In this document: in pieces, positions 1-64,000 of the stretch | How positions within the stretch are numbered: position 1 is the first letter of the stretch | Layout of the letters: each line of letters begins with the position of its first letter | Source: Ignavibacteriales bacterium | Lineage (GTDB): Bacteria; Bacteroidota; Ignavibacteria; UBA10030 | Assembly: GCA_026390595.1 (NCBI GenBank) | Contig: JAPLFQ010000007.1 | Span: 62,001-126,000, forward strand | DNA length: 64,000 nt | Direction of reading: 5' to 3' | Notes under the pieces: model-generated | Told to the model about the DNA's origin: nothing | Database searches by the model: none | Seen by the model: only the letters and a program-made list of their open reading frames with translations | Position numbers and translations under genes: made by a program

Positions 1-771
1 GATCCGGTCTGGGATGCCACGACGTTCACCAAGAACCGCGAACGCTTGCTCGAAGGAGACGTTGCGCAAGCATTCTTCCAGGAGGTTGTCCGTCAGGCTC
101 GGGCGAATCACCTTTTGAGCGAGGAGCACTTTTCGGTCGATGGAACGCTCATTGAAGCATGGGCTGGTCACAAGAGTTTTCGCAAGAAGGACGAGCCGAC
201 TGATCCTCCGGAAGGACCAAAGAGCTTTCACGGTGAGAATCGCACAAACCAGACGCACCAATCGACTACCGATCCGGATGCGCGATTGTTCCGTAAGGGA
301 CCGGGCAAGGAAGCAAAACTCTCGTTCATGGGGCATGCTCTGATGGACAATCGCCACGGGCTTGCAGTGGCGACGAAACTGACGCACGCAAGTGGGAAAG
401 CTGAAGTGACCACGAGCGTCGATCTCTTGAAGCGCTGTAAACGCGCCAAGACCGTGGGAGGCGATAAGGCGTTTGATCAAGCCTTCTTCGTCACCGAAGT
501 GCGTAAACGTGGTATCGTTGCTCATGTCGCCCAGAAAGCAGATCCCAGGTATACTGCCATCGACCAGAGAACGGTCAGGCATACATCGTATCTGATCAGT
601 CAGCGCGCACGAAAGAAGATCGAGGAGTGCTTTGGCTGGATCAAAACCGTGGCCGCTATGCGCAAAACTCGTCATCGAGGCCTGTTGAGAGTTGGGTGGA
701 TGTTCACTTTTGTACTTGCTGCCTACAATCTTGTTCGAATGAAGAACCTATTGGCATCTGAGTTGACCTAA
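1..771 (+). CDS. IS5-family DDE transposase (5' partial)
   Basis: The reading frame is open from base 1 and the true start lies upstream. It encodes the catalytic part of a cut-and-paste DDE transposase. The first aspartate is in HFSVDGTLIEAW (near base 139), the second in VGGDKAFD (about 460), and the glutamate in KKIEECFGWIKT (about 630), followed by KTRHRGLLRVGWMF and the AAYNLVRMKNLL tail usual for this family. The C-terminus looks intact. Nothing in the visible part breaks the frame, so the enzyme may be functional if the 5' end is complete. Family placement is by motif recognition; the exact IS subgroup was not determined. Confidence 0.9.
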   Translation, partial: DPVWDATTFTKNRERLLEGDVAQAFFQEVVRQARANHLLSEEHFSVDGTLIEAWAGHKSFRKKDEPTDPPEGPKSFHGENRTNQTHQSTTDPDARLFRKGPGKEAKLSFMGHALMDNRHGLAVATKLTHASGKAEVTTSVDLLKRCKRAKTVGGDKAFDQAFFVTEVRKRGIVAHVAQKADPRYTAIDQRTVRHTSYLISQRARKKIEECFGWIKTVAAMRKTRHRGLLRVGWMFTFVLAAYNLVRMKNLLASELT

Positions 772-881
772 ACCACATCAACAACCACGAGCGTAGCCTC
801 AACTCGATCACTCAGACGATGACAGTTCTGTTTATCCAAAGACAATAATACGCTTACACTCTGTTTTTCAGCACTCTGCTA
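1..881 (+). mobile_element. IS5-type insertion sequence, right part
   Basis: Most of an IS5-type insertion sequence, its left end lying outside the window. It contains the transposase gene (stop at 769-771) followed by about 100 noncoding bases that end in a terminal sequence reading TTTTTCAGCACTCTGCTA at about 864-881. That resembles the TTTTTCAGCAG-CTGCTA ends I recall for this group. The element ends exactly where the coding sequence of the DUF262 gene on the other strand stops looking native, so this is an insertion junction. A target duplication cannot be tested without the left end. Confidence 0.8.
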
Positions 882-2400
882 GTATCAGATTGCCCATCAT
901 CCCAAGGATGTTATCGGGAAGCGGTTGCCCGTCAGGATTCTGCGGACAGAGATGCTCTATGGTCATTGTACTGTAATCCAAAGTCACTCCGGGGCGCGCC
1001 GCTTCGTCAAACCTAGACAAGATGTATCGCACAAGAGATCTGTTCTTCGTGAATGTGTTGGTGAAAATGATTTCCCGAAAATTCACACGAACAACGTCGA
1101 AGAGTGGCACACGCTGTCGCAACTTTGTAACAAGTTCACGAAGTGCCACTTGTTTTCTCTGCGAACTGTCAGCCTGATCAAGTTGGATAGCCGAGGACGC
1201 AAACATCATGGAAATGCCACCTGAGGAGCGCTGCTGGGTGACAGCATTGAACAGGAAGTGAAAACTCTCCAATGATCTCAAGACAGGAGCAACCTGTCGG
1301 AATTTGAGATGACCTGCCTTATAGTCTCGGAGCAATGTGAGCACGAAAGGCGTCTGTTGCCGGACTCGAAAAAGGAGAAACGCTTTAAGTGAGCTTTGAA
1401 TGGAAACCTCGTGTGGCTGCCATGTGGCGTAGGTGGTTTCGTGAATGAGTCGATAGGTGGCTGCGTCACGTTCGAGTTCATCAAGATAGCCTTGAATGCC
1501 AGCGCCGTGGATCTCATCCTTGATTTTCTTGAATAACTCTTTGAGGGTGACATAACTGTGCCGAGAGAGCCAGTGATGGTGAAGATATGTATCAACAACC
1601 AACTCGGCGGAGGATTGATTGATGACGTGAAGAACGTTCTGCCATTGGATCTTCGCAGTATCGGCTTGGAGATTCGGCGCACGAAGGTGTCGAGTAAAGA
1701 AGTTGCGAAGTAGGTCAGACACGCTAAGGTCTTTGCCACGCGTGTTTATGGTCTCAAAGATGACGTATGCATCATCTTCGTCGGTGAGCCTGATCAGAAT
1801 GAGTTTGAGAGACAGGATGCGATTGCGAATGCCGACAAGGGTTTGTTCGATTTGTTGACGTCGTTCATCATCAGTGACTCGTTCTTTTGCCTTCACTGGA
1901 GCGATTGCGCCGGCGATATTGGTTTTGAGCGAGTCATACGCAACCTGAATATTCTCTTCCTCTGGTCCAACCTGGAGATTTAGTACCGGCCGATTGCCAA
2001 AAGAGAGCACGCGGTTCTGGAAATATGGATAGGACGATTCTGTGCTGACAACATATCGGGTCACGTTGTCCTCGGTGTTTCTCTCAATGAGACTTTGCGC
2101 ACCCAGCGCGAGTTGATGGAAGCCTTCTTGCTCGAAAACATCGCGGAGCGCGCAAATGGCAATGGCAATAGTTGTGAGCCTTTGTTGCCCGTCAACAATA
2201 TTGATATCGCCGCGTTCCGAGTATACGACCATTGAACCGATGAAATAGTCGGCATCGGCTCGCTGAGCTCCTGCGACATCGCTCCAGAACTCTTCGATAT
2301 TTTCTAGATCCCACGAGTACGGTCTCTGGAATCGTGGTATCCGGTAGAAATTGGAGGCCAGTAGTTCACGAACGTCACGGTCAACGGATTGAATGTGCAC
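868..2400 (-). pseudogene. DUF262 GmrSD-type restriction protein truncated by the IS
   Basis: 510 residues. The N-terminal DUF262 domain shows IPRFQRPYSW (residues 21-30) and the DGQQRLTT motif (70-77), which in GmrSD-type, modification-dependent type IV restriction enzymes belongs to a nucleotide-hydrolysing ParB-like fold. The C-terminal DUF1524 His-Me nuclease domain has begun (TIEHLCPQ) but stops just after GNLIL. The last codons (AEC and stop) lie within the right end of the neighbouring insertion sequence, so the remainder of the nuclease domain, including the downstream conserved Asn region, has been separated from it. The product would keep the NTPase-like domain and lose nuclease function. 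GmrSD proteins target modified phage DNA; that role here is inferred from family. Confidence 0.85.
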
Positions 2401-2464
2401 GATGTTAATTCCTTTCGTGATTGAAAATACGCCGGGCGCACCCGCTACATGTTGTCCAGGCTGC

Positions 2465-2630
2465 GTTGCCCATAACGTTTAGGCAAACTGCCGTTGCGAA
2501 GCGCCTGTACCGAACTGAACATCGATTGCTCTGGCGCTGAGCAATGGAGCGAGCCTATTTATTGTGCCAACCATGTATTCGCCTTGCATATGCAGTGAGC
2601 GAGCGTCGTTTTGGCGTTTGTTAGCCGCAG
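2465..2630 (-). repeat. attC-like imperfect palindrome (possible integron recombination site)
   Basis: Read on the minus strand, this intergenic element opens with GGCTAACAAACGCC (complement of 2613-2626) and closes with CCTAAACGTTATGG (complement of 2470-2483). TAAC pairs with GTTA, and an inner CAAA pairs with TTTG after spacers of similar length, as expected for attC R''/L'' and L'/R' boxes. The 11-mer TAACAAACGCC matches, from memory, the start of Vibrio VCR sites. It directly follows the flavodoxin-fold gene in that gene's direction, as an attC follows its cassette gene. Against it: length about 160 nt, imperfect outer box, and no integrase in the window. Confidence 0.4.
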
Positions 2631-2716
2631 GCGAAGTTCCATACTGATCGCGTTTTTGCGGCAACAAGTGAAGTCAATTAGTTCGCGCTGTTTCAGGATC
2701 GAGAGAACGCACCTGA

Positions 2717-3484
2717 TTACCTTTTGGCGATTCTCGATGCAGTGTAGTCAAACAGAGTTCCGATGGCTTTCTTGAACAGATTTAATGGAACTGGATAGAA
2801 GTAGTCTGATTCAAACCAACCCTTGTCGCGGTAGTATGTGTAATCGCGGGAGCTGTCGTTGAGCATCAGCCCAATGCTTTTTCGAGACATTCTGAAGATC
2901 ATGAGCTTGAGGAGAGATGGTACGGGATAAGGCCTCTGAGAAAGTCGGTCGAAAAATATCCTGCTTTGCGCCTTGAGAACGCTATCATTCTTCCTTCGTG
3001 CTTCGTCAGTTATCGGCTCGAGCGACGTGAGACAAATTCCATTGACTACGTTGAAACCTAAACCGTTGCCGACGAAGTCCAGGTATTGCACGATTTTTGG
3101 CCCGCCATAGATACCTTGGACCACGATGCTTGTGAACACTTTGCCGAAGAAGCGCGGACGATGAAACACGAATCCGAGTCTGTCGAGAAACCCCTTCATG
3201 ATGCCGGAGACCTGGAACGAGTAGTTCGGGGATGCGAAGACAACCCCGTCCGATGCCATCATCTTTTGGATGAGCAAATCGCGGTCATCCTTGAACTGAC
3301 AAAACTCCTCACCCTTTTCAAAGCACAGCTTGCATCCCTTGCAGGTCTCCAAGTTGCACTCACTTAGGCGGACGATCTCGCTCTCGATGTCACCGAGCGA
3401 CTCCAAGGAGCTCAGGAACTGACGAACGGCATTGTAGGTGTGCTGTTTGCGAGCGCTACCAACGAACGCAGTCACTTTCTTCAC
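2717..3484 (-). CDS. Flavodoxin-fold NAD(P)H-dependent FMN reductase family protein
   Basis: 255 residues with a flavodoxin-like fold. A phosphate-binding loop follows the first strand (FVGSARKQHTYN, residues 7-18), and ASPNYSFQVSGIMKGFLDR (84 onward) is typical of the FMN-binding part of NADPH-dependent FMN reductases. A cysteine cluster at 43, 48, 51, 54 and 62 (C-x4-C-x2-C-x2-C-x7-C) resembles that of iron-sulfur flavoproteins and could bind an Fe-S centre. The C-terminal 100 residues are less familiar. It would act in the cytoplasm in electron transfer or reduction of a small substrate, which is unknown. The gene sits alone between two GGCTAAC/GTTAGCC-containing palindromes and could be an integron cassette gene. 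Confidence 0.7.
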   Translation of the reverse strand: MKKVTAFVGSARKQHTYNAVRQFLSSLESLGDIESEIVRLSECNLETCKGCKLCFEKGEEFCQFKDDRDLLIQKMMASDGVVFASPNYSFQVSGIMKGFLDRLGFVFHRPRFFGKVFTSIVVQGIYGGPKIVQYLDFVGNGLGFNVVNGICLTSLEPITDEARRKNDSVLKAQSRIFFDRLSQRPYPVPSLLKLMIFRMSRKSIGLMLNDSSRDYTYYRDKGWFESDYFYPVPLNLFKKAIGTLFDYTASRIAKR

Positions 3485-3613
3485 TTTTTGCGACCTCCGT
3501 GGGTTTGAGAGTTGTAAGAACTGGTGTCCCTATGAGTGCTAGATAACCTGGCTATTGAGTTTCAGTTGATCCAAGCTGCCGCAAAACGCCTTATGAAAAG
3601 AATCTTCGCTTGC

Positions 3614-3652
3614 GGCTAACTAGTGCAACACCGCGGTGAGTCTTCGTTAGCC
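3614..3652. repeat. GGCTAAC...GTTAGCC inverted repeat
   Basis: A perfect 7-bp inverted repeat (3614-3620 and 3646-3652) with 25 bases between, whose middle contains the palindrome ACCGCGGT. The arms are the same GGCTAAC/GTTAGCC core seen at one end of the attC-like element downstream of the adjacent flavodoxin-fold gene. At 39 bp it is shorter than known attC sites, so it may be a degenerate remnant or chance. Confidence 0.35.
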
Positions 3653-4039
3653 TGTACAACGACAAGGCGATAGTAAACAAGTATCGGAACAACATCAACG
3701 TCCGCAAAGTACCGACAAGCTGTATCGTGAAGTACCGACAATGGAAAAGTGCGCACGCGATTCCAGAACCGCAATACCGAAAACTCGGTATATTTGGAAG
3801 TGAGTCAAGTGTGAGAAAACCTGCGTATGAGGCCGTCATCGCTGCTCAAGATGGAGCGACAACGGAAAAATCGCGCGCGCGAATTGGCAGGATGTTTCAG
3901 AAGCACCGTCGAAGAGAGACCTATGAAGGGCTGTGTGAAAAGAACCCCGGGGTGCAATGCGGACTGAATATCAAGGCACGCCCGTGCAATGGTTTGTGTT
4001 GTACCGATTGCCGGGACAATTCAAGGAAAGGAATTCTCA

Positions 4040-4063
4040 CGCAAAGTCGCAAAGATCGCAAAG
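4040..4063. repeat. Short CGCAAAG direct repeat (three units)
   Basis: CGCAAAG occurs at 4040-4046, 4048-4054 and 4057-4063, an 8- to 9-base period. Similar short arrays occur between genes in many environmental bacterial genomes; I know of no function. Confidence 0.6.
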
Positions 4064-4137
4064 AAGTGATTCTTTGATGAGAAAAGAGTATTTTTCGCAA
4101 CAAAAGGCATCCTCCAGAACTCAACCGAAATGCTGAT

Positions 4138-4935
4138 ATGCGCTGTATCTGCAGCACCGTAATCATTGGTTTTCTCTTCCTAGCGGGTTGCTCGGCTCCC
4201 CCGACAGTGTCAAAATCTGACGCTTCGGCCACTCCCCAGCCAAAACTGGCACTGAGCGTCAAAGTGGCATGCATGGACCTCTCCGGCTACGGGAAACGAA
4301 TCGAAAAAAAGGATATCGAACGATTCTCCGCGGCTCTGAAGAAAGAACAAATCGAAATCCTGGCCGTGCAGGGGATTACCAGGTATCCGAACGTCAAAAC
4401 CCGTGTCGACTTTGTAAGCGAACTCGCCGCGCTCATGGACATGCGGCATGTATTCGGTGAATCGATCGACATCTCGGGACGCCAGTTTGGGAACGCGGTG
4501 TTTAGTATGTACCCGATCCGTTCAAACGAAAAGAAGGAATATGATGTCCCTTCTGCGTTCACTGAAACAGCTCTTCTTGTCGCCATCGACGCTGGTGTGA
4601 GAGACGTCGGTATCGTAAGCACGCGATTGCCATTAAGAGCAACAAGCGAGGAACAAGCCCGGTGCATCCGGACGATCGCGGAAATGCAAAAGAATCTCGA
4701 TGTTCCGTTCGTCGTAACAGGCAATCTTCCGACGTACAGGAAATCACGGGACTTCGAAAAATTCACCGATCTCCAGATTTCACTCCCCGACGGATCTGCA
4801 AAGCTCCTGTCATCCCGTCTTTGGTACATACAGGGGGATCTGTTTAAAGCCGTCAATGCACGGACGGTGAAGACCGACCTTGGAACACTGACCGTCGCTG
4901 AATTTGGATTATATCAGCAGACTCGCGCTCAATAG
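4138..4935 (+). CDS. Lipoprotein resembling a catalytically dead EEP-family phosphatase/nuclease
   Basis: 265 residues with a signal peptide and lipobox LAGC (15-18), so probably anchored to a membrane. The body follows the endonuclease/exonuclease/phosphatase (EEP) layout: a strand ending ILAVQGI where active enzymes have LQE, then GRQFGNAVFSMYPI resembling the GN-SRYP segment, VGIVSTRLPL where an NTH- or H-containing motif is expected, and VVTGNLPT where active members have GDFN. The metal-binding Glu, the catalytic His and the Asp-Asn pair all appear replaced. I infer a non-catalytic relative, perhaps a binding protein. The overall similarity is distant, so the fold assignment is tentative. 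Confidence 0.5.
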   Translation: MRCICSTVIIGFLFLAGCSAPPTVSKSDASATPQPKLALSVKVACMDLSGYGKRIEKKDIERFSAALKKEQIEILAVQGITRYPNVKTRVDFVSELAALMDMRHVFGESIDISGRQFGNAVFSMYPIRSNEKKEYDVPSAFTETALLVAIDAGVRDVGIVSTRLPLRATSEEQARCIRTIAEMQKNLDVPFVVTGNLPTYRKSRDFEKFTDLQISLPDGSAKLLSSRLWYIQGDLFKAVNARTVKTDLGTLTVAEFGLYQQTRAQ

Positions 4936-4956
4936 AGACGGTTTGCCCCGCTAAGA

Positions 4957-5048
4957 GCACACAGATGACACAAAAGAAGCACATGACGCACACAGCTAGA
5001 TCAATCAGTATAGATCACGTATCATCAGTGGTATCAGTGTGCCATTCC
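4957..5048. repeat. Dispersed intergenic repeat, copy 1
   Basis: A stretch rich in ATCAGTG/ATGACAC words that ends ATCAGTGTGCCATTCC. It aligns along nearly its full length with 55183-55272, which ends ATCTGTGTGCCATTCC. The best-conserved part is 4999-5048 against 55224-55272. It has no coding potential and lies immediately before the DUF421 gene here. Confidence 0.7.
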
Positions 5049-5061
5049 CTTGAGGTGCAGT

Positions 5062-5586
5062 ATGTGGAATTTTTCTGAACAGTTGCTCGAAATAATCCTC
5101 CGGACAGCCATCGTCTATTTCGTCATCCTCATCGGCATCCGGCTGATGGGCAAACGCGAAACCGGACAGATGACGCCATTCGATCTTGCGCTCCTGTTGC
5201 TGATATCCAATGCTGTTCAGAACGCTATGACCGGAGCAGATACATCAGTCTCAGCCGGAATCGTTGCTGCCGTTACGCTCCTGCTCCTGAATGCCGCTGT
5301 TACCCGGGTTGCCTGGAAGAGCAGAAAAATGAGGCGGTTCGTTGAGGGGACACCCACACTGTTAATCAGGCACGGCAAAATCATCCAGGAACATCTGGAC
5401 AAGGAAAGGATAAGCGAGGACGTACTGATGCAGGCTTTGCGTGAACATGGCATTGCAGCTGCTGAAGAGGTAAGCCTCGCGGTGCTGGAAATCGATGGTT
5501 CTATCAGCGTCCTGAAGAACGAAGAAGTGCCGTCCGCTGATCATGCTCATCGCCATTTTCGTTTCATCTCCCGGAAGAACAACTGA
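5062..5586 (+). CDS. DUF421 (YetF-type) membrane protein
   Basis: 174 residues from the ATG at 5062, which has a GAGG ribosome site 8 bases upstream; the longer reading from a TTG at 5050 lacks one. The N-terminal half has three hydrophobic segments (about 10-28, 40-56 and 65-80), with the family words RLMGKRETGQMTPFDLALLLLISNA between the first two. The C-terminal half is a small soluble domain (EGTPTLLIRHGKI ... VSLAVLEIDGSISVL) as in DUF421/YetF proteins. The molecular role of the family is poorly defined; in Bacillus these are inner-membrane proteins, some of them in spores. It is not obviously co-transcribed with its neighbours. Confidence 0.85.
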   Translation: MWNFSEQLLEIILRTAIVYFVILIGIRLMGKRETGQMTPFDLALLLLISNAVQNAMTGADTSVSAGIVAAVTLLLLNAAVTRVAWKSRKMRRFVEGTPTLLIRHGKIIQEHLDKERISEDVLMQALREHGIAAAEEVSLAVLEIDGSISVLKNEEVPSADHAHRHFRFISRKNN

Positions 5587-5628
5587 TTCCCCGTAGATCG
5601 AACTCATTCACATTCAGAAGTCAGCGTC

Positions 5629-5946
5629 ATGAAACCATACAGCCATAGATGCCGCCCCATTGTCGCCGGTGCCGTATTGATGATGTTCGCCCTGCTTTCC
5701 CTGTCTTGCAGCACCGATTTCGGAGACAACATCGTTGTCACCGGTACGGTCGCCTATATTCAGCTCGAAGGAGGATTCTACGGCATCAACGGAGACGACG
5801 GCAGATCGTACGATCCGGTCAATTTGCCGGCAGAATTCAGGAAGAACGGCATGCGTGTCAGCTTTGAGGCGAAGGAATTGAAGAACGCGGCGAGTATTCA
5901 TATGTGGGGCATTATCGTCGAGATTGTTCATGTTCAGGCACTGTGA
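5629..5946 (+). CDS. Small lipoprotein of unknown function
   Basis: 105 residues. A basic N-terminus, a hydrophobic stretch and lipobox SLSC (24-27) mark it as a lipoprotein. The remaining 78 residues look like one small beta-barrel: IVVTGTVAYIQLEGGFYGI, then a GDDGRSYDPVNLP turn, then RVSFEAKELKN and SIHMWGIIVEIVHV. This pattern suggests an OB-like binding fold, though no named family was recognised. Its stop overlaps the ribosome site of the next gene, so the two are probably co-transcribed. Confidence 0.7.
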   Translation: MKPYSHRCRPIVAGAVLMMFALLSLSCSTDFGDNIVVTGTVAYIQLEGGFYGINGDDGRSYDPVNLPAEFRKNGMRVSFEAKELKNAASIHMWGIIVEIVHVQAL

Positions 5947-5956
5947 GGAGGATGAA

Positions 5957-6382
5957 ATGAAGCCATCATCATTCAAGCTTACCACAACTATTCCGGAAAA
6001 GCCCGGCGACGTGTTCGCCGCTCTCACGGATTCAAAGCTGATTGCACGATGGTGCGGCCAAAAAGGGACGGTTTCTTCGAAAGTCGGCGGCAAGTTCGAG
6101 ATGTTCGATGGATGGGTGAAAGGAAAAGTGCTGGAGTTCAAACCAGGCAAGTCGATTGTCTATACATGGCTTCCCGGAGACTGGCCGGAGTTCAACGAGG
6201 AATCGGTTGTGAGGTACACAGTTGCCCCTTCGGGGAAGGGGACAAAAATCACACTCGAGCATTCGAATTTCCCCAACGAGACGGAAAAAAAGAATCATAA
6301 GAGTGGATGGAAAGTGTTCGTGTTCGATCCGCTCAGAAACTATTTCTCGACCGAACAGAAGAAAGGAAAGACAGCACTATGA
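5957..6382 (+). CDS. AHSA1/SRPBCC-domain protein
   Basis: 141 residues starting at the ATG at 5957, behind a GAGGAGG ribosome site that overlaps the previous stop; the frame extends upstream to 5924 without a better start. The START-like helix-grip fold is visible: FKLTTTIPEKPGDVFAALTDSKLIARWCG at the N-terminus, then GGKFEMFDGWVKGKVLEFKPGKSIVYTW, and a final long helix. These are features of the Activator-of-Hsp90-ATPase-1-like family in bacteria, whose ligands are mostly unknown. It overlaps the next gene by ATGA at 6379-6382, so translation is probably coupled. Confidence 0.85.
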   Translation: MKPSSFKLTTTIPEKPGDVFAALTDSKLIARWCGQKGTVSSKVGGKFEMFDGWVKGKVLEFKPGKSIVYTWLPGDWPEFNEESVVRYTVAPSGKGTKITLEHSNFPNETEKKNHKSGWKVFVFDPLRNYFSTEQKKGKTAL

Positions 6383-7209
6383 AGCGATCAGTTCTTTTTT
6401 GGATTCTCGCAGTTCTCATAACGCTGATATCACTCGTATACCAACGTGTGACCGGCCCAACCTATCCGGTATCGGGAAAAGCGCAACTCAACGGCAGGGC
6501 AATTGTCTTCAAGCTCGACCGAAGTCACGCCGGTGAAACCAATGCTCCGGTGGAAGTGAAAACCGACGACCAGTCTGTAACGGGAGTTCTCTTCTGGAAA
6601 CGATACAAGACAGACGATCCGTGGACGCAGGTGCCAATGACTTTTTCGAACGGCGCGTTGAAAGCAGAGTTACCCCATCAACCCGTAGCGGGCAAACTGT
6701 TGTACAAAGTAGAAATCCAAGAAGGGGACAAGCAGGCAAGCCTGACGGGCGTCGACCCGATCATCATCCGATTTCGGGGTAATACGCCGGTCTGGATTAT
6801 TATCCCGCACGTATTGGCCATGTTCTTTGCTTTCCTGTTCTCGGCTCGGGCAGGACTGGAGTACTTCACTCAGGAACCCAAATTCAAATCGTACATGTAT
6901 GCGACCCTTGGGTTTCTCGCGGTGGGCGGGTTTATCCTGGGTCCGTTGATGCAGTATTATGCATTCAATGCATGGTGGACCGGCTGGCCGTTCGGAACAG
7001 ATCTTACCGATAACAAGACCGCGGTCGCGTTTCTCGGCTGGGTTGTCGCCGCAGTTGCCTTCGCCAGAGCGAAAAACCCGAAACGGTGGGCTCTCGCAGC
7101 ATCCATTATCATGATTGTTGTCTATCTCATTCCTCACAGCATTCTGGGCTCCGAACTCGATTACAGCAAAACAGACAAGCCGCTCAATCAGACCGAATCG
7201 CCCAGATAG
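6379..7209 (+). CDS. Multi-pass membrane protein, unknown function
   Basis: 276 residues from the ATG overlapping the previous stop. One N-terminal membrane segment (about 5-22) is followed by an extracytoplasmic domain of about 120 residues with beta-rich, Ig-like character (VEVKTDDQSVTGVLFWKRYK ... GKLLYKVEIQEGD). Four more membrane segments follow, including WIIIPHVLAMFFAFLFSA and ALAASIIMIVVYLIPH. A conserved-looking run GPLMQYYAFNAWWTGWPFGTDLTDNKT lies between helices. No enzyme family was recognised. Coupling to the AHSA1 gene and the lipoprotein suggests a three-gene unit. Confidence 0.7.
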   Translation: MKRSVLFWILAVLITLISLVYQRVTGPTYPVSGKAQLNGRAIVFKLDRSHAGETNAPVEVKTDDQSVTGVLFWKRYKTDDPWTQVPMTFSNGALKAELPHQPVAGKLLYKVEIQEGDKQASLTGVDPIIIRFRGNTPVWIIIPHVLAMFFAFLFSARAGLEYFTQEPKFKSYMYATLGFLAVGGFILGPLMQYYAFNAWWTGWPFGTDLTDNKTAVAFLGWVVAAVAFARAKNPKRWALAASIIMIVVYLIPHSILGSELDYSKTDKPLNQTESPR

Positions 7210-7212
7210 AAA

Positions 7213-8895
7213 GTGACCACCGTGAGCCGATACTCTCAATGTCATCGAACAATAATAGCGGCTGTGCTTCTTTGCGTTTCACCGGTGCTTTGGGCACAGC
7301 AAACAAAAAAACCGAACCCGATTACACCGGAGATGGTGGAACAGGCACAGAAAATCATCGGACTCAATTTCGACGCCGCGAAACGCGACTCGATGCGCGA
7401 GAACCTTGCCGAGCAGCTCGACGGTTACGCGAAAATGCGTGGTATCACAATCCCCAACGGCATTCCGCCGGCGATCCAGTTTAATCCAATTCCAGCCGGG
7501 TTCGAGTTCGAGAAGGTCAAGAAGCCGTTCAAATCGAGCCGGATGGGAAAAACGATACTGCCGATGAACTTCGAAGACCTTGCATTCTCTTCTGTCAGCC
7601 ATCTGGCGGAATTGGTGCGGACACGCAGGGTGACGTCGGAGCAGTTAACGATCATGTACTTGAATCGGCTGAAGAAATACGGGCCGAAGCTGGAATGCTA
7701 TGTGACTCTCACGGATGACCTCGCGCTCGAACAGGCGAGACAAGCAGACCGGGAAATCGCGAAAGGGAAGTATCGCGGCGCACTCCATGGTATCCCGTAC
7801 GGTGTGAAGGATCTGCTTTCTGTCAAGGGATACAAGACCACGTGGGGCTCGGTGCCGTACAAAGAACAGGTGATCGATGAAGATGCGACGGTTGTGAAGA
7901 GACTCCGGGATGCCGGAGCTGTGTTGGTGGCGAAGTTCACGATGGGTGAACTGGCCATGGGTGACGTCTGGTTCGGCGGAAAGACACGCAATCCGTGGAA
8001 TTACAAGCAGGGATCCAGCGGGTCGTCTGCAGGCTCTGCTTCAGCCACCGCGGCGGGGTTGGTGGGCTTTGCGATCGGCACTGAAACGCTCGGCTCGATC
8101 GTTTCTCCGTCGACACGCTGCGGCACAACCGGGTTGCGGCCGACCTACGGACGTGTAAGCCGTACAGGCGCCATGGCATTGAGCTGGTCGATGGACAAGA
8201 TCGGTCCGATTTGTCGGACTGTCGAAGATTGTGCACTTGTCTTCAACGTCATCTGCGGTCCCGATGGGGTTGATCAGACTCTCTATGATGCGCCGTTCAA
8301 TTATGATCCGAAGATCAATTGGAAGAAAATCCGGATCGGATATTTGAAGACGGAATTCGACAGCGTGAAGTTCAACAAAGCGACCAGCGATTCTGTGTTG
8401 GCAGTCCTACGAGGTCTGGGCGCGAAACTGATCCCGATCGAACTTCCAAAGACGTCCCTGGATGGTCTTTCGATCATTCTCGAAGCGGAGGCTGCAGCGG
8501 CGTTTGACGAACTCACTCGCAGCGGCAAGGACGACATGCTGGTGCGGCAGAACAAGGGAGCGTGGCCGAATTCTTTCCGGAGTTCGCGCTTCATCCCTGC
8601 CGTGGAATACATTCAGGCGAACCGCGTCCGCTACCTGGTGATCCAGGACATGCACAAGCTGATGAAAGACATCGATGTCTATGTGGCCCCGTCATTTGGC
8701 GGGAGCGACCTTCTCCTCACCAATCTCACAGGGCATCCGTGTGTTGTGCTTCCGGACGGCTTCACGAAAGAAGGAACTCCGACAAGCATCAGTTTCATCG
8801 GCCAGTTGTTTGGGGAAGCGAAGCTGCTGGCAGTGGCGAAGCAGTTCCAGGATGCGACGGATTATCACCTGAAACATCCAAAGCTGCAGGAGTAG
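7213..8895 (+). CDS. Secreted amidase-signature (AS) family hydrolase
   Basis: 560 residues from a GTG at 7213 (a second GTG at 7222 is equally possible). A hydrophobic signal peptide ending near VLWAQQ indicates export. The Ser-cisSer-Lys triad of the amidase signature family is in place: Lys in GIPYGVKDLLSVKG, the cis-Ser in the GSSGSSAGSASATAAG block, and the nucleophile Ser in TETLGSIVSPSTRCG. The C-terminal portion (DVYVAPSFGGSDLLLTNLTGHPCVVLPDGF) also matches. The enzyme should hydrolyse an amide bond, but the substrate cannot be read from sequence. Extra residues 30-110 before the domain are unusual relative to GatA. A perfect hairpin follows the stop within four bases. Confidence 0.9.
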   Translation: MTTVSRYSQCHRTIIAAVLLCVSPVLWAQQTKKPNPITPEMVEQAQKIIGLNFDAAKRDSMRENLAEQLDGYAKMRGITIPNGIPPAIQFNPIPAGFEFEKVKKPFKSSRMGKTILPMNFEDLAFSSVSHLAELVRTRRVTSEQLTIMYLNRLKKYGPKLECYVTLTDDLALEQARQADREIAKGKYRGALHGIPYGVKDLLSVKGYKTTWGSVPYKEQVIDEDATVVKRLRDAGAVLVAKFTMGELAMGDVWFGGKTRNPWNYKQGSSGSSAGSASATAAGLVGFAIGTETLGSIVSPSTRCGTTGLRPTYGRVSRTGAMALSWSMDKIGPICRTVEDCALVFNVICGPDGVDQTLYDAPFNYDPKINWKKIRIGYLKTEFDSVKFNKATSDSVLAVLRGLGAKLIPIELPKTSLDGLSIILEAEAAAAFDELTRSGKDDMLVRQNKGAWPNSFRSSRFIPAVEYIQANRVRYLVIQDMHKLMKDIDVYVAPSFGGSDLLLTNLTGHPCVVLPDGFTKEGTPTSISFIGQLFGEAKLLAVAKQFQDATDYHLKHPKLQE

Positions 8896-8898
8896 TCC

Positions 8899-8965
8899 GT
8901 TGAGCGAAGCGACGCTTCGCTCAACGATTATCTGTTAGTCGGGATGTTCAATTGAACATCCCGAC
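8899..8965. repeat. Two consecutive perfect palindromes between amidase and M28 genes
   Basis: 8899-8925 is a 27-nt perfect palindrome centred on a single A, with GAAGCG/CGCTTC in its core. 8938-8965 is a separate 28-nt perfect palindrome with 14-base arms beginning GTCGGGATGTTCAA. Neither is followed by a T-run. Related copies of the first lie at 45037-45055 and 45135-45153, and of the second at 11425-11452, so these are members of a repeat family rather than gene-specific terminators. Confidence 0.85.
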
Positions 8966-9032
8966 CAGAACCTCGAGGGATGAAGAACGACATTGCGGTT
9001 CTGAAATTCTTGGAACGAAAGGACGTGTTCCA

Positions 9033-11318
9033 TTGAAACCCATCCTGGGCTCTGCTCTCTTCATAGCCGCGATAGCGCTCATAGTCCTTGTGGCGCTTTA
9101 CCAAACCCGACCGCCGGAAGCGCTTCCGGAATCTGCAGACTCAACCCTCTTCTCCTCAGAACGCGCAATGAAGCACTTGGGCGTGATTGCCGCCGAGCCC
9201 CATGTCAGCGGGACGCCGGCCGCAGCGCGCGTTCGGGAATATCTCTGCAATCAATTGTCCGCATTGGGACTCGCTCCGGTCGTTCAGAAGACGACGATCA
9301 CGAGCTTCACTCAAGCGGCCGTCGTTGAGAATGTCATCGCCACCATCAGGGGAACCGACAACACGAAGGCTGTTCTCCTGGCTGGGCACTATGACACGGT
9401 GTTTCTTGCTCCCGGGGCAAACGATGACGGCTATTCTCTCGCGGCGATCCTCGAGACGGTGCGGGCGCTCAAGTCCCGCCCGCCGCTCAGGAACGATCTC
9501 ATCATCCTTTTCACTGACGGCGAGGAAATGGGAATGCTCGGGGCGAAGGCGTTTGTTCGCCAGTCCCCAATGGCTGACAAGGTTGGCTTTGCTATGAATT
9601 TTGAAGCGAGAGGGTCGGGCGGGCCGTCGATCATGTTTGAAACGAACGACCAGAATGGGTGGGTCGTGCGGGAGTTCGACCGAGCAGTCCCCAGGAAGTT
9701 TGCCACTTCCTTAACGTATGCGCTCTATAAGCGCTTGCCGCTCAACACGGATTTCTCGGTCTTCAAGGAAAAAGCGTCGAGCGGTTTGAATTTTGCCCAC
9801 GGCAATTCTGTAATCGACTACCACAGCGTTCGTGACGATGTCGCCCATATGGATCTCCGCACGATGCAACATCACGGAGAGAACATGCTGAGTTCAGCGT
9901 TACGATTCGGCAATCTCGATCTCAGTGTGACAACGGCGCCGGACGTTGTCTACTTTTCTTTCCTCTTTCCAAGCATGGTGATCTACCCGGTGTCTTGGAA
10001 CACGCCGATCGTTGTCGTTGCCACGCTCGCGTTCGTCTTCGTGGTGTTCGTCGGATTCAGGAAACACCAGCTCACCGTCTCCCGCTTGTTCATTGCGCTT
10101 TCGATCTTTGTCTTCCGCGTTGTTGTGGCTGCGGGCGTAGTTCAGGTTCTGTGGAATGTGCTTGGCCCGCTCCAACCGGAGCACAGGCTTTTCTTTCTGG
10201 ACGCGATTCATCACAGTGATCTCTATTTAGGTGGATTTCTTGCGCTCGGCATCGCCATATCCGTGTCCTTCCAACACAAACTTGCCGGGAGATTCGGCGT
10301 TTTCAATCTGGCAATCGGTCCGGTCGGCCTATGGCTCATCCTTGCGTGGCTCGCTGTGTTCTATTTGCCCGGCGGCAGCTATATTGTTCTCGTACCGTTG
10401 GTGCTGACGCTCGTCTGCGCTGGACTTATTCTTATGAGCAGGGATGTGGACATTTTCACATGGAGAAGCCTCACACTCATGGTATTGTGCCTCACGCCGG
10501 GTATCTTCCTCTTCACGCAGGTGATGTACATCCTGTATGAACTCGTGACTCTTTCTGTTGCCGCCGGCTTAGTCGGACTCATTGTGATTCTCTTTGGCAC
10601 GCTCCAATTGTCGTTGGCTCTGCTTCCTCGCAGGAGCGATGAGCTCATTGCCGGTGCAGGAGTTGTAGCTGCAGTGAGTTTCATAGCCCTTGCCTTGTTT
10701 TCAATCACGCCAAGCGAACGTTTTCCACAACCCAATAGTATTCTGTACGCCTACGACGCAGATAATGGAAGCGCACGCTGGATTTCGTGGGAAACGAACG
10801 TAGACACGTGGACCGGTCAGTTCTTCTCCGACGCGCGACAGGCCAGATCGTTGCCGGAATTCTTACCATTCGCATGGAGACCCCTCCTCACCGACACTGC
10901 GCGTGTCATACGCTGTGAAGTTCCTGACATCAGGCTCTTGAGCGATGAAACAGTTGACTCCGCCCGAACGCTGAAGCTGAGAGTGCAATCATCGTCAGAT
11001 GCTCAGATGATGCTCTTGAATACCGACAAGTCAGAGGGAATCTACCGAATTCGCATGAACGGGCAACCGATGGGGCAAGAATCGAGCGGGGGAATCCCCC
11101 GATGGCCGATTCTCTGCTTCGGGATGTCTTCGGCTGCAGCTGAGATGGAAGTGACGCTAGCAAAAGGACGTCCGTTTCGGCTGCGGGCAATTCAAATCGT
11201 ACGTGGCATGCCGGAAGCAGTCATGAGCACGTTCAAACCAAGGCCGGCATGGATGATTCCACGTCCGACAGTCCTCGTGACCGATGCCACAGTAGCGGGG
11301 AAGACGTTTGTTTTCTAA
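9033..11318 (+). CDS. M28-family metallopeptidase fused to a multi-pass membrane domain
   Basis: 761 residues from a TTG at 9033 with AAAGGA upstream; the frame is open back to 8952, but that start lies inside a palindromic repeat. A signal anchor (about 5-24) leads into an M28 zinc aminopeptidase domain: GHYDTVF (His119), GANDDG (Asp131/132), TDGEEMG (Glu164/165), NFEARG (Glu191) and VIDYHSVRDD for the last His. About eight membrane helices follow, then a C-terminal soluble domain of about 190 residues. The layout is that of Fxna/ERMP1-like peptidases, so the active site should face the periplasm. It likely works in peptide degradation; the start is uncertain. Confidence 0.85.
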   Translation: MKPILGSALFIAAIALIVLVALYQTRPPEALPESADSTLFSSERAMKHLGVIAAEPHVSGTPAAARVREYLCNQLSALGLAPVVQKTTITSFTQAAVVENVIATIRGTDNTKAVLLAGHYDTVFLAPGANDDGYSLAAILETVRALKSRPPLRNDLIILFTDGEEMGMLGAKAFVRQSPMADKVGFAMNFEARGSGGPSIMFETNDQNGWVVREFDRAVPRKFATSLTYALYKRLPLNTDFSVFKEKASSGLNFAHGNSVIDYHSVRDDVAHMDLRTMQHHGENMLSSALRFGNLDLSVTTAPDVVYFSFLFPSMVIYPVSWNTPIVVVATLAFVFVVFVGFRKHQLTVSRLFIALSIFVFRVVVAAGVVQVLWNVLGPLQPEHRLFFLDAIHHSDLYLGGFLALGIAISVSFQHKLAGRFGVFNLAIGPVGLWLILAWLAVFYLPGGSYIVLVPLVLTLVCAGLILMSRDVDIFTWRSLTLMVLCLTPGIFLFTQVMYILYELVTLSVAAGLVGLIVILFGTLQLSLALLPRRSDELIAGAGVVAAVSFIALALFSITPSERFPQPNSILYAYDADNGSARWISWETNVDTWTGQFFSDARQARSLPEFLPFAWRPLLTDTARVIRCEVPDIRLLSDETVDSARTLKLRVQSSSDAQMMLLNTDKSEGIYRIRMNGQPMGQESSGGIPRWPILCFGMSSAAAEMEVTLAKGRPFRLRAIQIVRGMPEAVMSTFKPRPAWMIPRPTVLVTDATVAGKTFVF

Positions 11319-11359
11319 CCGGATGCCGGAGAACAAACCTCTCCGGGACAAAGAAACGA

Positions 11360-11452
11360 TCCCGATAAACAACATCGGGAATAGCTCGTGAGGCGAAGTG
11401 TTGCTCCGCTTCAAATGCTCGATGGTCGGGACGTTCAATTGAACGTCCCGAC
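11360..11452. repeat. Palindrome cluster: hairpin, degenerate GAAG hairpin and 28-nt palindrome
   Basis: TCCCGAT (11360-11366) pairs with ATCGGGA (11374-11380) across a 7-base loop. An imperfect hairpin with the GCGAAG-CCGCTT theme follows at about 11389-11412. Then comes a 28-nt perfect palindrome at 11425-11452 with arms starting GTCGGGACGTTCAA. The last differs from 8938-8965 by one base in each arm, and the change is compensatory (T to C matched by A to G), so pairing is preserved. Confidence 0.85.
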
Positions 11453-11482
11453 ATTAACAGTCACAAAAATCGGATCAACTTC

Positions 11483-11809
11483 ATGCCCAAAGCCCAAACC
11501 ACCTTTGTGAAAATCAGTGATGAAAAGGTCAAAGGGAAGACCGGAAAATCCTGGAAGCAATGGTTCACAATCATTGACAAATTCGATATAGAGACCAACG
11601 GACACCGGTTTGTCTCGATGACGCTGTTCAACAAGTACAAATTGAACCCGTGGTGGTCTCAGGCTGTTACAATCCGATATGAATGGGAACGAGGACTTCG
11701 GACAGTGAAGAATCAGCGACAAGCCACTCCAAAACACCCGATCTTCAAAAACTCGCCGGAAAGAAGCCTCCGGTCTTCTTGCAATTCATCATCACAAGGG
11801 AGTTCAACC
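11483..11809 (+). pseudogene. DUF4287-type protein, C-terminally degraded
   Basis: From the ATG at 11483 about 75 residues match the DUF4287 pattern: a KTGKSWKQWF helix, a helix with HRFVSMTLFNKY, and a WWSQAVTIRYEWERGLR segment. After RGLR the expected tail with a SVSKT-like motif is missing from this frame. Frame +1 across 11700-11740 reads SATSHSKTPDLQKLA, so a frameshift is plausible. No stop intervenes before the next gene, and the frame runs straight into the signal peptide of the aspartoacylase-like gene, but that gene has its own ribosome site, so a real fusion is unlikely. Confidence 0.55.
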
Positions 11810-12877
11810 ATGCGACGAATCAAGTTCTCCTTCCTGGCTTTGATTGCAGTTCTCGTATCGGTTTCACAAGCACAGAATGGCGCGTCCTTTACCGTTGGTA
11901 CGGCGACGGCGGCTCGTGGTCAGACTGCCACGGGGGTACTCGAAGTTCCGCGGGGAATTGACACATCAACAAGCATCCCTGTCGCGGTTGTGCACGGTTC
12001 GCGCCCAGGTCCTGTCCTCGCTCTCGTCGCGGGGGCACACGGAACAGAGTATACATCGATCATTGCGCTCGAAAAGTTGATCACGATGCTCAATCCTTCG
12101 GAGATCGCCGGCACGGTGATCATCGTGCCGCTCGTAAATATTCAATCGTTCGAGCGAAAGGTGCCACACATTAATCCTATTGACGGGATCAGCATGAACC
12201 GGATGTATCCGGGCAGGCCCAATGGCACGCAGACCGAACGGGTTTCCTATTTCATTACGAAGCACGTTGTCGACCGGTGCGATCATCTCATCGACCTCCA
12301 TGGCGGTGACCTTGACGAAAGCCTGCGCCCCTACAGCTACTGGACGAAAACCGGGAACGAGGCACAGGACGGGATATCGCGCGAGATGGTTCTGGCCTTT
12401 GGCCTCGATCACATCATCATATCAGCCGATAGACCGAAGGATCCCAACGCTTCGCGCTATCTCGAAAACACGGCAACAACCCGTGGTAAACCATCGATCA
12501 CCGTTGAGGCAGGATACGCGGGAACCGTCGAGCCGGACGATCTCCAGGCACTCATGAGCGGTTGCCTCAATGTCATGCGTTATCTGAAGATGCTCCCCGG
12601 TACTGCCAGACCGGTGAGCCATCCTGTCTGGATAGAACGTGTTGCGTCCATCGCGAGCGAGCAGACCGGAATGTTCTATCCGCTGGTGCGGAAGGGGACG
12701 TACGTTGAACGCGGGATGAAGGTGGGGTACGTGACGGATTATGTGGGGAAGACAACGTACGAAGCAACCTCTCCCGTAGCCGGCATCGTGCTCTATATCT
12801 GTGCGGTGCCTTCCATGAAAAAGGGAGAAACCATCGCCAACGTCGGCGTCATCGCGGCTCCAGAATCAGTCAAGTGA
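11810..12877 (+). CDS. Exported succinylglutamate desuccinylase/aspartoacylase-family protein
   Basis: 355 residues starting at the ATG at 11810 with AAGGGAG upstream and a clear signal peptide (about 1-21, ending SQAQ). It is a zinc carboxypeptidase-like deacylase of the AstE/AspA branch of M14: GAHGTEY supplies ligands His77 and Glu80, DLHGGD supplies the third His, SMNRMYPG matches the Asn-Arg substrate site, and TVEAG holds the catalytic Glu. The C-terminal domain is the usual beta/biotinyl-like fold (GKTTYEATSPVAGIVLYI). It should hydrolyse an N-acyl or amide bond outside the cytoplasm; substrate unknown. The following lipoprotein gene starts 16 bases after its stop. Confidence 0.85.
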   Translation: MRRIKFSFLALIAVLVSVSQAQNGASFTVGTATAARGQTATGVLEVPRGIDTSTSIPVAVVHGSRPGPVLALVAGAHGTEYTSIIALEKLITMLNPSEIAGTVIIVPLVNIQSFERKVPHINPIDGISMNRMYPGRPNGTQTERVSYFITKHVVDRCDHLIDLHGGDLDESLRPYSYWTKTGNEAQDGISREMVLAFGLDHIIISADRPKDPNASRYLENTATTRGKPSITVEAGYAGTVEPDDLQALMSGCLNVMRYLKMLPGTARPVSHPVWIERVASIASEQTGMFYPLVRKGTYVERGMKVGYVTDYVGKTTYEATSPVAGIVLYICAVPSMKKGETIANVGVIAAPESVK

Positions 12878-12893
12878 ACAGGCAAATCGCACA

Positions 12894-13829
12894 ATGAGAT
12901 TTCGACCCGCAATCACTCTCTGTCTCATGTTTCTGGTGTTTGGGCTCAACGGCTGCAGTTCGTACATCACACGCATCGTCTCACAGTCCATTGAATCGAT
13001 TGGTGATCCGATTCCTGCTCCCGGGCACATGATCGCGTCGCCGGTTCTGCCCAACGCCAACCTCGCAGTTTCGTGGGCCGGTCACGCAACCGTGCTCATC
13101 CAGATTCACGACAAGATCATTGTCACAGATCCGTTTCTCACCAACACACTCGGGATGGTCGTCAAACGCTATGTCAAGACGGCCCTCGATCCCGCCATCC
13201 TGACGAAGGTCGATGCGACGGTCGTCTCTCACATTCATTTCGATCATTTCAGCTACGGCAGCCTGGATATGTTGCCGAAGAATGGCATACTCGCGGTCCC
13301 GCTGGGAGCGGCCGAGTACACTCCGGATTTCGGATTCGAAGAGGTGGCCGAGCTAAAGCCGTGGCAGATGATTGAGAGAGATGGACTCAGGATCACCGCA
13401 GTGCCCGTACAGCATTTCACAGGACGGTACGGATTTGACGGGGCGTGGCTGGGGACGCTTGGGTATACCGGCTATGTCATCCAATACAAAGAATTCTCGG
13501 TCTTCTTCGCGGGAGACACAGGCTACAATCCTGAGATCTTCAAAGAAATCGGCAGACGGTTCACTATTGATCTGGCCATAGTTCCTATCGCCCCGGGTTC
13601 TTCGGGAGGCATGGGATCGCGCGTGCACGTAAATCCTCTCGGAGCACTTCAGATTTTCAAAGATGTCGGGGCCAAGTACATGATGCCCATGCATTTCGGC
13701 ACGATGTTTTATGGTCCAACTACCAATCCAAACGAACCGATCGATTTGCTCCGCCAGGCGGCAGCAAACCAGAATCTCTCGGACAGAATCATTGCTTTGG
13801 AAGTGGGCGAACAACGCGTATTGTATTGA
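12894..13829 (+). CDS. Metallo-beta-lactamase-fold lipoprotein (NAPE-PLD-like)
   Basis: 311 residues with lipobox LNGC (Cys21). The HxHxDH zinc motif is SHIHFDH (113-118), preceded by VSWAGHATVLIQ and IIVTDPF, and followed by PVQHFTG, FFAGDTGYNPE and a final MPMHFGT histidine. These are the ligands and spacing of the UlaG/NAPE-phospholipase D-like branch. It would act as a membrane-anchored phosphodiesterase or related hydrolase at the periplasmic face. It is 16 bases downstream of the aspartoacylase-like gene, so co-expression is likely. A second, cytoplasmic relative is at 33508-34236. Confidence 0.85.
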   Translation: MRFRPAITLCLMFLVFGLNGCSSYITRIVSQSIESIGDPIPAPGHMIASPVLPNANLAVSWAGHATVLIQIHDKIIVTDPFLTNTLGMVVKRYVKTALDPAILTKVDATVVSHIHFDHFSYGSLDMLPKNGILAVPLGAAEYTPDFGFEEVAELKPWQMIERDGLRITAVPVQHFTGRYGFDGAWLGTLGYTGYVIQYKEFSVFFAGDTGYNPEIFKEIGRRFTIDLAIVPIAPGSSGGMGSRVHVNPLGALQIFKDVGAKYMMPMHFGTMFYGPTTNPNEPIDLLRQAAANQNLSDRIIALEVGEQRVLY

Positions 13830-13961
13830 GAAGTATAGGAGTAATGTCTGTGCCGGGACCAGCGGAAAATCATTTGCATCTTGATTGCGGTGTGGAATTC
13901 GATTCAATGTTTTCTTAAGATTGTGACAGAAGTATCCCCAATAACTCGGAATGACGCCAGA

Positions 13962-15407
13962 ATGATTGAACGCGGAGCTAACCGGCGAACAAGTGAAAGG
14001 CTATTGAGTACGCACCGAAGAGGGCTGAGCGAGAGAGATCGCCTATATGAGCGATATGTTTCAAAAATGTCAGTCAATCCAGATCTCGTCAGACAACTCG
14101 TATCGTTCCAAGCCAACAAGAAGCAACCGTTCTACAGGTGGCTCAAGTTTAAGGAAGCCTTCTCCTCACAATTGGTTGAATATTTCATTGCTCAATTTCG
14201 GCCAGACGCAAAGCGCACTCCTAAAATTCTCGACCCGTTCGCTGGTGCAGGGACTACTCTGACAACTTCCGCGCGGTCGGGATGGCGAGCCACAGGTATC
14301 GAGTTGCTGCCTGTCGGAACGGCTGCTATGAAAGCGCGGTTAATAGCTGGTGGAGTTGCGGTCAAAGACTTCGAAAGCCATGTCGCGAAGTTGCAGGATT
14401 GGATACAAAAGCCAAAGAGGGGCTCATACGCCTTTCCTCATCTTGGCATCACGCGAGGTGCGTTCTCCAAACAAACCGAAGATGCCATATCTTCCCTAGT
14501 GCAGTTTATGGGACGCATAGAAGACCGAGATATTCGATATCTTTTTTGGTTTGCCTGCCTCTCTGTCCTCGAGGATGTAAGTTTCACAAGAAAGGATGGC
14601 CAGTATCTTCGCTGGGACAAGAGGTCCGGCCGAAAACTGACATCCAACTTTGACAAGGGGAAAATATACGGTTTCTGGGTTTCGATTATGCAGAAGTTAG
14701 GGACAATGGTTGACGATATTCGATCGAGGAATGGATCAGCCTATGCCTCAAATGTAAATATTATCGAGGGTTCGTGCCTCGATGTTCTCCCTACGTTGAC
14801 AGAGAATACGTTTGACATGATTTTGACTTCACCCCCGTACTGCAACCGTTATGATTACACGCGTACATATGCTCTGGAACTCGCGTTCCTTGGCTATGGT
14901 GAGGATGCCGTCAAGTCCCTGCGACAGATGCTTCTTTCTGCGACGGTTGAGAACAAAACAAAAGGAGACTACCTGTTTCAGGCGTACCACAAGCGAAACC
15001 AAGAACCCAGATATTCTAAGGCTCTAAAGGCCTTCACTGACGAGAAAGCACTTCATGAAGTTTTGACGAAATTATACAAGCTTAGAGATCTGCAGAAGCT
15101 TAACAACTCAAACATACCGGCAATGATTGAGAACTACTTCCTAGAAATGTGTTTCGTAATCCATGAACTGGCTCGCGTCACAGCGCCGGGTGGCAAGGTT
15201 GTCATGGTCAATGACAACGTTCAATATCACGGAGAAGAAATTCCAGTGGACACGATATTATCGCACTTTGCCGAACTTGCGGGTCTCAAGGTAGAAGCGA
15301 TATGGGTACTCGCGCGCGGAAAGGGAAACAGTAGCCAACAGATGGGAGCTCACGGTCGCAACGAGCTGCGTAAGTGTGTTTACGTATGGTCGAAGCCAAC
15401 TCAATGA
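13962..15407 (+). CDS. DNA (amino) methyltransferase of a type II restriction-modification pair
   Basis: 481 residues from the ATG at 13962; the frame is open further upstream, and ATG 14068 is an alternative, but the segment between resembles the N-terminus of relatives. The AdoMet site DPFAGAGTT is at 91-99, followed by the GIELLPVG block, and the catalytic TSPPY is at 289-293. The order FxGxG, long insert, then SPPY, and that motif type, fit an N6-adenine or N4-cytosine methyltransferase. The intervening 190 residues may hold target recognition. The endonuclease gene follows after 18 bases. The codons look AT-richer than the flanks, suggesting horizontal acquisition. Confidence 0.85.
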   Translation: MIERGANRRTSERLLSTHRRGLSERDRLYERYVSKMSVNPDLVRQLVSFQANKKQPFYRWLKFKEAFSSQLVEYFIAQFRPDAKRTPKILDPFAGAGTTLTTSARSGWRATGIELLPVGTAAMKARLIAGGVAVKDFESHVAKLQDWIQKPKRGSYAFPHLGITRGAFSKQTEDAISSLVQFMGRIEDRDIRYLFWFACLSVLEDVSFTRKDGQYLRWDKRSGRKLTSNFDKGKIYGFWVSIMQKLGTMVDDIRSRNGSAYASNVNIIEGSCLDVLPTLTENTFDMILTSPPYCNRYDYTRTYALELAFLGYGEDAVKSLRQMLLSATVENKTKGDYLFQAYHKRNQEPRYSKALKAFTDEKALHEVLTKLYKLRDLQKLNNSNIPAMIENYFLEMCFVIHELARVTAPGGKVVMVNDNVQYHGEEIPVDTILSHFAELAGLKVEAIWVLARGKGNSSQQMGAHGRNELRKCVYVWSKPTQ

Positions 15408-15425
15408 ACACGCCATAGGTTCTAT

Positions 15426-16394
15426 ATGGACAAGAGATCCAATGAGTACACAGAATCACTGCGAAAAATAAAATCGCAGTTGTTGGTTACCACACTTCAA
15501 CACAAGAAAGATCTTCTTGCCTTCAAGGCTGTCAAGAATTGCCACGATCAACTAGATTGGCGACACAGATCTGAACTAATGATCGATGAAGGGGTTTGGA
15601 ATTACATTGCGAATAAACTGAAGTATGATCCAAAACTGGTCTTCTGCCATCCTCAGGTTCTGATTGAAAATCCATTCACAAGTTTCTACTATCGTGGCTT
15701 GTGTGGTCTTTCCATAAAGGCCGCCAAAGACTATTTTGGTGCTGTGGATAGCTTGGAGAGTGAGTCGACGCGGACGAAGCTCGGTGATGGAAAAGCCAAA
15801 ATCATGGCCCAAACATACAATGCTTTCATATGTTCCATCGTCAAGAACTCAACAGACTGGACCCTGGAAGATGGGAAACGGACAATAATAGCGACCCTTG
15901 GGATAACACTCGATGGCGTAATGCGCAATAAGGTGGGGGAGATAGCGGAAGATAGGATAAAACACCTCTTAGTCGAATGGCTAATTGAAAAGGCCCTGAT
16001 CGTTAAACCAAAAATCGGCAAGAGACTCACAAAAATCGCGAATGAGTACACCCTCTCACATGATATTACAATGCGATTCGCGTCCGAGCCGGATGTATCA
16101 TTCCTAACTGAAGACACTTTGCTCGCTGTTATTGAAATCAAGGGAGGAATCGATCCAGCAGGCGCGTTGGAACGTTACGGGGCGGCTCGAAAATCCTTCG
16201 AGCATGCCATGAGTGTCAGTCCCAAATGCAAGAATTTCTACCTTGGCGGGGTTTTCACGACTGAGCTGAATCGAAGAATGAGCAGTGATCGGCTTGTTGA
16301 AAAGTCTTTCAACATCATCGATATTCTGCAACAATCTCATTCACGCGATGAGTTTTTCCTTGAATTGTTCCATCATACTCTGCGCTTACTATAA
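15426..16394 (+). CDS. Type II restriction endonuclease, PD-(D/E)xK, possibly XcyI-like
   Basis: 322 residues. The nuclease core is visible as PDVSF (Asp223) and, after a short strand, VIEIKGG (Glu237-Lys239), the PD-(D/E)xK arrangement, followed by a DPAGALERYGAARKSFEHA helix. That tail and the length remind me of the XcyI family (CCCGGG cutters), but I cannot confirm the specificity. The N-terminal half is helical and of unknown fold. Its position immediately behind the methyltransferase makes the restriction role strong. It converges with the PLP decarboxylase gene, leaving 29 bases between the true ends. Confidence 0.75.
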   Translation: MDKRSNEYTESLRKIKSQLLVTTLQHKKDLLAFKAVKNCHDQLDWRHRSELMIDEGVWNYIANKLKYDPKLVFCHPQVLIENPFTSFYYRGLCGLSIKAAKDYFGAVDSLESESTRTKLGDGKAKIMAQTYNAFICSIVKNSTDWTLEDGKRTIIATLGITLDGVMRNKVGEIAEDRIKHLLVEWLIEKALIVKPKIGKRLTKIANEYTLSHDITMRFASEPDVSFLTEDTLLAVIEIKGGIDPAGALERYGAARKSFEHAMSVSPKCKNFYLGGVFTTELNRRMSSDRLVEKSFNIIDILQQSHSRDEFFLELFHHTLRLL

Positions 16395-16423
16395 ATCCGC
16401 ATTTACGAGACGCCAGGGTCGCG

Positions 16424-17835
16424 TCAGCCAGCGAGTGCCCGCCGTACTGCCTTGACAGCACGATCGACATCTTTATCATCCGTTTGCCAGTTGCAGACTG
16501 AAACCCGCATGCAGCGTTTTCCACGCCATGTTGTTCCACGAAGAACGCCTCACCTGATTTGAGTATTGCATCGATGATCGCGTCCGTTCGTCGATCATGG
16601 TCAGTCTCGGTCGCGCCCGGCTTTGTGTCGAGAAAGCGGACGAGGCCCTGGTTGATCTGCGGTTCCCACACGAGTTCAACTCCGGGAAGTGCTCCCACCC
16701 GCGTAACAAGTGCATGCGCAAAGCGGCATGTCCGTTCGACGAGGTCTGCTATGCCGTTTCTGGCCAATTGCCGGATCGCAGCGTACGTTGCCACGCCTCT
16801 TCCGCGGCGCGACCACTCCGGAGTCCAATCCATCTGGTCTCGTGCTTCCTGATCGTGAGTGAGATAACTCGCCCGGTACGAGGTTGCTGCCCGATGGTCT
16901 TTCGGATGAGCTACAAACGCATAACCACAATCAAATGGAACGTTCAACCATTTGTGACCATCGGTAGCCCATGAATCGGCCAGATTGACGCCTTTGAGCA
17001 GAGGTGCATGCGCCGGGCTTGTTGCTGCCCAGAGACCAAATGCGCCATCGATGTGTACCCACGCGCTATGTTGGTGAGCCAATGGAATGAGATCTGAAAA
17101 ATGATCAAACGCACCGATATTCAGATCGCCGGCCTGCAGCACCACGATCGTTAGATCGTTTACGCATTCATCAAGTGCTTTCGCAAGTGTATCGGACTTC
17201 AGACAGCCGTCAACATCCACGGGCAGATTCATGATGGCTTCCGTCCCGAGGCCGAGTATGCGTACGGCCCTGTCTATGGTGCCATGTTTTTGGTCGCCAG
17301 TGAGTATTCGGATTCGCGGTGCACCAGTCAAGCCCTGGCGTTCAACGTCCCAGCCATGTTTCGACAGAATTGCAGTACGCGCTGCCGCCAGGCAGGTCAC
17401 ATGCGCCATCTGACATCCGGTGACGAGTGCAAAGCTGGCGGTGGCCGGCAGGCCAAGCAATTCTTTCAGCCATGCTCCGCATACTTCTTCAATCACTGCC
17501 TCTGCCGGACCTGCCGCATACAACGCTGCGTTTTGATCCCATGTCGAGGTCAACCAGTCTGCTGCAAGAGATGCAGGCACAGAACCGCCGATGACCCAGC
17601 CAAAGAACCGTCCCCCGGCACTTCCCACTAAACCGCCGGCAGTCTCCTTGACGAGTTCAGAAATCACCTGATCGGCCGGGAGTCCAAGTTGAGGAAGAGG
17701 GCGCCCGAAGCGACGACGCAGGTCAGCCAGAACGGCCCGCGGCGCGACCGGCTCACTGTCAAGATTCTCGAGGTACCGAAGTGCATAATGCAGCGTCTCT
17801 TCCAATACTGTTCGGTACGGTGTTGATTCTTTCAT
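16424..17835 (-). CDS. PLP-dependent group II decarboxylase, frameshifted near the C-terminus
   Basis: Aromatic-amino-acid/glutamate decarboxylase-type enzyme from ATG 17835 (AGGAGA ribosome site). The PLP Lys is in TDGHKWLNVP (Lys295), and the ring-stacking Asp is in HIDGAFG (Asp263). Up to GEAFF (complement of about 16540) the frame is normal. The expected GGTTWRGKRCMRVSVCNW segment is then present in a different frame and continues to a natural end, RRALAG and a stop at 16424-16426. One missing G/C pair near 16538 explains this. Read literally, translation runs on to 16315 into the nuclease gene, with an unrelated tail. A sequencing error or a recent mutation are both possible. Substrate not determined. 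Confidence 0.85.
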
Positions 17836-17892
17836 GCCAGAATCTCCTCTTTGCCAAATGTTTTTGCAGCGAATGAAGCATCGAAGCTGTAC

Positions 17893-18771
17893 CTATGCGA
17901 CTTTGTTCTTCACTTTGTCGGCTTTTGCCCATTCCCAACTCAGAAGCGCCTTCTTACGCGCTGGTCCCCAATGATAATCGCCTATGACCCCGGCCCGCTG
18001 AATGACCCGGTGACATGGAATAATGTAGGCGATGGGGTTGCTCCCGACTGCGCTTCCCACGGCTCGATTTGCCTTCGGATTTCTGAGTGCGCGCGCTACA
18101 TCTTCATAGGAAACAACACTTCCCTCCGGAATCCTCAGAAGCGCCTCCCAAACCTTAATCTGAAAATTCGTCCCTTTGAGCAGGAGAGACAACGATTTTG
18201 TCCTGCCTTGTTTGGACCGTGAGAACAATTGCTCGACGTATGGCCGCGTCGAACGCGGATCTTCACGGAGCTTCGCCCCGGCCCACCGGTCACGCAGCTC
18301 TGCGAGCACTTCTATCCGCTGCCCCGTTGGCACAAAGGAGAGCCCGCAAATTCCCCTTTCCGTGACTGCCAGCAGGCATTCTCCGAACGGTGTCGGATGA
18401 AATCCGTACTGTATCGTCAGTCCGCTTCCTTCATTCTTGAATTCTCCGGGTGTCATCGCTTCTACGGTAACGAAAAGATCGTGCAGCCGTCCGGGACTGG
18501 AGAGGCCAGTCTCAAACGTCGCGTCGAGAACTGAGCGCGACTCTTTGAGGACTCGCTTCGCGTGTTCAACCGTGAGATACTGAAGAAATTTCTTCGGGGT
18601 GATCGCGGCCCACCGGGTGAAGAGGCGCTGGAAATGATACTCACTCAGGTGAATAGAACGGGCGATGTCCTTCAATTCGGGCTGGCGGGTATGGTTCGAT
18701 TGAAGAAATACGATCGCGCGCTCGATACGCTGATAGTCTATCACACTCTGGGACGAATTCTTGTTTACCAT
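17893..18771 (-). CDS. AraC-type HTH plus O6-alkylguanine-DNA methyltransferase (Ada-like)
   Basis: 292 residues from the ATG at 18771 with AGGAGAG upstream; the frame runs on to 18846 without support. Residues about 10-110 are an AraC-type double helix-turn-helix (IARSIHLSEYHFQRLFTRW ... TPKKFLQYL). The C-terminal half is the suicide DNA alkyltransferase domain with the acceptor Cys in IIPCHRVIQ and the winged-helix Arg finger region (NPKANRAVGSAVGSNP). The Ada N-terminal phosphotriester-accepting zinc domain is absent, as in Ada-B/AdaB-like fusions. It should repair O6-methylguanine in a stoichiometric reaction; whether the HTH still activates transcription is unknown. Confidence 0.9.
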   Translation of the reverse strand: MVNKNSSQSVIDYQRIERAIVFLQSNHTRQPELKDIARSIHLSEYHFQRLFTRWAAITPKKFLQYLTVEHAKRVLKESRSVLDATFETGLSSPGRLHDLFVTVEAMTPGEFKNEGSGLTIQYGFHPTPFGECLLAVTERGICGLSFVPTGQRIEVLAELRDRWAGAKLREDPRSTRPYVEQLFSRSKQGRTKSLSLLLKGTNFQIKVWEALLRIPEGSVVSYEDVARALRNPKANRAVGSAVGSNPIAYIIPCHRVIQRAGVIGDYHWGPARKKALLSWEWAKADKVKNKVA

Positions 18772-18874
18772 TTCTGTTTTTCTCTCCTGCCGTCTTCTTC
18801 TACGATAGAAGAATCTCCCGACAACAACCACCCGGATCTTGCTCAATTCGCAGTGCGGGAAATCCGCTGAAAGC

Positions 18875-19789
18875 CTACTCAGGAGGGACTTCCGGGGCCG
18901 TTCGCCGGTTCACGAGCCACACACCGGCAAGAATAAGCGCGCCGCCGGCGAATGCAGCCACAAACAACGGTTCTTCAAGGACCAGCGCGGCGACGATAAC
19001 TGCCACCAGGGGTTCGATGTACAAGAAGGATCCAACCCGCGAAGCACTCAGCGCCTTGAGCGCATCGTACCAGAAAACATACGCGAATCCGGAGCAAACG
19101 ATTCCAAGGAACAACAAACTGGTCCAGCCTGTGATTGAAATGTTCGTGATCTCTCCGGCATGGTGGAACGCGAGAAACCACACGGAGGTAAATATCCAGC
19201 CAAACAGCATAACGAAAAACATCATCTGTGTTGCGGGATGTTCCTGGAGAGCTTTGCGGGAAAGGACCGAAAACACTGCCCAGTTCACAGCGCTGATCAG
19301 CACGAGTGAGTCGCCGAACGTGCCGAGTGTGCCGAGCAGAATCGATCGGAGATCGCCATGCGAGACAACGAGAATCACGCCGATCGATGCAGTAAAAATC
19401 CCCGCTATTCGATCCCAGCCGAGTCGTTCCTTCAGCATGAATCGTCCGAGGAGCGCGATGAAAATCGGAATTGTCGTGATAATCCAGGCAGTCGTGGTGG
19501 CTTTGGCGGTTACGAGTCCGGTTACCTGGAGCCATTGATGGAAGGTGATGCCGAGGAAGCCAAGGAGCGCGAAATACCCGAGCTCGCGGCGGGGGGGAAA
19601 GGCGAGTTCCTTACGGTGAACGATGAAGCCGCCGAGTATGACTACACCGATGCCAAACCTGAGCCAAATGACGACGACGGGTGAGACCTCCCGGAGCGCA
19701 AGCTTGGTGGCAATGAATGACGCACCCCAGACGGTGACAGCAAAGGCCGCTTTCAGGAGTGCACTATATCGATGTGAAGCTGAATTCAT
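18875..19789 (-). CDS. EamA/DMT-family transporter
   Basis: 304 residues with about ten hydrophobic helices in two EamA repeats: the first begins FAVTVWGASFIATKLAL, the second SVLSRKALQEHPATQMMFF. LRFGIGVVILGGFIV and the closing ALILAGVWLVNRR match drug/metabolite-transporter permeases such as the RhaT/YdcZ-like exporters. It would export a metabolite across the inner membrane; no substrate is indicated. It is the second gene in a minus-strand run of single, unrelated functions. Confidence 0.9.
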   Translation of the reverse strand: MNSASHRYSALLKAAFAVTVWGASFIATKLALREVSPVVVIWLRFGIGVVILGGFIVHRKELAFPPRRELGYFALLGFLGITFHQWLQVTGLVTAKATTTAWIITTIPIFIALLGRFMLKERLGWDRIAGIFTASIGVILVVSHGDLRSILLGTLGTFGDSLVLISAVNWAVFSVLSRKALQEHPATQMMFFVMLFGWIFTSVWFLAFHHAGEITNISITGWTSLLFLGIVCSGFAYVFWYDALKALSASRVGSFLYIEPLVAVIVAALVLEEPLFVAAFAGGALILAGVWLVNRRTAPEVPPE

Positions 19790-19821
19790 TATTCAAAGGG
19801 TGACATCGTGCGGAAACCGCT

Positions 19822-20424
19822 TCAGATTTCGGGGTGAAAAGGTCGTTGCAGTTTGTCCTCGAGCTGAGCCTTGACAAGCGGCCATTCGGATTTGATGATG
19901 CTGAAGTACACCGTGTGGCGGATCCGTCCTGAATACGTGATCATATGGTTCCGGAACACCCCCTCTTCACGAGCTCCGATGCGCACCAGTGCAGCACGCG
20001 ACCGGGTGTTCAGAGAGTCTGTCTTGAATTGAACTCTCATGCATCCGAACTTCTCAAAAGCATGCCTGAGCATCAGGTGCTTTGCCTCCGTGTTGATCGG
20101 CGTTCTCTGCCACCTCTGCGCTATCCAGGTCCAGCCGATCTCAACTCCCAAGTTCGCAGCGTCGATACTGCCGAAGCGGGTGCTGCCCATGACGAGGCCG
20201 CAAGAGCGATCCACCATGGCGAAAGGAAGGGCGGTTCCCTGTTCCTCTGCCCGCAGGGCAATCTGAACGTAACCGCGCATGTCAGACGGCGTGCTGTAAA
20301 GAAATGGAGTCCAGCGCCAGAGGTCAGGATCAAGTCCCACCTCGCTGAGACGCGGGACGTGTTCCAGCGTCAACGGTTCGAGGCGGACGTATGTTCCTTC
20401 AAGTACAACCGGTTTGATATCCAT
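19822..20424 (-). CDS. GNAT-family N-acetyltransferase (RimJ/RimL-like)
   Basis: 200 residues. GNAT signatures of the RimJ branch are visible: GTYVRLEPLTLEHVPRL at the N-terminus, VMGSTRFGSIDAANLGVEIGWTWIAQRWQRTPINTEAKHLML covering the acetyl-CoA pyrophosphate loop region, and FKTDSLNTRSRAALVRIGAREEGVFRNHM near the end. It should transfer an acetyl group from acetyl-CoA to an amine; the acceptor is unknown. It lies 21 bases upstream of nothing regulated that I can see, in a loose minus-strand series. Confidence 0.9.
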   Translation of the reverse strand: MDIKPVVLEGTYVRLEPLTLEHVPRLSEVGLDPDLWRWTPFLYSTPSDMRGYVQIALRAEEQGTALPFAMVDRSCGLVMGSTRFGSIDAANLGVEIGWTWIAQRWQRTPINTEAKHLMLRHAFEKFGCMRVQFKTDSLNTRSRAALVRIGAREEGVFRNHMITYSGRIRHTVYFSIIKSEWPLVKAQLEDKLQRPFHPEI

Positions 20425-20445
20425 TGTAGAGCCAGGTAAACAGTT

Positions 20446-21108
20446 TCAGGTCGAACGGGGAGCGCGCTTCACTGCTTTGAAAAGACCGGCAGCCTTTGCG
20501 CCGAGCAAGCCTGCTTGTACGGATCGCTCATCGGCATACGAGAGAGCACGAATCATGGCTGGAGTGAGGGGTTTGATTTTCCGGATGTCATCGAGCTTCT
20601 CGCCGATAGCGTCAAGCGCCTCGTCATGTGTCATCCAGCCGAGTCTATCGAATGAGGCGAGGTTGAGAGGTCTCGTATAGGCACGCATCGTTTTCTCGCC
20701 AACAGCGTTGAAGAAAACTTCGAAATAGGACATGATCAGCTCGCGCAGCGTCCGAAACACCGGCTCACGGTACCGGAGTCCGGTGTAATTCGATTTTGCC
20801 ACCGCACCCCAGTGACCCCGCACTTTGTAGAGAGCAAGAATGTGGTCGTCATCATTATCGTTCGGGATGATATCCGTAATCAGCGGAGGGTGACCGATGC
20901 GCCGCAGCATAGCAGCTGCGAACAAAGCGCCATCGAAACAATGCCCTTTTCTGTCGCGGAGGACAGTGAGCGGACATCGGTATCGTTCCTCCTCGCTATA
21001 TTCAATAGTGTCCAGAAACGCCTGGATGCGCGCGGGAGTGGAGAGTCCGGGCAGTAGCCGGGCTTCGGACGGAGAAAGGGAGCGCTCGAAATCTGAAGGG
21101 GAATTCAT
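20446..21108 (-). CDS. Transglutaminase-like cysteine peptidase-fold protein, unknown function
   Basis: 220 residues. A Cys in RKGHCFDGALFAAAMLRRIG (about 53) sits at the start of a helix, followed by a His in DDHILALYKVRGHWGAVAKSN, the order and setting of the transglutaminase/arylamine-acetyltransferase core. The remaining region is helical with a Lys/Arg-rich tail. No named family was recognised, and enzymatic activity is inferred only from the Cys-His pattern. It sits 21 bases upstream of the acetyltransferase gene on the same strand, so the two may share a transcript. Confidence 0.6.
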   Translation of the reverse strand: MNSPSDFERSLSPSEARLLPGLSTPARIQAFLDTIEYSEEERYRCPLTVLRDRKGHCFDGALFAAAMLRRIGHPPLITDIIPNDNDDDHILALYKVRGHWGAVAKSNYTGLRYREPVFRTLRELIMSYFEVFFNAVGEKTMRAYTRPLNLASFDRLGWMTHDEALDAIGEKLDDIRKIKPLTPAMIRALSYADERSVQAGLLGAKAAGLFKAVKRAPRST

Positions 21109-21175
21109 GCAAACTCTTGACCGAGTGAATGATGAATCTCGATTAGCGAATACCGAATAACAAAGTTGGGCGATG

Positions 21176-24139
21176 TTACTTCAGCAGCATGAGTTTTCGT
21201 GTGGCCCGGAACTCACCGGCCTCAAGGCGATAGAAGTACACTCCGCTTGGATATGAAGACGCATTCCAGCGCACAGTATAGACTCCCGGCTGAAGTACCT
21301 CGTCGACGAGCGTGGCAACTTTTCTTCCAAGAACGTCAAAAATATCCAGCGAGACGTGGCTATTGGCTGTTAGCTGATAGCTGATAGCTGTTGTTGGATT
21401 AAACGGGTTCGGGTAATTCTGCTTCAGCTCGTACTGCAGAGGCACAGACGACCTGCCGTCTGCAATTCCGACTGTCAATTTTCTCCATTTTGCTTTTGCG
21501 GCATCTGCGTTCTGCTGGAGATTTGCCAGCGAGCTGTCCCCGGCGAGAAGGGCAAAGGAAACACTCCTCGTTCCCGATGGAGCAATCGTATATGGCCCCG
21601 ATGAAATTACCTGGTGAATGTCAGCCGGTCCCGCAGAACTTGCCGCAAATCCGCCGCTCATCCAACCCCATTTTGCAGCATAGGACAGATCAATGCTGGG
21701 ACTGTTGACGAGAGAACGGAATGACGCAGCGCTGTCCAGTGCGCGTATGCCGAGATATTCCCGGATACCGCCGGCAACGCTGCTGAAGGCATACCCGAGG
21801 CTTCTCGTCGCGTCGTAGCGCGAATAGTTGGACCCAACCTCCTCACTGGTCTTACCGATGTCCCAATCAAGGAAGATGCCGGCGTAGAGATTTGTAAGGG
21901 GAGCTGATGGGCTCGTGTTTGTGATATCGTACCGAAGTATGATGTACTTTGAGTCGAGAGGATCAGAATATGCGTAGGAACGCATCGTTACCTGAACGCC
22001 GACTCTGTTTGAGGGGAGCGCCGCACTGTCGCTGAACGTCGTGAACCCATCCTGATCTGAACTGCTCCCGGGCGTTTTCAATGTGAAGAATCCGTTTGAC
22101 GTCAGATCCTCGTCCTGTCCTGATGTGATGTTTCTGACCACATTCACGAGTTGGGTGGGGGAAGTGCCAATGATCAGTCCACCTTCGAAAAGGTGATTCG
22201 CTCCGTGGAACACAAATCCGACCCCCTGGGTATTGTCGGGAAAATCGTAGAAGCCCAAGCGGCCGTTGTTTGTCAGCGTAAGGCGAACATCGTTCACATC
22301 CTGTGTTGCAAACGTGGGATTGACCAGAACCGTAATTACCTGTGTATCCGTAAAACTTCCGTCGCTGAATGTCAGCCGAAAGTGCCCTTCGAAGCTCGGA
22401 GGAACGGTCGGTTGCACATAGACGCGGAAGGGGGCTGATTTGTTATTCGCGCTGTCGAGTGTTCGGAGCGAACCAATGGAAAATGTGCCTTGTGTAACGA
22501 CAAGGTAGGGAGAATCAGAAGTGATGCGCACAACAGCTGAAGGGGATGTCGGAGCAAGAAAATTTCTGAACATGCAGGCCACGCTCAGCGTCTCGGCTGC
22601 CTGTGGTATTCCGTTTCCATTGCCCCCCGGGAAGTCACTGATCGTGTAGGTTTGCAGTCGTACCGACGGAAGAGTGTTGACCGTCAGAGCCCGGTAGGCG
22701 TTGATGCGTCCACGCCCGAGTGATCCGGCGTACGCCGGGTTGAGAGCATCAATATTGTCACACGTGACCCGCACCTGTTCGGCAATCTGGAGATTTGTGT
22801 AGGATGGATATTTCCATTTCACCAGCGCTGCGAGCGATGCTGCAAGGGGGCTAGCCATGGATGTGCCGCTCCAGGAAGCATAGGTGTGAGAGTACAGCGT
22901 GCTCGTGATGTTTTCGCCGGGTGCGCAGACGTCAATGTTCATACCGTAGTTTGAAAACCACGCGAGCTTATCGTTTACATCTGTGGCGGCAACACTGAGT
23001 GCGCCGCGATAATCGGCGGGAGAAAAAAAGGTGCTTGACGTTTCGTTTCCCGCAGCGCCGATCACAAGCGCTCCGCGTTGGATGGCAAAATCGATGATGT
23101 CCTGTTCCGTCTGAGCACCCCCCGCCGATCCCCAACTGCAGTTGATTATTTTTGCTCCCATCGTGACGGCGTAGACGATCCCTTGATATCCTGCGAGAAC
23201 GTATGCATCACCGCCGCCGCGAATATCATTGTCCGCCGTAGTCTTGACGGCAAGGATCCTGCACTTCGAAGCAAGGGAAGCGACCCCGATCAGGTTATTG
23301 GTGGCTGCGGCAACGATTCCGGCGACATGAGTTCCATGATTATTATTCACGCCTGTCGGTGACGGGTTGTTGTCCCCGCGGGTTTCGGCCGGGTCAAATG
23401 TTTGGTACTGCGCGCCAACCAGATCCCATCCGCGCCAATTATCGACATACCCGTCACCATCGTCATCGACGCTGTTGGATCGCTTGTCGCGTCCCAGCGC
23501 GTCAAAGCCGGTTTCCCCGCGGTTGAGAAAGATATTGGGCTGCAAATCCGGGTGATCGAGTTCAACGCCGCTGTCGACGATAGCGACAACAATAGTCGAA
23601 TCTCCCTGCGTAACGTCCCACGCTGCGGGAGCGTTGATCTTTTTCAAACTCCATTGCAGTCCGGACACATAAAGACTGTCATTCGGCTGAAAATCCCGGT
23701 TGAGTTTTTGGATGAACCAAGGCTCAGCGTATTGTACTTCAGGCAGTCTGGAGAGTTCTTCGGCGAGCGCAAACGGGTCGTTGGGAGACGAATAGGAGAC
23801 AGTGTAGAACAGGGAAAGGTCCACGTCGCCCGGTTTCTGCGGGGCTGACGCAACTGGAAACATCTGGGCAGAACTCACGCCCATCGCACGTGAGAGGACG
23901 AGGTCAATGGATGCAATACCGGCGACTGTCTTTGAGAGAAACGTTGCTGTGAGCGGCATCAGTTTCATGACAACGCGGTTGGGGAGATAGAGACTGTTCT
24001 GTCTGTTCTTCATGATGACGCCCGGGACGCCATTGAGCGGAAGATGTTTGCCGACGACGGTTCCTTGTTTCGCGCCGCCGAGGGCGAGACTGGTCAAGGC
24101 GAGAAAGAAAACGGACAATTTGACTGCAGAAAGTCTCAT
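21176..24139 (-). CDS. Secreted subtilisin-like (S8) protease with T9SS sorting domain
   Basis: 987 residues from ATG 24139 (AAGGAG upstream; the open frame extends to 24343 without a better start). Signal peptide about 1-22. An inhibitor-like propeptide with a SLPEVQYAEP-type end precedes the S8 domain, whose triad is Asp189 (IVDSGVELDHPD), His268 (NNNHGTHVAGI) and Ser426 (SGTSMASP). A calcium-type DDDGDGYVDN loop is inserted early in the domain. About 350 residues of beta-rich material follow, then a C-terminal type A sorting domain (NYPNPFNPTT ... SGVYFYRLEAGEFRATRKLMLLK). It should be exported by the type IX system and degrade proteins outside the cell. Confidence 0.95.
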   Translation of the reverse strand: MRLSAVKLSVFFLALTSLALGGAKQGTVVGKHLPLNGVPGVIMKNRQNSLYLPNRVVMKLMPLTATFLSKTVAGIASIDLVLSRAMGVSSAQMFPVASAPQKPGDVDLSLFYTVSYSSPNDPFALAEELSRLPEVQYAEPWFIQKLNRDFQPNDSLYVSGLQWSLKKINAPAAWDVTQGDSTIVVAIVDSGVELDHPDLQPNIFLNRGETGFDALGRDKRSNSVDDDGDGYVDNWRGWDLVGAQYQTFDPAETRGDNNPSPTGVNNNHGTHVAGIVAAATNNLIGVASLASKCRILAVKTTADNDIRGGGDAYVLAGYQGIVYAVTMGAKIINCSWGSAGGAQTEQDIIDFAIQRGALVIGAAGNETSSTFFSPADYRGALSVAATDVNDKLAWFSNYGMNIDVCAPGENITSTLYSHTYASWSGTSMASPLAASLAALVKWKYPSYTNLQIAEQVRVTCDNIDALNPAYAGSLGRGRINAYRALTVNTLPSVRLQTYTISDFPGGNGNGIPQAAETLSVACMFRNFLAPTSPSAVVRITSDSPYLVVTQGTFSIGSLRTLDSANNKSAPFRVYVQPTVPPSFEGHFRLTFSDGSFTDTQVITVLVNPTFATQDVNDVRLTLTNNGRLGFYDFPDNTQGVGFVFHGANHLFEGGLIIGTSPTQLVNVVRNITSGQDEDLTSNGFFTLKTPGSSSDQDGFTTFSDSAALPSNRVGVQVTMRSYAYSDPLDSKYIILRYDITNTSPSAPLTNLYAGIFLDWDIGKTSEEVGSNYSRYDATRSLGYAFSSVAGGIREYLGIRALDSAASFRSLVNSPSIDLSYAAKWGWMSGGFAASSAGPADIHQVISSGPYTIAPSGTRSVSFALLAGDSSLANLQQNADAAKAKWRKLTVGIADGRSSVPLQYELKQNYPNPFNPTTAISYQLTANSHVSLDIFDVLGRKVATLVDEVLQPGVYTVRWNASSYPSGVYFYRLEAGEFRATRKLMLLK

Positions 24140-24347
24140 GACACTCCTTGGATGCATATTCCTTGTCATTCTATAACACTCCCAATGGCAGGGACGTTTC
24201 AGCGAAAGCGCCTTGGTCCGAGTTTTAGCCAAAATCCGAGGTAATCGCCAGGTCATTGATTCGCTTGAACTTGGAAGAATGTAGGGACAAAGGAAAAGGG
24301 AAGCAACAAAAGAGACACGGGTGGCCAGGGCAAGCCCGCTCACAGAA

Positions 24348-24373
24348 GAGCCCCGGCGTTCACGTCGGGGCTC
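24348..24373 (-). terminator. Hairpin downstream of the receiver gene
   Basis: GAGCCCCG (24348-24355) pairs perfectly with CGGGGCTC (24366-24373) across a 10-base loop. On the minus strand it follows the receiver gene stop by about 40 bases and is followed by a T-containing but not T-rich stretch (TTCTGT). A weak intrinsic terminator is the likeliest role. Confidence 0.55.
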
Positions 24374-24414
24374 CAGTGGTACGAACCAACTCGTCGATGG
24401 TGATCTGCTGGCGG

Positions 24415-24831
24415 CTAGACCTTGAACGGAGAGCCGAGGCGGGCGCGAAGCCGTTTTGCCAGTTCTGCGCCGTCTATGGGTTTCACGATGAATTCGTTTG
24501 CCCCGCTCGCGGTAGCGGCGGCGGAATCTGACTGGCCTCGCAAAGCAGTAATGATGAGGACGGGAAGTTTCTTCGTCTTCTCATTCTCGCGTATGCGCCT
24601 GCAGGTTTCAAACCCGTTCATGCCTGGCATGACCAGGTCGAGCAACACCAGATCCGGCTCTTCCTTTTCGATCTTCTCGAGTGCTTCCTGGCCATTGGAC
24701 GCACTGACGAATTCATATCCGGCGTTCGAGACATGCCGTTGTAGAACAGAAACCATGCTCGACTCGTCGTCGACGATCAAAACCTTTTTGCGTCGTTCGG
24801 TGACCATCGGGGCCTCAGATTGTTTTTTCAT
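24415..24831 (-). CDS. Stand-alone response-regulator receiver protein
   Basis: About 138 residues from ATG 24831; ATG 24807, with GAGG upstream, is an equally good start and the open frame extends to 24873. A single REC domain: KVLIVDDESS with the acidic pair, LVLLDLVMPGMNG with the phospho-acceptor Asp, LIITALRGQ with the switch Thr, and FIVKPID with the conserved Lys. There is no output domain, so it acts through protein-protein contacts, CheY-like or in a phosphorelay. No histidine kinase lies in the window. Confidence 0.9.
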   Translation of the reverse strand: MKKQSEAPMVTERRKKVLIVDDESSMVSVLQRHVSNAGYEFVSASNGQEALEKIEKEEPDLVLLDLVMPGMNGFETCRRIRENEKTKKLPVLIITALRGQSDSAAATASGANEFIVKPIDGAELAKRLRARLGSPFKV

Positions 24832-24873
24832 TCTGGTTCGTTTCAAACTATGAAAGAACTGCACGAATAACAA

Positions 24874-25210
24874 GGGAGCGCGCCCCCATCGAATGTGTGA
24901 ATACAGACAGCGTTAGCCGAAAAAGCGCCTGCGGGGCGGAAGGATCCGAATTGATTTGGAAACGATTGATATTTCAGGTATGTTTCCTACGGGAATGCCA
25001 GGTGGATAGTTGTGGATGCGTTCTGATCCCATCTGCTGACGGATCCCGGCTTGAGAGAAACGAACCTCTCAGACAGGCGGTCCATGGCTTTTCCTCATTC
25101 GTTTTCCCTGCCAACCACAGTTGCCTTCCTCCGACGATGTCAATCGTCAGAAGGCTCGCCGCCGCGGCCGGCATTCATGTTTCCCATTCTTCATTATTGT
25201 GGAGGTCTGT
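24874..25210 (+). promoter_or_regulatory. Long leader of the RRM gene with two hairpins
   Basis: Gene-free region between divergent genes. It holds two stem-loops on the plus strand: TGAGAG/CTCTCA at 25052-25071 with an 8-base loop, and GACGAT/ATCGTC at 25133-25148 with a 4-base loop. A good GGAGG ribosome site follows at 25200-25205. The promoters for both flanking genes must lie here, but I could not pick -35/-10 boxes with confidence. Confidence 0.35.
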
Positions 25211-25540
25211 ATGAAGCTCTATGTTGGCAACCTGTCGCGCGACGTAACAGAAGATAACCTGCGGGAGGCGTTTCAGGCCTTCGGGACTCTTGATTCGGTG
25301 AGCATCATCAAAGATCGCTCGAACAACGTGTCCAAGGGATTTGGCTTTGTGGAAATGGGTGTCAAGGCGGAAGCTGAAGCAGCCATTGCAGGTTTGCATG
25401 GCAAAGAATTTATGGGCCGATCGATGGACGTCAACGAAGCCAGACCGCGTCCGGAACATTCGTCACAAGGTCGATCCGGCGGTGGTTCACGTGGAGGGTA
25501 CAAAGGAGGCGGCGGTGGCGGAGGCGGTCGCAGGTGGTAG
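25211..25540 (+). CDS. RRM-domain RNA-binding protein with glycine-rich tail
   Basis: 109 residues; ATG 25211 has GGAGG seven bases upstream. One RNA recognition motif spans 1-80: RNP2 is LYVGNL (3-8), RNP1 is SKGFGFVEM (41-49). The tail (about 83-109) is Gly/Arg/Ser rich. This is the bacterial Rbp type related to cyanobacterial cold-inducible RNA-binding proteins, which bind RNA in the cytoplasm and are often cold-regulated. It converges with the cold-shock gene on a shared terminator, which suits a paired role in cold or RNA-structure stress, although joint regulation is only inferred. Confidence 0.95.
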   Translation: MKLYVGNLSRDVTEDNLREAFQAFGTLDSVSIIKDRSNNVSKGFGFVEMGVKAEAEAAIAGLHGKEFMGRSMDVNEARPRPEHSSQGRSGGGSRGGYKGGGGGGGGRRW

Positions 25541-25640
25541 TACAGGTTTGACCAGCAACCCTCTCCATCCGGTCAGTTATTGATTGTGGCAGTTGATCGG
25601 AGCCGATGAGATCTCAATCGTCTTCGATTCCAGAAAATGA

Positions 25641-25669
25641 AAAACCCCGCCTTGTGAGCGGGGTTTTTT
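25641..25669. terminator. Bidirectional intrinsic terminator between RRM and cold-shock genes
   Basis: AAAACCCCGC (25641-25650) pairs perfectly with GCGGGGTTTT (25658-25667) around a 7-base loop, with a T-run after it on the plus strand and an A-run before it that becomes a T-run on the minus strand. It sits between two convergent genes and should end both transcripts. Confidence 0.95.
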
Positions 25670-25690
25670 GTTTTGGTTTCGAAGTCTCGT

Positions 25691-25891
25691 TTAGACAACA
25701 GTGACATTCGACGCCTGAAGACCCTTGGGGCCCTTCTCGACATCGAACTCAACCGTATCTCCTTCGTTCAGACTCTTGAATCCGCCGCCTGAAATCGCCT
25801 TAAAGTGGACAAATACATCTTCTCCACCAGCGCGTGAAATAAAGCCGAAACCTTTTGCTGCGTTGAACCATTTGACTGTTCCTTTTTCCAT
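25691..25891 (-). CDS. Cold-shock protein, CspA family
   Basis: 66 residues, the standard length of a single cold-shock domain. RNP1 is KGFGFIS and RNP2 is DVFVHFKAI, with the surrounding [17 protein letters not shown] and [17 protein letters not shown] blocks. It binds single-stranded RNA or DNA as a chaperone in the cytoplasm. The ribosome site AAAGGA lies upstream of the ATG at 25891. The more than 200-nt hairpin-rich leader suggests control at the RNA level, as known for cspA-type mRNAs. Confidence 0.97.
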
Positions 25892-25920
25892 GGAACTCGT
25901 CCTTTCTTGTTTTTTTACAA

Positions 25921-26156
25921 CCCGACTCTACCGTCGGGCAAGGTGTACGCCGAACATACGGATTTCTGAACTACTCATCGCTGCCCGAGTGTTAACCCGG
26001 GAGCCTCATCTGTTAACGGCGTTTCAACCTTGGAAGGTTTCGTGCGGTTCGTCAGCAGTTCCGCTTTTTGGTCCCCTGCCTTTCGGCAAGATCCCTGAAG
26101 CGGGAGAATCTGGAGGCGTGTCCATTGTGCACAAAAAGTGCGAAATGGACTCTCCC
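25921..26156 (-). promoter_or_regulatory. Structured RNA leader upstream of the cold-shock gene
   Basis: Within the 514-bp gap 25892-26405, read on the minus strand, successive hairpins are visible. A long one pairs 26102-26107 with 26151-26156 and, inside it, 26120-26126 with 26144-26150 and GCAC with GTGC over a 5-base loop. Next is a GAAA tetraloop hairpin (CTTGCC/GGCAGG, about 26075-26090), then GCGG/CCGC (26044-26064), AACCT/AGGTT (26026-26039) and finally CCCGAC/GTCGGG (about 25921-25938) just upstream of the ribosome site. The remaining 26157-26405 shows nothing clear. It could be a cold-responsive 5' UTR or a riboswitch; no known class was matched with confidence. Confidence 0.5.
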
Positions 26157-26405
26157 GAAAGAGAATAGACGGTGTACTGTTTTTTGTCATCTATAAGATA
26201 GCAAAACTTCTAATCAGTTCCTAACTGAATCGCAACATTGATAACCTGGGAAAGAAAGGGTCAAGTCCGTTGCTTTGAATGCCTTACGCCGGGACTCAGG
26301 GGGCAGGTGCTCCAACGTGTTGGTTCTGTCCACTTTCTCGGCTATATTTTGTCCCTGCCCCGGCGTCCGCGGGGCGAAAACCATATTCAGAAGCTTGTTG
26401 AGACA

Positions 26406-26861
26406 ATGAAACAGCTCAATGCCTCACTGATCACGAAGCTCAATCCTGCCGTACCGCGGCACTACCTTTTCGCCATTGCCGGAGTGCTTTGGACAATCGC
26501 CGGTGTGGTGCTGTGTGTGAGGGGGGAGATCTGGCTGGAGGCGCTTCCGCTTGGTACGGAGTTCGCTCTGGAATCGATAGGCATCGGCCTGGCGATCGCA
26601 GGATACCTTTTTGTCTTCATGAAGGTGGTTCAGAAAAACCTCGACCGTATCAACAAGTTGCCAGAACGCGCCTGCCTCTTCGCATTTACCGCCTGGCACG
26701 GTTACATGATGATAGCGTTGATGATGACGATTGGCATCATGCTGCGCGATGCGGCGATACCGAAGTACTACCTTTCCATTCCCTACACCGCCATGGGGGG
26801 CATCCTGCTCATCGGAAGTCTCAGGTTCTATCGACGGTTTCTGGCGGATTTGTCTGGGTGA
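26406..26861 (+). CDS. Four-helix membrane protein, unknown function
   Basis: 151 residues from ATG 26406; the open frame upstream to 26238 has no ribosome site that I can see. Four hydrophobic segments: YLFAIAGVLWTIAGVVLCV, FALESIGIGLAIAGYLFVFM, GYMMIALMMTIGIML and IPYTAMGGILLIGSL. Short basic loops and the words LNPAVPRHYLF and FTAWHGY recall a small conserved family of uncharacterised inner-membrane proteins. No function is suggested by its neighbours. Confidence 0.75.
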   Translation: MKQLNASLITKLNPAVPRHYLFAIAGVLWTIAGVVLCVRGEIWLEALPLGTEFALESIGIGLAIAGYLFVFMKVVQKNLDRINKLPERACLFAFTAWHGYMMIALMMTIGIMLRDAAIPKYYLSIPYTAMGGILLIGSLRFYRRFLADLSG

Positions 26862-26998
26862 ACGAGGCCCACCAGCCGAGAGGGCGATCGATCAAGAGGG
26901 ATTTAGCCCGACGGTACCGAATACGCATTGTGGTTTAAACACATTCGTTCTTGTCGCTGTCTTCAATTCACATCCTGTACAAGAAACCCCCGGCTTCC

Positions 26999-29900
26999 AT
27001 GAAAAAGCGTAAGACGTTCCTACTATTGTTAACACTTATCGCATTCACATTCTCCGGTTGCGGCATCCTTCGCACTCTCGGCATCTACCGGCCAAGGCTG
27101 ACCACGTCAGAGAAGATCTCCGAATTCAAGTCCGAAGTCATCGCGAAGAAATTCACATTCGAACTCCCGCCGCGAACCCGCATCGACACTGTAAACGTCG
27201 ATCTCGTGGAGAAGGTTGTCGAAATTCACTTCAACGATGCGTTTGCCGCAATGCCATATCGGAATGACAACGTGAGGGAAGTATACCGTCAGGTACAGAC
27301 ATTCTTTGCTGAGTACTTCGAGGGTTACACGTTCTCCATTCAAGCACTCCGACGACCACTCGAGCAGCTTGTGCCGAACTACTTCCGCACCGATACATCA
27401 CAATTCGACAAGACCCGGCTTCCCGTCGCCAGGGCCGATAGACCATTGCCGGTGGTGCGGAATATCAGCAAACCATTTGAGCCATCGAAGGGGCTCCAGA
27501 ACCGCAATATCGGAGTGTGGAACAGTCATGGCTGGTACTACAATCGTGAACTGGACAGATGGGAGTGGCAGCGGCCGCGTCTGTTCATGATGGTGGAAGA
27601 TCTCATCCCGACATCGTTTGTTCTTCCATACCTGGTTCCGATGCTGGAGAATGCCGGAGCGAACGTGTTCCTTCCGCGCGAGCGGGATGTGCAAACGAAC
27701 GAAGCAATGGTGGACAACGATTCTCCTTCATCAGGGTACTCGGAAATATCGCAACCCGCTGTTCGCTGGGAAAGCGGTTCGGGATCTGGATTCGCCGTCG
27801 GCGCACCGCCGTACGGCCCCGGTGTCAATCCTCTCACGCAGGGAACGTTTCGAATCATCCGGTCAGAACAGTCTGCAACCGCCGGGGCCGCATGGGTACC
27901 CCAGATTCCCGAATCAGGAGAGTACGCTGTGTACATCTCCTACAAATCATCAGACAGCAGCATAGTCGACGCACATTATGCAGTTCACCACCTTGGCGGA
28001 AAGACCGAATTTGTTGTGAACCAACGCATCGGCGGCGGTACATGGATCTATCTGGGAACATTCAAGTTCACCGCAGGCAGGAACCGCGCATCGGGATCTG
28101 TTGTGCTGAGCAACGAGAGCCAGGGGCCGATGGGCTTCGTCACGGCTGATGGCGTCCGGTTCGGCGGCGGGATGGGAATAATCGCCCGCAACGGAAGAAC
28201 GAGCGGAAGACCGCGGTACGCTGAAGGAAGCCGTTACTATCTTCAATTCGCCGGCATGCCCGATACGATCGTGTATAATTTCACCAGCGACAAAGACGAC
28301 TATCGGGACGACTATCAAAGCCGCCCGGAATACTTGAACTACCTGACAGGCGCGCCGTACGGTCCAAATAGAAAGAGAGATGAAAAGGGGCTCGGCATCC
28401 CGATCGACCTCTCCATGGCATTCCACACGGACGCCGGTATCACGCACAACGATACGACCATCGGCACGCTGTCTATTTACAGTATTCCGGATGCGAAGAG
28501 ATCGAATGTCTTTCCCGACAGCGTTTCCAGGTTTGCCAACCGCGATCTTGCCGATCTGGTGCAGACACAGATTGTGAATGACGTCCGCTCCAAATATGAT
28601 CCTGCGTGGCAGCGGCGCCAGCTGATGAATTCCAGCTATGCAGAGGCGGTGCGTCCCAACATGCCCTCGCTCCTGCTCGAGCTCCTGTCGCATCAGAACT
28701 ATCTCGACATGAAGTTTGTACTGGACCCCCGGTTCCGTTTCGATGTGGCTCGATCGATCTACAAGGGAATGCTCCGATTCCTTGCCACGGAGCGTCAAGA
28801 GCCGTACGTTGTCCAGCCGCTGCCCGTGACGCACTTTTCGGCAGAGCTTGATGCAGACGGAAACGCGATCTTGAACTGGAAGATGCGACCCGATTCCCTT
28901 GAACCGACTGCGGTACCAAACCGCTACGTCGTGTATACGAGGCTGGATGATGGCGGTTTTGACAACGGCGTTGTCGTTGACACACTCCCGATGGTGGTGA
29001 AGAAACTGAAGCCGGGAGTCATCTACAGTTTCAAAGTTACAGCGGTCAATGATGGCGGAGAGAGTTTCCCGTCCGAAATTCTCGCGGTCTGTTCTCAACC
29101 CCATGAGGGAACACGCGCTCTTATTGTGAACGGTTTCCACCGCGTTGCGGGGCCAGGTACAGTGGAGGCGGGGGAGTATGAGGGATTCGTTTCCTCCCAT
29201 GACCGCGGCGTCCCCGATCACTATGAACTTGGAATCACCGGAGAACAATTCGACTTTGACAGGTCGTCGGCCTTTCGTTCGAATGACGGACCCGGCCACG
29301 GTGCAAGTTTTTCAGACAACGAGACGAAGGTGGTCGCGGGCAATTCGTTTGACTACCCGTACACTCATGGGCGGGCACTCAAGTCGTGCGGTCTTTCGTT
29401 CTGTTCGGCAAGCAGCGATGCCGTGATGGATTCGATCATCAACCTCGGCGACTACAGGTTTGTCGATCTCATCCTCGGCAAAGAAAAAGAAACCCCCTGG
29501 CCCAAGCAGATTGCCGACTCTGCACGACGCGTCCAGTTTCGAACGTTTCCGCTTGCCCTGCAGAATGCGCTTCGCCGATACTCTGAGGGAGGCGGAAAAC
29601 TCTTCGTGTCGGGCTCATACATCGGTACCGATCTGTTTTCACACCCGAAGGAAGACAGCGCAAGCATCAGATTCGCCTGGAACATTCTCCACTTCGATTG
29701 GTCGGTGGGGCATGCCACGCGTTCCGGATTGGTCTATTCCACAGACTCTGCGTTCTTTCCGAACGACAGGCCTTTCGCATTCAACTCAGAATTGAGCCGC
29801 GATGTGTACAGTGTGGAATCGCCGGACGCAATAGTGCCGAGCCATGGGGGCCGGCAACTTCTGCGGTATGCCGGCAATCAATTCGGTGCGGCAATTGGAT

Positions 29901-30019
29901 ACAACAAGGATTACGGCGTTGTTGCAATGGGATTTCCCTTTGAAACCATACTCAAAAGAGACCTGCGCGTTGAGTTGATGCATGGTGTACTGAAGTATCT
30001 TGGAGTGTTGGCACAGTGA
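26999..30019 (+). CDS. Large lipoprotein: amidase_3-like domain with golvesin-type insert and FnIII
   Basis: 1006 residues; ATG 26999 starts a signal peptide with lipobox FSGC. A split N-acetylmuramoyl-L-alanine amidase-like domain is suggested by GVWNSHGWYYN, MAFHTDAGITHND and LLLELLSHQNYLDM, three segments in the order and style of Amidase_3 zinc and Glu ligands. Between them lies a beta-rich stretch (about 270-400, SGEYAVYISYKSSD ... GTFKFTAG) typical of golvesin C-terminal-like domains. Residues about 610-705 are fibronectin III-like, and a further domain closes the protein. Similar proteins are annotated as xanthan lyase or golvesin-domain proteins in Bacteroidetes. The likely site is the cell envelope. 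The next gene overlaps its stop. Confidence 0.75.
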   Translation: MKKRKTFLLLLTLIAFTFSGCGILRTLGIYRPRLTTSEKISEFKSEVIAKKFTFELPPRTRIDTVNVDLVEKVVEIHFNDAFAAMPYRNDNVREVYRQVQTFFAEYFEGYTFSIQALRRPLEQLVPNYFRTDTSQFDKTRLPVARADRPLPVVRNISKPFEPSKGLQNRNIGVWNSHGWYYNRELDRWEWQRPRLFMMVEDLIPTSFVLPYLVPMLENAGANVFLPRERDVQTNEAMVDNDSPSSGYSEISQPAVRWESGSGSGFAVGAPPYGPGVNPLTQGTFRIIRSEQSATAGAAWVPQIPESGEYAVYISYKSSDSSIVDAHYAVHHLGGKTEFVVNQRIGGGTWIYLGTFKFTAGRNRASGSVVLSNESQGPMGFVTADGVRFGGGMGIIARNGRTSGRPRYAEGSRYYLQFAGMPDTIVYNFTSDKDDYRDDYQSRPEYLNYLTGAPYGPNRKRDEKGLGIPIDLSMAFHTDAGITHNDTTIGTLSIYSIPDAKRSNVFPDSVSRFANRDLADLVQTQIVNDVRSKYDPAWQRRQLMNSSYAEAVRPNMPSLLLELLSHQNYLDMKFVLDPRFRFDVARSIYKGMLRFLATERQEPYVVQPLPVTHFSAELDADGNAILNWKMRPDSLEPTAVPNRYVVYTRLDDGGFDNGVVVDTLPMVVKKLKPGVIYSFKVTAVNDGGESFPSEILAVCSQPHEGTRALIVNGFHRVAGPGTVEAGEYEGFVSSHDRGVPDHYELGITGEQFDFDRSSAFRSNDGPGHGASFSDNETKVVAGNSFDYPYTHGRALKSCGLSFCSASSDAVMDSIINLGDYRFVDLILGKEKETPWPKQIADSARRVQFRTFPLALQNALRRYSEGGGKLFVSGSYIGTDLFSHPKEDSASIRFAWNILHFDWSVGHATRSGLVYSTDSAFFPNDRPFAFNSELSRDVYSVESPDAIVPSHGGRQLLRYAGNQFGAAIGYNKDYGVVAMGFPFETILKRDLRVELMHGVLKYLGVLAQ

Positions 30020-30570
30020 CGACGATGAAGAACAAAAAGACCTCGCGGCGAAAATTTCTGGAAGAAACCATGTCCGGAGTTATCTTCCTGATGGCAGCGC
30101 GACTGATCCCGACGGAGATCCTCTTTGCCTCTGATGAAAATCAGGTCCCGAACGATCTGTCGTTCTTCTCCCCCAAAGAGTACCTCATCTTCGAAGCGGT
30201 GGCCGAGCGAATGATCGGGCCGGCATCTCCCGGGCAGGTTCGCACAAAGGATGTCAACGTGGCAGGGCGGGCAGACGAGTTTCTCGCAGGAGCGGATCCG
30301 GAGGTCCAGGAACAACTGCACCAATTGTTCTCTGTCTTCAATGCACCGCTGTTCACATTCCTTTTTGATTTCCGTACATCGAGTTTTCTGAACATGTCGG
30401 CGGCCGACAAGGACTCCTATCTCGAAGACTGGATGACGAGCTCATTCGGATTTCGCCGGACCGGATTCCAGGCTCTCAAGCGCGTGTCGATGAGCATGTT
30501 CTATACAGAAAGCCGTACGTGGAAAGAGATCGGCTTCGATGGCATGTTTATGCCGGAGGACCGCACATGA
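30016..30570 (+). CDS. Gluconate 2-dehydrogenase subunit 3-family protein (Tat-type signal)
   Basis: 184 residues. The GTG at 30016 overlaps the previous stop (GTGA) and has TTGGAG upstream; an ATG at 30025 is possible. The N-terminus SRRKFLEETMSGVIFLMAA has the twin-arginine pattern, consistent with Tat export together with a folded partner. The body has the FFSPKEYLIFEAVAERMIGP segment typical of the small (gamma) subunit of membrane-bound gluconate/sorbitol-type dehydrogenases. It overlaps the GMC oxidoreductase gene by ATGA, strongly indicating a complex. Confidence 0.85.
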   Translation: MTTMKNKKTSRRKFLEETMSGVIFLMAARLIPTEILFASDENQVPNDLSFFSPKEYLIFEAVAERMIGPASPGQVRTKDVNVAGRADEFLAGADPEVQEQLHQLFSVFNAPLFTFLFDFRTSSFLNMSAADKDSYLEDWMTSSFGFRRTGFQALKRVSMSMFYTESRTWKEIGFDGMFMPEDRT

Positions 30571-32105
30571 TCGTCCAGGGAAAAGACATCAAGGGCCCCG
30601 TCCGCGAGTCGGCTGATGTCTGCATCATCGGTTCCGGTTGCGGCGGCGGCGCGAGCGCGAAGGTGCTGGCAGAATCCGGTAAGAAAGTCATCCTCCTCGA
30701 AGAAGGAGGATACTACAGCGCGAAAGAGTTCGACGGGACAGAGCAAACGGCCTACACCCGTCTGTACCAGCAGCGGGCGGGACAGGCGACGGATGATCTT
30801 TCGGTCACCGTGCTGCAGGGGCGCTGTGTGGGCGGAAGTTCGACGGTGAACTGGACCACGTCGCTCCGCACTCCCGACTTTGTCCTTGGAGCATGGAAAC
30901 AGAATCATGGTGTCCAGGGGCTCTCACCGAAGGAACTGGAACCGTACTTCGAACGAGTGGAGCGCTATCTTAATATCCATGAAGAACCGTTCGAGAACCA
31001 CAATCCGAACAACCGAATAATTCTGGACGGGGCGAAGCAGCTCGGGTATCGATCAAGGGCGGTCGGCCGTAACACGCAAGATTGCAGGAAGGCCGGCGCC
31101 TGCGGTCTCGGGTGCCCGTTTGACGCGAAAAAAACCGTCGCCATAACGTATGTTCCGGATGCCGCCGCTGCAGGAGCAACGGTGTTCGCTAATTTCCGTG
31201 CAAACAACATCGAGGTCCGCGGGACAAGCAAGCGCGTCACGGGAGTGGTCTTTGACGAACAGACGCAGAGGGTGAAAACAGATTTTGCCATCGAAGTGCC
31301 GGTGGTGATTGTAGCCGGGTCTGCCATCAACTCGCCGGTTCTTCTTCTGAAGTCAAATCTCGCGAATTCCAGCGGCGAAGTCGGTAGAAACCTGACGTTC
31401 CATCTTACATCTGCGGTACTTGGGTTGTATGAGAAGATCATGTACGGTGCAGGGGGGATTCCCCAGTCGGCCATGTGCGATGAGTTCCTGAATAAGAACG
31501 GGGACGGGGGGGGCTTTTGGCTCGAGGCCGTCCCGATCTATCCGGTTCTTGCCGGCCTTGCGCTGCCGGGTTTTGGCTCGATGCACAGGGAAATGATGCG
31601 TTCATACCCGCACATTGGCGCGACGATAATTCTCGTCAAAGAAATCGAGTCAAGCGGACGTGTGACGGTGAACGATGAAGGCCGCGCGTCCATCTCCTAT
31701 TCCCTGCGGGGGAAGGACCTCGAGTATCTAAAACAAGGTCTTGACATTGCAGCACGGGTGCAGTTTGCCGCGGGTGCGAGAAGGGTCATGACCCTGCACG
31801 CGAGGCCGACGGAATTCCTATCCGCCGGAGACATAACGAAGAAGCTGGCTGCTGCCGAGTGGGGCACAAATGAAATCGCGATGTATAGCGCGCATCCGCT
31901 GGGAACTTGTCGCATGGGGAGTGACCCGAAGAGATCGGTGGTCGACTCACACTGCCAGTCTCACGATGTCAAAGGCCTGTTCGTCATTGACGGCAGCGTC
32001 ATGCCCACGTCTTTGGGTGTGAACCCCCAGGTAACGATACTTGCCATTGCCGAAAAGAGTGCAGAATGGCTCGCGAATCACTTCGATCAGTTCCGCTCGT
32101 CATGA
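30567..32105 (+). CDS. GMC-family FAD-dependent dehydrogenase, large subunit
   Basis: 512 residues from the ATG overlapping the small-subunit stop. The FAD dinucleotide motif is CIIGSGCGGGASAKVLAESG, the second GMC signature region GRCVGGSSTVNW follows, and the C-terminus has the catalytic His in SAHPLGTCRMG and the Asn-containing GVNPQVTILAIAE end. A cysteine pattern in the middle (CRKAGACGLGCPFDAK) could bind an Fe-S centre, as described for some fungal-type and bacterial GMC dehydrogenase complexes. It oxidises an alcohol or sugar; the usual cytochrome c subunit is not adjacent, so its electron acceptor is open. Confidence 0.9.
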   Translation: MIVQGKDIKGPVRESADVCIIGSGCGGGASAKVLAESGKKVILLEEGGYYSAKEFDGTEQTAYTRLYQQRAGQATDDLSVTVLQGRCVGGSSTVNWTTSLRTPDFVLGAWKQNHGVQGLSPKELEPYFERVERYLNIHEEPFENHNPNNRIILDGAKQLGYRSRAVGRNTQDCRKAGACGLGCPFDAKKTVAITYVPDAAAAGATVFANFRANNIEVRGTSKRVTGVVFDEQTQRVKTDFAIEVPVVIVAGSAINSPVLLLKSNLANSSGEVGRNLTFHLTSAVLGLYEKIMYGAGGIPQSAMCDEFLNKNGDGGGFWLEAVPIYPVLAGLALPGFGSMHREMMRSYPHIGATIILVKEIESSGRVTVNDEGRASISYSLRGKDLEYLKQGLDIAARVQFAAGARRVMTLHARPTEFLSAGDITKKLAAAEWGTNEIAMYSAHPLGTCRMGSDPKRSVVDSHCQSHDVKGLFVIDGSVMPTSLGVNPQVTILAIAEKSAEWLANHFDQFRSS

Positions 32106-32221
32106 TTTTTGCCTGTGATTGATTTTGCCTTATTTTCTGTTACATTTGCCTGCAGCAAAAGTGTTTCAGAAGTGTCAAAGGTTCCCCGCCACAATCATCA
32201 GGTGCGTATGGCCTGAGAAGA

Positions 32222-32262
32222 GACCCGCAGATCAGCTGAGGAAGCATGCCTGTGGGTTTTTC
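32222..32262 (+). terminator. Terminator-like hairpin after the GMC gene
   Basis: ACCCGCAG (32223-32230) pairs with CTGTGGGT (32250-32257), with one G-T pair, across a 19-base loop, followed at once by TTTTT. It stands about 115 bases beyond the GMC stop and 55 before the YbaK-like gene, so it could end the first transcript or attenuate the second. Confidence 0.6.
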
Positions 32263-32316
32263 ATTTTGGGCCCGCCTGAAAGTGTGAACGTGTTACAGTA
32301 CAGAAAGGAGACCGCT

Positions 32317-32787
32317 ATGATCCTGAAAACATTGGTCGAATTTCTCGACAAGAATCAAATTCAGTACGTGAACGTGACGCATTCCACGGCGTTCACCGCT
32401 CGGGATGTTGCCGAGTCAGCCCATATTCCGGGGAAGGAGATGGCAAAAACTGTCATCGTGTGGATGGATGGCGCAATGGCAATGGCTGTGTTGCCGGCGT
32501 CATCCATGGTCGACTTTACGAAGCTGAAAGCGGCGAGCGGAGCTGCAAGCGTGGAGCTTGCGAGCGAATCGGAATTCAAAGATCGTTTTCCCGAGTGCGA
32601 AATTGGTGCGATGCCCCCGTTCGGTAATCTTTTCAATCTTCGCGTCTTTGCCGACAGGCTGCTCTCGGAGGATCGCGAGATATCGTTCAATGCGGGAACG
32701 CACCATGAGTTGATCCGGCTCCGGTTTGCCGACTATGAGCGCCTGGTGAAGCCGATGATTGGCTCCTTCGCGGTATCGAAGAAGTAA
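32317..32787 (+). CDS. YbaK/aminoacyl-tRNA-deacylase family protein
   Basis: 156 residues; ATG 32317 has AAAGGAG upstream, so the longer frame from 32119 is not used. The fold markers of the Cys-tRNA(Pro)/ProX-like editing domain are visible: HSTAFTARDVAESAHIPGKEMAKTVIVWMDG with the conserved Lys, and CEIGAMPPFGNLFNLRVFADRLL with the glycine motif. The family hydrolyses mischarged aminoacyl-tRNAs in trans in the cytoplasm; which tRNA is corrected here cannot be told. Confidence 0.9.
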   Translation: MILKTLVEFLDKNQIQYVNVTHSTAFTARDVAESAHIPGKEMAKTVIVWMDGAMAMAVLPASSMVDFTKLKAASGAASVELASESEFKDRFPECEIGAMPPFGNLFNLRVFADRLLSEDREISFNAGTHHELIRLRFADYERLVKPMIGSFAVSKK

Positions 32788-32856
32788 CATCAACCGAGAC
32801 ATCGTAATCATTCAATGAAGCGGTACTCTCAGGTATCGCTGGGAAAGGAACTGTGC

Positions 32857-33456
32857 ATGCGAAAGACACCAATCACCGCGACACTATTACTTTTTGCCTC
32901 TATGTGGATCAGTTCCTTGGCGGCGCAGGAGCGGGCGACTGTTCTGATTTCGTACTACAGCCAGCAGGGACACACGAAAACAATGGCAGAAGCTGTTGCA
33001 CGGGGAGCGCGATCGGCCGGGGCGGTCACCGTAAAAATCCTTGGTGTTGCCGAAACAAGCAAGGAAGACCTGCTTGCGGCAGACGCAATTGTTGTGGGAA
33101 GCCCGGTGCACAATGCGACCATCGCCGTTGAGGTCGTGAAATTTATGAATGGATGGCCGTTCGAGGGAGCACCGATGCGTGATAAAATCGGGGCAGCGTT
33201 TGTCACCGCTGGTGGCATATCTGCAGGGGAAGAACTAGCTCAGCTTACCATTCTCCACTCGATGCTGATCTTCGGCATGATTGTCATCGGCGGTCCGGAT
33301 TGGACAACGGCGTTTGGCGCTTCGGCAATCACCGCTGAGGCCCCCTTCGGGAAATCGGGGAACGAAACAACCATTGCGCCTGAATTCGTGAAAAAAGGAG
33401 AGGCACTTGGAAAGCGCGTTGCGGAGCTGGCGATGAAATGGAAACGGATTCGATAG
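32857..33456 (+). CDS. Exported flavodoxin/WrbA-like protein
   Basis: 199 residues from ATG 32857 (AAAGGAA upstream; 32815 is an alternative). The N-terminus is a hydrophobic signal peptide ending near SLAAQE, unusual for a flavodoxin-fold protein. The FMN site is SYYSQQGHTKTMAEAVARGA, followed by DAIVVGSPVHNATIAVEVVKFMNGWPF and AAFVTAGGISAGEELAQ, as in WrbA-type NAD(P)H:quinone oxidoreductases. If exported, FMN must be loaded outside the cytoplasm or the protein folded before export; no twin-arginine motif is present. Confidence 0.8.
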   Translation: MRKTPITATLLLFASMWISSLAAQERATVLISYYSQQGHTKTMAEAVARGARSAGAVTVKILGVAETSKEDLLAADAIVVGSPVHNATIAVEVVKFMNGWPFEGAPMRDKIGAAFVTAGGISAGEELAQLTILHSMLIFGMIVIGGPDWTTAFGASAITAEAPFGKSGNETTIAPEFVKKGEALGKRVAELAMKWKRIR

Positions 33457-33507
33457 GAGCAGGCAATTCCTGGAAAAGTGAGGGTCAGGAAACGAAAGGC
33501 GTACTTC

Positions 33508-34236
33508 ATGAAATCATCATCCGCAAAGAAGGAAAAGCTCAGTGTCACCTGGTTTGGTCACTCGGCGTTTCTGCTGAAATCGCCGGGAGGGAAGGCCGTG
33601 CTCATCGATCCGTGGCTTCAAAATCCAAAGTCGCCGCCAGGAGCAAAGGATGTTGCGCCGGTTGACCTTATCCTCGTCACGCATGGGCACTCCGACCACA
33701 TGGGTGAAACAATTCGCATCGCGCAGCACACGCAGGCTCAGGTGGTCGCCATCCATGAAATCAGTCTCTACCTCCAGAAGCAAGGCGTGATGGGTGCGCA
33801 GGGAATGAACAAAGGGGGGACCATGTCCATCGCTGGTGTGAAGGTGACGATGGTCGATGCGAGGCACAGTTCCGGTATTGATGCAGGCGGGACGGTGGTT
33901 TCCGGCGGAGAACCCGCAGGGTTTGTCATCGAATTCGAAAACGGCTACAGAGTCTATCACGCGGGAGATACGTCGGTCTTCGGCGATATGAAGACCATTG
34001 CCGATCTGTACAAACCATCGCTCGCGTTTCTCCCGATCGGCGGACTGTACACGATGGGTCCACGCGAAGCAGCGTATGCATGCAAACTGTTGAAACCAAA
34101 ACATGTCGTCGGCATGCACTATGGCACGTTTCCTGTCCTCGCAGGAACGCCGGCTGAGTTGAGAAAAAATCTCCCGGCGTCGATGAAGAACATTGTCGTG
34201 GAGCTTGAACCTGGTCAGCCGGTCTCATTTGGGTGA
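33508..34236 (+). CDS. Metallo-beta-lactamase-fold hydrolase, UPF0173 type
   Basis: 242 residues from ATG 33508 (AAAGG upstream). Zinc motif THGHSDHMG, preceded by VTWFGHSAFLLKSPGGKAVLIDPWL and followed by DARHSSG, YHAGDTSVFGDM and GMHYGTFP. These are the UPF0173/UlaG-like ligands in the family's normal order and length. No signal peptide, so cytoplasmic; substrate unknown. A hairpin with 7-bp arms (34237-34243 and 34259-34265) directly follows the stop but lacks a T-run. Confidence 0.9.
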   Translation: MKSSSAKKEKLSVTWFGHSAFLLKSPGGKAVLIDPWLQNPKSPPGAKDVAPVDLILVTHGHSDHMGETIRIAQHTQAQVVAIHEISLYLQKQGVMGAQGMNKGGTMSIAGVKVTMVDARHSSGIDAGGTVVSGGEPAGFVIEFENGYRVYHAGDTSVFGDMKTIADLYKPSLAFLPIGGLYTMGPREAAYACKLLKPKHVVGMHYGTFPVLAGTPAELRKNLPASMKNIVVELEPGQPVSFG

Positions 34237-34467
34237 GAACCCGGTGAGTGCCATCACACGGGTTCAATTCTGACCCCTGCAGAATATTCTCATCCTGAGA
34301 TGGAGAAAAGAGAAGAGGCCGGAAGCATTGACATATTTCTGTTTGAGGGTTAGCGGTAACTTCGCTGAACGAGGGGGAGCGGAAGCCGCTACTTGCACTT
34401 GCCATCATGAAAAAGTATACTGGAAGAGCAGGACGAAGCGTTTCTTTCAATAGAAGATGAGGAAGTG

Positions 34468-34860
34468 ATGAGTGACCAGCCTAACTCGGCGTATGGAGTC
34501 ACCGGGGTGAAAAAATACTATTCGATCGGCGACACGATCACGAGTATGGGAGATCCCGCTGACGGATTCTACATCCTTCTGACAGGAAAAATCGGAGTCT
34601 ATAAGAGAGATTTTTCCGTGGCTGAAGTCAACACCCGCGGTACGATTTTCGGAGAATTGGGATGCATTCTGAACATTCCGCGCACAGCCACACTGCAAGC
34701 CATCGAACCAACCTCTGTGCTGTTCGTAAAAATGACGATCGATGAATTGGTCGAGAAGCATCCGGAGTTCGCGAAAAAGCTCCTCATCGATCTCGCCGAT
34801 CGATTGACGAGAACGACAGAATCATGGTGGGCTGTGGCAGCTGACCCGGTTTTGCGATAG
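34468..34860 (+). CDS. Cyclic-nucleotide-binding-domain protein, single domain
   Basis: 130 residues from ATG 34468, with GAGGAA just upstream. One cNMP-binding domain: GDTITSMGDPADGFYILLTGKIGVYK, then GTIFGELGCILNIPRTATLQAIEPTSVLFVKM, with the phosphate-binding cassette FGEL---PRTAT intact. There is no DNA-binding or enzymatic domain, so it may sense cAMP/cGMP or another ligand and act on a partner. A stand-alone domain of this kind is common in FCB bacteria. Confidence 0.85.
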   Translation: MSDQPNSAYGVTGVKKYYSIGDTITSMGDPADGFYILLTGKIGVYKRDFSVAEVNTRGTIFGELGCILNIPRTATLQAIEPTSVLFVKMTIDELVEKHPEFAKKLLIDLADRLTRTTESWWAVAADPVLR

Positions 34861-34921
34861 ACAGGTATTCCGCCCGCACCCCCCTCACCAGCTTGCCCGA
34901 GCACACTGCCTATTCCGCCGA

Positions 34922-35401
34922 ATGATGAGCGCATCGTTAGTACTCCTGGAAGAAGAACTCCAGCTGTTGTCGCGCGACCACGCTTTGGGTGCGACATTTC
35001 CTCCGAACTGTTTTGTCTCAATGCAGGCGAAGTTCGTGGAGTACGAATCGCGCCGTTCTCTTGCCGTCACATTTCCGGTCCTGGAAGAAAGCCTTAACCC
35101 ACTGCGGACGATGCAGGGCGGCTTCATCGTTGCTGCCTTTGACAACGTCTTTGGCCCTCTGAGCTATCTCGCCGCTCGTGTTCCGTGCGTCACCCTGAAC
35201 CTGAACACCCAGTTCATCCGGCCGATTGCATTGCAAGACCATCTCACCGTTCGCGCAACGGTGGTCTCGAGGAACGCCCAAGTCCTTCAAATGACAGCGG
35301 AAGCATTCAATTCTAGAAACAAGCTGATTGCGACCGCTTCGGCAACTGCCACCATCGCGGGAACCGGGTCAAAGAGTAGCACCCACCAAGCCCCATCCTG
35401 A
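34922..35401 (+). CDS. Hotdog-fold thioesterase (PaaI-like)
   Basis: 159 residues. The hotdog helix is LRTMQGGFIVAAFDNVFGPLSYLAA, corresponding to the active-site segment HGG--A--D of PaaI/YbgC-like thioesterases. A Gln replaces the usual His before GG. The beta-strand part VTLNLNTQFIRPIALQDHLTVRATVV fits the family. It should hydrolyse an acyl-CoA thioester in the cytoplasm if the altered residue is tolerated. Confidence 0.8.
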   Translation: MMSASLVLLEEELQLLSRDHALGATFPPNCFVSMQAKFVEYESRRSLAVTFPVLEESLNPLRTMQGGFIVAAFDNVFGPLSYLAARVPCVTLNLNTQFIRPIALQDHLTVRATVVSRNAQVLQMTAEAFNSRNKLIATASATATIAGTGSKSSTHQAPS

Positions 35402-35759
35402 TATTCGCAAAAATTGGAAACTCTCCGTTCGATCGCTCAACTTTTCTACAATCGTCCCGCTTGTCTCTCAACCCAGAAGCCGGCTTGCAGCAGATGAGAG
35501 AAGCGAGACGATGGAACTCGCGAAGGAGCCTCAACCTTGATCTTTGGGGTGCCTCAAATCCACTCCACTCTCTGAGCCTGACGGTCGCCGGGCGATTCCT
35601 GCTGAATCATGGAACTCGTCGGAAAAAATCGCTATCCTGCTTCCGCTTTCTCCGCATCGAACGAAGAACTGAACGAGCGATGAGAAGTCCTGAAGTCACT
35701 CCCCCTCAACGCTTGCATCAGATCTTCACGTGTGAACTCCAAGGATCGATTTTCTCACC
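35402..35759. other. 358-bp intergenic region, no gene seen
   Basis: Only short unconvincing frames occur here. The downstream MFS gene has AAGGA at about 35741, 15 bases before its ATG. No hairpin or repeat was recognised. The promoter for the MFS gene presumably lies here. Confidence 0.4.
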
Positions 35760-37148
35760 ATGATGATCGTCGACGACAAAAGGGCAGCCCTCGCGGCATC
35801 TACGTCTGCCGCATTCCTGACCCCTCTCATGGCCTCCTCCGTGAACATTGCACTTCCATCCATCGGTCGGGAATTCTCGATGGATGCGCTGTCCCTGAGC
35901 TGGATCGCAACCTCTGCCGTTCTTGCGGCAGCGGTCTTCCTTGTTCCATTTGGAAGGCTGGCGGACATCTACGGCCGTCGGAGAATCTTCATCTATGGCA
36001 TCGTCACGTTCACCGCTTTTTCGTTTCTGAGCGGCATTGCACCAACCGGAACAATTCTGATTCTGACCCGTGCATTCCAGGGCGTTGGCGCAGCAATGAT
36101 CTTCAGCACGGGGATGGCGATGCTTACCTCAGCATATCCGCCCGCCGAGCGCGGAAGAGTGCTGGGGATCAACGTGGCTGCCACCTATTTCGGACTCTCA
36201 CTCGGCCCCTTCATCGGTGGATTTCTTACGCAGCACCTCGGTTGGAGAAGCCTGTTCTATCTCAATGCAATTCTCGGGCTCTTCATCATTGCCCTGGTCC
36301 TGTGGAAATTGAAAACCGAATGGGCCGAAGCCCGTGGTGAAGCGTTTGATTTTCCCGGCTCGCTGCTGTATACCGTATCGCTTACCATGTTGATGATTGG
36401 ATTCTCGAAGCTCCCGGGAGCTCTTGGAGCGTGGACGCTCACCGCTGGATTGGCAGGACTCACCGCGTTCGTTGCGTGGGAACGAAAGGCTCCAAAGCCC
36501 CTCCTTGATGTCACCCTGTTCGCCCGGAACGTCGTGTTCGCCTATTCCAATGCCGCTGCGCTCATCAATTATAGTGCAACGTACGCAGTGACGTTTCTGA
36601 TGAGTCTGTACCTTCAATATGTCAAAGGGCTCGATCCATTCATGGCAGGGGCCATACTCGTTGCCCAGCCGATTATGATGGCCTTGTTTTCTCCGTTTGC
36701 CGGACGCCTTTCTGATACTATCGAGCCACGCGTTGTCGCTTCGATCGGCATGGGAATCATCTGCGTCGGTTTGGCGCTTTTCGCTTTCGTCGGATCAGAA
36801 ACCTCCCTCATCCTGATAACGATCTATCTCCTTCTTCTCGGGTTTGGCTTCGCGCTGTTCTCTTCGCCCAATACGAACGCTGTCATGAGCTCCGTTGAGA
36901 AACGGCTCTACGGTGTCGCGTCGGCCACGCTTGGCACGATGCGTCTGACCGGTCAAATGCTCAGCATGGGAATCGTGATGCTGATCTTTGCTGTGATGAT
37001 GGGGAAAACTCAAATCACTCCGGAATACTACCCCAAATTCCTTCAAAGCATGCAACTGGCTCTCAGTATCTTTTCGGCATTATGCCTCATCGGGATTTTT
37101 GCGTCGCTGGCGCGGGGAAAAGTGCGGAACGACTCCTCAGGATCATAA
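35760..37148 (+). CDS. MFS transporter, DHA2 (EmrB/QacA-like) type
   Basis: 462 residues, highly hydrophobic. MFS motif A reads GRLADIYGRRRIFIYG between helices 2 and 3, and motif C-like residues lie in GINVAATYFGLSLGPFIGGFLTQHLGWRSLFYLNAI, typical of drug:H+ antiporters. TSAAFLTPLMASSVNIALPSIGREF at the N-terminus matches the EmrB subfamily opening. About 13 or 14 helices can be counted. It probably exports a drug-like or toxic compound; no EmrA-type adaptor lies nearby. Confidence 0.9.
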   Translation: MMIVDDKRAALAASTSAAFLTPLMASSVNIALPSIGREFSMDALSLSWIATSAVLAAAVFLVPFGRLADIYGRRRIFIYGIVTFTAFSFLSGIAPTGTILILTRAFQGVGAAMIFSTGMAMLTSAYPPAERGRVLGINVAATYFGLSLGPFIGGFLTQHLGWRSLFYLNAILGLFIIALVLWKLKTEWAEARGEAFDFPGSLLYTVSLTMLMIGFSKLPGALGAWTLTAGLAGLTAFVAWERKAPKPLLDVTLFARNVVFAYSNAAALINYSATYAVTFLMSLYLQYVKGLDPFMAGAILVAQPIMMALFSPFAGRLSDTIEPRVVASIGMGIICVGLALFAFVGSETSLILITIYLLLLGFGFALFSSPNTNAVMSSVEKRLYGVASATLGTMRLTGQMLSMGIVMLIFAVMMGKTQITPEYYPKFLQSMQLALSIFSALCLIGIFASLARGKVRNDSSGS

Positions 37149-37174
37149 TCTCTGTCATCCCCAAGGATGAAACA

Positions 37175-38827
37175 ATGAAATCGCTCGCAAGGGTCAAAGC
37201 GCTCGTTCTTGTTGTTTTCCTGTTCATTCTCCCCTCTGCTGCCCAGTTCGCGCGGGTTGCCAGTGGTTCCAGGATCATGATTTCCGCTCACCCGCTCGCG
37301 GCGAAAGCAGGCTTGGAAGTCTATCACAAAGGGGGCAATGTCGTCGATGTCGCGGTTGCGGTGGCCTATGCGCTTGGCGTCGTCGAACCTCACGGATCCG
37401 GCATCGGCGGCGAAGGAATGATGCTGATATACAATGCGAAAGAGAAGAAATCCACGGTCGTGGACTTCAAAGGCATTTCCCCCAACGGAGCATCCTACCA
37501 CACGCTTGATCTAGACAAGAAATCCGAATGGGCACGTTCAGCAAAGGGAGCGTCTGTTCCGGGGGCAGTCGCCGGATTGGAACTTGCACGGGAAACTTTC
37601 GGCAAGCTCGACCGGAAAACGGTGCTTCAGCCTGCCGTCGATTACGCGTTGCAGGGATTCGAAGTCGACAGCACACTCGCATTGAACCTCGAATCATATC
37701 GTCGGATTCTCGAGAAAGATCCGTACACCAAATCCCTCTACTACGGGCATGGACAGGTCCCAAAGATCGGCACTCTCCTGAAGAACCCCGACTATGGCAA
37801 ATCACTGCAGACAATCCAGTCGGGGGGAGCAGATGCATTCTACAAAGGTGTGATCGCGGATCTCATCGTCCGGGACATTCAGAAACGCGGGGGGTTCATT
37901 ACGAAAGAAGATTTGCTTTCGTACAGACCATTGCTGCGAGAACCGTTGGTTGGTGAATACCGCGGCCATACGATCATGACCACACCTCCTCCATGCGGCG
38001 GCATATTCCTGATCGAAGCGCTCAACATTCTCAAGTTCTTTGATCTCCAGGAATGCCGGAAGAACAATGACTACAATCTCCATCTGTTTGCGGAAATGTC
38101 CAAGCTGATGTATAAGGACGAGGCGACGCACAACGGGGACCCGGCTTTCAGCACGATCCCGGTCGTCACCGTCACGTCTGATGCGTACGCGTTCCAACGA
38201 TTCCTGCACATCGACCTCGCTCACGCGCGCGCTCCGGAGCAGATCGAAGCCGGCCGGATTGCGGACAAGAACACGACGCAACTGTGTGTCATGGATATCG
38301 AAGGCAACACGGTTTCGCTAACCATCACACTCAGCAGTTTGTTTGGAACGGGGCAAACGATAGAGGGGGGCGGATTCATTCTGAACAATGAAATGCAGAA
38401 TTTCAACATCGATCCGAAACACCCGAACAGCCTGCAACCGCACAAACGCGTGGTGACCAGTCTCGTGCCGACGATCATTCTGAAAGATGGTCGGCCACTC
38501 TATACTGTGGGCACGCCGGGGGGTGACCTCATCCTCTCCACCGTTGCCCAGGTGATTGTGAATCTGATTGATTTCAAAATGCCGTTGCGTGAAGCGGTGT
38601 ACGCGCCTCGCATGTTCAGCATCTACTCGCAACGCGAGCTGGAGATCGAAAACCGCTTCCCGGCAACCAGCCTTCTGCAGCTCGAGACTCTGGGACACGA
38701 GGTAAAACGATCTGAGGCGTTTCGGGCATATTTTGGAGCAGTACAGTCAATCATGTACGATGCCCGAACGAACTTGCTGATTGGCTGCAGTGACCCGCGG
38801 AGAAGCGGGGCTGCGGTCGGAGAATAG
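37175..38827 (+). CDS. Gamma-glutamyltransferase-family Ntn hydrolase, exported
   Basis: 550 residues from ATG 37175; a signal peptide ends near PSAAQF. The large-subunit part has MISAHPLAAKAGLEVYHKGGNVVDVAVAVAYALGVVEPHGSGIGGE, the standard opening. The autoprocessing and catalytic Thr is in DKNTTQLCVMDIEGNTVSLT, followed by GGGFILNNEMQNF and the GGDLI oxyanion region (TPGGDLILSTVAQ). It should cleave gamma-glutamyl bonds (for example in glutathione) in the periplasm. It opens the peptidase cluster that continues to 46.1 kb. Confidence 0.9.
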   Translation: MKSLARVKALVLVVFLFILPSAAQFARVASGSRIMISAHPLAAKAGLEVYHKGGNVVDVAVAVAYALGVVEPHGSGIGGEGMMLIYNAKEKKSTVVDFKGISPNGASYHTLDLDKKSEWARSAKGASVPGAVAGLELARETFGKLDRKTVLQPAVDYALQGFEVDSTLALNLESYRRILEKDPYTKSLYYGHGQVPKIGTLLKNPDYGKSLQTIQSGGADAFYKGVIADLIVRDIQKRGGFITKEDLLSYRPLLREPLVGEYRGHTIMTTPPPCGGIFLIEALNILKFFDLQECRKNNDYNLHLFAEMSKLMYKDEATHNGDPAFSTIPVVTVTSDAYAFQRFLHIDLAHARAPEQIEAGRIADKNTTQLCVMDIEGNTVSLTITLSSLFGTGQTIEGGGFILNNEMQNFNIDPKHPNSLQPHKRVVTSLVPTIILKDGRPLYTVGTPGGDLILSTVAQVIVNLIDFKMPLREAVYAPRMFSIYSQRELEIENRFPATSLLQLETLGHEVKRSEAFRAYFGAVQSIMYDARTNLLIGCSDPRRSGAAVGE

Positions 38828-39062
38828 CCTTGGCCGTTCGGGACACGGCATGTCGTGACCCGAACGCAGCAATCCTTCTGCAACATGGATCCTGAGTTTT
38901 TCGACGTATTCCCATCTGCTGATGGTTTTTCTGTGGGATTTCCCTATTTTTGGGAAACAATCAAGGGATCACTCCGTTTATTCACGTTACGTTCTTCGTC
39001 CATTGTCCAACCAAACCGTGCCTTCTCGGAGGCATTGCATCAACCAATCCATGGAGCTTCCT

Positions 39063-40907
39063 ATGAGAAGACTGCTCGTTGTTTGCATCGCTGTGCTGCT
39101 CGCCACGTTTGCCGGTGGTGCTCTCCACGGCCAGGGAATACCGTCGAAATATCATTCATTCGACGAGATGACTCAGGCCATCAAGAGCTTATCCTCAACG
39201 TACAGCGAAATCGTGAAAACGGAATCGCTTGGCAAAACCCTTAAAGGGCGCGATATCTGGCTCATCACGATTCGAAAGGGAGATCCGGACCAGCCGCGTG
39301 CGATTCTTGTGGTCGGAGGCGTCGATGCAGTGCAGGTTGCGGGAAGTGAAATGGCGTTGAGGTTCGCAGAACAACTTGCGAAGAGTTATGGCAAGGTCGA
39401 CAGCGTGACGAAGTTGCTCCAGACTACAACGGTGTACGTCATCCCGCGGGTCGGCCCCGACGCAATGGAAGCATATTTTCAGAAACCTCTGCGGGAGCGC
39501 TCAACAAACTACAGGGCTACAGACGATGACCATGACGGTCAAGTCGACGAAGATGATGCGGATGATCTCAATAACGACGGTGTAATTACGATGATGCGCG
39601 TGAAAGACCCGCGCGGTGAGTGGATGGCTCACCCGGAAGATGGCCGACTCCTCAAGAAAGCCGATCCTGCGAAGGGGGAGCGGGGAGGGTATCTTTTGTA
39701 CAGCGAGGGGATTGATAACGACAAGGACGAACAGTGGAATGAAGACGCCGTCGGCGGCGTCGACTTCAACCGCAACTTCCCGTTCAATTATCAATATTTC
39801 TCAGCGAATGCCGGCGTACACCAGGTTTCCGAAGTTGAGACGAGGGCTGTGGCAGATTTCATGTTTAATCATCAGAACATCGGTGCCGTTTTTTCATTCT
39901 CTCCGAATGACAACCTGACGACACCGTGGAAGAGTGAGCCGCGGCGGCTGGGAACGACTGCCGATGCGCCCGCTTCGGGAGTTCCTTCCGGGCGGGGAGG
40001 CGGCGGTGGGGGAGCTGGCGGAGGCATGATGTCCGGACGGACGCTGGACGAAGCGGCGAACACTGCGGTGACCTCGGTCCTTGAAGACGATCAGCCGTAT
40101 TATGAGTACATAAGCAAACAGTTCAACGATATTACAAAATTGAAGGATGCTCCCGACACGAAAAAAGGGAGCGGTGCGTTTTCAGAATGGGTCTACTACC
40201 ACACTGGGCGGTGGTCGTTCTCTGTCCGCCCCTGGTGGGCACCCATGGTGGTCAAACGCGATTCTTCGGCAGGCACGGATACAGCCAGAAGAATGAGACC
40301 TCCCGCGGCAGGGCGGGCGGCCAGCGAGACTCCGTCCGACGAATACACAGAACAGCTTCGCGCGTTGAAATGGTACGACACGAACGGGTATAAGGATGTG
40401 GCGGTCGCCTGGACGAAAGTAAAACACCCCGACTTCCCCGACAGGGAAGTGGAGATCGGAGGTCCCAAGCCGTACGTTCTCTACAATCCCCCGGCCGACA
40501 GTCTGAACGTATATTCCCAGCCGTATACGAAGTTCATCACGTACCTTGCAGGGCAACTTCCGTCTGTTGCTCTCGGCAATACCAAAGTGGAGAAGCTGAA
40601 TGACAACGTGTATCGTGTGACGATCGACGTCGTCAACAAAGGGTACCTGCCGACGAACAGCAGTCTTGGTGCGCGTGTCCGATGGCCGCGCAATGTCTAT
40701 CTGACTCTCGGCATCGCGAAGGACCAATCGGTTGCGAGCGGACGGGCAAAGCAATCGCTGCGGCCGATCAAGGGGAACGGAGGATACCAGACCGTAAGCT
40801 GGCTTGTTGTTGGAAAGGCCGGTTCCACGGTGACGGTCACAGCGGAGAGCCCCATCGCAGGCAAAGCAACGGAAACGATCACGCTGCGGGAAGGAGGCCG
40901 GCCATGA
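39063..40907 (+). CDS. M14 carboxypeptidase paralogue lacking zinc ligands
   Basis: 614 residues from ATG 39063 (GGAG upstream), with a signal peptide. The layout equals that of the next gene: a helix-rich start, KTLKGRDIWLITI, a calcium-type DDDHDGQVDEDDADDLNNDG loop, then VDFNRNFP. But the HxxE zinc motif (GNIHSNE in the paralogue) is GGVDAVQ here (Asp88, Gln91), the third ligand SFH is SFS, and NPDAR is GPDAM. A glycine-rich linker (about 316-335) is inserted. I infer a non-catalytic homologue, perhaps a partner or regulator of the active paralogue, to which it is coupled by an ATGA overlap. Confidence 0.85.
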   Translation: MRRLLVVCIAVLLATFAGGALHGQGIPSKYHSFDEMTQAIKSLSSTYSEIVKTESLGKTLKGRDIWLITIRKGDPDQPRAILVVGGVDAVQVAGSEMALRFAEQLAKSYGKVDSVTKLLQTTTVYVIPRVGPDAMEAYFQKPLRERSTNYRATDDDHDGQVDEDDADDLNNDGVITMMRVKDPRGEWMAHPEDGRLLKKADPAKGERGGYLLYSEGIDNDKDEQWNEDAVGGVDFNRNFPFNYQYFSANAGVHQVSEVETRAVADFMFNHQNIGAVFSFSPNDNLTTPWKSEPRRLGTTADAPASGVPSGRGGGGGGAGGGMMSGRTLDEAANTAVTSVLEDDQPYYEYISKQFNDITKLKDAPDTKKGSGAFSEWVYYHTGRWSFSVRPWWAPMVVKRDSSAGTDTARRMRPPAAGRAASETPSDEYTEQLRALKWYDTNGYKDVAVAWTKVKHPDFPDREVEIGGPKPYVLYNPPADSLNVYSQPYTKFITYLAGQLPSVALGNTKVEKLNDNVYRVTIDVVNKGYLPTNSSLGARVRWPRNVYLTLGIAKDQSVASGRAKQSLRPIKGNGGYQTVSWLVVGKAGSTVTVTAESPIAGKATETITLREGGRP

Positions 40908-42676
40908 AAACGAAACTCACATTTCGATTGACAGGACTCATTGTCCTGTTCGCGGTGGCGCTTGTGTTCACGTCAGAAGCACAGACAAAAAAGGAAATGA
41001 CCGAAAGCGCCCTGAAAGCCATGGGCGCGCCGAACAACCCGAAGGTCGAAATTGCGTGGAACCGTTACTACGACACCGACCAGTTGTCGGAAATCATGCG
41101 GCGCATCGAAAAGGCATATCCCAACCTTGCCAAGGTGAAGAGCATCGGCAAGTCGTATAAGGGAAAGGACATGTGGGTTATCACGGTGTCGAACTTCTCG
41201 AACGGGGATCCCGACAAGAAACCGGCAATGTACATCGACGGAAACATCCACTCCAACGAAATCCAGGGGGCGGAGGTCGCTCTCTATACGGCATGGTATG
41301 TGACCGAGATGTATGCTTCCAACGACTGGATTCACAAGCTCCTCGACGAGAAGACGCTGTACATAGTCCCGACGATCAATCCCGATGCACGCGACCACTT
41401 CATCCATCAGCCAAACACAGCGTCCTCTCCAAGGAGCGGACTCGTTCCGCGTGATGATGACGGAGACGGTGTCATGGATGAAGATGCTCTTGATGACCTC
41501 GATGGTGATGGAAACATCACGCAGATGCGCATCAAGGATCCGAACGGGCGATGGGTGGTGGATCCGGATGATTCCCGTATCATGCTTCCGGCGAAAGCAG
41601 ACCAACTCGGTCAATACGCGTTACTCGGCAGCGAGGGCATCGACAACGATGGCGATGGGCTTGTCAACGAAGACGGTCCCGGATCGTACGACCCGAACCG
41701 CGACTGGGGATGGAACTGGGCGCCCCGCTATGTTCAGGGTGGAGCGGATCATTATCCATTCACATTTCCCGAGAACCGGGCTGTCTCAGAATTTGTCCTC
41801 GCGCATCCCAATATTGCCGCGGCTCAGTCGTTTCACAATAATGGCGGCATGATTTTACGGGGTCCCGGCGCGCAAACCGACTTGCGTACCTACAGCCCGG
41901 TCGACATCCAGACGTATGATTTCCTTGGGAAGCTCGGTGAAGAAATGCTTCCGGGGTACCGCTACATTGTTATCTATAAGGATTTGTACACCGTGTATGG
42001 AGGAGAAATTGACTGGCTGTACGGAGCCCGCGGGATCGTGACGTTTTCCAATGAGCTCTGGACGAATTTCGATTACTTCAGGCGTCAGCGGGAGGAAGGC
42101 GAAGGGCAGCGAGACCGGAGTACACTCTATCGGTTCGATAAGATCCTGCTGTTTGAGGAAGGCGTGGTGCCGTGGAAGAAGCACAACCATCCGCAGTTTG
42201 GTGAAATTGAGGTCGGCGGATTCAAAAAGGCATGGACGCGAACGGCCCCCTCATTCATGATCGAAGATATGTGTCACCGCAACATGGCATTCACCCTTTT
42301 CCACTTATACCATACACCGATGGTTGAAGTTGACAGTGTCTATGCGAAGTCTCTGCAGGGCGGTCTCACAGAGGTGACGGCCGTCGTGCGGAACAACAGG
42401 GTCATCCCGACGCACACACTTCAGGACCAGAGAAACAGAATCACGAGACCGGATTGGGTGAGCATCAAAGGCGGCGACGTTATCTCCGGCGCCGTTCTGC
42501 AGAATCGTTTCTTTGGTCTGGCGCAGGAGCAGAAGCACCACCCAGAACGACTCGAAGTAGAAAATATTCCCGGCATGAATGCTGTCTACGTGCGATGGAT
42601 TGTTCGCGGAAGCGGTCCCTATACTGTGACGATCAACTCCGAAAAGGGAGGAACGCACTCGAGCAAGTCCAAGTGA
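40904..42676 (+). CDS. Secreted M14 zinc carboxypeptidase
   Basis: 590 residues from the ATG overlapping the previous stop. A signal peptide ends near TSEAQ. The zinc site is DGNIHSNEIQG (His116, Glu119), the third ligand is in AAAQSFHNNGG, and NPDAR and DPNRDWGW supply the substrate Arg and Asn-Arg. A calcium-binding type insert (DDDGDGVMDEDALDDLDGDGN) separates them, as in many FCB M14 proteins. A C-terminal beta domain of about 130 residues follows. It should remove C-terminal residues from peptides outside the cytoplasm. Confidence 0.92.
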   Translation: MKTKLTFRLTGLIVLFAVALVFTSEAQTKKEMTESALKAMGAPNNPKVEIAWNRYYDTDQLSEIMRRIEKAYPNLAKVKSIGKSYKGKDMWVITVSNFSNGDPDKKPAMYIDGNIHSNEIQGAEVALYTAWYVTEMYASNDWIHKLLDEKTLYIVPTINPDARDHFIHQPNTASSPRSGLVPRDDDGDGVMDEDALDDLDGDGNITQMRIKDPNGRWVVDPDDSRIMLPAKADQLGQYALLGSEGIDNDGDGLVNEDGPGSYDPNRDWGWNWAPRYVQGGADHYPFTFPENRAVSEFVLAHPNIAAAQSFHNNGGMILRGPGAQTDLRTYSPVDIQTYDFLGKLGEEMLPGYRYIVIYKDLYTVYGGEIDWLYGARGIVTFSNELWTNFDYFRRQREEGEGQRDRSTLYRFDKILLFEEGVVPWKKHNHPQFGEIEVGGFKKAWTRTAPSFMIEDMCHRNMAFTLFHLYHTPMVEVDSVYAKSLQGGLTEVTAVVRNNRVIPTHTLQDQRNRITRPDWVSIKGGDVISGAVLQNRFFGLAQEQKHHPERLEVENIPGMNAVYVRWIVRGSGPYTVTINSEKGGTHSSKSK

Positions 42677-42759
42677 CAGGGGGATTGAAGACTCAAAAAC
42701 CGAACCTTTAAACTCCAAGCTTGAAACGCGAAACTGAAAACTCTTTCTGTGGAGATGAA

Positions 42760-45030
42760 ATGAAACAACGAATCTTTGTAAGGTATCTGATTCTTTCGCT
42801 TCTGATGCTGACGCTTGCCGTGTTCGCCTCGGCGCAGCAGAAGAAGCGTCTGACGTTCGACCAGATCTATCGTGGAGCGGAAACCGGCCTGACGGCACAG
42901 CTTCCGAACATCACGGGCTGGGAAGACGATTCGCACTATCTGGAAATGAGGCGGAAAGAAGGGGAGCCGGCGAAATACTATTCCGTCGACGCAAAGTCCG
43001 GGAAAGAAAAGGAAGTGCCGCCGAAGACCGCCGATCTCAGCCAGTTCAAGGATGTTGTCGGTTCCGATGTCAACGTGAATTTCCCTGCAGCAGTTAACGA
43101 GGCTCGAACAAGAGTCATCTACGTGAAGGATAAGGATCTGTACCTCCTCAGCACCGCGACAAAAGAGTTCAAGCGCCTGACGCAATCGCCGGCTGAGGAG
43201 AAGAATCCTACACTCTCTCCGGACGGCAACTATGTTGCGTTCACGCGCGACAACAACCTGTTCGCCGTTGACCTCAACAGTGGAAAAGAAATCCAGTACA
43301 CGTCAGACGGGGCAAAGCTAGTTTATAACGGCTATGCTTCGTGGGTGTATATGGAGGAAATACTTGGCCGGGCCACCCGGTACAGGGCCTTCTGGTGGGC
43401 GCCTGACAGCAAGAAGCTGGCCTTCATGCGTTTCGATGATTCGAAAGTTCCGGTGTTTCCTCTTTACAGCGCGGATGGCCAGCACGGATACCTGGAGGAA
43501 ACGGCATATCCGAAACCGGGCGATCCAAATCCCGAAGTGCGTGTAGGAATAGTCCCGTCAGCCGGAGGGAATGTCGTCTGGGCCGATTTCAATGAGAAAG
43601 ACGATCAGTATTTCGGAACGCCGTTCTGGACACCTGACAGTAAAGAGCTCTGGGCGCAGTGGATGAACCGGGGTCAGGACGACCTGAAGATTATTGGCGT
43701 TGATCCCGCGTCCGGAAAGAAACATGAGATCTATGCCGAGCATCAGGCCTCATGGGTTGAATGGTTTGAAAAGATCGAGTTCCTGAAGAACAACAAAGGA
43801 TTCATCGTCAAGACTGACAAGGACGGATGGATGCATCTTTACCTGTACGGTATGGATGGGAAGCTCAAAAACCGGATCACCGAAGGAAAGTGGCAGGTGA
43901 CCGACATCCTCCTGGTTGATGAAGAAGAAGGGCTGGTCTATTTCTCGGCAAGGAAAGAAGCCTCCACGCGAACCGATCTCTACAAGGTGAAAATGAACGG
44001 AAAAGGATTGACCCGTCTGACGTTCGGGGAGTTTACTCATTCCGTGCGGTTCTCACCGAAAGGCGGATACTTCATTACGACCTATTCGAACGTGGCCGCG
44101 CCGCAGAAAATGGCTGTCTGCAACGATGATGGGAAAATGCTCCGGGAAATCGGTGACGCAAAGGGAAAAGAATTCGACAACTATGACCTTGCGAAGACCG
44201 AGCTCGTGTATATGACCACGCCGGACGGATACAAACTCCCAGCGGTCATCACGCTTCCGTTCGACCTTGACCCGAACAAGAAGTACCCCGTGCTTATCAG
44301 CGTCTATGGCGGTCCGAATTCCGGTACGGTTTTCGATGGTTGGAAGGGAACCGGAAACCAGTGGTACGCCGAACAGGGCATGATTCAGATCGCAATTGAT
44401 CATCGCGGAGCTGGCCATCACGGGAAAGAAGGAGTTGCTTTGATGCACCGGTGTCTTGGCAAATGGGAAATGAACGATTATGTCGAATGGGTGAAATGGC
44501 TGCGGACGAAATCGTACGCGGATCCCAAGAGAGTAGGCATCACGGGGGGCAGCTACGGCGGATACGTCACGGCGATGGCGCTGACCTTCGGTTCCGAGTA
44601 CTTTACGTTCGGAATCGCCAGCTCTTCACCGACCGACTGGAAACTGTACGATACTCACTATACCGAACGATTCATGGACACACCCGCCGAAAATCCGGAG
44701 GGGTACAAAGCGGGTTCTGTCATGACGTACGCGGATAAGTACAAGAACGGACTTCGCATCGTTCACGGCACGCTGGATGACAACGTGCATATGCAGAACA
44801 GCATTCAATTGGTCGACAAGCTCGAGGACCTCGGAAAAAACTTTGAGCTGATGCTGTATCCAAACGGCAGGCACGGCTGGGGCGGCGCGAAATCGGTTCA
44901 CTCGCGCGTGGAAGCGGCCCGGTTCTGGTACAAGAATCTGCTCGAGAAGCCGTTCCCTGATGATGAATATGCCAAGCTGTACCAAATGGGCAGACCCGGC
45001 GGCCGGCCGGTCGTCGGGCGTCCACAATAA
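42760..45030 (+). CDS. Dipeptidyl-peptidase IV-like S9 serine peptidase
   Basis: 756 residues from ATG 42760, signal peptide ending FASAQQ. An N-terminal beta-propeller of about 460 residues (blades with SPDGNYVAFTRDNNLFAVDL, WAPDSKKLAFMRFDDSKVP) precedes the alpha/beta-hydrolase domain. The Ser is in GGSYGGYVTAMA, the Asp in HGTLDDNVHMQNS, the His in GRHGWGG. MEEILGRATRYRAFWW is the double-Glu-type loop region that in DPP IV anchors the peptide N-terminus. It releases dipeptides, usually X-Pro, in the periplasm. A strong terminator follows. Confidence 0.93.
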   Translation: MKQRIFVRYLILSLLMLTLAVFASAQQKKRLTFDQIYRGAETGLTAQLPNITGWEDDSHYLEMRRKEGEPAKYYSVDAKSGKEKEVPPKTADLSQFKDVVGSDVNVNFPAAVNEARTRVIYVKDKDLYLLSTATKEFKRLTQSPAEEKNPTLSPDGNYVAFTRDNNLFAVDLNSGKEIQYTSDGAKLVYNGYASWVYMEEILGRATRYRAFWWAPDSKKLAFMRFDDSKVPVFPLYSADGQHGYLEETAYPKPGDPNPEVRVGIVPSAGGNVVWADFNEKDDQYFGTPFWTPDSKELWAQWMNRGQDDLKIIGVDPASGKKHEIYAEHQASWVEWFEKIEFLKNNKGFIVKTDKDGWMHLYLYGMDGKLKNRITEGKWQVTDILLVDEEEGLVYFSARKEASTRTDLYKVKMNGKGLTRLTFGEFTHSVRFSPKGGYFITTYSNVAAPQKMAVCNDDGKMLREIGDAKGKEFDNYDLAKTELVYMTTPDGYKLPAVITLPFDLDPNKKYPVLISVYGGPNSGTVFDGWKGTGNQWYAEQGMIQIAIDHRGAGHHGKEGVALMHRCLGKWEMNDYVEWVKWLRTKSYADPKRVGITGGSYGGYVTAMALTFGSEYFTFGIASSSPTDWKLYDTHYTERFMDTPAENPEGYKAGSVMTYADKYKNGLRIVHGTLDDNVHMQNSIQLVDKLEDLGKNFELMLYPNGRHGWGGAKSVHSRVEAARFWYKNLLEKPFPDDEYAKLYQMGRPGGRPVVGRPQ

Positions 45031-45036
45031 TGCGTG

Positions 45037-45055
45037 GGTGAAGCGGCGCTTCGCC
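45037..45055. repeat. GAAGCG/CGCTTC hairpin repeat
   Basis: GGTGAAGCG pairs with CGCTTCGCC (one G-T pair), immediately after the S9 peptidase stop. It is the same short palindrome theme as 8899-8925 and 45135-45153. Confidence 0.7.
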
Positions 45056-45070
45056 GTACGAATCCGATCA

Positions 45071-45110
45071 ATGGCCGCGGGTGTCCACCGCGGCCATTTT
45101 TTATTGTTTT
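45071..45110 (+). terminator. Intrinsic terminator of the S9 peptidase gene
   Basis: ATGGCCGCGG (45071-45080) pairs perfectly with CCGCGGCCAT (45088-45097) around a 7-base loop, followed by TTTTTATTGTTTTT. A textbook intrinsic terminator 40 bases after the stop. Confidence 0.95.
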
Positions 45111-45134
45111 TGCGCAAGTCGCGACGTTCAGTTG

Positions 45135-45153
45135 GGTGAAGCGACGCTTCGCC
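45135..45153. repeat. GAAGCG/CGCTTC hairpin repeat, second copy
   Basis: GGTGAAGCG-A-CGCTTCGCC, the same hairpin as 45037-45055 and the core of 8899-8925, preceded by CGACGTTCAGTTGGG, which echoes the arm of the 28-nt palindromes. It lies 48 bases upstream of the M28 gene. Confidence 0.7.
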
Positions 45154-45201
45154 TTACGACCAATTGGACATTCGGACAATTCCGCGCTACATTCAAGCCA
45201 G

Positions 45202-46092
45202 ATGAATCAATCCGAATTGTCCACTATTGCCTCACGAGCCCGCAGAATCGTCGAGGTTCTCGCCACCAAGTACCCATCCCGACATGGTCGTTTCCCTCAT
45301 GTGCTGAATGCCGCCGGTGATTTCATCGAGCAGGAGTTTTGCAGCCTTGGCTATGTTGTGGAATCGCAATCGTATGAATGCGAAGGCGCAAAGGTCCGGA
45401 ACCTGATTGCGGAGAAACAAGGAAGCAGGCCAGATCAATCGTGCATCATTGTTGGTGCGCACTATGACACGGTCGTCGGCACGCCTGGAGCAGATGACAA
45501 CGCCAGCGGTGTCGCTGGACTTCTCGAACTCGCCCGTCTCCTGAAGGATCAATCGGTTCAACGCACAGTCAAGTTCGTCGCGTTTCCGCATGAAGAACCT
45601 CCCTACTTCTATACTCATCTGATGGGGAGCCGGCAGTACGCGCAGGGGTTGAAGCAGCAGGGAGAGAATGTGCTGGTAATGCTCGCTCTGGAAATGCTTG
45701 GGTATGCAGGGGAGAACTATCGGCAGATCTATCCGGCACCATTGATGCGATTGCTTGGCCGCTATCCGAAGTACGGCAACTACATTGCTCTCGTCGGGAA
45801 CCTGAAAAGCCTTGGCATGATGTCGGTTGTACGAAAGGCGATGCGTGACCATCGGGCAATCGGCGTGGAAAGTCTCACCGCGCCCGGTTTCATTCCCCCG
45901 CTGTTTCTATCCGATCACTCCTCGTTCTGGAAAGCTGGTTTCCCGGCGCTGATGGTCACCGATACTGCCTTTCTCCGCAATCCGCACTATCATAAGGAAA
46001 GCGATACGCCAGATAGATTGAATTACGAATTTCTTGCCAGCGTAGTCTCCTCAGTTTACATAGCAGTCCAATCATTAGATAATCAGCCCTAA
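45202..46092 (+). CDS. M28-family aminopeptidase-like protein
   Basis: 296 residues from ATG 45202; the frame runs upstream through the repeats and terminator to 45034, which is not credible coding. Zinc-site segments: VGAHYDTVVG, PGADDNASGVAG, FPHEEPPYF (Glu pair), LEMLGYAG and NPHYHKESDTPD for the final His. There is no signal peptide in this start, so it may be cytoplasmic and complete the breakdown of imported peptides. It belongs to the compact M28 group with an HEEPP motif. Confidence 0.88.
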   Translation: MNQSELSTIASRARRIVEVLATKYPSRHGRFPHVLNAAGDFIEQEFCSLGYVVESQSYECEGAKVRNLIAEKQGSRPDQSCIIVGAHYDTVVGTPGADDNASGVAGLLELARLLKDQSVQRTVKFVAFPHEEPPYFYTHLMGSRQYAQGLKQQGENVLVMLALEMLGYAGENYRQIYPAPLMRLLGRYPKYGNYIALVGNLKSLGMMSVVRKAMRDHRAIGVESLTAPGFIPPLFLSDHSSFWKAGFPALMVTDTAFLRNPHYHKESDTPDRLNYEFLASVVSSVYIAVQSLDNQP

Positions 46093-46319
46093 GGAGCGGG
46101 TTCACTCCGGCTGGGAGGTTCACAGGGCTCCGCTCTTCGCTGTTCCTGCAGCTCCCTTGATCTGTTTCATCTCGAGGATCATACGGTTTGAGAGGGAGGG
46201 GACTCAGAGGGGAGAGTGATCGGGGAACGTTCGCCGGTCGTTTCGTCGCGGGCTATACCGCTTGTGACTCCGGAACATTGTACTTATCTACTCCACGACT
46301 CAACTACTTCGCAGCGTAT

Positions 46320-47378
46320 CTACTTCGAAGTCGGCTCCGGCTTCACATAGAAGTACGGCGCGTCCAGCGTCGCCATCCCAACCTGGGACTTTCCCCCTTT
46401 GAGATAGCTTCCATAAGGTATTGTGCGGGCAGTGCCGCCTCCGTATCCCTCATACCACATATAATAGCGTCCGTTGATCTTTTCGACCGTCGTAAACCAG
46501 ATCGCACCTTCATCCCATTGCCTTTCCTCGCCGCGGCTGAATATAGGATTGCTCGAGTACTTTGTCCAGCGGATGAGATCGGCTGATGTCGCGAGTCCGG
46601 CATGGAATGGATAATCCTTGTTCTTGTCTGACCCGCAATAGACCATGTAGTAAAGCCTGCCTTCAGAGAAAATCCTCGGCGTCTCGACCGTGAAACTATC
46701 CCACGTGCCTTCGCTCCCGACCGGGAGAACGAGCGATTGATCGGGTTCGGTGAAGTGGTAACCATCAACTGAGACTGCGTAGTGAATCTGGAATCCTTTT
46801 TTTCCCGGCACTTCCTTCCAGAAGTACAGATAGAGTGTATCCCCTCGCAGGACCACCTCCGGACCGCCGCCAATGACGACGGGCTTGTGCAGAAATTTCT
46901 TGAAGTCGATCCCGTTCTCAGAAACGGCGAGGCAGATCGCTCTGTCCGACCTCGGGCTTGAACCGGTATAGTACAGAAAGACCTTCCCATGAAAAAGAAC
47001 GGCCGCGGGATCGAGAGCGTGGCGCTCATCCCATGAACCTGGGTCGCCAACATCAATGATGGGTTCGGGATGGATATTCCATGTCACACCATCAAACTTC
47101 GCTTTCGGGATTGTCGCAACACCGATTCGGTCGTGGCCTTCTCGTTGACCGCGAAAGTACATATAGTACATCGAACCGTTGAGAAGCAAATCGGGGTTCG
47201 CTGTCTGCGACTCGCGCCAGGTACCCGGCACCGCCGGGAAAACCGGATTGCCCGCATAGCGTTTCCAAACGAACTGAAGAGTGTCCCGTCCCGCACCCGA
47301 CACTTGGGCCGGGGAGAGAGCAGGAACACACAAGAGAATTGCGAAGATGAAGCTGAAATGTCTACGCCTGAGAGTCAT
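46320..47378 (-). CDS. Exported five-bladed beta-propeller glycosidase-like protein (GH43/GH130-like)
   Basis: 352 residues from ATG 47378; the open frame to 47435 is less likely. Signal peptide ends near ALSPAQV. Blades are evident: YAGNPVFPAVPGTWRESQTANPDLLLNGSMYYMYFRG, LDPAAVLFHGKVFLYYTGS, VVLRGDTLYLYFWKE, TVETPRIFSEGRLYYMVYCG and WDEGAIWFTTVEKINGRYYMWYEGYGG. Acidic residues in these positions fit clan GH-F or GH130 propellers, but I could not assign family or substrate. It ends the minus-strand carbohydrate locus and may trim glycans before import. Confidence 0.7.
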   Translation of the reverse strand: MTLRRRHFSFIFAILLCVPALSPAQVSGAGRDTLQFVWKRYAGNPVFPAVPGTWRESQTANPDLLLNGSMYYMYFRGQREGHDRIGVATIPKAKFDGVTWNIHPEPIIDVGDPGSWDERHALDPAAVLFHGKVFLYYTGSSPRSDRAICLAVSENGIDFKKFLHKPVVIGGGPEVVLRGDTLYLYFWKEVPGKKGFQIHYAVSVDGYHFTEPDQSLVLPVGSEGTWDSFTVETPRIFSEGRLYYMVYCGSDKNKDYPFHAGLATSADLIRWTKYSSNPIFSRGEERQWDEGAIWFTTVEKINGRYYMWYEGYGGGTARTIPYGSYLKGGKSQVGMATLDAPYFYVKPEPTSK

Positions 47379-47513
47379 TGGAATTCCAGTTCTAACTTCA
47401 TCGTCTGATTTCCATGATAGTCTGTAATCTGCCATCTGCTCTCTGTATTCTGTGTTGTCTTCCTCCTCACGTCTTACTTTTCAGCTACTTCACTACTCCC
47501 TGCCTCAACACTC

Positions 47514-48602
47514 TCAAAAAGCTTCCGTCATCGTAATGTAGATCCCATCGGAATTATTGCCAATTCCATAATCAAGCCTGAGGTTTACCCGTTCCTCGGG
47601 ATTCCACGCGAACCGGATTCCGGCCCCCCCCGCGAACCAGAATCTTCCTAGTCCAAATTGACTGATTCGGTTGGCGACCTGGGCGACGCCTGCAAAGCCA
47701 ACGAGTCCGAAGCGCCACCAGACAGGAAGCCGGTACTCAGCCTGAATGCCAGCCGCATGGTAATCCCTGTAGCGACCGTCGAAATATCCGCGCAGGAAGT
47801 CTTGTCCGCCAAAGCGTGCCAGATTCTGAAACGGCACATCGCCCCCCGTGAAATCACCGCTTGCCTTCAATGCAAGCACATGACCCGGGGTCACCTCAAA
47901 GAAATTTCGGAAATCAAACTGTAGAGCGGAATAGTTGTAGTTGCTTCCGAAAGCACGCTGGTAGAAAAGAGCGGTGACCTGGTAAAAACTGCCGGAAAAT
48001 GCCGCGAAGGTGTTATCGCGGGAATCCCAGTTTGCGACGAATCCAAGGCCGGATGAAACACCTCCGCTCCTCCCGGCGATGGTGCTGGAAGAGATGAATT
48101 TCCCGGGTTCGACATCGCTCATTGAAACGGTCTCATAGTGTATGACGGGTCCGGCATTGACCCGGGGGAAAATACCCGCATACAACGACGCTTTGACACG
48201 AAACGACGTTTGCGTGTAGTTCTCTTCGTCTACCGAAGCCGTCGCGTTTCCGGTGCCGAAAAACTTGTTCGGATATTTCTGAAACTTGATATCGGAGAGC
48301 AGACGATAGCCCCCTTGTCCGAAGTACTGATCGCCGCTAAGCTCTATGACAATCTGCTTCTTTTCTGTGTAGATGAGGTCGGCCGTAACGCTTGAGGCAC
48401 GGGGAGCGAACGGATCACGGTAGACCAACAAAGCCGCAGCTCCCCCTGCCACACCAGTCTCCGGTGTGTAGAAGAGTATGGGGAGCGGAAAGATTCTTGC
48501 GGAGGTGGTGTGTACCGAGTCCTTGGTATTGCCCTGAGTCTGTCCGCACAGAAACGAGAAGCTCAGAGCCGTAATCACCAGGGCGAGAACAAGGCGATGC
48601 AT
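47514..48602 (-). CDS. BamA/TamA-type outer-membrane beta-barrel protein
   Basis: 362 residues from ATG 48602 with AGGAG upstream; the frame to 48785 is unsupported. A signal peptide is followed directly by a barrel of the bacterial surface antigen type: PILFYTPETGVAGGAAALLVYR, alternating aromatic strands, a FGGQDFLRGYFDGRYRD segment matching the VRGY/F-type motif of Omp85 barrels, and a final Phe. No POTRA domains precede the barrel. It sits at the outer membrane and might serve as a pore or anchor for the adjacent carbohydrate system, an inference from position only. Confidence 0.75.
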   Translation of the reverse strand: MHRLVLALVITALSFSFLCGQTQGNTKDSVHTTSARIFPLPILFYTPETGVAGGAAALLVYRDPFAPRASSVTADLIYTEKKQIVIELSGDQYFGQGGYRLLSDIKFQKYPNKFFGTGNATASVDEENYTQTSFRVKASLYAGIFPRVNAGPVIHYETVSMSDVEPGKFISSSTIAGRSGGVSSGLGFVANWDSRDNTFAAFSGSFYQVTALFYQRAFGSNYNYSALQFDFRNFFEVTPGHVLALKASGDFTGGDVPFQNLARFGGQDFLRGYFDGRYRDYHAAGIQAEYRLPVWWRFGLVGFAGVAQVANRISQFGLGRFWFAGGAGIRFAWNPEERVNLRLDYGIGNNSDGIYITMTEAF

Positions 48603-48826
48603 TGCGAAAAATCTCCTGCTTACAACATTTGTCGGTAGTCGCAACGTAGTCCGAGGCGGCAGCGTCGGAGAAACGTCCTGAATATAGGCAGAAAGGGATA
48701 GAAAGGGAAGCGGGAAGAAGACGCGGTGGTGGTCCGAAACTCGTTTCGGGGGACGCAAGGAGATCAGCGCGCAGCTGATCGCCAACAGCCAACCGCTACG
48801 AGCTGACTATGCTCCTGAACCGAACT

Positions 48827-50716
48827 TCACTCGAACAGAAGTCCCAGCAGTTGTTCCATTTGGGCGTAGTCCGGAACAATGAGATCAGCCCCTGCCTCGA
48901 TGAGCCGCGTCCGTTTCGAGCTGTTGAGGCCGTGTCGCCGGATCTCGTCACTCGCGACGCCGACGGTGTAACCGCCGCGTTTGTGCGTCTCCCGGATTTC
49001 GACAGGCCCGTCGCCGAACGTCAGGATATGTTCGCGCGCTGTATCGCCGATGTCGGCAAGAATTTTCTCAAGCACCATCCGTTTTGCTTCGAACGACACG
49101 TCGCCGACAGCTCCGTAGATTCTGCCGCCAAAGAGATCTCCGTACCCGAGTATCGCGGCTTCGCGCTCAACATCTTCACGATCAGTCCCGCTGGCGAGAT
49201 ACAGAACGACACCGTTTCGATGTAAACGATTCAGCAGTTCGAAAGCGTTCTTGATGGTGTAATCATTGACGCTCAGTTCGTGCCGCTCGAGCTTCTGTAT
49301 GCGCCCTTTCACAAGCGTCGACAATTCGTCGTTGTACAACCGTTTGTAGCCGGATTCATCAAGGATTTCTGATTCCGGAACACATTTGAATCGTTGAATC
49401 AGACTCACAAGCCCTTTCATCTGTGCGAGCGTCTGCATTCCGGTCGTCTTGTCAATGTAGTCCCGCACGGAGGTAACGACGTGTGCATGGAGCGCTTCGT
49501 CTGCTTCTCGTTCGCTCTCACCAAGGATCGCCCGTACCATCATCGGTTCCATGATCAGTTCCCATCCCTGGCGGAGTGTGGAGAGCGTACCGTCGTGGTC
49601 GAAAATCACGTGGGTGAACGATCGATGGGGAGGAAGAGAGCTGACAATCTCTATTTCGGTATTCGAATGATAGACAGCTTTTCGAATCTGGCGGGCCAGG
49701 TCGGGTTTGTAGCGGCGGTCGGGATTGGCGCCGAGTTTCAGTATCTCTTCAGCGGTCGCAGTCCCGGTTTGCATGAGTTTTTGAACTGTGACGCCGGCGA
49801 CAAGACTTCCAAGCTCTGCAGCCTGAAGCGGATCGGCCCCCACAGCCATTGATGCTGCGATCCCTGCAAGCATGCTGTCCCCGGCACCGACCGGATCCAC
49901 AGGGGAGAGAATCAGAAGTCCCGGAACCTCTTTGTATCCCGTCCCGTCACAGACGACGCAGCCATTTTCTCCACGCGTCAGGAATATCGGCTTTCTCCAT
50001 CGCTGGAAAAGCGATTTGGCGAGACTCTCAAGCTCGGCAGCACCCATCGTTGCGGGGTCGAGCCCGAAGAGCCGGGAAGCTTCCTGCGTATTGATCTTTC
50101 GCATGCAACCGGCGTACTCATCCGGAAAATGCCGCGAATCGGCAATGAAGTCCTTCCCGGGGTGTTTGTGCACGAGGGCCCGAAGTTCATTTCTGAATTC
50201 ATTCGTATGGATGCCGTGTTGGACTTGCTGGTTAATGATAACAAGGTCCAGTGAAGGGAGCGCAGCAGAGACGGCTTCAATCAGCAAGGCTGAGGTGGAA
50301 GGGTGTAGAGCGTTGAAATTGCCGAAGTCGAGGCGGTGTTGCTCCTGCTGGCGCTCGTAAGGCTTCATGTAGACGTGGGAGTCCCATTGCTCCCGTTGTA
50401 CCAACAAGCCCGTGATGTCAACACCTTTGGAAGAAAGAAGCTGACTCATTTCCCGCCCGAACGGATCCTCACCGATAACACCAAAGGCGCGCAGCGTTCC
50501 TACTCCCATTGCCTGCAGATTGCTGACGACGTTTCCGGCAGCTCCGAGTGAATAGCGTTGGGTTCGAACGGGTCTTGTCGAGAGTCCTGTTTCCAGCGAG
50601 GTTTCGGAAGCTGCTGGCTCAAGAAGCAAATACGCATCGAGGCAGAAATCGCCGATAATGCCGATCCGGCAGTTCCGAATCCTGGTGAGAAGAGCGTTCA
50701 GTTCGTCGTGGTGCAT
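48827..50716 (-). CDS. Fused PfkB-family sugar kinase and HAD-superfamily phosphatase
   Basis: 629 residues from ATG 50716 (GAGGGTG upstream); a GTG at 50794 has no ribosome site. Residues about 1-330 are a PfkB/ribokinase domain: GIIGDFCLDAY, SLGAAGNVVSNLQAMG and the catalytic DPVGAGDSMLAG. Residues about 360-629 are a HAD phosphatase: VIFDHDGTLST (nucleophile DxD), LASGTD, the Lys of FEAKRMVLEKIL and FGDGPVE. One polypeptide both adding and removing phosphate is unusual; the two may act on different intermediates or buffer one. It follows the GH172-like gene after 89 bases. Confidence 0.85.
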   Translation of the reverse strand: MHHDELNALLTRIRNCRIGIIGDFCLDAYLLLEPAASETSLETGLSTRPVRTQRYSLGAAGNVVSNLQAMGVGTLRAFGVIGEDPFGREMSQLLSSKGVDITGLLVQREQWDSHVYMKPYERQQEQHRLDFGNFNALHPSTSALLIEAVSAALPSLDLVIINQQVQHGIHTNEFRNELRALVHKHPGKDFIADSRHFPDEYAGCMRKINTQEASRLFGLDPATMGAAELESLAKSLFQRWRKPIFLTRGENGCVVCDGTGYKEVPGLLILSPVDPVGAGDSMLAGIAASMAVGADPLQAAELGSLVAGVTVQKLMQTGTATAEEILKLGANPDRRYKPDLARQIRKAVYHSNTEIEIVSSLPPHRSFTHVIFDHDGTLSTLRQGWELIMEPMMVRAILGESEREADEALHAHVVTSVRDYIDKTTGMQTLAQMKGLVSLIQRFKCVPESEILDESGYKRLYNDELSTLVKGRIQKLERHELSVNDYTIKNAFELLNRLHRNGVVLYLASGTDREDVEREAAILGYGDLFGGRIYGAVGDVSFEAKRMVLEKILADIGDTAREHILTFGDGPVEIRETHKRGGYTVGVASDEIRRHGLNSSKRTRLIEAGADLIVPDYAQMEQLLGLLFE

Positions 50717-50805
50717 GACACCCTCTGAGCAGATTTCAATGCCGGTATTGTTCTGTTCGAAACCGAAGACGTGAGAATCAGTCCATTGGTCCACGGTTCA
50801 TTGAT

Positions 50806-52086
50806 TCAATACTTTTTCGTCACCTTGCTCCATACAACCTCTCTCATGTGTACAACGCGAAGTTCAGGTTCCGCAAGCGGAGGGAGGGAGCTGGCTGGCT
50901 TGTTCAGATAGAAATACGCGGTTGCAGATACATCGTCACGGCGATAGTAATTGACTGCGCCGTTGGGGAAGAACGGACTCTGGATGTCGGGTACATTGGC
51001 GCTGTCCAGCAGACGAATCTGGTCGGGTGCTCTTCCCTTGATTTTGAGAACATCCGGTTCACCATGCGCATCGAACACCCACACCGGTTTGAGTTCTGCA
51101 CCCTTTGCCATCAACCGCCGCAGGGTGGCCGTGGATGCGCTGCCTATCTGTTGAATAGTCACACGGCAATCGCGGTGAAAGTACACCGGATCTGGTATAT
51201 GATAACGATAAAAAGCGTAGATATCATTTGCTTTGTCTGCAACGAGCGACCCGCTGTATCTTCCGTGGAATTCTCCCTGCCCCCAACCCGAGCCAATATA
51301 GTCCTCCGTGCCGGTTTGTACGAGCGTAGGCGACGTCGAGTCGCCGTCAAGGTACACTTTCACTTCACCCTCCCCAAACCACATGCCGCGGCAGAGAGAA
51401 TCACTCAGAACACCGATGTTTGTACCCAGGTACCTTCCCACTCCTTCCACTGTAGGGAGGATTTCAAAATCTCTCCCCAGTGTTGTCTTCGTGTCTCGGC
51501 TCCAATATGCATGGAAATACATCGCATCGAGCGGCAGTTGTTCCAGCGTGATATAGTCAATGTCATACCAGATCAACGCATGGGAGGATGACTCATTCGT
51601 GACGACAATTTTTGCCGCTGTACGAAAGGGCATAGGAATAGTGAAGTTAAACGATCGTCCTTCGGGATTGCTGAAGAGCTCATTTTCGAATGGCACGACC
51701 AATCCCAATCCAACGCCAAAGAAATCACCGATTGGAGCAGAGACCGCAGGTTTCCTTGCATTGTCCCAGTACATGTCAATGCGCACAAGCCTTCGCTGCT
51801 CCTCGTTCCGCGGGATAGTCCCGCTCATCCACATCCGGCGGATGATACCGGCTCCTTTGACATCAAACAAAATCTGTTGTGCACCCGGCTTCACAGTGAA
51901 GAACGCATTCCCCTTTGCTCCCTTGTTCGTCTGGCCACCTTTTCCCTTCTGGCCTGTCGGGTTTTCAGGACTGACCCATCGAGTATGTGATCCTTTTGAA
52001 GGAGCCTTGTAGAGTTCCTGAGAGGCGGCAGGCAGGGCCAAAACGGACGCTAACGTCACGCGTACAATGAGAATTCCAATCTTCAT
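50806..52086 (-). CDS. DUF2961/GH172-family protein, exported
   Basis: 426 residues, ATG 52086 with AGAGAGGA upstream, signal peptide ending LPAASQE. Landmarks of DUF2961: GAGIIRRMWMSGTI, SAPIGDFFGVGLG, NFTIPMPFRTAAKIVVTNES, and the GTEDYIGSGWGQGEFHG segment, whose Glu is in the catalytic region described for GH172 fructo- and arabinofuranosidases. It probably cleaves furanosidic linkages in the periplasm or outside the cell. Between the ABC permeases and the kinase, it points to a furanose-containing substrate for the locus. Confidence 0.85.
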   Translation of the reverse strand: MKIGILIVRVTLASVLALPAASQELYKAPSKGSHTRWVSPENPTGQKGKGGQTNKGAKGNAFFTVKPGAQQILFDVKGAGIIRRMWMSGTIPRNEEQRRLVRIDMYWDNARKPAVSAPIGDFFGVGLGLVVPFENELFSNPEGRSFNFTIPMPFRTAAKIVVTNESSSHALIWYDIDYITLEQLPLDAMYFHAYWSRDTKTTLGRDFEILPTVEGVGRYLGTNIGVLSDSLCRGMWFGEGEVKVYLDGDSTSPTLVQTGTEDYIGSGWGQGEFHGRYSGSLVADKANDIYAFYRYHIPDPVYFHRDCRVTIQQIGSASTATLRRLMAKGAELKPVWVFDAHGEPDVLKIKGRAPDQIRLLDSANVPDIQSPFFPNGAVNYYRRDDVSATAYFYLNKPASSLPPLAEPELRVVHMREVVWSKVTKKY

Positions 52087-52172
52087 ACAATCCTCTCTGC
52101 TGCCGATTGGTTTGCGATCAACGACACGCGCAACCGGGGGAGACTCAAGCCGGGCAATGCCTCAGATTTGGG

Positions 52173-52985
52173 TCACTTGCCGGCTCCGGCGACCAGGCCC
52201 TTAATAAACGTCTTGCGTGTGAGCGTAAAGAGAACCAGCGGCGGAATACTGAAGAGAATCGCCGCCGCAGCCATCTGGTTCCAGACATCGAGGTACTCGC
52301 CTACGAAAAGGCCGATCCCGACAGGAATTGTCCTCGTTGAATCAGATGATGTGAGAATAAGAGCAAAGAAGAACTCGTTCCATGAGCCAAGGAAAGAAAA
52401 CAACGCTGTTGCGCCAATGCCCGGCAGCGCAAGCGGAAGGATAATCCGTCGAAGCGCTGTCATTCTCGAGCAGCCGTCAATGAGCGCTGCATCTTCAATC
52501 TCTCGCGGGATTGTCTGGAAAAATCCGTACAACAGCCATATGACGAAGGGAAGAAGCACTGCCGTATGAACAAGTATCAATCCATAGTACGTGTCGTACA
52601 ATCCCGCCCTCTGAAGCAATTGAAACAACGGGATGATGACCGACGCACCGGGGAGCATTTGTGATAACAGGAACACGAGGAGCAGCACGCGCTTCCCCGC
52701 GAACGTGAACCGTGAGAAGGAGAAAGCCGCCAGGCTTCCAACAATCAGGGTCAACATCGTCGAACAGGTGGCGACAATCAAGCTGTTCAACGTATACGTG
52801 GAAAAGGGAAGATAAAAGAACATATCGCTGTACGGTCTGAGGCTCATCGCCGGACTGATCCACTCCGGCGGACATTTGTTCACCTCGCTCAGAGGCTTCA
52901 GCGATGTGGAGAATGTCCAGAGCACCGGGAGCAACACGAGGAGTGCGAGCACAATCATCAGTATCGAGAGGAGAAACTTCTTCAT
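52173..52985 (-). CDS. Sugar ABC transporter permease, MalG type
   Basis: 270 residues with six hydrophobic helices. The EAA loop that docks the ATPase is EDAALIDGCSRMTALRRIILPLALPG (about 180-205). The opening LLPVLWTFSTSLKPLSEV and the closing TRKTFIKGLVAGAGK are typical of carbohydrate permeases of the CUT1 group. It starts within the stop of the preceding permease gene (ATGA overlap at 52982-52985), so the two are coupled. Confidence 0.95.
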   Translation of the reverse strand: MKKFLLSILMIVLALLVLLPVLWTFSTSLKPLSEVNKCPPEWISPAMSLRPYSDMFFYLPFSTYTLNSLIVATCSTMLTLIVGSLAAFSFSRFTFAGKRVLLLVFLLSQMLPGASVIIPLFQLLQRAGLYDTYYGLILVHTAVLLPFVIWLLYGFFQTIPREIEDAALIDGCSRMTALRRIILPLALPGIGATALFSFLGSWNEFFFALILTSSDSTRTIPVGIGLFVGEYLDVWNQMAAAAILFSIPPLVLFTLTRKTFIKGLVAGAGK

Positions 52986-53851
52986 GCCGACTCCCCGCGG
53001 GAAACCGTCTTCAGGTAGAGGAAGGATAACGTCGTCAGAAGGACGAATATGATCATCGAAAGAGCAGATCCTCTTCCCAGATCGAAATGGACAAAAGAGA
53101 ATTCCCTGACAAGGACCGGAAGCACCATCGACGTGTTCATCGGTCCTCCCCGCGTCATCACGAACACCATGTTGAAATCGTTAAAGCTCCAGATGATTCC
53201 AAGGACGAGCATCACGGAAGTAACGCCTTTCAGGTTTGGAAGAGTAATATGGAAAAATCTCCGAATCATCGTCGCGCCGTCGACAGCCGCCGCTTCATAC
53301 TGTTCCTGCGGGATCGATTGCAGTCCGGCGAGAAACATCACCATCGCGAACGGATAAAACTGCCAGATCCGGGCGAGCATGACGCACAAGAGCGCAGTCC
53401 CGGGATTCCCGAGCCATGTCGTTCCGATCTTTGCAAGGCCAAGATACGCCAGCCAGTAGTTTGCAACCCCGAAATTGTCGTTCAGCAGCCATTTCCAGGC
53501 GAATCCAGCGACAACCGGTGAAATGACCCAGGGAACCGTGTACAAACATCCCATGATCGTGGTGATTTTGCCCAGTTTGAGGTTAAGCAGGAGGGCGAAC
53601 CCGAGTCCTATGATCAGTGCCAACAGGGTTCCCACGACCGCGTACACCGAAGTATTCCTGAACGATTTCCAGAACAACGGGTCCTCAACGATGTGCCCGT
53701 AGTTGTGGAATCCCACCCACCCGTGTCGCCCGGTGATCATACTGACGTCGCTGAAACTATTGATCAGGTTCTGTACCAGCGGATAGACGAGTATGAACAC
53801 TGTGAACAGCAGTGCCGGGATCAGGAGGAGGTATGGCGTCGACTTCTTCAT
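52982..53851 (-). CDS. Sugar ABC transporter permease, MalF type
   Basis: 289 residues with six helices: LLLIPALLFTVFILVYPL begins the protein, and the EAA loop is EAAAVDGATMIRRFFHITLPNLKG. CUT1-type MalF subunit; forms a heterodimer with the next gene's product. It overlaps the stop of the binding-protein gene by four bases (53848-53851), so the three genes are translationally coupled. Confidence 0.95.
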   Translation of the reverse strand: MKKSTPYLLLIPALLFTVFILVYPLVQNLINSFSDVSMITGRHGWVGFHNYGHIVEDPLFWKSFRNTSVYAVVGTLLALIIGLGFALLLNLKLGKITTIMGCLYTVPWVISPVVAGFAWKWLLNDNFGVANYWLAYLGLAKIGTTWLGNPGTALLCVMLARIWQFYPFAMVMFLAGLQSIPQEQYEAAAVDGATMIRRFFHITLPNLKGVTSVMLVLGIIWSFNDFNMVFVMTRGGPMNTSMVLPVLVREFSFVHFDLGRGSALSMIIFVLLTTLSFLYLKTVSRGESA

Positions 53852-55131
53852 TTCTTTTCGTCGATGATTTCTTGTGCCTCTTTTGCTGCCGCATCGAGAG
53901 CCGCCTTTGGCGATAGCTCTCCCACGATCGCTTTCTGGCAGTACGGCGTGAAGACGTTGCTGGCGATTGCGACCATCGAGGGGTGTGGCGGCCAGGGACG
54001 TGCGTGGTTGAGTTCGTTGATGTAAAGCTGAATGTCTTTCACGCTTTGAGCCTCGCGGCTGCTCAGGGCGCCTTTTGTCGTCGCGGTAGCTCCAAGATCC
54101 TGTGTGATCCAGTACATATCGGCTTCTTCGTTTCTCAGGTGCTTGAGAAGCTCCCAGGCCTCAGGCAGATGTTTCGAGTTCGCATTGATCGAATACATTA
54201 CCATGTCCTGCAACGTCGGAGCAGTGTCATACTGCGCGATCATGTTGTCCGGAACCGGTATCGCCACCACATACATGTCTTTGCCCGGATTCTTGTCATT
54301 CACCATTCCTCTGAACCATGGTCCCTCGATGCTCATCGCCGCCTTGTTGCTGCAGAAGAGATCGTTTGTCTCGGAATGTCCATATGCCAGAAATCCCGGC
54401 GTGATCGAATGATCCACCTGATACATGTCCGCAAACAGCTTGAGAGCAGCGACACCCATCGGTGAATTGAACTTGATCTTCTTCAGATCCTCCGACATCA
54501 CGTCGACGCCGGCTTTGAGGAAGAACGGGATTGTGCGATAGGCAAATCCCCCCTTGTCTCCTCCCATCACGACGAGGCCGTATTGATCGATGACACCGTC
54601 CCCATCCGTGTCCTTTGTCAACCGCTTCGCCGCTTCGCGGAACTGCGACCAGGTCTTTGGCGGCGCGATTCCTTCTTTGTCGAACAACTCCTTGTTGCAG
54701 CAAAGAACGAAGGCGATGGCGCTGGAGGGAAGGCCATAGTAATTGTCTTTGTATTTCGTCGACTCGAGGAGCTGCGGAACATACCACTGCCTGACCTGTT
54801 CGAAATCCGGGAACTTGTTGATCGGATAATAGTAACCGGCTTCTCCGAATTCGGCAGCGAAATTCGAATGCGTATTCATAACATCCGGTCCAGCCCCGGC
54901 GGCGAAATCCGCATACAGAATCTCCCGTATCATGTTCCAGCTCTTGTCACTCTGGACCACCTTGATGCCGGGATGCGATTTCTCAAAGGAGTACACGCGC
55001 TGCCTCAGGAATTCGATAAGCCTGGGCCTGCCGCCGAAATTCCAATCCTGGAGCACGATCTCATCACTCTTCTTCCCGCAGGAAAGAAGGGAGATGGAAA
55101 GAAGCAGGGCTATGAATGTCGTTTGTCTCAT
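53848..55131 (-). CDS. Sugar-binding lipoprotein of an ABC transporter
   Basis: 427 residues; lipobox LLSC (about 15-18) follows a hydrophobic leader. The body is a family 1 solute-binding protein: LIEFLRQRVYSFEKSHPGIKVVQ, PDVMNTHSNFAAEFGEAGYYYPI, GLPSSAIAFVLCCNKELFDKEGIAPPKTWSQFREAAKRLT with a calcium-like DTDGDGVIDQYG turn, and NKAAMSIEGPWFRG. It captures the sugar for the two permeases. The ATP-hydrolysing subunit is not encoded in the window, so a shared ATPase is probably used. Confidence 0.95.
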   Translation of the reverse strand: MRQTTFIALLLSISLLSCGKKSDEIVLQDWNFGGRPRLIEFLRQRVYSFEKSHPGIKVVQSDKSWNMIREILYADFAAGAGPDVMNTHSNFAAEFGEAGYYYPINKFPDFEQVRQWYVPQLLESTKYKDNYYGLPSSAIAFVLCCNKELFDKEGIAPPKTWSQFREAAKRLTKDTDGDGVIDQYGLVVMGGDKGGFAYRTIPFFLKAGVDVMSEDLKKIKFNSPMGVAALKLFADMYQVDHSITPGFLAYGHSETNDLFCSNKAAMSIEGPWFRGMVNDKNPGKDMYVVAIPVPDNMIAQYDTAPTLQDMVMYSINANSKHLPEAWELLKHLRNEEADMYWITQDLGATATTKGALSSREAQSVKDIQLYINELNHARPWPPHPSMVAIASNVFTPYCQKAIVGELSPKAALDAAAKEAQEIIDEKK

Positions 55132-55182
55132 TGTCTACCTTTGGTTGAGGGATGAAGCGTTAGCGGTGTGCCAGTTCAAAGC

Positions 55183-55272
55183 GAACACGGATGACACTGA
55201 AAAAGACGAGATGACCACAGATTGATCGATCAGTGTAAATCTGTACCATCTGTGTCATCTGTGTGCCATTCC
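55183..55272. repeat. Dispersed intergenic repeat, copy 2
   Basis: Aligns with 4957-5048; the best-conserved part is 55224-55272, beginning GATCGATCAGTG and ending GTGTGCCATTCC. It fills the gap between the URO-D-like gene and the binding-protein gene, so it sits inside the presumed operon and might contain its own promoter or terminator. Confidence 0.7.
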
Positions 55273-55305
55273 AGCGCGACCACAGAGTGACCAATCTCGA
55301 TTCCT

Positions 55306-56403
55306 CTATATACCCAAGGTCTCCCTTGTTGACCTGACAAACGTGACGAAATTCTCAGGTCTGGTCCCCTCAAGTACGGCATCGGCTGTCGAGAAAATGT
55401 GCGGATACCCCCGTACATTGGTGACGATCTTCCTCGCCTGGTCGGCAATCTCCGCGGGGGATCCGTCGCGCAGCAGGCGGAGGTTCAGATTTCCCTTGGT
55501 GCAGATGCTCTTGTCGATGTGACGCCGCGATTCAGCGAGGTCGTTATCCCCCTCGGGAGGAGGTGCGATGGTCTCGATGACGTCCGCTCCAAGCGAGTTG
55601 AAAACGCCTTGTTTGATGAATGTGCTCGTGAAGCCGCAGTTGTGATACCAGAAGAGACCGTCGCGACGGTGCGTCCACTCCGCAAATCCGCGGATATAGG
55701 GGAGATCCATGACCGCGAAAAGGTCCGGCGACGTCATTTCCAGCCCATAACTCGAATCACTCATGAAATCAATGCCTTCCGACATGGCGATGGACATGGC
55801 ATACAGCGATGCCTCATAGAAAACGTCCATGCTCCTTTTGTACACATCGGGGAAATCGTTCCACTGATAGAAGATGCTTGTCGGATTGATCTGAAAACCA
55901 AGCCAGGAAGGGTGGGGGTGACCAAGGACGATCACACCATCTTCGCCGACGCGCTGCCGCCATGTCCGAAAATAAGCGCGCATATTCGCTTCAAGATTGC
56001 CCGCTTGTTCACAGACAGCCACGAAGAATTCATGGTCTCGCTCGGTTTCCACCGGGCAGGCGGCCTCGTCGCTCCAGGGAACCACTTTGCGCGGCGCCTT
56101 CCACGTCCATTCTCCCTTCGGCGTCATGATCGTCCGGAACGCCATCTCCGGTGTGGATCGGTCCTCATCGGTTTCCCAGTTGAAGAATAGCCCGCCACAG
56201 TCGGTCATGAACATTGGTTCGTACCCGAGATCCTGCGACAGCCGGATTTCGTTGTTGACAGGATCATCTGTGACCGGCAAATGGAGGAGGTTGAGGGTAT
56301 CGCGAATGACGTCGGGATGTGGAAGGAAAGGGGATATCACGGGCCTGGAAGTTGCCGGATTCCTGACGTACGACAAGAACCGTTGACGTGGTGAGATGTC
56401 CAT
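55306..56403 (-). CDS. Uroporphyrinogen decarboxylase/MtaA-like family protein
   Basis: 365 residues from ATG 56403 (TAGGAGA upstream). A TIM-barrel protein of the URO-D superfamily: MDISPRQRFLSYVRN opening, SEGIDFMSDSSYGLEMTSPDLF in the middle, and WYHNCGFTSTFIKQGVFNSLGADVIETIAPPPEGDNDL near the end, where HNCG corresponds to the HxC zinc site of MtaA-type corrinoid methyltransferases. True heme URO-D residues (the N-terminal Arg pair and Asp) are not evident. It may transfer a methyl group from or to a sugar-derived or methylated intermediate. No corrinoid protein is encoded nearby. Confidence 0.75.
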   Translation of the reverse strand: MDISPRQRFLSYVRNPATSRPVISPFLPHPDVIRDTLNLLHLPVTDDPVNNEIRLSQDLGYEPMFMTDCGGLFFNWETDEDRSTPEMAFRTIMTPKGEWTWKAPRKVVPWSDEAACPVETERDHEFFVAVCEQAGNLEANMRAYFRTWRQRVGEDGVIVLGHPHPSWLGFQINPTSIFYQWNDFPDVYKRSMDVFYEASLYAMSIAMSEGIDFMSDSSYGLEMTSPDLFAVMDLPYIRGFAEWTHRRDGLFWYHNCGFTSTFIKQGVFNSLGADVIETIAPPPEGDNDLAESRRHIDKSICTKGNLNLRLLRDGSPAEIADQARKIVTNVRGYPHIFSTADAVLEGTRPENFVTFVRSTRETLGI

Positions 56404-56440
56404 GATCTCCTATCCTGGCTCTGAACAACAATGAAGTGAG

Positions 56441-56570
56441 GAATGAAATCCTAAAGCCTAAATTCGAAATCCGAGAGAAACCTCAGATTCAAATGTCAAA
56501 AGAGTCTGCCTTCAAGCGCTGCATAGTTCGGATTTCGTGCTTGTTTCGTATTTCAAGTTTCGGATTTGCA
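56441..56570. repeat. Degenerate inverted repeat of AATTCGAAATCCGA type
   Basis: AATTCGAAATCCGAGA at 56461-56476 is matched on the other side by GTTCGGATTTCGTG (56526-56539) and by GTATTTCAAGTTTCGGATTT (56548-56567), giving a loose inverted arrangement across the gap between the URO-D-like gene and the glycyl radical enzyme. Such AATTCGAAATCCG arrays occur between genes in several environmental genomes. Confidence 0.5.
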
Positions 56571-56599
56571 GATGCTGCTTTTTCAGACGATACTGTCGA

Positions 56600-58834
56600 T
56601 CACTCCTCCGCAATGATCCGGTCCACCACAATCTGCCGCATTTCGGGTGAAAGGCTCGCGAAATAGGCGCTGAAGCCGGTCACGCGCACGACCAGGTCGG
56701 GATGCGAGCTCGGGTCCTTGTGGGCCTCGAGCACTGCCTTCTTGTTCAGGATATTCATGTTGATCTGCGTCCCGCCAAGTTCAAAATGCGTCCGGATGAG
56801 AGCGACGACGTTCTCGATGTCCTCGTTCGATTTTGAGAGGCCCGGATCGAGCTCGATCTGCATCGGCGCTGTGTTGCCATACCCGGGCTGAACGGCAGCA
56901 ACAATGGAGGCAAGCGCGGTCGGGGCAGCGTCTTTCCGGAACCCCGGATCCGGGTTAGGACCGTGCGAGATCGGGCTTTTCGAAAAACGCCCGTTAGGCG
57001 TCGCGTCCACGTCTTTTCCCATAGCGATTGTTGCCGCCCAGGAAAAGATGCCGGGGATCAGGTTGAACCCATGCGGGGTCGGTTTCTCTTTGACGATCGC
57101 TGTGAACGTGCGCGCGACATTCACTCCGAACTCATCAGCCTTCGATCCGCCGCTTCCGTATCGCGGGACGTTCTTCATCATGAGCCGCATACGCTCGCCG
57201 GTTTCGCCCGCCCAATTCGTGTCAAGAAGATTCATCAATTCGTTCCAGGTGATCTTCTTCTCACGTTCAACTCGCTGCTCGACCGCGGCGAACGAATCGG
57301 CAACTGTCGCCAAACCCGCCCCGTCGATGCACAGGTTGTAGAATTCAACGCCGCCATGTGATGCGTCTCGTCCTTTTTCAATCGGACCGTAACAGAGGAG
57401 ATCGAGATGCAGCTCGGGGAAGACCCGATACATGTGATCCATGTGAAAATCGAGGCTCAGGGCGACCGTTTCGACGCCACGCCGGAGATGCATTGCGAAC
57501 CGGCGCCAGAGCTCATCCAGAGAGGGTTCGATGGATCGGTCGGACATCATGTCTTTGAGCGCTACTTCAAAGATGGTGGCAAGGTTCACCTTGACACAGT
57601 CGTTCACGGTGTATTCCCTTCCGGGAATCGCGCACCAATGACAGCCGGAGTACGCCCGCTGGCGTCCCAATTCGATCGGCAGTCCATTCCTGGCGAAACC
57701 TTCGCTCGTGCGATCGATGCCGAGAAATTTTGGTATGCCGGTCTTGTCCTCAAACATGATCTCGACGCCCCGCCGGAGCAGTTTCGGATCGACATCTTTC
57801 CCGACGCACACACCCACGTTCACAGGCACTTTCAGCCGATGTGCTGCTTCAAGGACAAGATAGGAGAGGGCATTTGTCGTGTCCTTTCCGGATGCGTCGG
57901 GACCGCCGAGCTGCGTATAGCTGGTGTCCATGATGAAATGGCAGGCCAGGTGGAAAATGGCCTCTTCGTCAGTCAGTATCCCCTGTTTCTTACCCTCTTC
58001 ATAGAAAGGGAACAGAAATTGGTCGACGCGTCCAAGCGAGCCGCCCATATTGTACATTTTACCTGCCAGTTGATAATAGAGCATCCATTGGCACGCCTCA
58101 CGAAACGTCTGAGGCGGACGATGTACCAGATGTTCGTTGATGGTTGTCATCTCGGTCAGGTTCTGGCGCAGCTGTGGATGCGCTTCGCTCTGGGCCATCG
58201 TTCGAGCGGTTGCAGCGTGCCGCGCGATCCAGTCTTGAATGCCGAGCACCATGTGTTCGAGTCCGTCATACAGTTCCCGCGCTTCCTCGTCGGTGTTTAC
58301 TGTGCGATAGTGACGGATTCTCGCGAGAATCCCCCCCCAGCCAAGCGTGAGTCCAATTGCCTCGTCCTGACAGAAGTGCTGCACGGCACCAATGCCGTGA
58401 TGGAGTTTGTACTTCTGCTGATCCTCGTGGAGATGTGAGAAATCGAAGTCGGGATTCCATGCGGGTTGACGGTAGGCGAGGAAATGAGCCATATATCCTC
58501 CGGCGAGAGAGCTCACCGGATCCACGTACGGCGGGTGCAGGTCTATGAGTTGGCGGAAATTCTCGCCGCACGCCCTTGCGCCGAAAATTCCTCCGCTCGG
58601 ATGATTGCTCTTTGGCGTGAATTCCTTGAAGAGGGCATCGACCATCAGCAATCCGGACCCGCTGACGACCCGAACGATTTTGCGCGACGCCGGAGGAGGC
58701 AGCATGATCGGGAGGTCGTCCATGTCGAAGGAACCAAGTTCCCGCCATTTCTCTTCCGTGTGACGCATCTTTGTCGCACGTAGCATATCGATTCGTTCGG
58801 TGAATGTCAGTTCTTGCGTGTCGGAGCGAATCAT
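56600..58834 (-). CDS. Glycyl radical enzyme of unassigned subtype (pyruvate formate-lyase family)
   Basis: 744 residues from ATG 58834 with TGGGG upstream; a TTG at 58849 is less likely. The C-terminal glycyl loop is VRVTGFSAYF with Gly720. The active-site loop is AYSGCHWCAIPGREYT with the thiyl Cys398, then His399, Trp400 and Cys401. Dehydratases of this family normally have Gly-Cys-Val/Ile-Glu, and PFL has Cys-Cys, so neither chemistry is directly indicated. Other family blocks are present (YTQLGGPDASGKDTTNALSYLVLEA, GTQINMNILNK). Oxygen-sensitive and cytoplasmic, activated by the next gene's product. The neighbouring sugar genes suggest a carbohydrate-derived substrate. Confidence 0.9.
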   Translation of the reverse strand: MIRSDTQELTFTERIDMLRATKMRHTEEKWRELGSFDMDDLPIMLPPPASRKIVRVVSGSGLLMVDALFKEFTPKSNHPSGGIFGARACGENFRQLIDLHPPYVDPVSSLAGGYMAHFLAYRQPAWNPDFDFSHLHEDQQKYKLHHGIGAVQHFCQDEAIGLTLGWGGILARIRHYRTVNTDEEARELYDGLEHMVLGIQDWIARHAATARTMAQSEAHPQLRQNLTEMTTINEHLVHRPPQTFREACQWMLYYQLAGKMYNMGGSLGRVDQFLFPFYEEGKKQGILTDEEAIFHLACHFIMDTSYTQLGGPDASGKDTTNALSYLVLEAAHRLKVPVNVGVCVGKDVDPKLLRRGVEIMFEDKTGIPKFLGIDRTSEGFARNGLPIELGRQRAYSGCHWCAIPGREYTVNDCVKVNLATIFEVALKDMMSDRSIEPSLDELWRRFAMHLRRGVETVALSLDFHMDHMYRVFPELHLDLLCYGPIEKGRDASHGGVEFYNLCIDGAGLATVADSFAAVEQRVEREKKITWNELMNLLDTNWAGETGERMRLMMKNVPRYGSGGSKADEFGVNVARTFTAIVKEKPTPHGFNLIPGIFSWAATIAMGKDVDATPNGRFSKSPISHGPNPDPGFRKDAAPTALASIVAAVQPGYGNTAPMQIELDPGLSKSNEDIENVVALIRTHFELGGTQINMNILNKKAVLEAHKDPSSHPDLVVRVTGFSAYFASLSPEMRQIVVDRIIAEE

Positions 58835-58873
58835 GGAGACCCCATTCAAAGAGATGATGTGATGTTCGTTTTC

Positions 58874-59812
58874 CTATCGCATGGAAACGTCGATGCCGCA
58901 TTGGCGTGCGGCGTTGAGGAGCACCGTCATTGTTTGCTTCGTCGGCGGCTCGACGTCCCGTGCTTTGTACTCCAGACCCAGGCTTGGATATTTTTCTGCG
59001 GCCAGCTTATGAAATGCGAGGAGTTCGTATCTGATCCCTCCGTTCGCGTCCCGGCCGGAGCTCTTGCGAAGTTCGATCAGCTCTCGAACAAAAGAGGCGA
59101 TCTGTTTGATTTCCTCTTCCGTGTCATTCACCGAGTGGACGACTGGCGTGCGAAAGATTATCGTCGCTCCGCTCAGGGCAAGCTGGCGTGCATTCGAAAG
59201 GATTCGGTCATTCGGCTGGCCGGTCGCACTCTGATGCTTGCCGGAATCGACATGCTTGATATCCATCATGATCAGGTCGGTGATGGGAAGGAGAGCCTCG
59301 AGCGATGCCCACGGAACTTCGCCGCACGTTTCGATTGCTGTATGCAGCTGATGGTTCTTGCACTGCTCAAGAATTGCCGCCGCAAAATCCTTGCTCAGTG
59401 CCGGCTCACCGCCTGAGAGCGTGACACCCCCGCCGGACGACTCGTAAAACGATCTGTCGGCCAGCACTTCATCCATGACCTGGTCAACCGACATGACGCG
59501 TCCTTCCAGTTGAAGGGCACGCGAGTAACATGTTTCAACGCACTTTCCGATCAGATCGCACTTGTCGCGTAGAAAGACATGTGCCCCGTCATGCATTTCA
59601 TGGGCATGGTTCGGGCATGCGATGACACATTGTCCGCAGGCGATGCAGCGATCGGGAAAATAGCGAAGCTCCGGTTCCGGGTGCTGCCCTTCGGGATTGT
59701 GGCACCAGAAGCAGCTCATGGAGCATCCTTTGAGGAACACAGTTGTGCGGATGCCCGGACCATCGTGCAGGGAAAAGCGTTGGATGTTGAAAACGACATC
59801 AGCAGTGTTCAT
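58874..59812 (-). CDS. Glycyl radical enzyme activating enzyme (radical SAM)
   Basis: 312 residues, first gene of the minus-strand unit. The radical SAM cluster motif is C-x3-C-x2-C (Cys30, 34, 37) in GCSMSCFWCHNPEG, preceded by SLHDGPGIRTTVFLKG. A ferredoxin-like insert follows: Cys56, 59, 62, 66 in a normal CxxCxxCxxxCP, then Cys85, 91 and 95, where the usual second Cys (about 88) is Ile. SGGGVTLSGGEP and MDIKHVD complete the family pattern. It generates the glycyl radical on the enzyme encoded 39 bases downstream, using AdoMet and reduced Fe-S clusters under anoxic conditions. Confidence 0.93.
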   Translation of the reverse strand: MNTADVVFNIQRFSLHDGPGIRTTVFLKGCSMSCFWCHNPEGQHPEPELRYFPDRCIACGQCVIACPNHAHEMHDGAHVFLRDKCDLIGKCVETCYSRALQLEGRVMSVDQVMDEVLADRSFYESSGGGVTLSGGEPALSKDFAAAILEQCKNHQLHTAIETCGEVPWASLEALLPITDLIMMDIKHVDSGKHQSATGQPNDRILSNARQLALSGATIIFRTPVVHSVNDTEEEIKQIASFVRELIELRKSSGRDANGGIRYELLAFHKLAAEKYPSLGLEYKARDVEPPTKQTMTVLLNAARQCGIDVSMR

Positions 59813-60324
59813 TGCGACCCGGTGCGGGGGGGGACTATTTCGCGAACGATGCGGCAGTTACAGCAAATGCGGAGTGCGTGGAAGATCAGCCCTATTCCGC
59901 CCTGCTCCTCGTTAGCGCATCGTGAGTTTATTAGCTGAATTTTGGCTGATATTCAAGGCGGGACGGTGTGGAAAAGAGAGGAGTTTTGGCGAAATCCAGC
60001 TGCAGAATGAGGTTTCTTATATGAAACACGTCATTCTTGAAAATCGCCCAGGACACTTTCCTCCACCGGGGAAACAATGTGATTTTCAGAATTCTAGGAA
60101 CATTTACAGCAACTCCATACCATCTTGTGCACCAAGGAAGGCAGCAGGTAAACTGTAGGAGTCAACCGGGGAGAGAAATGCTCTTACAACTATCAACTTT
60201 TGACAGGATTGTCGAAGGTCTAATGGCCGTAATGTGGATGGATCTCATATGGTAGTTCACAAAACAAAGATCCAGACTCGCTGGAAGAATCCAGCTCTCT
60301 TTTTCCTACAAGATTCAGTAGATA
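59813..60324 (-). promoter_or_regulatory. 512-bp gap upstream of the glycyl radical locus
   Basis: No gene was recognised. The promoter of the minus-strand locus should lie here, as the activating-enzyme gene is the first in it. Only a small hairpin GTTTC/GAAAC around 60014-60029 was noticed. No regulator gene is adjacent and no clear operator palindrome was seen. Confidence 0.4.
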
Positions 60325-63300
60325 CTATTTCATCAGAATCATCTTCTTCGTTTCCACAAATTCCCCTGCCTGCAAGCGATAGAAGTATAAGCCGCTGGGT
60401 ACATTGGCGTTCCACTGAACCGGGTAATAACCGGCTCCCTTCTCTTCATTTACAAGCACTGAGACTTCCTGACCCAGTGTGTTGAAGATCCTGAGCGACA
60501 CATTTGCTGTCTTCGGCAATGAGTACCTGACCGTTGTACTTGGGTTGAACGGGTTGGGATAGTTTTGAAAGAGCTGGTATTCCGTCGGAATATCTTTTCC
60601 ATCTGCGTTTACTGATAGAACAGAGATGACTCTTACATGCCAGGTTGCTTGTGATGACGAAAAACTGTCGGTAACTACTACCTTGAGCTGGTGCTCACCA
60701 AATTCAAGCTTATCGGTCTTCAAGAAGTATTGAGGCAAATCCCGATTTGGAATTAGAGAATAGTTGAGGTACCAGCTATAGTGGATAACATCGTTATTCA
60801 AGCCGATTGCATTCATTGTAAACAATAGACTATCACCCTTCGCAATTTGAATCGAACGACTTGTATCGGGGATTACTGATTGAATACTAGGGCGGGCTCG
60901 ATTCAACGCAAGGCGAAATACTCCCTCACCTTGCGTACCGGCATAGAGGTATTGTCCGTCTTTACTTATCGCCAGTTTTTGAACTGCTCGTGTACGTAGT
61001 CCTGCGTTGATGCGATACCATGATTTTCCGGCATCGAGAGAGCGATAGACACCGCTGCGCCAGTCTCCCGCATAGATCGTTTGGGAATTTGTTGGATCAA
61101 CAACAATGGATCGGATAGCTGCTTCCGGGTCCATCCCATAGTTGATAACTTGCCAGTCCTGTCCGCTGTTTGTGCTCTTGTAGATGCCTCCCCTTTGACT
61201 TCCCGCATAGACAACTCTTGGATTGGCGTAATCAATGGCGATCGCTCGAACATCCGGCACGGTGATGCCTGTTGAACTCTTGAACCACGATCTTCCACCA
61301 TCCACCGATTTGTACACACCAGAATTCAGCTCTCCCAGATAAACGGTATCCGGACTAGCAGGATGCACAGCAATGTGGTTGATATTTTTGGTCGTCAATT
61401 CCAAGCCGTTGTTGACATATTGCCAGGTTTCTCCTCCATCGGTGGATTTGAGGACGCCATAGCTTGGTTGCGTTGGATCGAACGGAAAGGGACGATCGAT
61501 CTGATAACCGCCACGGATCACACATCCGGCATACAATATGGTCGGATTTGAAGGCGCATAGACAATCGTCCTTATTTCGTCCCCGGGCAATTGGAAAACA
61601 ACTCTCCAGCTTCCGCCGCCGTCTGTGGTTTTGAAAATCCTATCCCCCATATCAGTGCTCACCATGATGTTGGAATTGAGCGGGTGTATGGCTACACTTC
61701 TCATTTCCAGTGGTCCATTAGGCATATTGTTGAACCTCATCGACATCGCCCCGATCCCAAACCAGTTGTCTCCGCCATCCGTGCTCTTAAAAACACTGCT
61801 TCTTGCAACCACAACTGCTTTGAGCGGATCATCATAGGCAACAGCGATATCAGTTACCTCGCATCCGGTGTATCCCTTGCTGGCAGCACTCCAATTTCTT
61901 GCGCCATCCTCAGAGACGAATACTCCGCCACCATAGCTGTTGGTAATCAGCCAGTTGGGTTTACTTTTACACGTGGCGATACTAATGATGTGACCGGGAT
62001 TGATATAAGGAGGATTATATGTCGTTTGAAACCAAGTTATTCCCTTATCGGTGCTTTTGAAAAATCCTCGGTCTGATGCAGAGGCATAAACCACATTGGA
62101 ATTGGCGTCATCAATTTTGACATAGATGAAAGGAAGGCCAGGATATCCCCCATATTGGCGGGTCCACGATTGACCACCGTTTGTGGTTCTCAATATTTCG
62201 CCCATTTCAGCATTTAAGCCGCCGCCAAAATCGTTCAATCTACCTGCAGAGGCAAACAAGATATTCGAGTTGTTTGGATCCATTTCAATATGACCAACCG
62301 TTAAGTTTGTCACACCGTTATTGATATGAAACCACGTTTTGCCAGCGTCAGTACTTTTCCATATACCCTCTTCATGCACATCGTCACGATCAAAAATCCC
62401 AGTTGCTGCATAGACGATATTTGTATTGGCAGGATCAACGATTATTGTTCGAACCAACGCATCGGAATCCAGCAATTCATTCCAGCTGTCGCCTCCGTTG
62501 GTGGTTTTATATATTTTGCCCCGCGATGCTGCTGTTTGACCGGCAGGTATTTCATTGCCCGATAGCACCCATTCGGTGCCGCAATAAACAACGTTGGAGT
62601 TCCCCGGCTGAATGGTGAACGAGCGAAACGTGAGGCGCGCTGTTGAAGGTATGCCATTATTCTTTTGTTGCCAGTGCTCCCCCTTGTCTGTGGATCTGTA
62701 TACTCCTGTCATCCCAAGGGTTCCGCACCACACGATGTTCGGATCATTGGGATCAACAGTCAAACTGAAAATTGGTATTCCATCACCTGTTGAGCCAAAT
62801 CTGCTTGTGATCCCCTCGTTCTTTGGGTACCAGGTTCTCGCGCCATCATAACTTTTGTGGACACCGGCCCATTGGTCTGTAACATATATGATATTGGGGT
62901 CAGTCGGATCTATGCGAACATCGTAGCCAATCCCACCAAGAGGCCCGCCGGTACGGACCCAGTCCGCTCCTTGTTTGGGGATTATCTTGTCGGTCTCCAC
63001 AACGATGTCATCAAAATAAGCTGTGCTGTTATCAAGAACCTCCAACCCGATTTGGCCGTACAACAATGGTGCCGGATCCTTATAGGTTATGTACAAGATG
63101 TTGTCCACATAGACTCTGATGAGATCACCGACACCTTCAATTTTGAAAAGGTGCCATACATTGAAGCCAATACTGAGGTTGGATTGCGCTAGCTGAGTAT
63201 GAACATTCTCGGGCCAGTTGGTGCGAGTCAACGTAATAATGTTCTGAAATACTCCGATGGCATATCTGCCACTTTTCGCCTGTCTGGATACGAGATGTAC

Positions 63301-63549
63301 ACTTCCGCTCGCTAACTTGACAAGTACTACAAATCGATAATCGTCCCAGCTTTCACCCATACTCGCAACCGCATAGCCGGTCCCCTGCAGTATCTTGTTG
63401 GATCCCTCTGAAACAATCTTGAACTTCTGCTGGGTATTCCACCACGTTGCAGAGCTATCCTCGAAGTTCTCGTGATAGAGAATGGTTTGCCCAACTGTCG
63501 TCGTTTGTACTAGACAGACGACGAAGAGAATCATGGCTAATGGTCGCAT
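60325..63549 (-). CDS. Large secreted BNR/sortilin-like beta-propeller protein with T9SS sorting domain
   Basis: 1074 residues with a signal peptide (about 1-20). Residues 25-190 look like a concanavalin-like lectin domain (LVKLASGSVHLVSRQA ... YGQIGLEVLDNSTAYFDDIVVE). Then at least ten repeats of the type VDPNDPNIVWCGT--GVYRSTDKGEHW, BNR/Asp-box blades as in sortilin and xyloglucanase (GH74-like) propellers. A PKD-like domain (about 890-985) precedes the C-terminal type A sorting domain with NYPNPFNPSTT and SGLYFYRLQAGEF. Exported through T9SS; whether the propeller binds or cleaves glycan is unknown. The gene is AT-richer by eye than its neighbours. Confidence 0.9.
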   Translation of the reverse strand: MRPLAMILFVVCLVQTTTVGQTILYHENFEDSSATWWNTQQKFKIVSEGSNKILQGTGYAVASMGESWDDYRFVVLVKLASGSVHLVSRQAKSGRYAIGVFQNIITLTRTNWPENVHTQLAQSNLSIGFNVWHLFKIEGVGDLIRVYVDNILYITYKDPAPLLYGQIGLEVLDNSTAYFDDIVVETDKIIPKQGADWVRTGGPLGGIGYDVRIDPTDPNIIYVTDQWAGVHKSYDGARTWYPKNEGITSRFGSTGDGIPIFSLTVDPNDPNIVWCGTLGMTGVYRSTDKGEHWQQKNNGIPSTARLTFRSFTIQPGNSNVVYCGTEWVLSGNEIPAGQTAASRGKIYKTTNGGDSWNELLDSDALVRTIIVDPANTNIVYAATGIFDRDDVHEEGIWKSTDAGKTWFHINNGVTNLTVGHIEMDPNNSNILFASAGRLNDFGGGLNAEMGEILRTTNGGQSWTRQYGGYPGLPFIYVKIDDANSNVVYASASDRGFFKSTDKGITWFQTTYNPPYINPGHIISIATCKSKPNWLITNSYGGGVFVSEDGARNWSAASKGYTGCEVTDIAVAYDDPLKAVVVARSSVFKSTDGGDNWFGIGAMSMRFNNMPNGPLEMRSVAIHPLNSNIMVSTDMGDRIFKTTDGGGSWRVVFQLPGDEIRTIVYAPSNPTILYAGCVIRGGYQIDRPFPFDPTQPSYGVLKSTDGGETWQYVNNGLELTTKNINHIAVHPASPDTVYLGELNSGVYKSVDGGRSWFKSSTGITVPDVRAIAIDYANPRVVYAGSQRGGIYKSTNSGQDWQVINYGMDPEAAIRSIVVDPTNSQTIYAGDWRSGVYRSLDAGKSWYRINAGLRTRAVQKLAISKDGQYLYAGTQGEGVFRLALNRARPSIQSVIPDTSRSIQIAKGDSLLFTMNAIGLNNDVIHYSWYLNYSLIPNRDLPQYFLKTDKLEFGEHQLKVVVTDSFSSSQATWHVRVISVLSVNADGKDIPTEYQLFQNYPNPFNPSTTVRYSLPKTANVSLRIFNTLGQEVSVLVNEEKGAGYYPVQWNANVPSGLYFYRLQAGEFVETKKMILMK

Positions 63550-63575
63550 GGTTTTCTCGCCACCTCACATTGATG

Positions 63576-64000
63576 TTATTTCAAGACTACAATCTTTCTC
63601 GTAGCTTCCCCGCTGCCTGTTTTCATTTTGCAAAAGTATGTGCCAGAGGAAAGACGAGAAGCGTCCAGGTGAATCTGGTGACTTCCACTGCTGAAAGAGC
63701 CATCTACCAGTGTCGAAACTTCCTCGCCCGAGACACTGACGAGTTTCATAACTACATGTGTGGCTTCTTTGAGTGTGAAACGGATAATGGTAGATTGATT
63801 GAACGGGTTCGGATAGTTCTGCTCCAGGAAGAAAGGCTCTTGAGTCGTAAGTCGTTCTTCAGCTACTGCAACACTCGTGACGGAGAGTGAAACCGTTGTA
63901 TCAGTCATGACGATATCTGGAATATCGAAACCCTTCTCATCCATCCACGGCTTGAAAAAGCGTCGAAATACTAAACGTGCTTCTATGGTTACCTTCTGGC
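63576..64000 (-). CDS. C-terminal end of a T9SS-exported protein (5' truncated by the window)
   Basis: The frame is open from base 64000 to the stop at 63576; the ATG at 63944 is internal, because in-frame coding continues upstream with ARLVFRRFFKPWMDEKGF. The last 80 residues are a type A sorting domain: LEQNYPNPFNQSTIIRFTLKEA, then VSVSGEEVSTLVDG and SGTYFCKMKTGSGEATRKIVVLK. The catalytic or binding part lies outside the window, so the function is unknown. Same strand as the propeller gene, 26 bases upstream of its start. Confidence 0.85.
   Translation of the reverse strand, partial: QKVTIEARLVFRRFFKPWMDEKGFDIPDIVMTDTTVSLSVTSVAVAEERLTTQEPFFLEQNYPNPFNQSTIIRFTLKEATHVVMKLVSVSGEEVSTLVDGSFSSGSHQIHLDASRLSSGTYFCKMKTGSGEATRKIVVLK

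Follow-up and report, generated by a model that had tools for sequence, protein, structure and literature searches.

Among the glycyl radical enzymes (GREs), pyruvate formate-lyase (PFL) carries a Cys-Cys pair, with the second active Cys at C-1, and its loop is not of the CXE type. CXE has been described as the conserved feature of GRE eliminases (PMC8473560, PMC7077986), the E470Q substitution abolishes the activity of IslA (PMC8473560), and HypD requires Glu436 (PMC7077986). With regard to the decarboxylases, Glu505 of HPAD and Glu502 of IAD lie at C+2, whereas PAD has a Gln (PMC9248008). The X-succinate synthases exhibit a fumarate-binding Arg at C+15, the pairs being Cys493/Arg508 in BSS and Cys477/Arg492 in MASS (PMC12358834).

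The window, i.e. the whole stretch of 64,000 nucleotides of an Ignavibacteriales bacterium that was analysed, encodes an oxygen-sensitive GRE with Trp at C+2, next to its activase:
56600..58849, minus strand: GRE of the C-x-W clade, 749 aa (open frame from TTG at 58849, Pfam, AlphaFold2 model)
57620..57649, minus strand: Cys loop SGCHWCAIPG (Cys403 and Trp405 in 97/97 members)
57641-57643, minus strand: Cys403, the thiyl residue
57599..57616, minus strand: Glu412-Tyr413-x3-Asp417, which extends the Cys loop (invariant, 97/97)
58376..58378, minus strand: His158 (95/95 readable members), aligned with Asp216 of CutC and His160 of HypD
56660..56686, minus strand: glycyl radical loop RVTGFSAYF with Gly725 (97/97)
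58874..59812, minus strand: radical SAM GRE-activating enzyme, 312 aa (TIGR02494)

The open frame, its translation, and the Pfam matches (PFL-like, 293.9 bits; Gly_radical, 53.6 bits; each above its cut-off) confirm the original prediction of a GRE with an SGCHWCAIPG loop. In our judgement, translation more likely begins at the in-frame ATG at 58834 than at the TTG. The activase gene and the RVTGFSAYF loop, which had been taken as marks of a genuine system, are both present, and the activase, which adjoins the GRE gene, scores 341.5 bits against a TIGR02494 cut-off of 174.35. The AlphaFold2 model (pLDDT 93.8) exhibits the GRE fold. The locus combines the features of the GRE superfamily (PFL-like): a PFL-like domain, a C-terminal glycyl loop, a thiyl Cys, and a radical SAM activase. 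A degenerate DNA motif for Cys-His-Trp-Cys occurs once in the window (57632-57643, minus strand; shuffle mean 0.08), and at least one copy is found in 8/100 shuffles. On its own this motif is therefore weak evidence, and the case is carried by the protein family.

Within this family, the Gly-Cys and the Trp at C+2 (Trp405) are invariant (97/97), and the absence of the CXE Glu noticed in the single sequence thus extends to every member. The residue at C+1 is His in 80 members, Asn in 15, and Gln in 2. At C+3, the second Cys is present in 16/97 and missing in 81/97. Of the His-Trp-Cys run originally highlighted after the radical Cys, the Trp stands, whereas neither the His nor the second Cys is fixed. 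Loss of these residues in close homologues, which had been named as counting against the prediction, is seen for the second Cys in locus L016, which is 71% identical to the window protein and reads HWS. The second Cys was rejected as a piece of a functional tetrad, as only 16/97 members have a Cys there. The constant features of the clade are C-x-W, PGxEY, Asp417, and His158, and GC[HNQ]Wx3PGxEYx3D is a usable signature for annotators. Among the other GREs, the loop could be read in 81, of which 77 exhibit the CXE Glu, one Thr, one Gly, and two Trp (GCQW); this GCQW pair also has the Glu-Tyr-x3-Asp continuation of the loop.

The C-x-W family forms a single clade (SH-aLRT 100), and the two GCQW GREs are its sister group. 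Clade members are at least 41% identical to the window protein and other GREs at most 31%; whether these proteins form their own cluster had been the check originally proposed. The window GRE falls in this clade and exhibits the Trp at C+2, PGxEY, Asp417, and His158. Both trees were quick ones, with SH-aLRT and no bootstrap, and long branches were flagged by the program; one of them took 20/76 and 7/21 family rows, without L006, and the first 30 suitable controls. The A2 alignment leaves out 7/80 loci: L081, whose match was misframed with 55 stops, and L023, L039, L052, L057, L066, and L072, which are partial or near-duplicate and all read GCHW. Controls L098 and L166 were dropped, having no frame by the script rule (L166 reads GCYEA by eye, i.e. 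with Glu), and the loop of controls L191 and L198 is unreadable. Fragments or repeats (L185, L190, L192, L199) and copies of loci already in the count (L087, L088, L113, L145, L174) were not counted. The clade is scattered across many bacterial phyla and Bathyarchaeota, with lineages including Ignavibacteriota, Anaerolineae, Armatimonadota, and Bathyarchaeota. No relatives were found in the viral contigs searched, and a search limited to open-licence papers, hence a weak one, found no published description of the clade.

No placement in a characterised subfamily, which had been named as the other outcome against the prediction, was observed: all the matching NCBIfam GRE models score far under their own cut-offs. 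The best of the named CXE eliminase equivalogs gives 225.9 bits against 1000, PFL (TIGR01255) 84.2 against 994.2, HPAD 115.9 against 1150, and IAD 135.4 against 1100. HypD, CutC, IslA, and the other CXE eliminases share with the clade the fold, the radical residues Gly and Cys, and the beta-1 substrate site, but where they carry the CXE Glu, all 97 members have Trp; the same Trp stands in place of the Glu described at C+2 for HPAD and IAD. The position of HypD Asp278 is variable in the clade, and that of HypD Thr645 is Trp604. PFL shares the superfamily (fold Z 29), but all 97 members have Gly, not Cys, at C-1. The X-succinate synthases also share the superfamily (benzylsuccinate synthase, fold Z 34.5) and, like the C-x-W clade, a loop that is not of the CXE type, but their C+15 Arg is absent at position 418 in all 97 members.

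Judged by profile and fold, most of the nearest characterised relatives are C-O or C-S lyases (PflD, glycerol/propanediol dehydratases, IseG). The top fold match of the model is 2f3o, to which the listing assigns no reaction. PflD is the best PDB profile match (316 bits; fold Z 37.4), and its loop has the PG and the Asp417 equivalents in common with the clade, whereas YbiW lacks the latter; both retain GC[VI]E and are less than 31% identical to the C-x-W GRE. The unannotated L089 was taken to be PflD, its loop and C-terminus matching the printed 8yjo alignment. PDB titles list PflD with 1,5-anhydromannitol-6-phosphate and YbiW with 1,5-anhydroglucitol-6-phosphate. The B12-independent glycerol dehydratase (1r8w, 1r9d) ranks first in Foldseek (Z 37.1, 24% structural identity); its His164 and Asp447 have equivalents in the window GRE, Asp447 being Asp417, while the position of its Glu435 is Trp405. 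As the catalytic acid residue of most relatives is replaced by Trp, the chemistry cannot be read from a characterised relative. That the substrate class may lie outside the known motifs, as originally proposed, is still reasonable to suppose.

Downstream of the GRE, the window encodes a URO-D family protein and sugar-related genes:
55306..56403, minus strand: URO-D family protein, the next gene downstream (Pfam URO-D 44.8 vs 23.9)
53848..55131, minus strand: sugar ABC transporter binding protein (Pfam SBP_bac_1)
52982..53851, minus strand: ABC sugar permease 1
52173..52985, minus strand: ABC sugar permease 2
50806..52086, minus strand: DUF2961 protein, glycosidase-like (Pfam)
48827..50794, minus strand: PfkB sugar kinase fused to a HAD hydrolase domain (Pfam PfkB and Hydrolase)
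46320..47435, minus strand: GH130-like protein (Pfam Glyco_hydro_130 57.9 vs 26)

The second match of the binding protein is 5ci5, which we take to be tagatose-bound, and its homologues, 60-100% identical, occur at 12/83 loci, window counted. The closest solved chain to the DUF2961 protein (presumably GH172) is the exo-alpha-D-arabinofuranosidase 8ic8 (127 bits). Counting the window, PfkB-HAD homologues occur at 8/83 loci and URO-D homologues at 11/83. The GH130-like gene, with homologues in L016 (70%) and L064 (41%), is probably outside the operon, an Omp85-like gene intervening. The URO-D protein is not supported as a standard corrinoid methyltransferase (MtaA/CmuA-type NCBIfam, 27.4 vs 244 bits). 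It matched no PDB sequence, as a single sequence or a 10-row profile, and its low-confidence model (pLDDT 69.2) resembles a Methanosarcina methyltransferase and URO-D alike. MtaA-like proteins usually have a third metal Cys near the C-terminus; in the 10 aligned rows, His254-x-Cys256 is invariant and no such Cys was seen.

An activase homologue is present at 54/83 loci; none was found in the available DNA of the other 29, many of which have short flanks. L064 neighbours comprise lyxose isomerase, aldolases, and AFOR, and the Flammeovirga and Persicobacter loci encode GH47, Flammeovirga also GH130. Neighbourhoods vary between subclades. When 75 operonic neighbours (of 122 picked by script) were sorted by Pfam family, none dominated, and MFS_1 was the most frequent (n=4). 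Neighbour genes were called with a simple frame chooser that may overlook some where contigs are GC-rich. The gene context points to carbohydrates, without agreement on any single one.

To the reading that the protein is an active, activase-dependent GRE, which acts on a carbohydrate or derivative and most likely breaks a C-O bond by radical chemistry, either dehydrating the substrate or opening its ring, we give an even chance. Counted in its favour are the fold, the invariant C-x-W, PGxEY, Asp417, and His158, the lyase relatives, the carbohydrate gene context, and an Asp417 common to glycerol dehydratase and PflD. Counted against it are the missing Glu required by eliminases, the differing neighbourhoods, the 29/83 loci without an activase found, and a best fold match, 2f3o, to which the listing assigns no reaction. 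The activase would generate a radical on Gly725, which would yield the thiyl on Cys403, and this would abstract hydrogen from one of the carbons of the sugar. Rather than deprotonate the sugar, Trp405 (and Trp604) may stack on it, while His158, Asp417, or Glu412 might handle the proton and leaving group. The product, deoxygenated or with its ring opened, would then be phosphorylated by the PfkB protein and cleaved by an aldolase, a sequence suggested by the L064 gene cluster. The C-x-W active site is best read as a rebuilt version of the GRE active site.

Non-eliminase sugar chemistry, i.e. radical C-C cleavage, isomerisation, or decarboxylation, would require no alpha-hydroxyl deprotonation and could therefore explain the loss of the CXE Glu, but we consider it unlikely. 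PFL, which acts on C-C bonds, departs from CXE, and the aldolases and AFOR of L064 would suit small carbonyl products too. The Glu, part of the eliminase hallmark (PMC8473560, PMC7077986), is missing in 97/97 members; however, the clade has neither the PFL-type Cys at C-1 nor the X-succinate-synthase Arg at C+15 (PMC12358834), Asp417 is common to C-O lyases, and the decarboxylases IAD and HPAD retain Glu and PAD has Gln (PMC9248008). A sugar reaction without this deprotonation on a two-Trp stacking platform (e.g. C-C cleavage or redox-neutral isomerisation) is likewise doubtful.

It is more improbable still that the enzyme dehydrates an aldonate (e.g. D-mannonate) to a 2-keto-3-deoxy acid in place of UxuA/UxaA, at least in the L018 subclade. 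There, UxaE (452.5 bits) and an SDR above the D-mannonate oxidoreductase cut-off (365 vs 281) lie in a single gene run with the GRE and its activase, a gene resembling UxaE occurs at L044 (176.7 bits), and homologues of the SDR occur at L040 and L071, farther from the GRE. Nevertheless, UxaE is found at only 2/83 loci, and no uronate gene was seen in the window operon, which encodes a sugar ABC transporter. A degenerate or regulatory GRE without catalysis, which the lost Glu and the 29/83 loci without a detected activase might suggest, is very improbable given Cys403 and Gly725 in 97/97 members, the strongly conserved loop surroundings, and the activase at 54/83 loci.

With its Trp fixed and the radical machinery kept, the C-x-W clade offers a direct test of the purpose of the CXE Glu, and of which other reactions the GRE scaffold can support. 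The C-x-W GRE also points to a step of anaerobic carbohydrate metabolism, so far uncharacterised, in lineages about which little is known. If it does catalyse a sugar reaction without alpha-hydroxyl deprotonation, this would be a reaction class new to GREs, across bacteria and archaea.

The window encodes what is, judging by its sequence, a genuine and complete pair of glycyl radical enzyme (GRE) and activase, as the following features indicate.

56600-58849 (-), glycyl radical enzyme, 749 residues, open frame with SGCHWCAIPG and RVTGFSAYF
58874-59812 (-), GRE activase, gene just upstream of the GRE; TIGR02494, 341.5 bits against a curated cut-off of 174.35
57632-57643 (-), Cys-His-Trp-Cys codons, the single occurrence in the window by a 12-base degenerate motif search

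The GRE frame is intact, and its two Pfam domains score above cut-off, PFL-like at 293.9 bits and Gly_radical at 53.6. Together with the RVTGFSAYF loop and the activase score, this confirms the original prediction that the glycyl radical system is real. In shuffled versions of the window, the 12-base motif occurs 0.08 times on average, with at least one copy in 8 of 100 shuffles.

With regard to named GRE families, all 12 matching NCBIfam models score the window GRE under their cut-offs, the top match being the subfamily model PFL2-3 (264.5 bits vs 678.2) and the top equivalog reaching 225.9 bits vs 1000. PDB sequences match the single window sequence at about 200 bits at best, and E. coli PflD is the top match to the family profile (316 bits). 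The confident AlphaFold2 model (mean pLDDT 93.8, pTM 0.92) is closest in fold to other GREs, led by Archaeoglobus 2f3o (Z 40.9), PflD (37.4), IseG (37.3) and glycerol dehydratase (37.1), followed by benzylsuccinate synthase (34.5), PFL (29) and class III RNR (20). The protein is a GRE and is expected to work like one, but the motifs that define three known groups place it outside them. CXE eliminases are defined by a Glu two residues after the radical Cys (C+2), where the window GRE and its relatives, hereafter the family, exhibit a Trp. PFL has a Cys at C-1, whereas the family has a Gly, and X-succinate synthases have an Arg at C+15 (PMC12358834), which the family lacks. No description of this C-x-W clade was found in an open-licence collection of papers.

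The motif was counted in 97 members, comprising 76 aligned and 21 found later. Arg398, Gly402, Cys403, Trp405, Pro409, Gly410, Glu412, Tyr413, Asp417 and Gly725 are invariant, and position 420 is Lys in 94 and Arg in 3. C+1 is His in 80, Asn in 15 and Gln in 2, while C+3 is Ser (23), Leu (20), Met (18), Cys (16), Phe (10), Thr (4), Tyr (3) or another residue (3). Consequently, of the Cys-His-Trp-Cys loop originally proposed, Cys403 and Trp405 hold throughout (97/97), whereas the His (80/97) and the second Cys (16/97) do not. Nor are the HWC residues conserved in all close homologues: the ten nearest relatives (73-90% identity) retain them, but the second Cys is already lost at 71%, in the HWS of the L016 member. 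The second Cys is therefore a trait of the window's subclade that also turns up sporadically outside it, and the signature of the clade is C-[HNQ]-W.

For comparison, 83 other GREs were aligned (sets of 25 and 58), 81 of them with a readable loop. C+2 is Glu in 77, Trp in two (L125 and L152), Thr in one (L111) and Gly in one (L138), so the absence of the CXE Glu had been rightly recognised: Trp in 97/97 members vs Glu in 77/81 controls. The L111 loop is GCVTISGFG, within a HypD-like group, and that of L138 is SCMGLMMPG. The one other PFL-like GRE of the window's genome (L001, G000:C21:143590-145530; loop GCVETGAFGK) falls with HypD in both trees. The family is monophyletic with a support of 100 in both trees, and full-length identity to the window GRE is at least 41% for members vs at most 31% for other GREs. 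These proteins therefore form a separate clade, and NCBIfam cut-offs place the window GRE in no characterised subfamily, as had been anticipated. The family's place among the other GREs is tentative because its stem is long. L125 (G694:C12) and L152 (G962:C237) are sister to the family (SH-aLRT 97); they share 29% and 30% identity with the window GRE and 46% with one another, and both exhibit GCQW, E-Y-x3-D and the glycyl loop KVTGYSAHF. An activase adjoins each, an AstE/AspA-like gene follows L152, and a sugar transporter lies near L125. Trp at C+2 is, within the sample, an old feature limited to a single clade.

Active-site correspondences were taken from alignments. His158, conserved in all 95 readable members, aligns with a substrate-touching beta-1 site that is His160 in HypD and Asp216 in CutC. 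Asp417 corresponds to Asp447 of glycerol dehydratase, and among 25 outgroup proteins is common only to PflD. Trp604 (94/97; His in 3/97) would replace HypD Thr645, and variable position 268 HypD Asp278, both being less sure placements from an alignment of about 25% identity with residue numbers transferred by offset. Trp405 occupies the place of the CXE Glu. According to PMC9248008, this residue (Glu502) is essential in IAD, and a Gln is implied in PAD; the fixed Trp is therefore a substantial active-site change.

In GTDB genome contigs, 169 stretches encode a relative (tblastn, E <= 1e-3), and the best 80 of them were taken up. Judged by their titles, these include Ignavibacteria, Bacteroidetes, Chloroflexi, Armatimonadetes, Verrucomicrobia, Kiritimatiellae, Planctomycetota, Lentisphaerae, Acidobacteria, Latescibacterota, Poribacteria, KSB1, Clostridia and Bathyarchaeota, among others. 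In the window's phylum, only its own genome among 395 sampled has a member (E <= 1e-60), and in Chloroflexota two of 251 do, both already sources of loci (E <= 1e-110). Matches of at least 41% identity, source genomes counted, occur in 12/194 Verrucomicrobiota, 9/151 Armatimonadota and 3/199 Planctomycetota genomes. Plasmid-borne homologues in Persicobacter psychrovividus and Flammeovirga kamogawensis share 43% identity with the window GRE and have a GCNWM loop. A second P. psychrovividus GRE, on a different plasmid (L006:7614-9827), has the unusual loop YGCGEYVLNH and a phytanoyl-CoA dioxygenase-like gene upstream. The distribution is sparse and scattered, which fits a putative horizontal spread. 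Some genomes have several paralogues, since G410 (the genome of L084) holds four family places and a fragment, and G396 (that of L037) three, all at least 43% identical. At L058, one activase is flanked by two GRE-cluster genes.

On the (-) strand of the window, the activase and GRE genes are followed by genes for a URO-D-like protein, a sugar-binding protein, two permeases, a DUF2961 protein and PfkB-HAD; the closest solved chain to the DUF2961 protein is an exo-alpha-D-arabinofuranosidase. Among 83 loci, the window included, the sugar-binding protein has homologues at 12 (60-100% identity) and at a thirteenth (24%), the URO-D-like protein at 11 and PfkB-HAD at 8. An activase is present at 54, with none found at 29, and 23 loci have a gene cluster that owes its Gfo/Idh label to a single representative. 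The URO-D-like gene (55306-56403) is kept with the GRE within the Ignavibacteriota-like clade, and another URO-D-like cluster occurs at 10 loci of other clades. A transposase-like reading frame, judged by eye, lies at 46-771. L064, with a GRE 67% identical to the window's and a transporter of the same kind, adds a D-lyxose isomerase, a PfkB kinase, an aldehyde ferredoxin oxidoreductase, a GH130-like gene and two DeoC/LacD-type aldolases, one with a fused ferredoxin domain. L018 has UxaE and D-mannonate oxidoreductase, above cut-off, upstream of activase and GRE, and L044 a UxaE-like gene, a xylose-isomerase-like barrel and Gfo/Idh-cluster genes. In Flammeovirga and Persicobacter, a GH47 and a small protein matching no Pfam family lie near the pair, with a GH130 as well in Flammeovirga. 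Three observations speak against a single account: no Pfam family dominates among 75 operonic neighbours, the adjacent genes include several with housekeeping roles (hrcA, dnaJ and prmA at L021), and 29 loci yielded no activase. The gene context points to a carbohydrate, with no agreement on one sugar.

The window GRE is best read as a carbohydrate-acting enzyme that most likely cleaves a C-O bond. The weak point of this reading is the absence of the CXE Glu, which would be of no consequence if the reaction needed no base, as in a C-C cleavage or an isomerisation; we consider this rival reading less likely. For C-O cleavage, Glu412 or another group may serve as the base instead. The sequence shows both the radical residues and the activase; the chemical steps are all inferred. 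A radical would form on Gly725, a thiyl would then arise on Cys403, and hydrogen would be abstracted from the sugar. A hydroxyl or ring oxygen would leave, probably helped by His158 and Asp417, and hydrogen would be returned to the product, which a kinase and then an aldolase may process.
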